From NCBI GenBank assembly GCA_000421325.1, contig ATWQ01000016.1, positions 1 to 33,174 of the forward strand: a DNA stretch of 33,174 bases, given 5' to 3'. The stretch's first letter is position 1, and each line of letters opens with the position of its first letter. This document shows, one piece after another, positions 1 to 33,174 of this stretch. The notes beneath the pieces are model-generated. The model searched no databases, was not told the origin of the DNA, and saw only the letters and a list, made by a program, of their open reading frames with translations. The position numbers and the translations under genes are program-made. Source of the stretch: an alpha proteobacterium SCGC AAA536-K22. GTDB lineage: Bacteria; Pseudomonadota; Alphaproteobacteria; Puniceispirillales; Marisalimonadaceae.

Positions 1-60
1 TGGTTTCAGCATGATTATATGGGAAAGGCATCTACATTTTCAAAAAAGACTTCGGAATAA
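1..60 (+). CDS. 3' end of an unidentified gene
   Basis: Frame 1 is open from the window edge and ends with TAA at 58-60, giving a 19-residue C-terminal tail that begins WFQHDYMGKA. The aromatic and acidic start and the lysine/serine-rich end look like a protein C-terminus, but it is too short to assign a family. The gene starts outside the window. It lies on the same strand as the next small gene, about 80 nt upstream. Confidence 0.45.
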   Translation, partial: WFQHDYMGKASTFSKKTSE

Positions 61-138
61 ATCTATTATTTATTAATTGAATTTTATTTATTCATCAATA
101 ACATAAAAATGTTTTTATATATTAAGTTGGAGATAAAG

Positions 139-432
139 ATGTTTTGTATTGTTTGTAGTGTTAGATATTCAAACCCAAAATTAATGCATGTAGGACATCA
201 ATATATGGCAGATAATTTTGATCCTAAAACGTTTAATGGACTTTTAGAGTTTAAATCTTTTCATATAACACCTGATAAGGGACTAGGTATTTTTACTTTT
301 AATAACCAAGAAAATTTGAAAAAGCATTTGTCTGAAATAAAAAACTTCAATAAAGATTACGAAGATAGATTTTCTTGTAAAATTACTTTGGATACTGGAA
401 TTATAAATCCTGATTTATACTTTAAAGCATAA
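139..432 (+). CDS. Small hypothetical protein, possible dimeric alpha/beta-barrel fold
   Basis: This encodes 97 residues. I chose the ATG at 139, not the upstream in-frame ATG at 109, because GGAGA lies about 7 nt before it. Residues run from MFCIVCSVRY to a C-terminal segment near PDLYFKA. The middle has a strand-like segment (IFTF) followed by NNQENLKKHLSEIK, a pattern seen in small dimeric alpha/beta-barrel (ABM-like) proteins. The 98-residue protein at 21226-21522 on the other strand has a similar strand-then-helix pattern (IWKYDNEQHLKE). No catalytic residues are evident. The gene is probably real because it has a good ribosome binding site. The fold is inference and the function is unknown. 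Confidence 0.6.
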   Translation: MFCIVCSVRYSNPKLMHVGHQYMADNFDPKTFNGLLEFKSFHITPDKGLGIFTFNNQENLKKHLSEIKNFNKDYEDRFSCKITLDTGIINPDLYFKA

Positions 433-542
433 CCTAAAAAGTCTTATGAATAATAGAAAGAATTATAAGATATAGGTTGAAATTATCTAATTTAGAATTA
501 CCTCTTTACCATGTAAATTAAAGTATGAGGTGATTTAATAAT

Positions 543-656
543 ATGAGTAAAGATTTTAAAGTTTTTTTGGGCGTAATCAGTTTTTTTGTTTTATTAAAAG
601 GTTATATATTTTTTAATATAAACCCCTCAATCTATCTTAACCCAATGGGGTTTTAA
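543..656 (+). CDS. 37-residue membrane microprotein
   Basis: A short frame starts at ATG 543, preceded by GAGGTGA about 7 nt upstream. It encodes MSKDFKVFLGVISFF and a hydrophobic stretch at about residues 8-27, then a polar tail ending in NPMGF. A single membrane span is predicted from composition. The stop codon lies in an AACCCC...GGGGTTTT inverted repeat that may end transcription. It has no recognisable family. The strong ribosome binding site is the main evidence that it is translated. Confidence 0.45.
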   Translation: MSKDFKVFLGVISFFVLLKGYIFFNINPSIYLNPMGF

Positions 657-681
657 ACCGTCCAAAATCTGACTATAAAAA

Positions 682-743
682 CTAGGATAAACCTAGACTT
701 TTAATTTTTGATTTAGAGGGTTTTATATAAATGTTTAAAACCC
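682..743. terminator. Two hairpins between convergent genes
   Basis: Between the + gene ending at 656 and the - gene ending at 748 are two inverted repeats. CTAGG/CCTAG (682-686 and 692-696, 5-nt loop) is followed by a T-rich tract. GGGTTTT/AAAACCC (718-724 and 737-743) has a 12-nt loop. Their position between convergent genes suggests a bidirectional terminator. The stems are short and only the first has a U-run-like tail. Confidence 0.4.
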
Positions 744-747
744 ACTT

Positions 748-900
748 TTATTCTGAACAGCAATTAACTTTATCACTACAACATCCGTCACTACAACAAC
801 TGCTACTACACTCTCCAGTATTGCAACCATCACTACAACAACCATCTGCACAACAAGTTTGTTTACAACAACTCTCTACAATTTTCGTCTGTTCAGTCAT
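748..900 (-). CDS. Cysteine-rich (14 of 50 residues) microprotein, possibly metal binding
   Basis: This encodes 50 residues, starting MTEQTKIVESCC. I chose the ATG at 900 because GGGGGT sits about 5 nt upstream; the longer frame adds an N-terminal extension without a ribosome site. Fourteen of 50 residues are cysteine, mostly as CC pairs separated by Ser/Asp/Gly (repeated CCSDGC-like units). There is no signal peptide, and basic residues are few. High Cys content with CC pairs and no aromatic residues is typical of metallothionein-like metal-binding peptides in the cytoplasm. No known bacterial metallothionein family (for example SmtA) is recognisable, so the metal role is inference. A Cys-rich RiPP precursor is an alternative, but no modification enzyme is adjacent. 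Confidence 0.65.
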   Translation of the reverse strand: MTEQTKIVESCCKQTCCADGCCSDGCNTGECSSSCCSDGCCSDKVNCCSE

Positions 901-1008
901 GATAGACCCCCATTTTTTTATAACAATATAATTATAATCTATAAATGCAGTAAGTATACCTTTAAAAACATACACCCCTTAAAACTGACAAGAATTAATA
1001 TCTTTGCA

Positions 1009-1257
1009 TTAATTGATTGTTATACCTCTAAGCATAGTAAAGAACGGAATTATTTTAGAAATTAAAGTTTGAATTAAATTAAAGGGATTTATTCCAAATC
1101 TCGGTAGTACAATAAAAATTATACCAAAAATTATTAATGTTAGAGAAATTGGTACTAAATATTTAAGAGATTCATGTTTTTTTTTAGTTTTTATTAAGTT
1201 TAATAATAAAAAACAAACGGTAAAGGTAATGGTAACAAATATAAAAATTTTTAACAT
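1009..1257 (-). CDS. Small two-span membrane protein
   Basis: This encodes 82 residues. Hydrophobic segments at about residues 3-21 and 35-52, separated by a basic linker (KTKKKHE), predict two membrane spans with a cytoplasmic loop. The C-terminal part (residues 53-82) is moderately hydrophobic. It lies 15 nt downstream of the other small membrane protein gene on the same strand and could be co-transcribed. The layout loosely resembles the membrane-anchoring N-terminus of alphaproteobacterial J-domain proteins, but no J domain follows. The family is not recognised. Confidence 0.5.
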   Translation of the reverse strand: MLKIFIFVTITFTVCFLLLNLIKTKKKHESLKYLVPISLTLIIFGIIFIVLPRFGINPFNLIQTLISKIIPFFTMLRGITIN

Positions 1258-1272
1258 TTAGTTAATTTAAAA

Positions 1273-1419
1273 TTATTGAATATTTGATTTTTTAGAAATG
1301 TGTTTAAAAATGTTATTGGATATATAACTTTTAATTTTACTATAATTCCAAATACCAATGAAACACGCAAGTGCTAACAAAAAAGTTGAAAAAAAACTAG
1401 ATGAAGAACCGATACACAT
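1273..1419 (-). CDS. 48-residue membrane microprotein, paralogue of the one at 16.2 kb
   Basis: A short frame starts at ATG 1419: MCIGSSSSFFST, then a hydrophobic segment, then a basic tail ending KHISKKSNIQ. The last 36 residues align without gaps to the 3' part of the reading frame at 16211-16321 on the same strand, about 22 of 36 identical by eye, sharing FLLALACF, KIK and the final IQ. Conservation of the amino-acid sequence between two distant copies supports this being a real protein. A -10-like TAATAT lies 6 nt before the ATG and there is no Shine-Dalgarno sequence. The function is unknown; a single membrane span is likely. Confidence 0.6.
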   Translation of the reverse strand: MCIGSSSSFFSTFLLALACFIGIWNYSKIKSYISNNIFKHISKKSNIQ

Positions 1420-1585
1420 AATTTTATATTATTAATTTTACAAAAATTATCAAGACAAATTTATGAAGAATTAAAATTTAAGTAAATGATCTAAACATAA
1501 CTATTGTATATAATGATTATTGAAAATTCTATAAATTTTAAAGATAGTTAAAGTAGTAGGAAAAGAAATAATAATTTATAATTTA

Positions 1586-2050
1586 ATGCTTAAAACTGAT
1601 AAACCATGCCTGAACTATAAACTTCAATTGAATCCAGAGATTTTTTTTATGCCTAACCCTTCAGAAGATGTACTTTATAAACACCATAATGCAATCAATA
1701 CCCAAGATGAAACAGAATATCTTGATAGTGTAAAGTTTCCATTTACATATCAGAACTACAATGGTGTTTCGATTACAATCAGAGATGTGGAGGATTATAA
1801 AGTTAATTATAAAATGCCATGGGATATAATTAAGGATACAGAAGAAAACTGGTCACATACAGACATGGATAATATTGAAGAAGTAGCACGTTCTAATTCT
1901 TCTGTAGTTTATAAATTATTAATGAGAAGGATAAATCAATTAGGTAATACAGACCTTGTTATTCAAGTAATATGGATTGCTGTCTTTACAAAAGGTAAAT
2001 GGGGTATCCAATTCAGACATAACTTAGGAACACCCTCCCCTCAGAACTAA
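1586..2050 (+). CDS. NTF2-like (SnoaL/DUF4440-type) protein
   Basis: This encodes 154 residues. From about residue 25 the sequence follows the NTF2-like pattern: an amphipathic helix (SEDVLYKHHNAINTQD), a segment with paired aromatics (FPFTYQNYNG), a central helical region, and C-terminal beta strands ending in GKWGIQFRHNLG. That last motif closely matches the WGIQxR end of small SnoaL-like proteins. The fold forms a cone with a pocket, used for small-molecule binding or catalysis, but no catalytic Asp/His pair can be assigned. The start codon follows TATAAT closely and has no ribosome site. The specific role is unknown. Confidence 0.7.
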   Translation: MLKTDKPCLNYKLQLNPEIFFMPNPSEDVLYKHHNAINTQDETEYLDSVKFPFTYQNYNGVSITIRDVEDYKVNYKMPWDIIKDTEENWSHTDMDNIEEVARSNSSVVYKLLMRRINQLGNTDLVIQVIWIAVFTKGKWGIQFRHNLGTPSPQN

Positions 2051-2055
2051 CAATC

Positions 2056-2143
2056 AAAACCTAATCTATAAACCATGACAGTATCCAAAGGAAAGCGTCA
2101 CTTATTATTTAACTTATATAATGAATTTGATTAGACTGTGAGT
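2056..2143 (+). promoter_or_regulatory. Dispersed 88-nt promoter element, copy A
   Basis: A full-length copy in front of the Nmad3-like gene. It begins AAAACCTAATCTATAAACC. It contains TTTAAC at 2108-2113 (-35 position), an 18-nt spacer, TAGACT at 2132-2137 (-10 position) and 6 nt before ATG. The geometry is the same as in copies B, D and G. With the -10 this close, the transcript would begin at or within a few bases of the ATG, so the mRNA would be leaderless. Confidence 0.75.
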
Positions 2144-2956
2144 ATGACCAAAATTATTTTTAGTAGAAAAGGTTTTGATAGTTCTGCTGGTGGTATTCCA
2201 AGTAGTAAAAGAGGAGAACATTTAATAAGTTTTCCAATACCCTATAAAAAGAATACCTTAACAACGTATAATCACGTTGGTCTAGGTAAAGACATAAAAG
2301 AGTTATCGAACAACAAAATCAAACCTACTGATACTTGCCATTTTGATCCTAATCTTGACTATGGAGAATTTGGGCAAGTCGGCGCTGCCCAAACTCATTT
2401 AAAAAATAATAACGTAGGAGTAGGAGATCTTTTTTTATTTTGGGGGTGGTTTAGAGAAACGTTAACAGTTAATAAACAAACTGTTTTCTCAAAGGAAGAT
2501 CCTGGACACTATAGATTATTTGGTTGGATGCAAATCGGACAAATTATTCATCTTGGTAAAGATCCAAGTTGGTACTTAAAAGAAGAACCTCATAGCATGT
2601 CACATCCTCATACAATAGGTTTATGGGGAGATAATAACACTTTATACTTAGCAAGTGATAAACTAGATACTTTTGGTTTAAAGGACTATTATGGGTTTGG
2701 AAAATTCAAGGCATCTCATAGAACAAATTTAAGTATTAATCCATCAGTTAAAAAATCCAAATGGATTTGTCCGAAGTGGTTAAATCCAAATCATGGCGGG
2801 TGTGGGATGACTTATCATAAAGATATTAAAAGATGGGATGATAACACTGTTGATATTGTTGGAAGGGGACAAGAATTTATTGCCGAACCAAAAAATTTAA
2901 ACGATTGTAAGGTATGGTTAAAAGATATATTCAAAGACGCTAATACAATAAACTAA
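2144..2956 (+). CDS. Nmad3-like putative nucleotide-modification protein
   Basis: This encodes 270 residues. The N-terminus, KIIFSRKGFDSSAGGIPS, followed by a SFPIP segment, is characteristic of the Nmad3 family, proposed by comparative genomics to act in nucleotide base modification. Further conserved features are DYGEFGQVGAAQTHL, GDLFLFWGWF and, in the C-terminal part, GLWGDNNTLYLASDKL and KWICPKWLNP. I start it at ATG 2144, because copy A of the repeat element puts a -10 hexamer 6 nt upstream; the GTG at 2138 would lie in the promoter spacing. It is followed after 13 nt by a zinc-finger-like microprotein. There is no phage gene or methyltransferase next to it, so this is a stand-alone copy. 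The reaction is not established. Confidence 0.7.
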   Translation: MTKIIFSRKGFDSSAGGIPSSKRGEHLISFPIPYKKNTLTTYNHVGLGKDIKELSNNKIKPTDTCHFDPNLDYGEFGQVGAAQTHLKNNNVGVGDLFLFWGWFRETLTVNKQTVFSKEDPGHYRLFGWMQIGQIIHLGKDPSWYLKEEPHSMSHPHTIGLWGDNNTLYLASDKLDTFGLKDYYGFGKFKASHRTNLSINPSVKKSKWICPKWLNPNHGGCGMTYHKDIKRWDDNTVDIVGRGQEFIAEPKNLNDCKVWLKDIFKDANTIN

Positions 2957-2969
2957 AAGATAATTTAAA

Positions 2970-3179
2970 ATGAAATTTCATTATTGTTCAAGATGTAATC
3001 TTCCTTCAAAAAAACTTTATAATTGTAAATATGAAGAACACGAGAAAGATTGGTTTTTGCTTTGCACAGAATGTGTTCTTCAATGCAGAAAAATTTTTAA
3101 AAAAGCATTTAAATCTAAATCTGGGAAAATAACATCCGTTGGGTTAGTTAAGACAAGAAAAGAGAGAAGTTTATTATAA
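2970..3179 (+). CDS. Five-cysteine zinc-finger-like microprotein, copy 1
   Basis: This encodes 69 residues. The cysteines follow C-x2-C-x9-C-x12-C-x2-C (C6, C9, C19, C32, C35, plus an extra C39), with KDWFLLC around the second CxxC and a basic C-terminus ending TRKERSLL. Two CxxC knuckles spaced this way suggest a zinc ribbon. Three more intact copies with the same spacing lie at 3217, 3391 and 15672, and a decayed copy lies at 13571. The gene is 13 nt after the Nmad3-like gene and is probably co-transcribed with it and with the next two copies. A basic, zinc-binding small protein could bind nucleic acid; that is inference. Confidence 0.75.
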   Translation: MKFHYCSRCNLPSKKLYNCKYEEHEKDWFLLCTECVLQCRKIFKKAFKSKSGKITSVGLVKTRKERSLL

Positions 3180-3216
3180 ATTTAAATTTTAATAGTATAA
3201 AAAAGAAAATATAATA

Positions 3217-3384
3217 ATGAATAAATGTTACGTATGTAAATTTCCACACGAAGAGTTTTATAAGTGCAAAATTGACGAAGATAATATTTTTTATGATATT
3301 TGTTTTAATTGTGCCAAATTTGAATCATTAAATAACAAAAACTTTGAATGGTTAGATGGGAATAAAAAAACTAATACTTTGTAA
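3217..3384 (+). CDS. Five-cysteine zinc-finger-like microprotein, copy 2
   Basis: This encodes 55 residues starting MNKCYVCKFPHEEFYKC. The cysteine spacing C-x2-C-x9-C-x11-C-x2-C (C4, C7, C17, C29, C32) matches its neighbours, as do the aromatic residue two places before the middle Cys and the acidic linker. Unlike the other copies it lacks the DW and LC residues of the DWxxLCxxC motif (it has FYDICFNC), and its tail is less basic. It is the middle member of a tandem trio, 37 nt after copy 1 and 6 nt before copy 3. Agreement in spacing with the other copies is the main evidence that this short frame is real. Confidence 0.7.
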   Translation: MNKCYVCKFPHEEFYKCKIDEDNIFYDICFNCAKFESLNNKNFEWLDGNKKTNTL

Positions 3385-3390
3385 TATTAT

Positions 3391-3573
3391 ATGACGAGGG
3401 TAAGAACAAAAGAGTGCTATAAATGCCATGAACACAAAGATGTTCTGTATCGTTGTAGATATGATGAAATCAACGATTGGTTATTCCTATGTGGAGAATG
3501 TTTAAAAGGGGTAAAAAACTTCTTTAAAGACACATATCGATATGGTGGTACTTGGAAAAGTAAAAAGAAATAA
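3391..3573 (+). CDS. Five-cysteine zinc-finger-like microprotein, copy 3
   Basis: This encodes 60 residues. The pattern C-x2-C-x9-C-x11-C-x2-C (C9, C12, C22, C34, C37) is complete, with LYRCRYDE at the middle Cys and DWLFLCGEC at the second knuckle. The C-terminus YRYGGTWKSKKK is strongly basic. The combination of two CxxC knuckles and a C-terminal YGGTWK tail looks like small zinc-binding proteins I associate with marine bacterial genomes, but I cannot attach a family name. It starts 6 nt after copy 2, so translational coupling is likely. It is the last gene before repeat element copy B. Confidence 0.75.
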   Translation: MTRVRTKECYKCHEHKDVLYRCRYDEINDWLFLCGECLKGVKNFFKDTYRYGGTWKSKKK

Positions 3574-3595
3574 CTACCCCTTAAACCTAACAAAT

Positions 3596-3683
3596 AAAAC
3601 CTAATATTTAAACGACGATAGTTTCCAGAAGGTAATATCAATTATTCTTTACCAAACTTGTCATTTTTGATTAAAATATTCTA
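3596..3683 (+). promoter_or_regulatory. Dispersed 88-nt promoter element, copy B
   Basis: A full-length copy with AAAACCTAATATTTAAAC at its start, 88 nt before the MORN gene. TTTACC (3648-3653), an 18-nt spacer, TAAAAT (3672-3677) and 6 nt lead to ATG 3684. The internal block AATATCAATTATTCTTTACC is nearly identical to the matching block of copy G. The similarity to copy G continues through the signal-peptide codons of the gene. Confidence 0.75.
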
Positions 3684-4265
3684 ATGATTGCTTTTTATAA
3701 AAAATTCTTATTGTTTTTAGGAGTTATAATCCTTTTTTGTTTATCTTCGTCTATTGTTTGGAGTGAAACAATGGGTGATTTAATTTGGAGAGACGGAATC
3801 TACTATAAAAAATTCTCTGATATTCCTTTCAGTGGAAAAGTTAATGGAGATATAAAAGGTCTTTTTAAGAATGGTAAAAAAGAAGGAACGTGGGTTCGTT
3901 ATTATAAAAATGGTCAATTATTTTCTGTATCAAATTATAAAATGGGGAGAAAAGATGGTGCCTGGATTACCTATAGTAATAAGGGAATGTTTATAGAAAA
4001 AGGGTTGTATAAAAACGATCTCGAAGAAGGTCCTTGGATACGTTTTTTTGAAAATGGTGAGATTAATTACAAAGGTGATTTTATTAATGGTAAAAAAGTA
4101 GGTCCTTGGATTGCATATCATTTTAACGGTCAACTTGAGTATAAGGGTAGTTTCAAGAATGGAAAGAAAGATGGTATTTGGGAATATTATTCACCTAACG
4201 GTTCCCAATATGAAGAACATTCTGGCATATATAAAAATGGTAAAAAAGTTAGTAGTAAAACCTAA
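3684..4265 (+). CDS. Secreted MORN-repeat protein
   Basis: This encodes 193 residues. Residues 1-27 form a signal peptide (basic YKK, hydrophobic core, VWS-E cleavage region). From about residue 55 there are five to six MORN-type repeats, each with NGKKxGxW followed by a YxNGQ-like turn, spaced about 23 residues, as in YwqK-type toxin-antitoxin-associated or envelope MORN proteins. MORN repeats form a beta-hairpin array that mediates binding; no enzymatic domain is attached. The first ~87 nt are clearly related to those of the gene at 10599, although the mature proteins differ. The last codons run into repeat copy C, whose CCTAA supplies the stop codon. It is probably exported to the periplasm. 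Confidence 0.8.
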   Translation: MIAFYKKFLLFLGVIILFCLSSSIVWSETMGDLIWRDGIYYKKFSDIPFSGKVNGDIKGLFKNGKKEGTWVRYYKNGQLFSVSNYKMGRKDGAWITYSNKGMFIEKGLYKNDLEEGPWIRFFENGEINYKGDFINGKKVGPWIAYHFNGQLEYKGSFKNGKKDGIWEYYSPNGSQYEEHSGIYKNGKKVSSKT

Positions 4266-4342
4266 TCTATAAACCACCATAGTATCCAGATAGAAATACC
4301 AATTATTATCCTCTAATTTTTTTGATGATTTATGATTAGTTT
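4257..4342 (+). repeat. Dispersed promoter element, copy C (orphan)
   Basis: This copy begins AAAACCTAATCTATAAACC inside the end of the MORN gene and includes AGTATCCAGATAGAAATACC and a GATTAG sequence at the -10 position. The -35 region is altered (TTATCC, with extra bases). There is no ATG 6 nt after the -10; the sequence there reads ACT. The next gene is 120 nt further on. It looks like a copy that lost its target start codon, or a remnant left by rearrangement. Confidence 0.65.
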
Positions 4343-4466
4343 AATTCAACTATCTCTTGTATTTAAGTTTTTATGCTGTACATAAATATTTCAATCAATT
4401 TTTAATCTCAAAATTATTTCTTAAAATAAGTCATAACAATACTTTTTTATAATACGGAAAAACTAC

Positions 4467-4673
4467 ATGAAACCTGGCGATAAACTATATTTGATTTCAA
4501 ATTTAGATATTTATGCTGAAATCTTAGATGAAAAAGTTATGAATAATATACCTCATTTTAATATCAATGTTCATAGAGGTACATCTAAAACTAAAAGTTG
4601 TTTAAGCAAGATAGCATTAGAGACTTATTACCAAACTTCTCAAATTCCCAAAAAATCATTTTTTAATTGTTAA
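4467..4673 (+). CDS. Small hypothetical protein
   Basis: This encodes 68 residues, starting MKPGDKLYLISNLDIYAEI, which reads like a short beta-rich domain. The C-terminal half contains NVHRGTSKTKSC and ends KKSFFNC. There is no signal peptide or membrane span. TATAAT at 4451-4456 lies 10 nt upstream of the ATG, giving a very short leader and no Shine-Dalgarno sequence. It is not recognised as any family. The start KPGDKLYLI resembles segments of small SH3-like or translation-factor-type folds, but this is too weak to use. Confidence 0.5.
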   Translation: MKPGDKLYLISNLDIYAEILDEKVMNNIPHFNINVHRGTSKTKSCLSKIALETYYQTSQIPKKSFFNC

Positions 4674-4696
4674 GTGAAAAATAGTTTTAACTGATT

Positions 4697-4784
4697 AAAA
4701 CTTAATCTATAAAACACAATAGTATACGTATACAAGTATGATTTACTATTTACCCAGCATATCTAATTTGATTAGACTACGCCT
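4697..4784 (+). promoter_or_regulatory. Dispersed 88-nt promoter element, copy D
   Basis: A full-length copy: AAAACTTAATCTATAAAACA at 4697, TTTACC at 4749-4754, an 18-nt spacer, TAGACT at 4773-4778 and 6 nt before ATG 4785. The internal block is the most diverged of the full-length copies and includes GTATACGTATAC, a perfect palindrome. The geometry to the start codon is unchanged. Confidence 0.75.
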
Positions 4785-5672
4785 ATGAAAAATAAGGATT
4801 GGATATTAGTGATTTTACTTGGTCTCTTTTGGGGATCAACTTTCTTTTTTGTTGAGGTGCTTTTAAAGTATCTAAGTCCATTTATGATTGTTTATTTAAG
4901 AGTTTCAATAGCGTCCATTTTTTTAATTTTCTTTATAATAATACGGGGTACTAAATTTGAACTTTCATTAAAAAATCTTTTTAATCTTTTTGTAATGAGT
5001 TTATTAAATAACGTTTTTCCTTTTCTTCTTATAACTTTTGGTCAACAAACAACTACAGGTGGTTTGGCGTCAATTTTAAATGCGAACACATCTTTTATTG
5101 GGATACTTTTAGCATCATTTTTTTTACCTTTGGAGCGACTAAATTTTATTAGATTAATAGGAGTTTTAATTGGAGTGTTTGGAGTAATCATCGCTATTGG
5201 TTATCAAAATATCATTCAATTAAAAGATGATGATTTGGGTAAATATTTAATATTAATTGCAACTATATCATATGGTTTTGCAGGAGTGTGGGGAAAATTA
5301 AGATTACAGAATCTTACCCCTGTTTTTGCCGCCACAGGTATGTTAACAATGAGTACTATTATCCTAAGTCCATATGCCTTTACAGTGCATTTGGAAGAAA
5401 TATATTCTTTAAACTTATTTATTATTAAATATGCACTTGCTTTTGCAATAATTTGTTCAGTATTTGCGTATTTTTTATACTTTAAAATACTAGAAAGTGC
5501 CGGAGCAGGAAATCTATTGATTTGTACTATAATTATCCCTCCTTCGTCTATTTTCTTGAATGCTTTTATATTAGAACAAACAGTTTCTTTTAATGAATAT
5601 TTGGGATTAATAATAATTATATTTGGTCTAATTATATTAGATGGTCGTTTAATAAAAAGAAAAATAAGTTAA
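4785..5672 (+). CDS. EamA/DMT-family inner-membrane transporter
   Basis: This encodes 295 residues with about ten hydrophobic segments, the usual size and topology of drug/metabolite transporters built from two EamA repeats. The first repeat starts WILVILLGLFWGSTFFFVEV, with the typical W/G-rich first helix and a following PxxxxxxR segment (SPFMIVYLRV). The end of each half shows the ExxxxxxxxGxxxIxxG pattern (LERLNFIRLIGVLIGVFGV and VSFNEYLGLIIIIFGLIIL). The family exports or imports amino acids, nucleotides or similar small metabolites; the substrate cannot be read from sequence. It is driven by repeat element copy D and probably translated from a leaderless message. Confidence 0.9.
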   Translation: MKNKDWILVILLGLFWGSTFFFVEVLLKYLSPFMIVYLRVSIASIFLIFFIIIRGTKFELSLKNLFNLFVMSLLNNVFPFLLITFGQQTTTGGLASILNANTSFIGILLASFFLPLERLNFIRLIGVLIGVFGVIIAIGYQNIIQLKDDDLGKYLILIATISYGFAGVWGKLRLQNLTPVFAATGMLTMSTIILSPYAFTVHLEEIYSLNLFIIKYALAFAIICSVFAYFLYFKILESAGAGNLLICTIIIPPSSIFLNAFILEQTVSFNEYLGLIIIIFGLIILDGRLIKRKIS

Positions 5673-5958
5673 CAATAATACAGTTACTTATTATCTTTCA
5701 TAACTATTATGAAACTGACGATGTGTTTATAATCATTGAAGATAAGATGATTAAGGAGATTGAGACTTAAACAATAGAAAGTAAGGAGAGTAATACAAAA
5801 ACCTTTTGCAGATCAAGATCGCAAAGTAAGGTTAATATAATAAGGAGGATTTTTAATTCTGCTTATCCAAAAGGATATATAACCACTCTGATCATCAACA
5901 GATTTTAAAATATATTTTAGTAATTATAACTCTAATTTTATTTAACGGAATTTAATAA

Positions 5959-6459
5959 ATGGATTTTAAGGTAAAGTTTGAAGATAATGATTTAATAATA
6001 AAACAATTAAAACAAGAAGAATTTAATGATTTATATAATGTTGCAAAAGATCCAAATATATGGAAACAACATCCTGAAAATGATCGATGGAAAAAAGAAA
6101 AATTTGCTATTTTTTTCAAAAATGGAATTGATAATGAATTTGGAATTTATAAAATAATTAATAAATCTAATAAAGAAATTATTGGTTCAAGTAGATTTTA
6201 CAACCTTGACCCAAAGGATAAGGCAATAAGGATTGGATTTACTTTTATTACGACTAAATATTGGGGAACAACTACAAACTTTAAAATCAAAAAATTGATG
6301 ATAGATTACGCTTTAAAATTCTTAGACAAAATATATTTCGACATAGGTGAAAATAACATTCGTTCAAGAAAAGCAGTTGAAAAACTAGGTGCAACTTTTT
6401 TTAGTGATGATAACAAAGGGATGGTAGTTTATAAGTTAAATAAAATAGATTTTATTTAA
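5959..6459 (+). CDS. GNAT-family N-acetyltransferase (RimJ/RimL-like)
   Basis: This encodes 166 residues with the layout of Acetyltransf_3 proteins. Residues 11-18 form the first strand (LIIKQLKQ) and EEFNDLYNVAKDPNIWKQHP is the family's first helix region. KEIIGSSRFYNLDPKDKAIRIGFTFI gives the central strands. KYWGTTTNFKIKKLMIDYAL marks the acetyl-CoA-binding region, although the usual Q/RxxGxG/A is replaced by GTTTN. NNIRSRKAVEKLGATF is the conserved C-terminal motif. The likely reaction is acetyl transfer from acetyl-CoA to a primary amine, with unknown substrate. The weak pyrophosphate loop is unusual for an active enzyme. Confidence 0.85.
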   Translation: MDFKVKFEDNDLIIKQLKQEEFNDLYNVAKDPNIWKQHPENDRWKKEKFAIFFKNGIDNEFGIYKIINKSNKEIIGSSRFYNLDPKDKAIRIGFTFITTKYWGTTTNFKIKKLMIDYALKFLDKIYFDIGENNIRSRKAVEKLGATFFSDDNKGMVVYKLNKIDFI

Positions 6460-6518
6460 ATAAATTATCAAAATTTTAAATTAATAATTGTGAAATAAAA
6501 ATCTAAATTATTTGGTTA

Positions 6519-6782
6519 TTATTTTAATGGATTAATTGCATATGGTAATATCTCTTCAGATAAACCTTCATTCAATTTAATAAATTCTGGATCAGACATC
6601 ATTTTTCCCATTCCTTCCATATCAACATCAAAAATGGTAACAAGTGCAGTTTTATCATTTGCCTTAGCAAATAATGTTTTACTTTCATCACATATTTTAG
6701 ATCTGACATCTGTATGGTTAATAAAAACTTTTTCCCAAACTTCATAAGAACTTTTTAATTTTATAACTAAATGAACATCCAT
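6519..6782 (-). CDS. Small hypothetical protein, possibly DUF3764-like
   Basis: This encodes 87 residues from ATG 6782; a GTG four codons upstream is possible but lies within an AT-rich promoter-like stretch. The pattern is a strand (DVHLVIKLKSS), a helix with YEVWEKVF, a strand with KTALVTIFDVD, then a helix MEGMGKMMSDPEFIKLNEG. This matches small proteins of the DUF3764 type found in marine cyanobacteria and other plankton: about 90 residues with a dimeric alpha/beta-barrel look. No catalytic residue is evident. The function is unknown and the family assignment is tentative. Confidence 0.6.
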   Translation of the reverse strand: MDVHLVIKLKSSYEVWEKVFINHTDVRSKICDESKTLFAKANDKTALVTIFDVDMEGMGKMMSDPEFIKLNEGLSEEILPYAINPLK

Positions 6783-6959
6783 TATTTTAATCACTTTCTC
6801 ATTTATATTTTTTATAATTATAAATTATTAAAACAGTGAAAAACATTATTCAATTTTTTTTAGAATAGCGCTGGAAAAGGTAAAAAAGTGTTAGAAAATA
6901 GTGCAATTCTTGAAGAAATTTGTGAAGGTAACAGAATTTATAAATTATTAAATAAAATC

Positions 6960-7406
6960 TTATTTTGTCATTTTCATTTTTTTAAAGTTTTCTTCTTCAA
7001 GCAACTTTTTTTCTTGAGAGTTATTACTACTTTTCTTATCAAATTGTTCAGAGAATCTATTTAAGAGAGGCAGAAAAGTTCTAAAACAATATTTAACAAA
7101 AGGGTCAACTTTATCCAAAATATCTTTTAAGTATTTTTCCGGTATGATAAACACCTCACCTTTAGTTAATGCAATTGCAGTGAACATTCTAACTTTATTA
7201 TCAAAAAAAACATTAAATATACCTACAACTTCTCCAGAACCAACTACATCAACTTGAGATTTATGTTTTAATAATTCTATTTCACCAAATTTTATTATAT
7301 AGGCGTCTCCCAAAGTATCTCCTTCTCTATAGAGCACATCGTTCTTTTCCAGCGTTCTTGAAGAAAACATTTTTGATAAATCAGTATCTGCGCCAAAAAA
7401 ACTCAT
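6960..7406 (-). CDS. Cyclic-nucleotide-binding-domain protein without a DNA-binding domain
   Basis: This encodes 148 residues. Residues 15-115 form a cNMP-binding beta-roll as in Crp/Fnr: LEKNDVLYREGDTLGDAYIIKFGEIELL is typical of the first half, then VVGSGEVVGIFNVFFDNKVRMFTAIALTKGEVFIIP. The phosphate-binding cassette (GExxxxxxxxxxxxRxxxA) is only partly kept: GEVVGIFNVFFDNKVRMFTA retains G, E and an R. After a short helix the protein ends in a lysine-rich, coiled-coil-like tail (SQEKKLLEEENFKKMKM), with no helix-turn-helix. GGAGGG sits about 6 nt before the ATG. It is likely a cytoplasmic sensor or adaptor; the ligand is uncertain. Confidence 0.8.
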   Translation of the reverse strand: MSFFGADTDLSKMFSSRTLEKNDVLYREGDTLGDAYIIKFGEIELLKHKSQVDVVGSGEVVGIFNVFFDNKVRMFTAIALTKGEVFIIPEKYLKDILDKVDPFVKYCFRTFLPLLNRFSEQFDKKSSNNSQEKKLLEEENFKKMKMTK

Positions 7407-7603
7407 ATTTACCCTCCAAAGGACAATAGATTTTTAAGTTACGACTTATATCTACTTCATTAGAACTCCTTTTGGAGAAAAAATAAAAAAGCAAGTTATT
7501 ATATACATATTATCAAAAATTTGACGAGATATATTTAATTAACAATTTAACTATTGAAAAATACTTACATAAAAAAAATTGCAATGTACTTTAACTGACA
7601 TCC

Positions 7604-7650
7604 AAAACTTAATCTATAAACCACGATAGTACCCAGAAAAAATATCAATT
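7604..7650 (+). repeat. Dispersed promoter element, copy E (5' half only)
   Basis: The sequence AAAACTTAATCTATAAACC, then ACGATAGTACCCAG and AATATCAATT, matches the 5' half of copies A-D. At 7651 the match stops before the TTTACC/-10 module. What follows is a different promoter with TTGACA. This marks the junction of a rearrangement or a replaced 3' half. Confidence 0.65.
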
Positions 7651-7665
7651 AAACGCCTTCAGTTC

Positions 7666-7704
7666 TTGACACAGATTTGACACAGTAAGGCAGTAGGATA
7701 TATA
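7666..7704 (+). promoter_or_regulatory. Sigma70-like promoter with a duplicated -35
   Basis: TTGACACAG occurs twice (7666-7674 and 7677-7685), 11 nt apart. The second TTGACA is followed after 16 nt by TATATA (7699-7704). The expected transcription start is near 7711, about 35 nt before the tRNA-like sequence. It is the closest match to consensus -35/-10 sequences that I see in the window. The 11-nt repeat period could also form a regulator site. Confidence 0.55.
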
Positions 7705-7746
7705 CTTATTCAATAATAAATCTGTGAGAAAATAAGGGTTTAAAGG

Positions 7747-7798
7747 GGTTAACTGGATAGAGCACTAGACTACGAATCTAGTGGTCAAGACTTTGAAT
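7747..7798 (+). pseudogene. tRNA-Arg(ACG)-like remnant
   Basis: The D-loop and anticodon arm are recognisable: AACTGGATAGAGC (7751-7763), a 5-bp anticodon stem CTAGA/TCTAG (7765-7769 and 7777-7781) and loop CTACGAA with anticodon ACG at 7772-7774. A T-loop-like TTTGAAT lies at 7792-7798. Directly after it, the 3' half of the T stem (expected GTCTT) and the acceptor 3' strand are absent. The 5' acceptor and D-stem 5' strand are also poor (GGTT for GCTC). It is probably a decayed or truncated tRNA gene, perhaps a former integration site. Confidence 0.6.
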
Positions 7799-7836
7799 AT
7801 TATGAAATACGACATATGTTCAATTGTAATTGATGG

Positions 7837-8187
7837 TTATTCATGTTCTCCACCTTTATCATTGGGATCTAATTCTATTCTTTTTCCATCAACATAAATT
7901 GCACGACTTCGACTAGGTGTGTAATAGCCTCCAAAATATTTTGGTTTTCTTTTAGCAATTTCAAAAGTTGCTACAGTTATTGCAATTGCACTTAATAAAA
8001 GAATATGTGCAATTGTTGTTATTCCAAATATCCACATACTACTAAAAGACATTGAGAAAATAATGCACCACATCCACGCCAAAACCTGCATAATCATATG
8101 TCTTGTATTTGTGTCAGGTATATTTTTGAGAGGATTTTTGTCATGATTCATGACGATATTCCAATTATCATAAATTATTTTTTGCAC
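7837..8187 (-). CDS. Two-span membrane protein of unknown function
   Basis: This encodes 116 residues from GTG 8187, chosen because GGAGAT lies about 5 nt upstream; an ATG twelve codons in (about 8151) is possible. The N-terminal part contains NPLKNIPDTNTRHMIMQVLAWMW. Two hydrophobic segments follow (about residues 33-52 and 56-76, the second with LLLSAIAITVATFE). The soluble tail has YFGGYYTPSRSRAIYVDGKRIELDPNDKGGEHE. The tail after the second span is polar and probably cytoplasmic. The strongly patterned sequence and ribosome site make it a real gene. I recognise no named family. Confidence 0.7.
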   Translation of the reverse strand: MQKIIYDNWNIVMNHDKNPLKNIPDTNTRHMIMQVLAWMWCIIFSMSFSSMWIFGITTIAHILLLSAIAITVATFEIAKRKPKYFGGYYTPSRSRAIYVDGKRIELDPNDKGGEHE

Positions 8188-8330
8188 ATGATCTCCATTC
8201 TTAGACTATATTCATAAGCTATTTTAATATTAAATAAAAGTTATTAACGTGTTAAAATATTTTTTATGTAAATTAAATGAAATAAAAATCATTATTTTTA
8301 TTTTAATAATTTTTTCGTTAAGATTTGAAT

Positions 8331-9179
8331 ATGAATAAATTCTTTATAATATTTTTTTTACTTCTTGGAATAAGTAGCTGTATTACCACTCATGAAAAGA
8401 GTGTCTCTAATAAAACGAAGACAAATTTAGATCTATCTCAAAATAAAATAAAAGATGACGTTATTCAATATAAATTCATTCAATGGAAATGTTACAAGTC
8501 TAGTTGGTTAAATAAATATAAGGAACTTATTTATGTTGTTGGATATTTTCCAGAATTTCAAAAATTTGATAAAAATAATAGAATTGGAATGTCTTTTTTA
8601 AATAATACAAAATCAAAAAAACTAGCAATATATTCTCGTCAAGGTGTACAACATTATTGGGATTGGGGAGGAGAAAATTTCAATAATTATCGGATAATAA
8701 TTCATCCTTCTGGTAATGGATGGCTTTACAATTTTGAAAATAGGAAATCAAATGAACAAAAAAGGCCCAATCAAACTTACGATTGTAAAAGCTCTAAAAC
8801 CACTTCTATACCCATAAATAATATAAGAAATGTTATAAATGAATTAAATGACGTTCCAAATTTTGAAGAAACGGATTTAAAAAATAATTTACAAATTCAT
8901 ATGCAAAAATGTTTTAAATTAAATTTTCCAACTACGAAAGTGTTTAAAAATAATCCTAAGGTTACTATCCAAATTTTTATTAATGAAAATGGTATAATTA
9001 AAAAAACAAATATTTTAAATAGAAAAAAATATGAAAGTGATTTTGAATATAAAACTCTGGCAGATATTGCAAGTAAAGCAGTAATTAATTGTATGCATTT
9101 ACCAATTCCAAAGAATAAGACTAAATTATTTAAAAATTTTATAATGAATTTTGACTCTAACTTTATTTATAAAAAGTAA
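8331..9179 (+). CDS. Lipoprotein with a TonB/TolA C-terminal-like domain
   Basis: This encodes 282 residues from ATG 8331 (a TTG two codons upstream is in frame). Residues 1-18 are a lipoprotein signal peptide with lipobox ISSC, so Cys18 would be lipidated. Residues 30-140 hold a Trp-rich region (YWDWGGENFNNYR). The C-terminal ~110 residues have the TolA/TonB-C pattern: KVTIQIFINENGIIKKTNIL, a helical DFEYKTLADIASKAVINC, then LPIPKNKTKLFKNFIMNFD. In TolA this domain contacts periplasmic or outer-membrane partners. Here it is on a lipoprotein and no tolQR genes are nearby, so it is an orphan. TAAGAT lies 7 nt before the ATG; there is no Shine-Dalgarno sequence. Confidence 0.7.
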   Translation: MNKFFIIFFLLLGISSCITTHEKSVSNKTKTNLDLSQNKIKDDVIQYKFIQWKCYKSSWLNKYKELIYVVGYFPEFQKFDKNNRIGMSFLNNTKSKKLAIYSRQGVQHYWDWGGENFNNYRIIIHPSGNGWLYNFENRKSNEQKRPNQTYDCKSSKTTSIPINNIRNVINELNDVPNFEETDLKNNLQIHMQKCFKLNFPTTKVFKNNPKVTIQIFINENGIIKKTNILNRKKYESDFEYKTLADIASKAVINCMHLPIPKNKTKLFKNFIMNFDSNFIYKK

Positions 9180-9308
9180 TTAAGACTTATTATTTAACAA
9201 ACCTAAAAATAATTGTCTTTATTTATAACTTTTAAAATAATTTAAGTTTGTTTTTCAATATATTATTTTTTTATAAATAGTTTGGATAAAAAGTGTAAAT
9301 AAATCATC

Positions 9309-9344
9309 TTTACCTACAATACAGATTTTGATTAGACTGTAATT
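9309..9344 (+). promoter_or_regulatory. Dispersed promoter element, copy F (3' module)
   Basis: TTTACC (9309-9314), an 18-nt spacer, TAGACT (9333-9338) and 6 nt lead to ATG 9345, the same spacing as copies A, B, D and G. TTTTGATTAGACTGTAATTATG is close to the corresponding part of copies A and D. The 5' block is poorly conserved; a ttataaatag segment near 9271 may be its remnant. Confidence 0.7.
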
Positions 9345-9977
9345 ATGAAATTAATAATTGCTACTCCCAGTCCTTATGCAAGAAAAGTAAGAGTAATATT
9401 GCGTGAAAAAGATATAAATTTTGAAGAAATTATTGATATTCCATGGAATTCAGACACCCTAACTGTTGGGATCAATCCTTTAGGAAAAATACCAATACTC
9501 CTAAGTGACAAACATGAACCTTTGTTTGATAGTAAAGTTATTTCTCAATACCTAGATCACTATAAACCCAAACCTCTTTTCTATCCTAAAAAATCAGAAG
9601 AAAATATCTCTGCAAGGTTAATTGAAAATGTTGCAGATGGAATATGTGACTCAATCGTTCTAATATTTCTTGAAAATTCAAGAAAAGAAAGTCTTAGAAG
9701 TGATGCTTGGATTAAAAGACAAGAGAAAAAAATATTTGAAGGAGTAAAATATTTTTCAACTAATCTTAAAGAAAAGAGATATTTTGTAGGCGACCATTTT
9801 AATATTGCAGATGTAAGCGGATTTACCTGTCTAGAATATCTTGATCTAAGATTTCCTAAATTTAAATGGAGGGATCAATATAAAAATTTAGTAGTATATT
9901 GGAATATACATAAAGATAGACAATCGTTTAAAGAAACTAAACCAGTTGCACAGATTATTGAACCTCTTGATGATTAA
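9345..9977 (+). CDS. Glutathione S-transferase family protein
   Basis: This encodes 210 residues. The N-terminal thioredoxin-like domain (1-80) starts KLIIATPSPYARKVRVILREK, where SPYARKVR is the glutathione-site motif of bacterial GSTs. NPLGKIPIL contains the cis-proline and FDSKVISQYLDH the conserved D/E-S gamma-glutamyl-binding pair. The C-terminal all-helical domain (90-200) has FVGDHFNIADVSGFTCLEYLDLRFP, the N-capping box with the family's conserved Asp. Expected activity is glutathione conjugation or reduction of small electrophiles in the cytoplasm. It is expressed from repeat element copy F as a probable leaderless mRNA. Confidence 0.92.
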   Translation: MKLIIATPSPYARKVRVILREKDINFEEIIDIPWNSDTLTVGINPLGKIPILLSDKHEPLFDSKVISQYLDHYKPKPLFYPKKSEENISARLIENVADGICDSIVLIFLENSRKESLRSDAWIKRQEKKIFEGVKYFSTNLKEKRYFVGDHFNIADVSGFTCLEYLDLRFPKFKWRDQYKNLVVYWNIHKDRQSFKETKPVAQIIEPLDD

Positions 9978-10118
9978 ATAAGTTTTGGAGATTAATAATC
10001 ACAGTATTAATTATAATTATTACATGATTATTTTATAAAAAATGAAATTAGATAATATTTAGGTTTTCATGAAATATTAAAAAATTCTATAATCATATTT
10101 ATGAGAAAGTTTTGATGA

Positions 10119-10469
10119 ATGTCATATTTTATTTTCAAAGTTTTAATTACTGCATTCTTAATTGTTATTATTAGTGAAATTGCAAAAACGAATGATCGAA
10201 TGGGAGGTCTAGTTGCAGCTCTTCCAATAACGACTATAATGATATTATTTTGGCTATATTATGAGAAAACACCTACAGAAAAAATTTCTAATCATATGTC
10301 CTTTACATTAATATATGTTCTACCAACACTTCCAATGTTTTTAACTTTTCCATATTTAATAAACAAGTTTGGATTTTATATATCAATGATTATAAGTATT
10401 GTTATGACAACTATTTTTATTTTTATTGTAGATCTTGTTTCAAAAAAATTTGGATATAAATTGATTTGA
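10119..10469 (+). CDS. DUF3147 family membrane protein
   Basis: This encodes 116 residues with four hydrophobic segments. The first carries ITAFLIVIISEIAKTNDRMGGLVAALP, typical of DUF3147, in which a conserved acidic residue in helix 1 and the GGLxAALP segment are diagnostic. TTIMILFWLYYE and the later segments match in length and order. Members are small inner-membrane proteins of unknown function, often near transporters. No neighbouring gene suggests a partner. The start at 10119 fits the family length; there is no clear Shine-Dalgarno sequence. Confidence 0.85.
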   Translation: MSYFIFKVLITAFLIVIISEIAKTNDRMGGLVAALPITTIMILFWLYYEKTPTEKISNHMSFTLIYVLPTLPMFLTFPYLINKFGFYISMIISIVMTTIFIFIVDLVSKKFGYKLI

Positions 10470-10510
10470 TAGATTAGCCTTATATTTACTATATTTTAAA
10501 ATTAACAAAT

Positions 10511-10598
10511 TAAACCTTATTTATAAACTATAAAAAAATATAGAAAGAAATATCAATTACTTTTTACCTATCTTAATTCTTATGGTTAAAAATTAGGA
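10511..10598 (+). promoter_or_regulatory. Dispersed 88-nt promoter element, copy G
   Basis: A full-length copy: TAAACCTTATTTATAAAC at 10511, AGAAAGAAATATCAATTAC, TTTACC at 10563-10568, an 18-nt spacer, TAAAAA at 10587-10592 and 6 nt before ATG 10599. It is 88 nt long, as in copies A, B and D. Similarity to copy B continues into the coding sequence. Confidence 0.75.
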
Positions 10599-11195
10599 AT
10601 GATTCATTTATATAAAAAATTCTTATTACTTTTAGGAGTTATATTTTACCTTTGTTTCACAGCTTCTAACGTTTGGAGCAAATCTGGGGTGGATTTAGTA
10701 GAGATCAAGTTACTTAATGATTTAGACGACAAGAGAGGTTTTTGTATTGATATTAAAGGATATAAATTTAGGGCAAAAATAAAAAGAGGAATTCAAGCAC
10801 ATACCTGTTACTCTTATCAAGGAGAGATTGCTGTTGATCAAGGTTTAGACACCAAGAAATTAAAACAAAAACAACTATTTTTTCCTAATTTTAATGTTTG
10901 TGTACACCCAACTTTATATAAAAATCATCTAATTTTAAATCTCATGAAATGTACCAAAACTGAAATATTTATATTTGGTGAAGACAACACTATTCGTTTA
11001 AAAAATAATACTAACTTATGTCTAACAGTTGGGAAAGAACCTTCAAGAAAAGGTGGTGGTGGATCCCCCATACATTTGATGAGAAATGTATCAATGCAAA
11101 AATGTAATATCCAAAGTTTTATTTATCAGACATGGGGTATAAGACATTTTATTAAAGGTAAAATTGTTGAAAAAAAAATATTTAGTTTCAGATAA
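10599..11195 (+). CDS. Secreted beta-trefoil (ricin-B-like) protein
   Basis: This encodes 198 residues. Residues 1-28 are a signal peptide nearly the same as that of the MORN protein (YKKFLLLLGVI and VWS are shared). The mature part has the ricin-B lectin pattern. RGFCIDIKG, then NFNVCVHP, and NTNLCLTVG are the repeated hydrophobic-C-L strands, and SFIYQTWGI is a Q-x-W motif that closes a trefoil lobe. Paired cysteines suggest disulfides in the periplasm or outside the cell. Such domains bind carbohydrates or cap secreted hydrolases; here it stands alone. The carbohydrate role is inference. It is expressed from element copy G. Confidence 0.7.
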   Translation: MIHLYKKFLLLLGVIFYLCFTASNVWSKSGVDLVEIKLLNDLDDKRGFCIDIKGYKFRAKIKRGIQAHTCYSYQGEIAVDQGLDTKKLKQKQLFFPNFNVCVHPTLYKNHLILNLMKCTKTEIFIFGEDNTIRLKNNTNLCLTVGKEPSRKGGGGSPIHLMRNVSMQKCNIQSFIYQTWGIRHFIKGKIVEKKIFSFR

Positions 11196-11237
11196 ATAAA
11201 TATCTATAAAAAATTAATTTCAAATATTTTTTTCTTA

Positions 11238-11660
11238 TTAATTACATTTTTCGTTTTGTTCAGTCATTTCTTTTTTTCTTATGGGCATTGTATCAATAAT
11301 ATTGTGAATTTCTTTTAATAATGAAATGTCTGTAGAATGGGATTTATCTTGACCATCGTAGCCAATTAACCAGATACCATATTTGTTCATGTATCTATCT
11401 GGAATAATATATTTATTAATTTCATCTCCAACAATTCTAATGTACTTCAAATTTCTAGCTTCATTTTTACAATTATTTCTTTTAAAAAAATCGTCAGTTT
11501 CATTAATAAAATGAACATATTTAGCCTTTGTAATAAAAAGAACTATTCTTTTTTTCCACGACAATGAATTTATATAATCTTGTAAATTTATCTTTGTACT
11601 TGAATTACCCATAGTTGGAAACATAAATAATGCTAATAAAAAACATAATACTTTTTTCAT
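11238..11660 (-). CDS. Secreted DUF4174 domain protein
   Basis: This encodes 140 residues. Residues 1-20 form a signal peptide (KKVLCFLLALFMFPTMGNSS). The remainder follows DUF4174: LSWKKRIVLFITKAKY as the first strand, then KYIRIVGDEINK and YGIWLIGYDGQDKSHS. It ends with LLKEIHNIIDTMPIRKKEM, where the DxMPxRxxEM ending is characteristic of the family. DUF4174 has a thioredoxin-like layout without a CxxC, and its function is unknown; the protein is probably periplasmic. TAAAAT lies 6 nt before the ATG (11667-11672 on the + strand), so this leftward gene also appears leaderless. Confidence 0.88.
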   Translation of the reverse strand: MKKVLCFLLALFMFPTMGNSSTKINLQDYINSLSWKKRIVLFITKAKYVHFINETDDFFKRNNCKNEARNLKYIRIVGDEINKYIIPDRYMNKYGIWLIGYDGQDKSHSTDISLLKEIHNIIDTMPIRKKEMTEQNEKCN

Positions 11661-11714
11661 TTCTTAATTTTACCTTGAATATTAAAAGCACCTAACCAGT
11701 TAAAACTGATAATT

Positions 11715-11802
11715 AAAACATATCTAAATATATTACAAAAATATCTATTGAGAAATATCAATAATTCTTTTTTTTACAATTTTTTTGGTTAAAGTACAAA
11801 TC
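11715..11802 (+). promoter_or_regulatory. Dispersed promoter element, copy H (diverged)
   Basis: AAAACATATCTAAATAT at 11715 lies exactly 88 nt before the cupin ATG, and GAGAAATATCAATAATTC matches the internal block. The -35 is disrupted by a T-run (TTTACA at 11773-11778, only 11 nt from TAAAGT at 11790-11795), and 7 nt separate the -10 from the ATG. Total length is kept although the inner spacing is not. Confidence 0.6.
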
Positions 11803-12165
11803 ATGACAAAACCCATAAATTTAAATTCGAAATTCAACATTTTTACTGACCATTGGTCTCCAAAAGTTATTGCTGAAATGAACGATTATCAATTTAAACT
11901 TGTAAAAATAAAAGGTGAATTTATAAAACACCAACATTCTGATACAGACGAAGTATTTATAGTGATTGAAGGAAAAATGAATATAGAATTTGAATCTTAC
12001 ACAATACAAGTCAAAAGTGGTGAAATGATTGTAGTTCCAAAAGGAGTTATGCATAAACCGTTTGCTAAAAAAGAATGCAAAGTAATGTTAGTAGAACCAA
12101 GAGGTGTATTAAATACCGGTGATACTAAAGGGGATATGACTGCTCCAAATAATCAATGGATTTAA
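11803..12165 (+). CDS. Single-domain cupin protein
   Basis: This encodes 120 residues from ATG 11803; the longer frame from 11785 would start inside the promoter element. The two cupin motifs are clear. FIKHQHSDTDEVFIVIEG has the HxH plus Glu metal ligands at about residues 42-48, and GEMIVVPKGVMHKPFA has the second motif's His. The metal site therefore looks complete. MEF at the centre is replaced by MNIEFESY. Small cupins of this type are metal-dependent isomerases, dioxygenases or sensors; the substrate is unknown. The protein ends GDTKGDMTAPNNQWI. It is followed by about 220 nt that contain the candidate small RNA. Confidence 0.9.
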   Translation: MTKPINLNSKFNIFTDHWSPKVIAEMNDYQFKLVKIKGEFIKHQHSDTDEVFIVIEGKMNIEFESYTIQVKSGEMIVVPKGVMHKPFAKKECKVMLVEPRGVLNTGDTKGDMTAPNNQWI

Positions 12166-12305
12166 AGTTAATTAAAAATATTATTTTCTAGACTATATCA
12201 AAAAGATTTTTTTAAATTATTGCCTTACTTTTAATCATGTTGAAATATTTTTAATCTAAATATCATTTTAATAGTTAAATATTTTAAATCATAGATAAAT
12301 TAAAC

Positions 12306-12382
12306 TTAACAACTCATGTCCTCCCTACATGAATAGATGAAGTTTCACTATCCCCGACAGAGAAACTTCATCTTAATTTTTT
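12306..12382 (+). ncRNA. Candidate small RNA with an anti-Shine-Dalgarno-like loop
   Basis: Two adjacent hairpins lie downstream of the cupin gene. The first has a 6-bp stem TCATGT/ACATGA (12314-12319 and 12327-12332) with loop CCTCCCT, complementary to GGAGG-type ribosome sites. The second is a 12-bp perfect stem with a T-tract (see terminator). Alphaproteobacterial sRNAs with CCUCC-containing loops are known; membership in that group is inference. A promoter is unclear: TAAATT near 12295-12300 could be a -10. It could instead be the cupin 3' UTR. Confidence 0.45.
12335..12382 (+). terminator. Strong intrinsic terminator
   Basis: AGATGAAGTTTC (12335-12346) pairs perfectly with GAAACTTCATCT (12362-12373) around a 15-nt loop ACTATCCCCGACAGA. 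TAATTTTTT follows. This is the clearest intrinsic terminator in the window and would end a rightward transcript just before the small gene at 12390. Confidence 0.8.
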
Positions 12383-12389
12383 AAATTCG

Positions 12390-12659
12390 GTGAAAATTAT
12401 TTATGATATTATTTCCCATAAATTTAATAAGAGTTTTATATCTTTTTCAAGTTATGCAAAAGCTAAAGTTTTTGGTAAATCCAAAACTTTATCTCAAGAA
12501 TTTCAAGAATATGAAAATTGTAGACTTATCAAAACTCTGGCAAATGTTAAAGACGACGGCAATAAAGACGGATATAAATGTATATATAAAAGACAATCAA
12601 AAGGTAAAAACGTAACTGTTTTTCAAGACTCAATAGCATGCCAAAAATCGTTCAAATGA
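12390..12659 (+). CDS. Small cysteine-containing protein, possibly secreted; 5' end uncertain
   Basis: This encodes 89 residues if begun at GTG 12390. The C-terminal two thirds (from AKVFGKSKTLSQEF through CRLIKTL, YKCIYKRQSKGKNVTVF and CQKSF) looks like a real domain with three spaced cysteines. The first 25 residues do not form a good signal peptide. In the +1 frame, however, ATG 12403 opens MILFPINLIRVLYLF, and one extra T in the run at 12443-12447 would join it to SSYA-KA, a convincing signal peptide and cleavage site. The gene may therefore be frameshifted by one base, or the base may be an assembly error. The function is unknown. Confidence 0.5.
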   Translation: MKIIYDIISHKFNKSFISFSSYAKAKVFGKSKTLSQEFQEYENCRLIKTLANVKDDGNKDGYKCIYKRQSKGKNVTVFQDSIACQKSFK

Positions 12660-12775
12660 AAATAGAGTTTAAGAGAAGATAATACTATAAAATCATCTGT
12701 AAAAAATGAATAAATTTATTCTTAAAAAAAAAGTAGAAAACTATATATTTATTAATAATAAAATTAAGGAATGTT

Positions 12776-13546
12776 ATGGAATTTCAAAATGAAATCGGAC
12801 TTATACAAAGGAAAATGGCTGCTAGTATTGCAGGAACTTCTAGAAGGCTTGAAATTTTAAATGCTTTAGACTTAAAACCGGGACACCAGGTTCTTGATAT
12901 AGGTTGTGGCGGAGGACACCTTCTTGAAGAACTGGCTAAAGCAGTCGGTCCTAACGGTAAAGTTTTTGGATTAGACACTAGTGAAGATCAACTGAAACAA
13001 GCTAAAGAAAGATGTATTTCATATGACAATATTTTTACTCTACAGAATTTTGCAAATTCAATAAACTTAGACAATAACAGTTGTGACGCCGTAGTTTCTG
13101 TTCAAACCTTTGAATATATAGAAGATGTTAATGAATCAATTCAGGAAGTTGTCAGAATTCTTAAACCAGAATCTATTTTTTTAAATATTTCTATTCTTTG
13201 GGATTATTATAAATTTTATGGTGCTGACGAAGATTTAAATAATCTTATTCAGGAAACATTTAAGGAACATTGTTTCCATCAAATGTTACCTATGAATATT
13301 ACAGGTAAACTAAAAAAATTTGGTTTTAAACATATCAAACATAAACCATTACCTGTATTTATAACAAATAGAGATGATAATTCGCCAGCCAAGTATGCTG
13401 CTGAGGTTATGGCTCAATTTGCTATTCAACAAGGAGTTTCTAAGAAGAAAGTTAATGAATGGCAAAGCCAATTAATTAAGGCTGAGGAAGAAGGACGATT
13501 TGCCTACACAAACCTTCCAATATTGACTTATGGTTATCTTAATTAG
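12776..13546 (+). CDS. Class I SAM-dependent methyltransferase (Methyltransf_11 type)
   Basis: This encodes 256 residues. Motif I, QVLDIGCGGGHLLEELAKAVG (about residues 38-58), binds the methionine moiety of SAM. KVFGLDTSEDQLKQA carries the acidic ribose-binding residue, and CDAVVSVQTFEYIED and VVRILKP are motifs II and III. The organisation is that of small-molecule methyltransferases such as UbiE/ArsM relatives. The extended C-terminal region (residues 130-256) gives no substrate clue. AAGGAA is about 5 nt before the ATG. The substrate cannot be called from sequence. Confidence 0.9.
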   Translation: MEFQNEIGLIQRKMAASIAGTSRRLEILNALDLKPGHQVLDIGCGGGHLLEELAKAVGPNGKVFGLDTSEDQLKQAKERCISYDNIFTLQNFANSINLDNNSCDAVVSVQTFEYIEDVNESIQEVVRILKPESIFLNISILWDYYKFYGADEDLNNLIQETFKEHCFHQMLPMNITGKLKKFGFKHIKHKPLPVFITNRDDNSPAKYAAEVMAQFAIQQGVSKKKVNEWQSQLIKAEEEGRFAYTNLPILTYGYLN

Positions 13547-13570
13547 TAGCTTTATTGTATAATAAAAAAA

Positions 13571-13709
13571 ATGAAATATTGTTATTTTACATGGTGAAAT
13601 TTTTTATCCAAAAAAATTTTATGAAAGAGCATATAAAATCCAATTTTGTGAAAAGATTTCAGTAGATTTAGTAAATACAAGAAAAGAAAGAAGTCTCGTA
13701 AACATATAA
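13571..13709 (+). pseudogene. Decayed copy of the five-cysteine microprotein
   Basis: From ATG 13571 the first frame reads MKYCYFTW, a stop, NFLSKKIL and a stop, matching the start of copy 1 (MKFHYCSRCNLPSKKLY). In another frame, the 3' end reads ISVDLVNTRKERSLV, matching copy 1's ITSVGLVKTRKERSLL almost residue for residue. The middle, with the second CxxC, is lost. Internal stops, a frame change and a deletion show it is a dead copy. It lies about 10.6 kb from the tandem trio, suggesting the family duplicates and decays. Confidence 0.75.
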
Positions 13710-13813
13710 CTTATATTATTTTGCGATCTATAATTTGTGCTTCGAATACATAATGGGTTATCCTAGTTGTCTATTGTTTTTTTTTAAATGCGGATATTCA
13801 TTAGAGTTTTAAA

Positions 13814-14596
13814 ATGCATAATCTAGATAAAATTAGAGCATCTCTTAGCGGTTACACGTTATTAATAACTGGAGGTGGTTCAGGTATAGGCTATTCGACA
13901 GCTAAATTATTTGCAAAAATGGGTGCAAATGTTGCTGTTAACTATCTTCCTGAAGACATCGAGTCTAAAAATAGAGTAAATGAATTAAAAGATAAATATA
14001 TAAACATAATCGAAGTTACTGGTGACGTTAGCCAAGAAAAAATTGCTGAAAGAGTTATTTTTGAAACTATTAAAAAATTTAATAGCTTAAATTCTTTAAT
14101 TAATAATGTTGGCGTAGGTCTAGTAAAAGATCCAATTCCTTTTAAAGAATTAGATCAACTAAATAATGATTTTTGGCAAAAAATAATGAGTGTAAACGTT
14201 ATGTCTGCTTTTTATTGTTCAAGGATAGCTTCAAAAGAGCTAATCAAAAATAAAGGTTCAATAGTTAATGTAACCTCAATATCTTCAAACGGTAAAAGAG
14301 GAACTAGTATCCCCTACGCTGTTAGCAAGGGAGCACTTCAAACCCTAACAGTCTCACTAGCAAAATCATTTTCACCAAATGTTAGAGTTAATGCCGTTTC
14401 GCCAGGGTTTACAGAAACTACAATGACAAATCAAAGATCTGATGAACATAAAAAAAGAATGGCAAAACAAACTTTGCTGAACAGAATAGCTAAGCCAGAG
14501 GAAATTGCTGAAACAATTTTCTTTTTGTGTGTTTCAGGCAGTTATATTACAGGGGAAACGATAAATGTAGATGGTGGACATGGTTTTAATTATTAA
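13814..14596 (+). CDS. Short-chain dehydrogenase/reductase (SDR)
   Basis: This encodes 260 residues, a classical SDR. TLLITGGGSGIGYSTAKLFAK holds the TGxxxGxG dinucleotide-binding motif (about residues 15-35). A hydrophobic strand ends NNVG (the NNAG equivalent). IVNVTSISS and YAVSKGALQ supply catalytic Ser, Tyr and Lys (YxxxK). RVNAVSPGFTETTM follows, and GSYITGETINVDGG is the typical C-terminal signature. The enzyme reduces or oxidises a carbonyl/alcohol with NAD(P); the substrate is unknown. TAGAGT (13802-13807) lies 6 nt before ATG, so the gene may be leaderless. Its stop overlaps by 4 nt the end of the converging sugar isomerase-like gene. Confidence 0.92.
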   Translation: MHNLDKIRASLSGYTLLITGGGSGIGYSTAKLFAKMGANVAVNYLPEDIESKNRVNELKDKYINIIEVTGDVSQEKIAERVIFETIKKFNSLNSLINNVGVGLVKDPIPFKELDQLNNDFWQKIMSVNVMSAFYCSRIASKELIKNKGSIVNVTSISSNGKRGTSIPYAVSKGALQTLTVSLAKSFSPNVRVNAVSPGFTETTMTNQRSDEHKKRMAKQTLLNRIAKPEEIAETIFFLCVSGSYITGETINVDGGHGFNY

Positions 14597-15417
14597 TTTT
14601 TATATTCTAAAAATAAATTTGAAGCCTCTTCTATAGCCTCTTCTACTCTCTGACCTTCCATCAGTGGTTGGTGTATAGTAAACCATTTTTTGTATTTTTG
14701 TTCATATAAAAGTTTAATTAATGGTTTTATATCAATTCCCTTTTTATCATTAAGGTGTAGGTACCTTACTCTAACATTTCCGTTACCTAATGTTTTGAAT
14801 TCATGAGAACTGTTTTGATCAATTTTAATGTTTTGGAAATAGAAGTTTACAATATAAGGTAATAATTTTTCTAAACCCTTAATACCATAATCACTTCCAC
14901 AAGCTAATAAGTTTGCAGGTTCATATGTTATACCAAAATTTTTACGTTTAATAACTCTAATCAAATTAATAGTTTGATCAATTGTTTCTGCTAGAGTACC
15001 CCAGTGAGTTTGTTGAGTTAAAATAATCCCTCTTTCTTTAGCCTCATCTAAAGCTCTTTTTGCAAATTTTATGTCATCTTCATTTTTAATCATTATACGG
15101 ACTAGAGAGGTGTCAATTTGCTCCGCTAAATCTAAACATGGTGTGATATTTCTTAAATTACTTGCTGCATACGCGTCATTTTTAGCTAAATGAATATTAC
15201 TTGTTATCATTGAAACTGACATTTTATTTAAATTAAAAACATCTTTAAGTTTTAAAACACTTTGAGTTGGTGTGTTTGTTGAAATAACAGAAGGTCTCAA
15301 GGATATACCCTTAAAACCATTAGTAGAAGCCAGTTTAATTAATGATTCAATTGATAAGAATGACTTTTCTTTATTATTAGAAAATTCAGCAATTCTACAA
15401 GATAGAGATAATTTCAT
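14593..15417 (-). CDS. Sugar-phosphate isomerase/epimerase-like TIM-barrel protein
   Basis: This encodes 274 residues from ATG 15417 (a GTG three codons upstream is also in frame). The order of segments fits the xylose-isomerase-like (AP endonuclease 2) fold. LIKLASTNGFKGISLRPSVI is strand-helix 1, SVSMITSNIHLA strand 2, and SLVRIMIKNEDDIKFAKRAL and ILTQQTHWGTLAETIDQT later strands. FGITYEPANLLACG and RVRYLHLNDKKG are the metal-ligand-type strands (E, H and D), followed by KWFTIHQPLMEG. Members isomerise or epimerise sugars such as those of inositol metabolism. The nearby converging SDR could act on the same kind of substrate, but this is inference. Confidence 0.8.
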   Translation of the reverse strand: MKLSLSCRIAEFSNNKEKSFLSIESLIKLASTNGFKGISLRPSVISTNTPTQSVLKLKDVFNLNKMSVSMITSNIHLAKNDAYAASNLRNITPCLDLAEQIDTSLVRIMIKNEDDIKFAKRALDEAKERGIILTQQTHWGTLAETIDQTINLIRVIKRKNFGITYEPANLLACGSDYGIKGLEKLLPYIVNFYFQNIKIDQNSSHEFKTLGNGNVRVRYLHLNDKKGIDIKPLIKLLYEQKYKKWFTIHQPLMEGQRVEEAIEEASNLFLEYKN

Positions 15418-15574
15418 TTTAAACACTGGAAATATTAAGTCACTTCAAACCATAAATTCAAAAATATTAATTAACAATTAAATAAATTTTCTAACCATTA
15501 TATTTTATTGAATATTTTACTAATCATGGCACAGTAGTTTTTAGTTTTAATAGTTTTGAAATTATGGATTATAA

Positions 15575-15667
15575 ATGAATAAGTGGGTAATTATTTTATT
15601 AATTTTTTTTATATTTTTTATTTTTTTCCCAACTATATCATATTGGATTAATGAATGGAGTGTATAA
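15575..15667 (+). CDS. 30-residue membrane microprotein
   Basis: The short frame is MNKWVIILLIFF followed by a continuous hydrophobic stretch to about residue 21, then PTISYWINEWSV. It is a single membrane span with a short aromatic tail. The stop codon lies 5 nt before the ATG of the next gene, so the two may be coupled. No Shine-Dalgarno sequence is visible, and such a composition can arise by chance in AT-rich DNA, so it is only a likely gene. Confidence 0.4.
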   Translation: MNKWVIILLIFFIFFIFFPTISYWINEWSV

Positions 15668-15671
15668 GTCT

Positions 15672-15905
15672 ATGTTTAAATTAAATAATTTTTGTCAAGA
15701 ATGTTTTGATCCACATAAAATAATATGGAATTGTAAAAAACACCTATCTGATAAAGATTGGATTCTTCTTTGTGGTAACTGTGTAAGATATTACAAATGT
15801 CTTAATGGAAGAAATTTTAAATCTCAGTTCCAGAATATAAAATCATTCATTAAGTGTCGATTACATTCAACTAAAATAGAACTACCTGTATATGAAGCTA
15901 ACTAA
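15672..15905 (+). CDS. Five-cysteine zinc-finger-like microprotein, copy 4
   Basis: This encodes 77 residues from ATG 15672; an in-frame ATG at 15651 would overlap the previous gene. Cysteines C8, C11, C21, C34 and C37 repeat the C-x2-C-x9-C-x12-C-x2-C spacing of the trio at 2970-3573, with KDWILLCGNC as in copies 1 and 3. The C-terminal part is longer, basic (GRNFKSQFQNIKSFIKC) and adds two cysteines. It is separated from the other copies by 12 kb. Binding of zinc is likely from the paired CxxC; nucleic-acid binding is only a possibility. Confidence 0.75.
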   Translation: MFKLNNFCQECFDPHKIIWNCKKHLSDKDWILLCGNCVRYYKCLNGRNFKSQFQNIKSFIKCRLHSTKIELPVYEAN

Positions 15906-15913
15906 TCCAAATC

Positions 15914-16210
15914 ATGGAAAGTACAATTTTTAAAATATTTGTGTTTTGTATGTTTATTGTTTTAGGTGTTTTAATTTTAGGTCTTTTGAAGTGGATACTG
16001 AAATATATTAAATTATGTTATCAACATGTTCTTTGGAGAGTTAAAATTCTAATCATTTTCCCAATTAATATTTTAATTATTATACTTTGGCTTATTATTG
16101 AAAACTTATTTGAAAAAAACCAGCCAGAGTTATTAATTGCAATCATAATAGGTTGTATTGGATCTTATTATATTTTTAAAGATGAAGAAGGTGATCAAAT
16201 TAATAAGTAA
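15914..16210 (+). CDS. Small multi-span membrane protein
   Basis: This encodes 98 residues with hydrophobic segments at about residues 4-25, 45-63 and 72-87, separated by Lys/Arg residues (KWILKYIK, WRVK), so three membrane spans are likely. The C-terminus is acidic (DEEGDQ). It is 8 nt after copy 4 of the five-cysteine family on the same strand and may be co-transcribed with it. I do not recognise a family. Its stop abuts the stop of the leftward reading frame at 16211. Confidence 0.5.
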   Translation: MESTIFKIFVFCMFIVLGVLILGLLKWILKYIKLCYQHVLWRVKILIIFPINILIIILWLIIENLFEKNQPELLIAIIIGCIGSYYIFKDEEGDQINK

Positions 16211-16348
16211 TTATTGAATTTTAGATTTGTCATGAATGTGTTTAAGTAAAATTTTAAATATATAGTTCTTAATTTTAAGGTAATTCAAAACACTCATAAA
16301 GCACGCTAGCGCTAACAGGAATGAATAAATAAGACTAATGATATATTT
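16211..16348 (-). pseudogene. Probable remnant or ATG-less paralogue of the 1273-1419 microprotein
   Basis: The last 36 residues (FLLALACFMSVLNYLKIKNY onward, ending KSKIQ) align without gaps to the protein at 1273-1419, about 22 of 36 identical. No ATG, GTG or TTG precedes this block in frame near the expected start; the nearest candidates are ATT codons around 16345. The longer open frame extends only through the antisense of the CPXCG gene. Either translation begins at a rare start, or the copy has lost its start and is decaying. The overlap with the start of the CPXCG gene suggests that gene's arrival or shift destroyed it. Confidence 0.5.
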
Positions 16349-16553
16349 AAATGATAATAGTTCAAATGAACAAACAATAACATGCCACTTTTGTTTTGAA
16401 ACATTTACAGTTGATCTAGGAATTGATTGTAAATTTAGTGGGCACAATTCTGAAATTTTTGATTGTGAAATTTGTTGTAATCCAAACAAGATCGATACTG
16501 AAACATACGATGGTGAGATTGTTTCCTTAATTGTTAGTGATGGTAATGAGTAA
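16338..16553 (+). CDS. CPXCG-motif cysteine-rich protein
   Basis: This encodes 71 residues. ITCHFCFETFTVDLG and, further on, FDCEICCNPNKI supply the two paired-cysteine knuckles of the small Cys_rich_CPXG family, in which the first motif is usually CPxCG and the second CxxCC. VSLIVSDGNE matches the family's acidic C-terminus. The first knuckle here is CHFCF, so proline and glycine are missing while both cysteines remain. Members are predicted zinc ribbons of unknown function, common in Proteobacteria. The first 14 residues extend beyond the usual start, and the gene is flanked on the right by a short palindrome (16594-16610). Confidence 0.8.
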   Translation: MIYLNDNSSNEQTITCHFCFETFTVDLGIDCKFSGHNSEIFDCEICCNPNKIDTETYDGEIVSLIVSDGNE

Positions 16554-16593
16554 CTTATGTTTTCTTAATATTAAGAGAAATACAATTAAACAT

Positions 16594-16610
16594 AAATCTC
16601 AATAAGATTT
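16594..16610. terminator. Short hairpin between convergent genes
   Basis: AAATCT (16594-16599) and AGATTT (16605-16610) flank a 5-nt loop, followed by ATTTAGTTTC. A second palindrome TCTTAATATTAAGA lies just upstream (16563-16576). Together they separate the + CPXCG gene and the - SRAP gene. The stems are weak, so terminator activity is uncertain. Confidence 0.35.
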
Positions 16611-17160
16611 ATTTAGTTTCAACCATGGTAATTAAGTTTGCATTGTTATTTTTAGGGCTATTAACTTCGTTACTTACACGATAAAAATTTATGTCATAAT
16701 TTGCTTTACTATTTAATAAATTTTCTCCTTGAAGATAGGAATATATCTCAAAATCTTCTAACAACACTGGTTGTCTATAATGAATATGATTAATTTTATC
16801 TGTTGAAGTACGTGTTAAGATTAGGCATCCAATTTCGTTATAAAGACCTGCAAAACTGTTTGATGGACAATGGTGATAAAAGGGAATTTTTTGTTTATCT
16901 TTTCTTTGCCATTCATACCACCCATTATGGAAAATCACACATCTTTTGGCGTTTTTAAAGGACGGTTTTTCATTCATTGTCTCTGAACGACAATTAATGA
17001 GATTCATATCTTTTTTCCATAACGGTGCATATGTCCATTTCATTAACTTTGCATCATTAATTGTTTTCACAGGCACCATTTGTGATGGTACAATATTGAA
17101 TGATGCCTTGTATTCTAGACCAAAAACATTTTCAGATGATATTACAAATCGACCACACAT
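16609..17160 (-). CDS. SRAP (SOS response-associated peptidase / HMCES-YedK family) protein
   Basis: This encodes 183 residues. MCGRFVI gives Cys2, the residue that forms the thiazolidine crosslink with abasic sites in single-stranded DNA. NIVPSQMVPV, MKWTYAPLW and INCRSETMNEKPSFKNA (usual NARSET) line the DNA-binding cleft. CVIFHNGWYEWQ contains the catalytic Glu, and HIHYRQPVLL carries the conserved His. It is shorter than E. coli YedK (about 222 residues), with the loss in the C-terminal loops. The role is shielding abasic sites in ssDNA from repair errors. TAATCT lies 7 nt before the ATG and no Shine-Dalgarno sequence is seen. Confidence 0.92.
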   Translation of the reverse strand: MCGRFVISSENVFGLEYKASFNIVPSQMVPVKTINDAKLMKWTYAPLWKKDMNLINCRSETMNEKPSFKNAKRCVIFHNGWYEWQRKDKQKIPFYHHCPSNSFAGLYNEIGCLILTRTSTDKINHIHYRQPVLLEDFEIYSYLQGENLLNSKANYDINFYRVSNEVNSPKNNNANLITMVETK

Positions 17161-17342
17161 AATATTAAGATTATCTATTCTTGTTTAATTTAAGATTTAA
17201 ATCTTATACCAAAAATATTAAAGTTAATTAAAATTAAATTTAAATTCATATTTAACTTTTAAATATTATGTAATGAAAATCGAAAAGGTTTTTTTTTATT
17301 AAATTTTACTAGTAATCTTATAACAACAATTAAGAATAAAAA

Positions 17343-17717
17343 ATGATATTAATTGCAGATATTATACTTTTTTTCCACTTTTGCATTGTGATATTTATTA
17401 CATTTGGTTTTGTCTTGATACCAATTGGTTACAATCTTGATTGGCTTTGGATCAAAAATAAAAAGTTAAGATTACTACATTTAGGAATGATGATTTTTAT
17501 TACTTTTGAAACACTGTTAGGAATGGCATGCCCTCTTACTATTCTAGAGAATAATTTAAGAGATATTAATGAAAATCAGTTATTTGTATCTAAGTGGATG
17601 AGTGAAATTATTTATTGGGATTTTCCATCTAAATTTTTTATAGTTTTATATTGTCTTTTTTTAGGATGGACTTTTTTAATGTGGAAAAATTATCCTCCAA
17701 TCAAAAAAAGTGTTTAG
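17343..17717 (+). CDS. DUF2784 family membrane protein
   Basis: This encodes 124 residues with four hydrophobic segments. The family pattern is clear: ADIILFFHFCIVIFITFGFVLIP as the first helix, then LRLLHLGMMIFITFETLLGMACPLTILENNLR. The conserved Cys-Pro-Leu-Thr and E-N residues follow the second/third helix. A last helix ends WKNYPPIKK. DUF2784 proteins are inner-membrane proteins of unknown function. There is no clear Shine-Dalgarno sequence; TAAGAA lies 6 nt before the ATG. It is followed after 41 nt by a small membrane protein. Confidence 0.88.
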   Translation: MILIADIILFFHFCIVIFITFGFVLIPIGYNLDWLWIKNKKLRLLHLGMMIFITFETLLGMACPLTILENNLRDINENQLFVSKWMSEIIYWDFPSKFFIVLYCLFLGWTFLMWKNYPPIKKSV

Positions 17718-17758
17718 AATAATATTACTTTTTAGATTTTTATATAAGAGGAATCAAA

Positions 17759-17932
17759 ATGGATTTCAAATATGCGCAAAGTTGGTTACTGGGAATTGTT
17801 TGTTTTGTTTACGGTATCTATAGGGTCATTGGGGGATCAGATGAACCGTTTAATTGGGTAGACATAGTTGCCATTATTGGTTTTTGCTATTCAATATATA
17901 TAACTCAACTTGGAGGATCAAAAGAAGAGTAA
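17759..17932 (+). CDS. 57-residue two-span membrane protein, paralogue of the one at 20396
   Basis: The short frame starts at ATG 17759 with AGAGGAA about 5 nt upstream. It has two hydrophobic segments (WLLGIVCFVYGIYRVIGG and VDIVAIIGFCYSIYIT) joined by an acidic SDEPFNW loop and ends LGGSKEE. The protein at 20396-20563 has the same length and layout, with W...G..R.I....P.F...........IGGFC....Y.T at matching positions, so the two are paralogues. That, with the ribosome site, makes this a real gene. The function is unknown. Confidence 0.7.
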   Translation: MDFKYAQSWLLGIVCFVYGIYRVIGGSDEPFNWVDIVAIIGFCYSIYITQLGGSKEE

Positions 17933-18008
17933 CTTTTAAAATTAAACTTAATAGAATTATGCATAAATATCAATATTATGTATTTATATGATTTTAGGCG
18001 CTCTTTTT

Positions 18009-18209
18009 TTATTTAATTTTATCTTTCATTAAAGTTTTTAAACTTTCAACAAATAGCAAACTATTATCTGTTCTTCTTAATTTTATTAAAGCAATTTTAT
18101 CTTCGATATTTCTGGAGTTTTTGACATAAGAGTCAAATAAATCATTTTTTTTTGACTTAGCTTTTTGTTCAGCTTTTAACTTATCTAATTTATAATTTTC
18201 ATTTTTCAT
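18009..18209 (-). CDS. Small highly charged protein
   Basis: This encodes 66 residues, rich in Lys and Glu/Asp (MKNENYKLDKLKAEQKAKSK), followed by ARS-like NSRNIEDKIALIKLRRTDNSLLFVESLKTLMK. It is probably all-helical and soluble. It lies divergently next to cutA, with 76 nt between the ATGs. TATAAT occurs at 18215-18220 (reverse complement), 5 nt before its ATG, a consensus -10 for a leaderless message. The family is not recognised; the organised helical pattern and the promoter support it as a real gene. Confidence 0.6.
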   Translation of the reverse strand: MKNENYKLDKLKAEQKAKSKKNDLFDSYVKNSRNIEDKIALIKLRRTDNSLLFVESLKTLMKDKIK

Positions 18210-18214
18210 GATTT

Positions 18215-18279
18215 ATTATATCAGATTTTTTAGTTTTAATATTTATTACTATTTACGTTATAAACATTTTCATTAAAAT
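18215..18279. promoter_or_regulatory. Divergent pair of leaderless-type promoters
   Basis: Leftward: TATAAT on the reverse strand (18215-18220), 5 nt before the ATG at 18209. Rightward: TTTACG (18252-18257), a 16-nt spacer, TAAAAT (18274-18279) and 6 nt before the cutA ATG. No Shine-Dalgarno sequence fits between either -10 and its start codon, so both genes probably begin at the mRNA 5' end. Confidence 0.55.
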
Positions 18280-18285
18280 AAACTT

Positions 18286-18609
18286 ATGAAAGATTTTAAA
18301 TATTGTTTTGTCTATATAACTGTCGAAAATTTTAAACAAGCAGAAATAATTGCTGAACTAGCCATTAAAAAGAAATTGTGCGCCTGTGCTAATATTTTCC
18401 CTGAAATCCATTCAATGTTTGAATGGAAAGGAAAAATTAATTTAGAAAAAGAGACAGTGTTAATACTTAAAACTACTGAAGATAAATTTAATATTCTTGA
18501 AAAATTAATTAGTGAAAAACATACCTATGAAACGCCATGTATTTTAAAACTTGATATAACAAATGGGAATAAAAAATTTCTAAATTGGATAGAAAAAACA
18601 ATAGTATGA
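18286..18609 (+). CDS. cutA: CutA1-like divalent-ion tolerance protein
   Basis: This encodes 107 residues, the usual size of CutA1. The N-terminal strand CFVYITVENFKQAEIIAELAIKKKLCACANIFPEI follows the family pattern, in which the segment Lys-Leu-x-Ala-Cys-xN is conserved. SMFEWKGKINLEKETVLILKTTEDKF is the central W-x-G-K-I region, and HTYETPCILKLDI corresponds to the conserved HxYxxPxI motif. CutA1 is a trimer with a ferredoxin-like fold linked genetically to metal tolerance; its molecular role is not settled. It is transcribed divergently from the small charged protein. Confidence 0.93.
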   Translation: MKDFKYCFVYITVENFKQAEIIAELAIKKKLCACANIFPEIHSMFEWKGKINLEKETVLILKTTEDKFNILEKLISEKHTYETPCILKLDITNGNKKFLNWIEKTIV

Positions 18610-18810
18610 AAATATTTTGCTATTTCAAAATATACATACCTACTAAATAGAATTCATATAATCATAGATAAGTTGCCTATTAGAAAAAATAATCAATTAA
18701 GTAAAATCATAATTGTACTTATTTTTTATTAAAATAGTTGAATTTAATTTCAAAAATACCAAATATCATATTGTATATTTAATTCCAAAAAACGGTTCCT
18801 ACTAACTAAC

Positions 18811-19488
18811 ATGATCTTCTATTTTATATTATTTCTAATCCTATCTGTTGCTCCTGTAATATGGTTAAATATTGTTTTTAGTAAAAATGATAAAATATTA
18901 GTAAATATGCCTTTTACAGGTCTTGAGTTCGGCAAAATAATTCTAAGAGAAATGGGATTAAACGAAGTTAAAATTGAAAAATCATTAACAGTAGATCATT
19001 ACGACCTTAAAGAAAAAAAAGTTAAAGTTTCAGAAGAGCGTCTATCTAAAAAAAGTCTGACAGCAATATCTATAGTTTGCCACGAAATAGGTCATGCAAT
19101 ACAACATCACGAAAAGTATAAGCCTCTTGAACAAAGAACTACTCTTGTAAAGAGCACTGCTTGGATTTCACAACTAGGTAGTGGATTACTGATGGTTGGT
19201 ATTCCAACTATTTTAGCCACTGGTTCATACCCCTTAATAAAAATATGTCTGCTTTTAGTTCTGTTGTCATTATTAATAGGAGTAATTGTACATTTAATAA
19301 CTCTAGAGGTTGAGCTAGATGCAAGTTTTAATAGAGCCTTACCAATAATCAAAGATAAAGTGCCATCAGAATATCATAATGCTTGCCAATCAATACTCAG
19401 AGCTGCTGCATTTACATATGTTATTGGAGTTGTTAGGAATTTTGTTTCACTCAGGTTTATTTGGTTACTATTGTCAAGAATTAGGTAA
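18811..19488 (+). CDS. YugP-type membrane zinc metallopeptidase
   Basis: This encodes 225 residues. An N-terminal membrane span (residues 3-25) precedes NMPFTGLEFGKIILREMGLNEVKIEKS. VCHEIGHAIQHH (about residues 91-102) supplies the HExxH zinc site. Hydrophobic segments follow (about residues 118-170), and LEVELDASFNRALPII contains the third ligand region (ELDAS). This order is that of the neutral zinc peptidase family PF04298 (YugP). The likely activity is membrane-associated proteolysis of unknown substrates. The next gene starts 5 nt downstream, so the two are probably an operon. Confidence 0.9.
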   Translation: MIFYFILFLILSVAPVIWLNIVFSKNDKILVNMPFTGLEFGKIILREMGLNEVKIEKSLTVDHYDLKEKKVKVSEERLSKKSLTAISIVCHEIGHAIQHHEKYKPLEQRTTLVKSTAWISQLGSGLLMVGIPTILATGSYPLIKICLLLVLLSLLIGVIVHLITLEVELDASFNRALPIIKDKVPSEYHNACQSILRAAAFTYVIGVVRNFVSLRFIWLLLSRIR

Positions 19489-19492
19489 GAAA

Positions 19493-19687
19493 ATGATAGA
19501 TAAAAAGCAAAAATATATAATTACACTTTTGGTAGATAATAGAGAATGGAATAGTCAACCTATAGAAGGAAAATTAGGTGATTTACAAACAATAATTGAT
19601 GAAGCATTAGAACAACATAGAATATCGCGATTTTTTACAATTCGTCCAAAAAGTGTTGAATTCAAAAGAGCTACTTTACTTAAGTAA
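19493..19687 (+). CDS. 64-residue hypothetical protein
   Basis: I begin at ATG 19493, with AGG about 9 nt upstream, because the longer open frame overlaps the peptidase gene in another frame. The protein reads MIDKKQKYIITLLVDNREWN, then a helical DLQTIIDEALEQHRISRFF and a final IRPKSVEFKRATLLK. It is an alpha/beta soluble domain without cysteine or membrane segments. The start lies 5 nt after the peptidase stop, so translation is likely coupled. The family is not recognised. Confidence 0.6.
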   Translation: MIDKKQKYIITLLVDNREWNSQPIEGKLGDLQTIIDEALEQHRISRFFTIRPKSVEFKRATLLK

Positions 19688-19707
19688 TAAATATAATTTG
19701 GGGAGGA

Positions 19708-20250
19708 TTAATTAACAAAACTTACCTCCTTAATAAAGAGATCCGCAATATGATCTCTACCAAAAGCTACTATTCCAATTGAAGTGATTTTTTTTGGATT
19801 AATTTTATCAGTTAAAAATGAACTTGAACTTTTAAAAGCATCAATTGGCAAGCTAAAAACCTTAAATTCGTTGTTAACATTAAAATTAATTTGATAATAT
19901 TGCCAAGGTAAAAAGGTACCAGTTGTTCTTAAGTGAATAAAATATTTTTGGTTATTTCCCTTTGCAGTTATATTAATAAATTTAGAATTTTCTAAATTTA
20001 CTTTGTTAAGCTTTCTTCTAATTTGAATAAAACCACCTCTGTTTTGAGTTGATATTTTACCTGTAATGTGAGCAACAAAATTATTTTTAAGAGGAATAAA
20101 CTCTACATTTCCTGAAGAGACACCTCCCATAACCTGATCTGTTACAAAATTCCACTTTTCAGAGTTTTGAAAATTATCCTTAAATACACTTTCAGCCAAA
20201 GTTTCAGACATCGCAATTATTAAAATTAAAATAGATCTTATTATATTCAA
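19708..20250 (-). CDS. Secreted CIA30-domain protein
   Basis: This encodes 180 residues. Residues 1-19 form a signal peptide (IRSILILIIAMSETLAES). The rest is a CIA30 (complex I intermediate-associated protein 30) jelly-roll domain. WNFVTDQVMGGVSSGNVEF is the family's opening signature (VNDxVMGGVS), then ISTQNRGGFIQIRRKL, DIHLRTT-like FIHLRTTGTFLPWQYYQINF and ITSIGIVAFGRDHIADLFIKEV. In mitochondria the family assists complex I assembly. In bacteria these small secreted versions are of unknown function and are probably periplasmic; a carbohydrate-binding-like role is sometimes inferred from the fold. Nothing nearby suggests respiration. Confidence 0.88.
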   Translation of the reverse strand: MNIIRSILILIIAMSETLAESVFKDNFQNSEKWNFVTDQVMGGVSSGNVEFIPLKNNFVAHITGKISTQNRGGFIQIRRKLNKVNLENSKFINITAKGNNQKYFIHLRTTGTFLPWQYYQINFNVNNEFKVFSLPIDAFKSSSSFLTDKINPKKITSIGIVAFGRDHIADLFIKEVSFVN

Positions 20251-20395
20251 TTTAAAAAACCACTCTACTTTTAATCATTATATTAAACTAATTAAATAAA
20301 CTATTAAGTCAATTTTGAACGATTATATTTAATTTTGGAAAATTATTCTTTTAGTAAGTAGTTTTAACCATTAATATCTCTTGAGAGGATTGTTT

Positions 20396-20563
20396 ATGAA
20401 TAAACAAATAGCAGGATGGATAATAATTAGCTTGTGTATACTTTGGGGCGTTTTAAGAACTATAGATCTGGTTGAGCCTAATTTTGTTTTAAACTTTTTT
20501 GCAATTGGTGGTTTTTGTTTTGGAGTATATCTTACAAAAGATTTAAGTAATGAAGAAAACTAA
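20396..20563 (+). CDS. 55-residue two-span membrane protein, paralogue of the one at 17759
   Basis: I use ATG 20396, with GAGAGGA about 6 nt upstream, not the upstream TTG. The protein has two hydrophobic segments (WIIISLCILWGVLRTI and FVLNFFAIGGFCFGVYLT) and an acidic C-terminus DLSNEEN. It aligns along its whole length with the 57-residue protein at 17759-17932 (W, G, R, I, F, GFC, Y and T at matched places). The two copies stand 2.5 kb apart on the same strand. The function is unknown. Confidence 0.68.
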   Translation: MNKQIAGWIIISLCILWGVLRTIDLVEPNFVLNFFAIGGFCFGVYLTKDLSNEEN

Positions 20564-20654
20564 CTTTTTATATAAAATAATTTTAGGATTTCTGTTAATA
20601 TGTTAAATTATAAGTAATTCCTTTATTTAACCAAATTTTAATAAGAGAAATTAA

Positions 20655-20819
20655 ATGTCTGAGAGAAAGTATCCTACTGAACTTGAGCATAGTGAGTGGT
20701 TAAAAAGACAAAATTATTTTCTTGAGGAACAAAATAAGAATCTGAAAAAAAAATTGTTAGAGTCTGAGGAATATATAAATTCTTTACTCGATAGATTAAA
20801 ATTATATCAAAATAAATAA
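20655..20819 (+). CDS. 54-residue coiled-coil protein
   Basis: The short frame begins MSERKYPTELEHSEWLKRQN and continues with a heptad-like run (FLEEQNKNLKKKLLESEEY, INSLLDRLKLYQ). It is almost entirely charged or helical and predicts a short coiled coil with no membrane span. It lies 16 nt before the MAPEG gene on the same strand and may be in its operon. AGAGAA upstream is a weak ribosome site. No family is recognised. Confidence 0.5.
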   Translation: MSERKYPTELEHSEWLKRQNYFLEEQNKNLKKKLLESEEYINSLLDRLKLYQNK

Positions 20820-20835
20820 TTAATAGGAGATTAAA

Positions 20836-21219
20836 ATGACCTTAGAAAATATTCTTATACTATCTTTTTTGTTAGTTATAGTTCAAATATCTATTCCTGT
20901 AATAATTGACCTTGTGATAATAAATAAAATAAAATTTACATATCTTTTTTCTTCAAGAGACAATGATCAAGATACATCAGAGTTTTTTAGAAGAGCTAGT
21001 AGAGCATTAAGGAATCTATATGAAACATTACCAATTTTTATTGGCTTGGTTTTAATATCAATTATCAAAGAGGTCGATAATTCATCATTGGCATTATTAT
21101 GGTTAATATCAAGAACAATTTACATTCCTCTATATATTTTTGGAATTAATTATTTAAGAACTGGTGCGTGGGCTGTTTCACTAATTTGCCTAATTATGAT
21201 GAGTATTAAATTCTTTTAA
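20836..21219 (+). CDS. MAPEG-family membrane protein
   Basis: This encodes 127 residues with four hydrophobic segments. FFRRASRALRNLYETLPIFIGLVL (about residues 50-73) is the diagnostic MAPEG segment, in which R-A-xx-N-xxE-xxP is conserved; SRTIYIPLYIFGINYLRTGAWAVSL is the second conserved region. Eukaryotic MAPEG proteins (microsomal glutathione S-transferase, leukotriene C4 synthase) are trimeric; bacterial members are inner-membrane proteins of uncertain reaction. TAGGAGA lies about 6 nt before the ATG. Confidence 0.88.
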   Translation: MTLENILILSFLLVIVQISIPVIIDLVIINKIKFTYLFSSRDNDQDTSEFFRRASRALRNLYETLPIFIGLVLISIIKEVDNSSLALLWLISRTIYIPLYIFGINYLRTGAWAVSLICLIMMSIKFF

Positions 21220-21225
21220 GATTAT

Positions 21226-21522
21226 TTAGGATACATGATCCAATATCACATCTCCTGAGAATACAACTTCTTTTGGTGATAAAGAATTTGGTATAGAGTT
21301 ATGCTTTGATAAATATGACCGAACTTCTTTTAAATGTTGCTCATTGTCATATTTCCAAATAGCCGTAACCTGATTTTTTGATGTTCTGTTCTGTATCATC
21401 GTAAAATTAATTTTAAACTTATCTTTCAGCGCATCTTCCATAATTTTTTGGGACATAGCGATAAACATTTCTGCATGCTGATTATTTTGAAATGTTCGAA
21501 CTGTTATTCTCATAATAGACAT
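21226..21522 (-). CDS. Small protein, possible ABM-type dimeric alpha/beta barrel
   Basis: This encodes 98 residues. A strand (MRITVRTF) is followed by a helix (HAEMFIAMSQKIMEDALKD), a strand (INFTMIQNRTSKNQVTAIWKYDN) and a helix (EQHLKEVRSYLSKH), ending in a strand (KEVVFSGDVILDHV). This fits the beta-alpha-beta-beta-alpha-beta pattern of ABM-type proteins, which act as small monooxygenases or ligand sensors. No catalytic residue can be named. The small protein at 139-432 shows the same strand-helix pattern, but the sequence match is faint. It converges on the MAPEG gene with 6 nt between stops. Confidence 0.65.
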   Translation of the reverse strand: MSIMRITVRTFQNNQHAEMFIAMSQKIMEDALKDKFKINFTMIQNRTSKNQVTAIWKYDNEQHLKEVRSYLSKHNSIPNSLSPKEVVFSGDVILDHVS

Positions 21523-21636
21523 AAATAAACCCTAACGAATAATTTTCAACTTCGATTAAAAACATCTTATTAATGATTTGAAGAATTACAAATATTTTAT
21601 ATCATGCAATAAAATTGAAATTGTTAAGAGGAATTT

Positions 21637-22611
21637 ATGGGTAAAGCTATAGTTTTAAGAAATCACGGGAATTCAAATGTTTTAAAATTAGAAGATATTA
21701 TTGTTGAAAAACCAAAAGACAACGAATTACTTATTAGACAAACTGCAATAGGTGTTCACTTTCATGATATTTATGTCAGATCAGGTTTATATAAAACACT
21801 TGAATTACCTGGTATACCGGGTCTTGAAGCAGTAGGCATTGTTGAAAAAGTTGGAAGTGCAAGTTTAGATTTTAAAATTGGAGATAGAATTGTTTATATA
21901 ACTAAGCATTATGGCGCTTATTCAAGTCAAAGAGTAATTGATAGTAAACTTGCTATCAAAATACCTGATTATATTTCTGATGAAGTAATTGCCACCAACT
22001 TTTCAAGAGCTATAACAGTACAAATGTTAATGGAGCAAGTAACTCAAGTAAAACCTACTGATACTATTTTAATTACAGCTGTTACTGGAGGAATTGGGAA
22101 GATTTTTTCTCAATGGGCAAAATCAAAAGGCGCTTGTGTTATTGGAAGTGTAGGAAGTGATGAAAAAGTTTCGTTGGCTCATTCGTTTGGTTGTGACTAC
22201 GTATTTACTTACAACCAACAAGATTTTGTATCTCAAATTAAAGATATAACAAAGGGTAATGGAGTTGATAAAGTTTTTGATTCAGTAGGAAAGGATACTT
22301 TTGAAAACTCTTTTAAAAGTGTAAGCGTTTGTGGACATTTAATAAATTTTGGGCAATCATCTGGTCCGGTGGAACCAGTATCCATGTCATCCCTCGCAAG
22401 TAAATCTCTAACAATTTCAAGGCCTATTCTTTTTGATTACATATCTAATTTGAATATATACAAAAAAATGGCTAATTCCGTTTTTAATACTTTCAAAAAA
22501 AATCAAATCAAAACCTCTAAATTAGAGCCTTATAAACTTGAGGATGCTTCTTTAGCGCATGATGTGCTAGAGTCAAGAAGAGGTGGAGGTAGTGTGTTTT
22601 TAACACCCTAA
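21637..22611 (+). CDS. qor: NADPH:quinone oxidoreductase (zinc-independent MDR)
   Basis: This encodes 324 residues in the quinone-oxidoreductase branch of medium-chain dehydrogenases. The N-terminal catalytic domain contains VHFHDIYVRSGLYK and IPGLEAVGIVEKVG, and lacks the zinc-binding cysteines of alcohol dehydrogenase. ILITAVTGGIGKIFSQWAKSKGA is the NADPH-binding loop (usual AxxGGVG). DKVFDSVGKDTFENSFKSV and LESRRGGGSVFLTP are typical of qor. It reduces quinones or enones with NADPH in the cytoplasm. AGAGGAA sits about 5 nt before the ATG. The rhodanese gene follows after 29 nt, giving a likely operon. Confidence 0.92.
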   Translation: MGKAIVLRNHGNSNVLKLEDIIVEKPKDNELLIRQTAIGVHFHDIYVRSGLYKTLELPGIPGLEAVGIVEKVGSASLDFKIGDRIVYITKHYGAYSSQRVIDSKLAIKIPDYISDEVIATNFSRAITVQMLMEQVTQVKPTDTILITAVTGGIGKIFSQWAKSKGACVIGSVGSDEKVSLAHSFGCDYVFTYNQQDFVSQIKDITKGNGVDKVFDSVGKDTFENSFKSVSVCGHLINFGQSSGPVEPVSMSSLASKSLTISRPILFDYISNLNIYKKMANSVFNTFKKNQIKTSKLEPYKLEDASLAHDVLESRRGGGSVFLTP

Positions 22612-22640
22612 AAATTATATTAAATTTAGAGGTACGACTT

Positions 22641-23531
22641 ATGACAAAAAAATTAACATGGAATAACCCAAATGCAATTATAAGTTGTGGTTGGCTACAT
22701 GATAATTTGAATAATCCAAATATTAGAATATATGATTGTACAACTTATCTACATTACAGGGACAATGATCCAACTTTACCCTATATTGTTGAAAGTGGCA
22801 GAGAAAAATATGAAATGACCCATATTACAAACTCTAGCTTCATGGACCTTCATTTAGATTTATCTGACGAAGCAAGCCCTTACAGGTTTACATTACCTAA
22901 GTTAGAAATACTTGCAGAAAAGTTTAAGAAATTAGGAGTTGGAAGTGATTTTCATATAATTTTATATTCCAGAAATGGTACACAATGGTCTGCTCGTTTA
23001 TGGTGGATGCTTCGATCTGTAGGAGTAGATAATGTAAGCATATTAGATGGAGGGTTTAAGGAATGGAAAAAGAACAACCTGCCTACCTCTCAAACAAGCT
23101 TAACCTATTCTCCATCTAATTTTGAATTCACTCCGAGAGAAAATATTTTTGTTAATAAAGACGTAGTAATTAATGCCATAGACAATCCAGATTATATAAT
23201 ATTAAATTCTTTAACTGCAGATATCCACGAAGGCCAAAACCCTAGATATGGGAGACCTGGGAGAATACCAAGCAGTAAAAATATACCATTTCATAATTTA
23301 TTAGACATTAATACTGGAAAATTTAAACCAATTGAGGAGCTTGAAAAAATATTTGAAACAAACAAAATCTCCAAAAACAAGAATATTGTTAACTATTGTG
23401 GTGGTGGTATAGCTGCGTCTTTGGAAGCTTTTGTTCTATATCAACTAGGGTTTAAAAACATAGTTATTTATGATAACTCCTTACACGAATGGGCTGCCAC
23501 AGATCAAACATTACCAATGGAGAATGATTAA
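22641..23531 (+). CDS. Two-domain sulfurtransferase (thiosulfate/3-mercaptopyruvate type)
   Basis: This encodes 296 residues, two rhodanese domains in tandem. The N-terminal domain (about 8-135) has IRIYDCTTYL, an inactive pseudo-active-site (YSRNGTQWSARLWW) and ILDGGFKEWKKNNLP. The C-terminal domain (about 150-290) carries the catalytic cysteine in NYCGGGIAASLEAFVLYQLG, with GRIPSSKNIPF before it and NSLHEWAATDQTLP after it. The active loop CGGGIA is closer to mercaptopyruvate-type (CGSGVT) than to thiosulfate-type (CRKGVT), but the class is not certain. It transfers sulfane sulfur to thiols or cyanide in the cytoplasm. GAGGT precedes the ATG. Confidence 0.92.
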   Translation: MTKKLTWNNPNAIISCGWLHDNLNNPNIRIYDCTTYLHYRDNDPTLPYIVESGREKYEMTHITNSSFMDLHLDLSDEASPYRFTLPKLEILAEKFKKLGVGSDFHIILYSRNGTQWSARLWWMLRSVGVDNVSILDGGFKEWKKNNLPTSQTSLTYSPSNFEFTPRENIFVNKDVVINAIDNPDYIILNSLTADIHEGQNPRYGRPGRIPSSKNIPFHNLLDINTGKFKPIEELEKIFETNKISKNKNIVNYCGGGIAASLEAFVLYQLGFKNIVIYDNSLHEWAATDQTLPMEND

Positions 23532-23573
23532 AATTTTAAGATATTTCACAAAATTTAGATCAATAGTACAAAA

Positions 23574-24164
23574 ATGTTGAAATGTTCTTTTATTGAAGGT
23601 CCAATATTACATAGATTAAAATACGGCAAAGGTAGAGGTCAAAATTTAGCCAAAGCCGTTGGAATGAAATCCAATAAAAATAGAAACATTATAGATGCAA
23701 CCGCTGGCTTAGGTTACGATTCTTTCATTCTAGCTTCACTTGGAGCAAATGTTACCTTAATAGAACGATCTGAAAAAATATATAAACTACTGCAAGATGG
23801 CATTTCAGAGGGTATGTTGTATGGTGGAGAAATAAGTAAAATTATAGGTAGAATGAATTTAATTTATGGTGACTCAAAAAATATTTTACCTCAATTATCA
23901 CCTGAGGTGATTTTAATAGATACAATGTACAAAGATAGAAAAAAATCAGCACTAGTGAAAAATGACATGAGATTAGTTAGAAAAATAGTGGGTACAGATT
24001 CTGATTATACTGAATTAATAGAAGTAGCCTTGAAATTTGCATTAAATAGAGTTGTTATTAAACAACCAAGATATGCTAAACCCTTAAAAGAAATTAAAGA
24101 ATGCTCTCATCAAATTTTGGGCAGAACTATACGTTATGATGTTCATATGGTAGCTAAGTTTTAA
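23574..24164 (+). CDS. rsmJ: RsmJ-like 16S rRNA m2G methyltransferase
   Basis: This encodes 196 residues. IDATAGLGYDSFILASLGANVTLIERS is the SAM-binding motif of the DUF548/RsmJ family, and YKLLQDGI follows. The most specific part is VILIDTMYKDRKKSALVKNDMRLVRKIVG, matching the DPMYPxxxKSAxVKxxM motif; DTMY replaces the usual DPMY. ALKFALNRVVIKQPRYAKPL and RYDVHMV complete the pattern. In E. coli RsmJ modifies G1516 of 16S rRNA. The protein is shorter than the E. coli form (about 250), lacking the N-terminal extension. It begins 42 nt after the rhodanese gene. Confidence 0.88.
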   Translation: MLKCSFIEGPILHRLKYGKGRGQNLAKAVGMKSNKNRNIIDATAGLGYDSFILASLGANVTLIERSEKIYKLLQDGISEGMLYGGEISKIIGRMNLIYGDSKNILPQLSPEVILIDTMYKDRKKSALVKNDMRLVRKIVGTDSDYTELIEVALKFALNRVVIKQPRYAKPLKEIKECSHQILGRTIRYDVHMVAKF

Positions 24165-24193
24165 CAAAAACTTCATCGCGCCGTACTATTAAT

Positions 24194-25462
24194 ATGGCCT
24201 TAATTTTTATAAAAATATTTATTATTATATGCTTAAGTATCAGTTTAATAAATGATTTTTCAGCACATGCAACGTGCACTAATACTAATAATTGTGGATC
24301 TGACAGTGGTGCCGGTAGTGGGGCTGTATTTCCAGATATAACCTCAGGAGACTTTAATACAGCACATGGTTTTCATGCAGTCGGGATGGATATTACTGAA
24401 GGAAATGCAAATACAGTTGTAGGCTACGAATCAGGAAAACTTATTAATACAGGAGATTACAATACTGCAGTTGGATCAGACAGCTTGGTTATCTTAACAA
24501 GCGGGGACAAAAATACAGCAATTGGTTATAAGTCCGGATCAACTAATGTTGATGGATCTGGAAATATATTTATTGGATATGAAGCAGGACCTACATCTGG
24601 AAGTGTGTCTAATAAACTATTCATTGCCAATAGCGCTGATGATACTCCATTAATATATGGTGATTTTTCTAATAATACGGTGACTGTTAATGACAATTTA
24701 GTAATTACTGGTACTTTTTCGGATGGTAATTATACTTTTGATACTAATGGAAATGTTTCAGGTCTAGGAACAATAAATTCAAGTGACATAACAAGTTCAG
24801 GTAACATTACAGCTAGTGGTTCTTTTATAATAGGGAATGCAAATATTTCAGAGAGTGATTTAGAAACAATTGATAATGTGACTGCTGGAACTGTAGCTGC
24901 CAACAAAGCTGTTGTGGTTGACGGTAACTCTGATATTTCTGGTTTTAGAAATATTACAGCAACTGGAACCATTACAGCAAACACCATAAAAGCAAATACG
25001 ATAACAGATAGCAATGGAGATAGGTTTTTATACAAAGATACTACAAATGATGTTGTTCATATTGGTAAAAATTCATTTCTATTTTATGACGCCCGTACTC
25101 ATGGGAAAGATATAATGGCGTCTTCAACTGGTAACCTTCAAATTGGAAATGATACTTCCAATAGCACCACGGTTGTAGGTGATCTAATAATACAAGAACC
25201 AAGTCAATCAAATCACGCAGCAACAAGAAGGTATGCTGATAAAGTAAGTCTTATGGCAACTACTTTGGACACTCGCCTACCCCTATATGGAAACAAACAT
25301 TCTTTAAATTTAAGTAGTGCATCTACAAATAATGAAATTGCCTTTGGGCTAAATTTTGTTGGAATTTACGATGGGTTACATCTTCCTTTAGACTTTTCAT
25401 TCGGTAGCGCAGTTTCTGGAGATTATAATATGGGTAAATTTTCTTTGGGGATGTCATGGTAA
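24194..25462 (+). CDS. YadA-like trimeric autotransporter/surface adhesin-like protein
   Basis: This encodes 422 residues. A signal peptide (1-27, ending SAHA) is followed by CTNTNNCGSDSG. Residues 45-135 contain about four to five head-type repeats (GDFNTAHGFHA, GNANTVVGYESG, GDYNTAVGSDSL, GDKNTAIGYKSG, GNIFIGYEAG) as in YadA heads. A long stalk-like region follows (NITASGSF, LETIDNVTAGTVAANKAVVV), resembling parts of marine phage and bacterial fibre proteins. The C-terminus (about 360-422) has alternating strands and ends LGMSW with an aromatic C-terminal residue, as in outer-membrane anchors. The assembly would be a trimeric adhesin on the cell surface. TACTAT (24184-24189) lies 4 nt before the ATG. 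It overlaps the next gene by 7 nt. Confidence 0.75.
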   Translation: MALIFIKIFIIICLSISLINDFSAHATCTNTNNCGSDSGAGSGAVFPDITSGDFNTAHGFHAVGMDITEGNANTVVGYESGKLINTGDYNTAVGSDSLVILTSGDKNTAIGYKSGSTNVDGSGNIFIGYEAGPTSGSVSNKLFIANSADDTPLIYGDFSNNTVTVNDNLVITGTFSDGNYTFDTNGNVSGLGTINSSDITSSGNITASGSFIIGNANISESDLETIDNVTAGTVAANKAVVVDGNSDISGFRNITATGTITANTIKANTITDSNGDRFLYKDTTNDVVHIGKNSFLFYDARTHGKDIMASSTGNLQIGNDTSNSTTVVGDLIIQEPSQSNHAATRRYADKVSLMATTLDTRLPLYGNKHSLNLSSASTNNEIAFGLNFVGIYDGLHLPLDFSFGSAVSGDYNMGKFSLGMSW

Positions 25463-25800
25463 AACTTTTAATTTTTATATTACTAAGCACAACCATTATG
25501 AATAAAACATATGCAGCATCAAATAATCTTTTTTTTACAGGAGCACAATTATTAACCTACTGTAAAAGTGATAATTCATACGAAAAAGGTATTTGTGATG
25601 GTTACATAATTGCTGTTAACGATGTCATTTTTAGCATTGATGAGAAAAAGACTAAGATTTGTGTACCACAAAATTTATCTATTAAAAAAATTAGATTATC
25701 TGTTCTTAGTTTTATAATAGATAATGCTGAACTAATGAGTGTTGAAGCTAATAAAGTTGTAGGAAAGTTTTTTGTTAATAATTTTGAATGCAAGAACTGA
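25456..25800 (+). CDS. Rap1a/Tai-like periplasmic protein
   Basis: This encodes 114 residues. Residues 1-20 are a signal peptide (LLIFILLSTTIMNKTYAAS). The mature part follows the Rap1a/Tai domain: FFTGAQLLTYCKSDNSYEKGICDGYIIAVNDVIF with the paired cysteines, then KICVPQNLSIKKIR and ELMSVEANKVVGKFFVNNFEC. Cysteine positions fit two disulfide bonds. The domain was named for immunity proteins of type VI amidase effectors but is widespread outside such systems. No amidase or type VI gene is near. The ATG sits inside the last codons of the adhesin gene (ATGTCATGGTAA), so translation is coupled to it. Confidence 0.78.
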   Translation: MVKLLIFILLSTTIMNKTYAASNNLFFTGAQLLTYCKSDNSYEKGICDGYIIAVNDVIFSIDEKKTKICVPQNLSIKKIRLSVLSFIIDNAELMSVEANKVVGKFFVNNFECKN

Positions 25801-25887
25801 ATTTTCTAAAAATATATTTAGATGATGAAATTAAATATATTCATATAAGTGCCGTAATATATAATGTAAGAAAATTTGAGATTTATA

Positions 25888-26415
25888 ATGGGTAAAATAG
25901 TTCTACTAACATTCTTGCTAGTTGTTTTGTCTAGTTGTCATCAAGGTTCATCATATATATCAAGATATGGTCAAAGTATTGTATTGAATCCAGATCAGAA
26001 ACAAACAACAGTAGGAACTACAGAAACTATTTCAGACCAAAAATTAACTAGTTTAGTTAAGCCTAATACGTCTCCTTCAAAGATAAAAAAACCCTACACA
26101 GATCATTTTAAAGATATTGATTTTTCATCAACTAAATTTTTAAAGGGAAATGCTGACTGCGTTGACATTATAAGAGTAAAAGTTATCGGAAGTTTAAGCT
26201 ATGATGAATTAATGTATGAGCTTAAAAAAAGAGCTAAAACAATGGGGGGTAATGCTATTGGAATTCAAGATTTAAATGAGAAGAAAGAAGTTACCTTCAC
26301 TAACCAAAGAACAGCCAAAAAAAATAGTGATGATGTTATAGATACTTTAATAAAAGAGACAAATCTTTTATCTAGCGTAACAGCCGATATTTTTAAATGT
26401 AAATCAAATATTTAA
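25888..26415 (+). CDS. Lipoprotein with a DUF4156/RcsF-like domain
   Basis: This encodes 175 residues from ATG 25888 (a TTG four codons upstream is possible). The signal peptide has lipobox LSSC at residues 14-17. Residues 20-75 are a Ser/Thr/Lys-rich linker. From about residue 76, KFLKGNADCVDIIRVKVIGSL, the helix YDELMYELKKRAKTMGGNAIGIQDL and the C-terminal SVTADIFKC resemble the small beta-alpha-beta domain shared by RcsF/DUF4156 lipoproteins, with one cysteine near each end. It would be anchored in a membrane facing the periplasm. The role is unknown; stress sensing as in RcsF is not implied. TAATAT (25856-25861) is a candidate -10. Confidence 0.68.
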   Translation: MGKIVLLTFLLVVLSSCHQGSSYISRYGQSIVLNPDQKQTTVGTTETISDQKLTSLVKPNTSPSKIKKPYTDHFKDIDFSSTKFLKGNADCVDIIRVKVIGSLSYDELMYELKKRAKTMGGNAIGIQDLNEKKEVTFTNQRTAKKNSDDVIDTLIKETNLLSSVTADIFKCKSNI

Positions 26416-26457
26416 TTTAAAAGTTGTTAAAAAAACCATTAATATTTAAATTAAATA

Positions 26458-26661
26458 ATGAAATTTTTTATTTTAATATTATGCTTTTTATTGCCATTCT
26501 TACTTGCATATTTAGTTAAGGTTAATGATTTAGAGTGGTACTATATTTTAATAATCATTATTACATTTGGGATATTAGTTGCAAGTTATCTAGTCAAAAA
26601 TAATGAAAGAAATCAATATTCTTGGAAAAACTTTATACTAAAAAATAAACAGAAAAAATAA
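26458..26661 (+). CDS. 67-residue two-span membrane protein
   Basis: Hydrophobic segments at about residues 2-21 and 28-46 are separated by VNDLEWYY. The tail after the second is polar and basic (ERNQYSWKNFILKNKQKK), so the C-terminus is likely cytoplasmic. It starts 43 nt after the lipoprotein gene, with no clear ribosome site. Family not recognised. It converges with the gene at 26664 and leaves only 2 nt between stops. Confidence 0.5.
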   Translation: MKFFILILCFLLPFLLAYLVKVNDLEWYYILIIIITFGILVASYLVKNNERNQYSWKNFILKNKQKK

Positions 26662-26663
26662 TT

Positions 26664-27071
26664 TTACGTAAAAGTATTTACTAGGTTCATAGCTATAGCA
26701 GTACAACTTACAGCAGAGCCAATCATTATTGCCCTATCTCCCCACTGCATTCCAACATAAATCCATCCTACACAGCTAACTATATATGCTAATTGACCAT
26801 AAAAAGTTAAAGATGCACTGATTAAGAAAATACCTGCAACGGCCAACAACATTGACATCCATTTTACATACCAGTCTGTAGTTCCTGTAGGTGTGGTTGG
26901 CTTTATCTCGTCATATTCTGTTTGAAGTTCTTCTAATTCCTGTTTAAGTCTTTTTTTCTCATGAGACAATTCCATAGCTAATCTACCAGCCTTCGTCATG
27001 CTACTACCTGCAAGTTGCGAATTTGAGTCATTTACTTGATCAGAAATCACTGTAACATTTTTATCTTCCAT
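26664..27071 (-). CDS. Membrane protein with N-terminal coiled coil
   Basis: This encodes 135 residues. Residues 1-30 are polar. KKRLKQELEELQTEYDEIK (about residues 39-57) is a clear coiled-coil heptad region. Two hydrophobic segments follow (about residues 72-93 and 96-125, with a short polar break), ending in a small polar tail NTFT. The coiled coil probably mediates oligomerisation on the cytoplasmic side. A ribosome-site-like AGGG precedes the ATG. I know no named family for it. Confidence 0.65.
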   Translation of the reverse strand: MEDKNVTVISDQVNDSNSQLAGSSMTKAGRLAMELSHEKKRLKQELEELQTEYDEIKPTTPTGTTDWYVKWMSMLLAVAGIFLISASLTFYGQLAYIVSCVGWIYVGMQWGDRAIMIGSAVSCTAIAMNLVNTFT

Positions 27072-27197
27072 GATTTTACCCTACAAAGAATTATAATTTT
27101 GAGCTATTATTACGTTTCTAAAAATTTGTCAAAAAATATTTCACAATGTCTAAAATTAAATTACATTAATTATTGTAAATTAAATGGATATTAAAAT

Positions 27198-27690
27198 ATG
27201 AAATGGAATAGTGGTACTTTATTATACATACATGTGGCACCCAAAGCTTCTGCAAACATGGTTGAATTAGATGAAGCAGAGTTAATAGAAGGTAAAGGAA
27301 TTGTAAGTGATCGTTATTATAATGAAACAGGTACTTATTCTCCAATTCCTGACATAAGAGAGGTAACATTAATTGAAAAAGAAGTTTTAGATTCATTAGC
27401 GGCTAATCAACCCCCCCCTTCAGGATAAACCAATAATTTTAAAACCTATTGAACATAGGCGTAATCTTACAACTTCTGGTGTTCCTTTAAATTATCTTGT
27501 TGGTAAAAAGTTTCAAATTGGAGAAGTTATTTTAAAAGGTGGACGACTAAACTTTCCATGTAAATATTTAGCCGATCTTCTAAAAAAACCACTAGTGTTA
27601 CCTTTGTATAACAGATCAGGTTTGAATTGTTCGATTGAGAAAGGTGGCTTGATTAAAAAGGGTGACAAAATCATTCAACTTGAGGATTAA
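27198..27690 (+). pseudogene. MOSC-domain protein gene interrupted at a C8 tract
   Basis: The first frame (27198-27428) encodes the N-terminal half of a MOSC domain (YIHVAPKASANMVELDEAELI, KGIVSDRYYNETG, REVTLIEKEVLDSL). It then runs into eight consecutive C bases (27411-27418) and stops. Reading in the frame reached by one C fewer gives the second half through to 27690: IEHRRNLTTSGVPLNYLVGKKF, VILKGGRLNFPCKYLADLLKK with the conserved Cys, and KGGLIKKGDKI. Together they make a complete MOSC domain of about 163 residues. MOSC proteins transfer sulfur or bind molybdenum cofactor. It is either a recent frameshift, a phase-variable tract or a sequencing error. Confidence 0.85.
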
Positions 27691-28895
27691 CTCCAAAATG
27701 AGGAAATACCCCAACCACTTATTGATAATATAAAAACTGCAAGCCATTGTGGAACTTTCGTAAAAAACAAAACTACAAAAGCAATTGTAATTAGCATTAT
27801 ATCTTCTAATCCACGTAATGACGATAAAATTATAGGATCATAGAAAGCCGCAACTAACAAACCAATAACGCTTGCGTTAACACCCTTAAAAGCTCTAATG
27901 ATAATATCCATTTCTTTTAACTCTTGCCAAATAGGCAAAATGCCAATAACAAGTAAAAAAGAAGGCAGAAAAATAAAAAACAAACAAAGTAAACTTATTA
28001 ATAAAATACTAAATTCGCTTTTAAAAAAAATCCCTAAATACGAAGAAAAGGTAAACAAGGGCCCCGGTATTGCCTGAGCAGCACCATAGCCTGCAAGAAA
28101 AATATCTTTTTCAATGATCCCTGAGGAAACAAACTCCTCTTGTAATAATGGTAAAACAACATGCCCACCACCAAATACTAAAGATCCAATTTTAAAAAAA
28201 CTAGAAGCTAAATTGAGAATATGTGAATCTAACGTTTCACTTAAAAAAGGTAATAAAAAAAGTAAAGAGAAAAACAAAAATAAAGATAAAAGACTCAATA
28301 ATTTAATTTTAAATTTTAATTTTTTTTTAATTTCACTTTGTTTTTCATTTTTATATATTATCAGTCCTAAAAAACCACTGAATACCAAACATAAAAATTG
28401 ATTTAATGAAGAAGGAAAAAGAACCAATATTGCCGTTGTAATAGATACTATAATATAACCAAAATAGTCTTTTAATAAATTTTTCCCCATTCCCAAAATT
28501 GCTTGTAGAACAATAACCACAACTATTGCTTTTAAGCCTTGAAGAGCACCATGAGAAATAGAATTATCAAGATTTAAAATCGTATATCCAAAAATCATTA
28601 AAATTATGGCAGATGGGAAGGTAAAACCAAGCCAAGCTAGGATAGATCCACTAACACCTTTAAAATGATAACCAATAGAAATGCCTACTTGGCTAGATGA
28701 AGGTCCAGGCAAAAAATTACATAAAGAAACAAAGTCTATATATGTTTTTTCATCCAACCATTTTTTTTGTTTAACAAAAACATTTCTGAAATAGCCAATA
28801 TGAGCTATTGGACCTCCAAATGATGTCAAGCCTAGCAAAAAAAATGAAAAGAAAAGATCTGCATGAGTTATATTTTCTTTTTTTTTAGTTTCCAC
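27687..28895 (-). CDS. chrA: Chromate transporter ChrA
   Basis: This encodes 402 residues, the two-domain long-chain form. The N-terminal half has the CHR motif region (LGLTSFGGPIAHIGYFRNVFV, DFVSLCNFLPGPSSSQVGISIGY). The C-terminal half repeats the same pattern (SLVFGGGHVVLPLLQEEFV and LAGYGAAQAIPGPLFTFSSYLG), each with FGG and PGP. About ten to twelve membrane segments are visible. Long ChrA proteins efflux chromate by proton motive force; in organisms not exposed to chromate they may move other oxyanions. Its start is a GTG at 28895 with AAGGA upstream. Its stop overlaps the MOSC gene by 4 nt. Confidence 0.92.
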   Translation of the reverse strand: METKKKENITHADLFFSFFLLGLTSFGGPIAHIGYFRNVFVKQKKWLDEKTYIDFVSLCNFLPGPSSSQVGISIGYHFKGVSGSILAWLGFTFPSAIILMIFGYTILNLDNSISHGALQGLKAIVVVIVLQAILGMGKNLLKDYFGYIIVSITTAILVLFPSSLNQFLCLVFSGFLGLIIYKNEKQSEIKKKLKFKIKLLSLLSLFLFFSLLFLLPFLSETLDSHILNLASSFFKIGSLVFGGGHVVLPLLQEEFVSSGIIEKDIFLAGYGAAQAIPGPLFTFSSYLGIFFKSEFSILLISLLCLFFIFLPSFLLVIGILPIWQELKEMDIIIRAFKGVNASVIGLLVAAFYDPIILSSLRGLEDIMLITIAFVVLFFTKVPQWLAVFILSISGWGISSFWS

Positions 28896-29003
28896 AAAAA
28901 ATCCTTAAAGGTTTGGGTTCAACTTAAAATATATCAATATTTGATTACATTAATATTATATTTGTTCTAAGCTTAAGATATTAAAAAAGATAGGACTCAA
29001 TTT

Positions 29004-29453
29004 ATGAAAATTAAGAAATTATTTATTTGTTTCAATTTAATTTTATTTTTGAATATTTTTTCATTCACTCAATTATATGCACATGAAGGTGCAAAAGGGA
29101 TAATAAAAGAAAGAATGGATAAATTTAAAATGAGTAAAAGTCTCATGAAAAAAATTAATAAAGGATTACAAAATGATGATTTGGTCATCATTGAAAAATC
29201 TGCTCAAACTCTATTAGATTGGAGTAAGGAAATGTCAAATTATTTTCCTGAGGGAAGTGATACACCACCTTCAGAAGCTTCATCAGATATTTGGCTAGAT
29301 CCTGAAGGATTTAAGGTTGCTGTCAAAAACTTTGAGTTAGCTTCATTGGAATTGATAACACAATCAAAAAATAAAGATTTTGATATGACCGTTAATTCTT
29401 TTCGAAATCTAGCTAAAACCTGTAAAGGTTGTCATCAAAAATTTAGAAATTAA
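29004..29453 (+). CDS. Cytochrome c' (class II cytochrome c)
   Basis: This encodes 149 residues. A signal peptide (1-26, ending LYAH) directs export. The mature protein begins EGAKGIIKERMDKFKMSKSLMKKINKGLQ, has an aromatic/Pro-rich segment (FPEGSDTPPSEASSDIWLDP) and ends in the heme motif TCKGCHQKFRN (Cys-x-x-Cys-His) near the C-terminus, as is typical of the four-helix cytochrome c' family. It binds heme c in the periplasm; functions proposed in the family include NO or redox buffering. It lies 24 nt before the zinc alcohol dehydrogenase and is divergent from chrA, separated by 108 nt of promoter sequence. Confidence 0.93.
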   Translation: MKIKKLFICFNLILFLNIFSFTQLYAHEGAKGIIKERMDKFKMSKSLMKKINKGLQNDDLVIIEKSAQTLLDWSKEMSNYFPEGSDTPPSEASSDIWLDPEGFKVAVKNFELASLELITQSKNKDFDMTVNSFRNLAKTCKGCHQKFRN

Positions 29454-29477
29454 AAGCCTACTTTTGAGGATATATTC

Positions 29478-30527
29478 ATGAAAGGAATAGTTTTTTTAGG
29501 GGATAAAAAATTAGAAATTCAAGATTTTCCAGATCCCATCCCTGGTCCAGATGACGTAATTGTTGAAATTCAAGCTTCTGGTATGTGCGGAAGTGATCTT
29601 AAATTTTACCGGGCAAATAGTGGACCATCGTCTTTAGGACTGGGTGGAGACGATAAACCTGTTATAGCAGGTCATGAACCCTGTGGAGTAATTATAGAAA
29701 TCGGATCAAATGTCCCGAAAAACTTAGTCTCTAAGGGTATGAGGGTTATGCAACACCATTATCAAGGTTGTGGCACCTGTTCTCATTGTTCAACGGGCTG
29801 GCAACAACTATGTGACGATGGCGTAAAAGCAGTTTTTGGGGTTACAGGTCACGGAGCCCATGCAAAATATATGAGATGTCCAGTAAGTACAATAGTTCCT
29901 CTAAGAGATGATATTTCTTTTATAGCAGGTGCTGCAATTTCTTGTGGAACTGGAACTGCATGGGGAGCATTGGAAAGACTAGATTTAAAAGCAAATCAAA
30001 CTATAGCAATATTTGGAATGGGTCCTGTTGGTTTGTCTGCTGTAATGTTGGCTCGTAGCATTGGAGCTAAAATCATTACTCTCGACACCAACAAACAAAG
30101 ATTAGATAGATCAATTGAATTTGGGGCTGATATAATAATTAATCCCGAAGAAAGTATAGATCTATTAACACAAATTAAAGATCATACTAAGGGACTTGGT
30201 GTTAATGCATCTATTGATGCATCTTCTTCGCCTTCGGCAAGATCAAATGCTGTTAAATGTGTAAAAACTTGGGGTAAAGCTTGCTTTGTTGGAGAGGGTG
30301 GAGAGGTTACATTAGATGTAAGTAATGATCTCTTAAGAAGACAGGTAACCCTAATAGGAAGCTGGACTTTTTCAAAATATGGACAAGCTGAATGTGCTGA
30401 TTTTGTTGCTGAAAAAAATCTTGATGTTGACCAATTATTTACTCATAAATGGTCTTTAAATCAAGCCGTGGAAGCGTATGAACTTTTTGATAATCAATCA
30501 GATGGTAAAGGTGTATTCATTCCTTGA
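29478..30527 (+). CDS. Zinc-dependent medium-chain alcohol dehydrogenase
   Basis: This encodes 349 residues. The catalytic domain holds SGMCGSDLKFY (Cys-GSD) and AGHEPCGVIIEIG (GHE), the catalytic zinc ligands and proton relay. CGTCSHCSTGWQQLC supplies four cysteines (C-x2-C-x2-C-x7-C) for a structural zinc. TIAIFGMGPVGLSAVMLARSIGA is the GxGxxG nucleotide-binding motif with DTNKQR as the ribose-binding Asp, favouring NAD. The C-terminal half is SLNQAVEAYELFDN. Substrate: alcohol or polyol, unknown. GAGGA precedes the ATG. It lies just downstream of cytochrome c'; a shared operon is plausible but not shown to be functional. Confidence 0.92.
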   Translation: MKGIVFLGDKKLEIQDFPDPIPGPDDVIVEIQASGMCGSDLKFYRANSGPSSLGLGGDDKPVIAGHEPCGVIIEIGSNVPKNLVSKGMRVMQHHYQGCGTCSHCSTGWQQLCDDGVKAVFGVTGHGAHAKYMRCPVSTIVPLRDDISFIAGAAISCGTGTAWGALERLDLKANQTIAIFGMGPVGLSAVMLARSIGAKIITLDTNKQRLDRSIEFGADIIINPEESIDLLTQIKDHTKGLGVNASIDASSSPSARSNAVKCVKTWGKACFVGEGGEVTLDVSNDLLRRQVTLIGSWTFSKYGQAECADFVAEKNLDVDQLFTHKWSLNQAVEAYELFDNQSDGKGVFIP

Positions 30528-30530
30528 AAA

Positions 30531-31937
30531 TTAATTGAATTTATAATATTTTTTCCAAGGACCAAATTGGAGACTTAAACTTATAAATAATCCATATATA
30601 ATTAATCCTGAAGACATAGTAATAAATATTAAATATGGACTGCCTAAATTAAAATTGAAGAGAAATATTATAACTGAAATAACAAATACCATCCTTATAA
30701 AAGTTCCAATAACAGGCCAAAATAAAGTATTGAAAGCCTGACAGGTAAAATAAAGCCCAAGCCCTAAAGCAAAAAAAGCGTAAAATGGTGCCACCACTTT
30801 TAAATAAAGTTTTGATTTTTCCTTTATTTCGGCGTTGTCAGTAAAAAATGAAGACCATAAATCAGGATACACAGAAAAAAATAATCCAATAAAACCAACG
30901 ATACAAACTGAGAAAAATGTACCTTTCCAAGTCATACTAATTGCTCTTGAAAATTTTTTTGCTCCTACATTTGCTCCAACGATGGCAATAAGCGCTCCAC
31001 CAATTCCAAAAATTATGGGTATTAATAATAATTCAAGTCTAATAGCGATCCCAAAACCAGCCGTCCAATTTGTTCCAAATATACTAATCACAGTCGTACA
31101 AAAAAGAGCTAAGGCTATTGTCATTAAAGATTGGCAACTTGCTAATGAACCTGATTTTAAAAGCTTCACTATTCCATTAAATTTAAAAATATCTTTTAAA
31201 TTAAAAGAAAAAGAATGTTTTCCAAAGTAATAAAACAATAAAACAAAAAGAATACCTATGAAGTATCCGGATAATAATGAAACAACTGACCATTGAATAG
31301 ATGAAAAAATAAAAAACTTATCAAAAAAATTTACATTATTAATTAAAACAATTGTCCCATTCTCAAAATTAAAGTTCATACTTGCAACAATAATATGAAC
31401 AAACAAGACAATTGACCAACTATATGCAGGAATTAATGTGTTTCCCGAACCCCTCGTAACAGCGATGATTATATTAAATAGCCAAATTAAAAAAATTCCA
31501 CCGAGCAAAAAATTTCCGTAACTAAGCGCCGATATAGCAACCTCTTTATTTACTTTAAAATAGGTGAAGAAAGGTTCTGCTAATAAAAAAAAAATAAACA
31601 TCATTATTACAGAGCCCAAACACGCAATTAAAATTGCTGATCGAAAGACACATTCAGCTTGAAAAATATTTTTACTACCAAAAGCTCTTGCAATAGCACC
31701 ACTTATCGCCCCTCCAAAAGCTCCATTAGATAACATGCTAGTAAGCATATAAATTGGAAATATATAAGCTACTCCAGCTAATTCTGAAATACCAATTTGC
31801 CCGATGTACCAAAGATCAAAAATCACAGTTACCGCAGCTATTAGAGTAGAATATAAATTAGGTATGGCTAACTTGAAAAAAATTTTAGTAAAAGGTAATT
31901 CTATTAATTCATTTGAATGATTTTCTCTCAAAATCAA
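30531..31937 (-). CDS. MATE-family multidrug/toxin efflux transporter
   Basis: This encodes 468 residues with about twelve hydrophobic segments. The N-terminal lobe has FFKLAIPNLYSTLIAAVTVIFDLWYIGQIGISELAGVA, the typical first two helices, and GGAISGAIARAFGSKN. The C-terminal lobe has ALFCTTVISIFGTNWTAGFGIAIRLELLLIPIIFGIGGALIAIVGANVGAKKFSRA. These match MATE proteins, which exchange drugs or metabolites for Na+ or H+. The start is a TTG at 31937 that overlaps the stop of the deacylase gene (TTGA), suggesting translational coupling; no in-frame ATG is nearby. The gene ends only 3 nt after the converging alcohol dehydrogenase stop. Confidence 0.92.
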   Translation of the reverse strand: MILRENHSNELIELPFTKIFFKLAIPNLYSTLIAAVTVIFDLWYIGQIGISELAGVAYIFPIYMLTSMLSNGAFGGAISGAIARAFGSKNIFQAECVFRSAILIACLGSVIMMFIFFLLAEPFFTYFKVNKEVAISALSYGNFLLGGIFLIWLFNIIIAVTRGSGNTLIPAYSWSIVLFVHIIVASMNFNFENGTIVLINNVNFFDKFFIFSSIQWSVVSLLSGYFIGILFVLLFYYFGKHSFSFNLKDIFKFNGIVKLLKSGSLASCQSLMTIALALFCTTVISIFGTNWTAGFGIAIRLELLLIPIIFGIGGALIAIVGANVGAKKFSRAISMTWKGTFFSVCIVGFIGLFFSVYPDLWSSFFTDNAEIKEKSKLYLKVVAPFYAFFALGLGLYFTCQAFNTLFWPVIGTFIRMVFVISVIIFLFNFNLGSPYLIFITMSSGLIIYGLFISLSLQFGPWKKYYKFN

Positions 31938-33174
31938 CTTGTATAAGCAAATATTTTTTGACTATCTTTTACAGATCTAACAAGTCCTCCTGGTCTTTCT
32001 TTAGTAGACACTCCATTTTGATAAGTAATTTTTCCAGATACTATAGTCGCTACATAACCATGGGTAGTTTGCATTAACCTTTTTCCACCTGCAGGTAAAT
32101 CTTGAGTCATAAAGGGATCTGACGATCCTACATTTTTCCAGTCGATTATATTAACATCAGCTTTCAAACCTATTTTTAAAACTCCTCTATCCGAAAGACC
32201 TGCGGCATTTGCAGTATCAGAAGTTAGTCGCCTTATTGTCTCTTCCATAGAAAACACTTTCTTTTTTACAGACCAATAAGATATAAGCCATGTTGGATAT
32301 CCTGCGTCCAAGATAAATCCAACGTGAGCTCCACCGTCCCCTAGTCCCATAATAGCATTTTTGTCTTCAAGCATTTTTTGACATACACCAAATGTGTGAT
32401 CAGCATAATTAACTAAAGGTGCATAAATAAAATTATTACCTTCATTCTCGAGAAGAATTTCATATGCCAATTCTGCTGCAGAGACACCCTTAACCTCAGC
32501 CAATGCCTCTATTGATTCTTCTGGTTTAGGATTGTAATTTGGTGGAGAACCAAATCTGTACATTTGAGAATAGCCTATTCTATTTATTAAAGGAAATGTA
32601 CTTCCCTTAATGGGATCTTCTGACAAAATCTTCTTTTTAATATTTTCTTTCTTCATTTCGTTAACTCTTAACGGAAGTGACAAGTCTGCAATAGACTTAT
32701 AAGTATCAGTTCCAGAAAAAGGGTTTTGGCTTCCATTTAACCCTAATAACAACCCTATTGGCCTAGGGGTTACTACAGGCCTAATTGGTAATCCTTCATT
32801 TTGAGCCTGTCTTGCCATTGACATTAAATCTTCCCAAAAGAGAGGTCTATCATGTCTCTGCGTACAACTAAACACAACTGGTCTTCCAGATTTCTTTACA
32901 ATACGTTTAAGAACTTCAAACTCTGTTTCTGGGTCAGGTTCATTCCAATCCGAAACTATTTCCATGAAACCTGATCCAGCATCCGATAAACCCATCGCTA
33001 TCGCTGTTAATTCGTCTTCATGTGCTCTAAGTGTTGGTGTAAATTCACCTTTTAAACTTTTGTGACTTATAGTTCTAGAGGTGGAAAAACCAAATGCACC
33101 TGCTTCGACCGCTTCTTTAGCAAGTTTCCGCATTCTTTCCATATCATTTACATTAGCGACTTCGTGCCTAATGG
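31934..33174 (-). CDS. N-acyl-D-amino-acid deacylase-like amidohydrolase, 5' end beyond the window
   Basis: The frame is open to the window edge. From 33174 it begins IRHEVANVNDMERMRKLAKE, then AGAFGFSTSRTISHKS, the segment typical of D-aminoacylase family proteins. VVFSCTQRHDRP, LPIRPVVTPRPIG, and MGLGDGGAHVGFILDAGYP, with its Asp/His (GDGGAHV) in the metal-dependent TIM barrel, are conserved. GVLKIGLKADVNIIDWKNV is the usual C-terminal composite-domain segment. The reaction is hydrolysis of N-acyl-D-amino acids or related amides, with zinc. About 413 residues are visible; a full protein is usually 480-580. The stop overlaps the MATE start by 4 nt, so the pair is an operon. Confidence 0.9.
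   Translation of the reverse strand, partial: IRHEVANVNDMERMRKLAKEAVEAGAFGFSTSRTISHKSLKGEFTPTLRAHEDELTAIAMGLSDAGSGFMEIVSDWNEPDPETEFEVLKRIVKKSGRPVVFSCTQRHDRPLFWEDLMSMARQAQNEGLPIRPVVTPRPIGLLLGLNGSQNPFSGTDTYKSIADLSLPLRVNEMKKENIKKKILSEDPIKGSTFPLINRIGYSQMYRFGSPPNYNPKPEESIEALAEVKGVSAAELAYEILLENEGNNFIYAPLVNYADHTFGVCQKMLEDKNAIMGLGDGGAHVGFILDAGYPTWLISYWSVKKKVFSMEETIRRLTSDTANAAGLSDRGVLKIGLKADVNIIDWKNVGSSDPFMTQDLPAGGKRLMQTTHGYVATIVSGKITYQNGVSTKERPGGLVRSVKDSQKIFAYTS

What the first reader, a model, noticed from the sequence alone, without database searches (positions are those of the whole stretch)
2056..11802. Dispersed 88-nt promoter element placed at exactly the same distance from six start codons' worth of genes
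Copies at 2056, 3596, 4697, 10511 and (diverged) 11715 begin with AAAAC or TAAAC exactly 88 nt before an ATG. A further copy (9309) keeps only the 3' module, and two copies (4257, 7604) are orphaned or truncated. Five copies share TTTACC/TTTAAC - 18 nt - TARANW - 6 nt - ATG without any change of spacing. Products are unrelated (Nmad3-like, MORN, EamA, GST, beta-trefoil, cupin). All lie on the + strand within 10 kb. Sequence homology of the 5' block rules out chance. It looks like a promoter module that has been copied in front of unrelated genes, making them one regulon.
Basis: seen in the sequence. Interest (0 to 1): 0.85.

Follow-up and report, generated by a model that had tools for sequence, protein, structure and literature searches.

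The report
Shared promoter cassette in tRNA islands
A roughly 90-base stretch of DNA sits before many unrelated genes in movable gene islands of ocean SAR116 bacteria, and looks like a standard control unit that travels and recombines with the genes it switches on.

Summary
The element has two separable parts. Block A is a ~40-nt core (AAAACCTAATCTATAAACCACGATAGTATCCAGAGAGAAA) with flanks. Block B1 is TTTACC-18-TARACT-6-ATG, a leaderless-type promoter. In 40 genomes of the window's genus (SAR116 by titles of matching records), A occurs in 25 (72 hits, E<=0.01); 31 of 45 B1 hits (E<1e-3) stand behind an A. In fetched regions, A-to-TTTACC is 52 nt in 32 of 41 joined copies, and A-to-ATG is 88 nt in 23 of 33. 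Eleven ORF clusters lie behind A+B1. 60 of 79 copies are in regions with a tRNA-Arg/Met gene, an integrase (fragments counted) or a tRNA-Arg 3' remnant. The 7604 copy adjoins such an island end. Recombination junctions inside A were seen between relatives. In three proteins the copied block runs into signal-peptide-like codons. Against a special role for A: gene ends without A keep the same downstream about equally often (54% versus 51% of pairs), and half of the A copies have no B1. I read it as a mobile intergenic regulatory cassette, working like the PeSLs of T4-like phages. Promoter activity and a shared regulon are unproven.

The parts
2045..2106 (+). A block, copy 1, overlapping the stop of ORF 1586-2050
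   Evidence: E 7.6e-14
2107..2138 (+). B1 promoter-like module, then ATG at 2144 (Nmad3-domain protein, PF18754)
   Evidence: E 5.2e-5
3584..3647 (+). A block, copy 2, right after ORF 3391-3573
   Evidence: E 9.2e-14
3646..3688 (+). B1, then ATG 3684 (MORN_2 protein with signal-peptide-like start)
   Evidence: E 0.0031
3581..3763 (+). promoter plus first ~27 codons, shared with 10496-10678 (72% identity over 183 nt, blastn E 4.5e-25)
4255..4307 (+). A block without B1, overlapping the stop of the MORN gene (4265)
   Evidence: E 1.0e-13
4691..4747 (+). A block, copy 4
   Evidence: E 1.6e-5
4748..4778 (+). B1, then ATG 4785 (EamA transporter, PF00892)
   Evidence: E 2.0e-6
7593..7652 (+). A block joined to an island right end
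   Evidence: E 1.1e-15
7656..7746 (+). B2 module: island-end repeats (TTTGACACAG type); holds the best sigma-70-like match of the stretch (TTGACA-18-TATACT at 7677)
7745..7801 (+). partial tRNA-Arg 3' remnant (decayed attR-like end)
   Evidence: E 2.4e-9
9307..9339 (+). B1 without A, then ATG 9345 (GST)
   Evidence: E 3.1e-7
10499..10561 (+). A block, diverged
   Evidence: E 5.2e-4
10563..10603 (+). B1 (weak), ATG 10599 (protein with beta-trefoil-like domain, Ricin_B_lectin below cut-off)
   Evidence: E 0.031
11703..11767 (+). A block, most diverged; ATG 11803 (cupin) 88 nt after its AAAAC
   Evidence: E 2.2e-3

Best explanation
A+B1 is a mobile intergenic regulatory cassette of SAR116 tRNA-integrated islands. 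B1 is a housekeeping-sigma promoter whose start point falls on or next to the ATG, giving leaderless mRNA (inferred from spacing and constraint). A is a C-rich, G-poor element often placed at the stop codon of the preceding gene, on the coding strand. I infer that it ends or insulates upstream transcription, possibly through Rho. Because the same cassette stands at many gene borders, homologous recombination between copies deletes or swaps the genes between them (junctions in A shown; the mechanism is inferred). Occasionally it grafts promoter plus signal-peptide-like codons onto a different protein. Captured genes are thereby expressed from a standard unit.
For: Near-constant A-B1-ATG spacing across relatives and 11 downstream ORF clusters. 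36 of 83 A copies begin within -45..+40 nt of a same-strand stop (crude ORF calls); random points gave a mean of 7.6 and a maximum of 16 in 200 trials. A has 14.5 C and 4.7 G per 60 nt against 8.4 and 8.7 in random windows. A (p-distance 0.18) and B1 (0.17) vary less than 4-fold sites of the gene behind them (0.31) and the 60 nt upstream (0.36), in 66 non-independent pairs of 12 loci. Junctions within A with loss or gain of the DNA between two A copies: L150 versus L067 (826 bp, flanks 99.7% and 99.3% identical), L145 versus L075 (1.2 kb, 95.6% and 85%), L133 versus L135 (2.6 kb, 92% and 89%). Promoter plus signal-peptide-like block shared by three different proteins. Islands: tRNA-Arg or tRNA-Met, integrase, tRNA remnant.
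Against: Gene ends without A in the same islands keep the same downstream in 314 of 579 pairs (54%), A ends in 43 of 84 (51%). Averaged over similarity groups, A ends switch somewhat more (8 of 10 groups against 25 of 51), too few to settle it. So A is not shown to be a preferred hub. 42 of 83 A copies have no B1. No hairpin terminator or conserved RNA fold in A. A generic sigma-70 scan of window 1900-12000 found no excess (62 sites, shuffles 73.9) and among the listed sites caught only one of the B1 modules, that at 3648. The own genome has no match to the 327-aa island integrase at E <= 1e-60. No control was run for how often random regions would pass the island test. The hybrids can also be read as gene conversion, and the direction (loss or gain) is not polarised. 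No expression data.
Confidence: 0.55

Rival explanations
1. A plain regulon: A is the binding site of a shared regulator (for example the small ribbon-helix-helix-like protein encoded in the islands) and B1 the promoter it controls. Spread by ordinary copying; recombination is incidental.
For: A varies less than synonymous sites. A contains a short dyad (ATCTAT-N8-ATAGTAT, read by eye). A small RHH-like gene (label from its sequence; no Pfam hit) occurs in 10 of 40 genus genomes, all 10 among the 25 with A; in 9 of the 10 it lies on the same strand 0.1-2.5 kb upstream of an A.
Against: 15 of the 25 A-bearing genus genomes gave no RHH match (assemblies are incomplete). Half of the A copies have no B1. 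A often sits at upstream stop codons. The integrase co-occurs with A too, so co-occurrence does not single out a regulator.
Confidence: 0.2
2. A is a dedicated site-specific recombination site (integron- or dif-like), each gene plus A being a cassette moved by a tyrosine recombinase.
For: A follows stop codons (36 of 83) in one orientation (15 of 17 contigs with at least 2 hits; same strand as the tRNA in all 20 regions with tRNA-Arg ACG or TCG). In L150 and L145 the switch lies at the same right-hand edge of A (GAGAAATAT).
Against: No conserved fold as attC would need. The switch in L133 is elsewhere or unresolved. The island integrases appear to have their own tRNA sites and arm repeats, and more than one integrase cluster occurs beside A.
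Confidence: 0.13
3. Neutral relics: the islands are mosaics built by repeated segmental duplication and A+B1 is passively carried with genes.
For: Neighbour switching is about as frequent without A. Some gene families recur with their own A or B1.
Against: Fixed spacing before unrelated genes and constraint on A and B1.
Confidence: 0.1
4. Phage-derived late promoter: A carries a TATAAA core like the T4-like late promoter TATAAAT and lets islands answer a helper phage.
For: A 28-of-30 match lies in Methylophilales phage Melnitz before an ORF beside a tRNA-Arg. The Melnitz paper used TATAAAT as late-promoter query (passage of PMC9004378).
Against: blastn gives E 1e-3 but the profile match is not significant at database size (E about 2). 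Two pattern scans of viral contigs found none.
Confidence: 0.02

Closest known systems
PeSLs, promoter(early) stem-loop cassettes of T4-like phages (Arbiol 2010; Comeau 2014; titles and one passage seen in PMC4503421; the papers themselves not held; further content recalled)
   Same: Repeated intergenic promoter cassette between unrelated small genes in a variable region; recombination between copies shuffles modules
   Different: Bacterial tRNA-integrated islands, not phage; no stem-loop terminator in the main form; leaderless-type start; extends into signal-peptide-like codons in some copies
Intergenic repeats of halovirus HF2 that carry promoters (PMC8707807, abstract and outline read)
   Same: Dispersed intergenic repeats (58 and 29 bp) with promoter activity
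   Different: Archaeal virus; promoter activity was measured there, not here
Putative mobile promoters in prokaryotes (recalled; one search looked for the phrases and gave a listing, none of it opened)
   Same: Homologous promoter regions before unrelated genes
   Different: Here found mainly in one kind of island, with a separate post-stop module
Tycheposons and similar tRNA-bounded flexible islands of marine bacteria (passages of PMC10872708 read; original paper recalled)
   Same: tRNA at one end, tyrosine recombinase, variable cargo
   Different: No repeated promoter cassette was mentioned in the passages read; hallmark replication or packaging genes not tested here

Membership tests
PeSL | promoter at fixed place before genes | tested here: inconclusive
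   position and spacing met; promoter activity not tested and the sigma-70 scan is weak
PeSL | stem-loop terminator in the cassette | tested here: not met
   no conserved fold, no terminator-like site at the cassettes in the window; only a minority variant has TCCCA-loop-TGGGA plus T-rich tail
PeSL | shuffles modules by recombination between copies | tested here: inconclusive
   junctions in A seen but switching is not clearly more frequent than at other gene ends
PeSL | T4-like phage genome | tested here: not met
   bacterial genomes
Integron cassette array | attC-type folded site | tested here: not met
   RNAalifold on the A copies weak, about -3.3 kcal
Integron cassette array | IntI integrase | not tested
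   one island integrase is a Phage_integrase protein, the other gave only a sub-threshold int-SAM match; IntI-specific features not searched
tRNA-integrated genomic island | complete tRNA plus integrase at one end, tRNA 3' remnant at the other | tested here: met
   met in several relatives (L062, L063, L064, L066, L067, L071, L075, L143, L150 have all three); in the window only the remnant end is present (no complete tRNA)
Tycheposon | replication or packaging hallmark genes | not tested
   -
Transposon or MITE | terminal inverted repeats and both orientations | tested here: inconclusive
   orientation uniform in 15 of 17 contigs; terminal repeats not formally searched

The most novel reading that the evidence does not exclude
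SAR116 islands carry a gene-cassette system in which each gene ends in a recombination site (A) unlike any known att site and begins with a standard leaderless promoter, B1 (sometimes with a signal peptide), so that genes and even secretion signals are exchanged as ready-to-express units between islands at several tRNA genes.
Probability: 0.13. Interest if true: 0.85.

Novelty: new variant of a known kind. Interest (0 to 1): 0.52.

Why it matters
Streamlined ocean bacteria are thought to gain niche genes through variable islands, but how a captured gene gets expressed is unclear. A promoter cassette shared by islands at several tRNA genes, with recombination junctions inside it, is a concrete and testable answer. 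The promoter plus signal-peptide-like graft suggests the same route can make new secreted proteins.

Tried and rejected
Rfam: no family at the gathering threshold in the window. In L009 at E up to 10 the only match above its gathering score is away from A; three sub-threshold matches with E 2.3-9.7 touch A copies and I take them as chance. RNA structure of A: rejected. Plasmids: no match. IMG/VR viral contigs: two patterns, no match. Phages: four Melnitz isolates only; not significant with the profile, kept as a lead. Hypothesis that A is a special recombination hub: a control over 264 gene ends without A gave about the same switching, so the claim was lowered. The hybrid L073 looked like a clean A-A deletion but is a more complex mosaic. 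L078 and L149 versus L064 have flanks only 75-89% identical, so I count three clean events of the six candidates. RHH co-occurrence cannot separate regulator from passenger, since the integrase co-occurs too: 15 of 40 genus genomes at 70% identity or more (one of them a fragment), all 15 with A. Literature: a first guess at a Prochlorococcus repeat element found no paper. Searches for SAR116 with islands, integrase, repeats or promoter showed no such element in the titles and abstract starts listed; the eight papers listed do not hold the word SAR116. Passages of PMC8547437 mention only a hypervariable region for the cell envelope.

Rows dropped before counts: one search used 12 of 14 loci (two truncated genes). 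One search used 42 of 47 upstream and 41 of 45 downstream classes. One search found a start within 45 nt for 44 of 59 B1 hits (E up to 0.05). In one search, 8 of 41 joined copies had no ATG in the 14 nt looked at. One search used 83 A hits (E up to 0.01), those 79 with E below 1e-3. Window ORF 1586-2050 carries a weak A hit at 1593-1640 (E 0.006) that I do not count as a part.
Full report
Observation. Reading the window confirms AAAAC or TAAAC exactly 88 nt before ATG at 2056, 3596, 4697, 10511 and 11715, and a 3' module alone before the ATG at 9345. The repeat finder recovers the 5' block as six copies and the 3' block as four. A profile of the 5' block (model R1, sequence only) finds 15 hits (E up to 0.01) in the own genome, all on three of its 92 contigs (C16 = window, C36, C41).

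Organism. An exact-pattern scan of named genomes gave 23 stretches, 17 of them titled SAR116; two more are named alpha proteobacterium SCGC AAA536-G10, which NCBI leaves as unclassified Alphaproteobacteria. That the window's genus is SAR116 is inferred from these titles. Two records are other uncultured Alphaproteobacteria (L050, L054), 91% identical to each other over 198 nt around A.

Anatomy. Block A: AAACTGACAACC (often missing), then AAAACCTAATCTATAAACCACGATAGTATCCAGAGAGAAA, then TATCAATTACTC. Sequences behind A differ: B1, an island-end module B2, a TCCCAAGTTGGGA variant, or unrelated DNA. B1: TTTACC, 18 nt, TARACT, 6 nt, ATG. In the genus search, 31 of 45 B1 hits with E < 1e-3 follow an A (30 with no gap, one after 28 nt) and 14 stand alone. 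Of nine lone B1 loci checked, four start a GST gene, one an Nmad3 gene, two other ORFs, and two had no ORF called. In fetched regions, 41 of 83 A copies have B1. AAAAC to TTTACC is 52 nt in 32 of 41, and AAAAC to ATG is 88 nt in 23 of the 33 with an ATG in place. Of 59 B1 hits, 44 have a start within 45 nt; 27 are exactly 6 nt after the -10, and 5 more have an ATG at that same place with an in-frame start two codons before it. Eleven ORF clusters stand behind A+B1 and 18 behind any B1.

Distribution. A is found in 25 of 40 genus genomes, 30 of 136 in the order, 5 of 20 genera (E up to 0.001), and, besides the own genome, in one of 384 further genomes sampled from the class (E up to 1e-4). No plasmid and no viral contig matched. 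Phage Melnitz has a 28-of-30 match (blastn E 1e-3) that the profile does not support at database size.

Islands. B2 carries two TTTGACACAG-type repeats, mostly followed by the 3' part of a tRNA-Arg. At the other end of the islands stands a complete tRNA-Arg (ACG or TCG), then in many a 327-aa Phage_integrase protein. Others sit at tRNA-Met with another integrase-like protein that has only a sub-threshold int-SAM match. 33 of 43 regions, holding 60 of 79 A copies, have a tRNA-Arg/Met gene, an integrase or fragment of one, or a tRNA-Arg 3' fragment; several of the rest are short contigs; no random-region control was run. In all 20 regions with tRNA-Arg ACG or TCG, A is on the strand of the tRNA. 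The window copy at 7604 is such an island end with a partial tRNA-Arg. ARAGORN finds no complete tRNA in the window, and the own genome gave no match to the 327-aa integrase at E up to 1e-60, so the window's island is decayed or incompletely assembled.

Place of A. 36 of 83 copies start within -45..+40 nt of a same-strand stop codon (random mean 7.6, maximum 16 in 200 trials); 52 have a same-strand ORF end nearest within about 400 nt, 27 an opposite-strand one, 4 none. A is rich in C and poor in G. There is no conserved fold. I infer a post-gene terminator or insulator, perhaps Rho-dependent; this is not shown.

Constraint. In front of one recurrent gene (GFA-like below the Pfam cut-off, 12 of 14 loci used), A and B1 diverge by 0.18 and 0.17, against 0.31 at 4-fold sites and 0.36 in the 60 nt upstream; A is below the 4-fold value in 57 of 66 pairs, which are not independent.

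Recombination. 83 A copies fall in 47 upstream and 45 downstream context classes. 8 upstream classes meet more than one downstream class and 6 the reverse. A search for copies whose upstream side matches one A and whose downstream side matches a later A of the same contig gave six candidate hybrids. Three are clean: L150/L067 (826 bp; here the left partner keeps only the right half of A), L145/L075 (1.2 kb), L133/L135 (2.6 kb). But gene ends without A switch about as often (54% same downstream versus 51% at A; by similarity group 25 of 51 versus 8 of 10 show a switch). Recombination in A is therefore supported, while its being a special hub is not shown.

Signal-peptide-like graft. The block from A through B1 and about 27 codons is shared by the MORN gene (3684) and the beta-trefoil-like gene (10599) at 72% identity over 183 nt (E 4.5e-25), and by the MORN gene with L066:7574 over 152 nt (E 1e-20). 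No nucleotide similarity was found beyond it. The signal-peptide reading comes from the amino-acid sequence, not from a predictor.

Verdict. A mobile intergenic regulatory cassette found mainly in SAR116 tRNA-integrated islands. It works like a PeSL but fails its stem-loop and phage criteria, so it is not filed as one. Promoter, terminator and regulon functions remain inferences.

Noticed in passing
L009 241-342 (G000 contig C36): Methylobacterium-1 sRNA (RF01712, 86 bits, E 1e-14) on an A-rich contig of the own genome.
   Followed up: no
window 2970-3179 and 3391-3573; 50 ORFs in the fetched regions: A family of small Cys-rich, zinc-ribbon-like proteins is the largest ORF cluster in these regions and in several cases stands directly before an A block. 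No Pfam family above cut-off for the one member scanned.
   Followed up: partly
window 3581-3763 and 10496-10678; L066 7574: Promoter plus signal-peptide-like codons grafted onto different mature proteins.
   Followed up: yes
L082 3994-4008 and 4440-4454 (Melnitz phage MZ577096): A 15-nt direct repeat GGTAGCTAAAACTGA, 446 nt apart, brackets an ORF and a tRNA-Arg; the first copy runs into an A-like stretch.
   Followed up: partly
L062 11270-12394; L009 4469-5365: LAGLIDADG/intein-like ORF and a T5orf172/MUG113-domain ORF on A-bearing regions.
   Followed up: no
L050 about 7364-7421; L054 7579-7635: A plus about 120 nt of further conserved sequence in two other Alphaproteobacteria, L054 near a serine-recombinase-like ORF (my reading of its sequence).
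   Followed up: partly
window 748-975, minus strand: Small protein very rich in CC pairs (CCSDGC repeats), metallothionein-like by eye.
   Followed up: no
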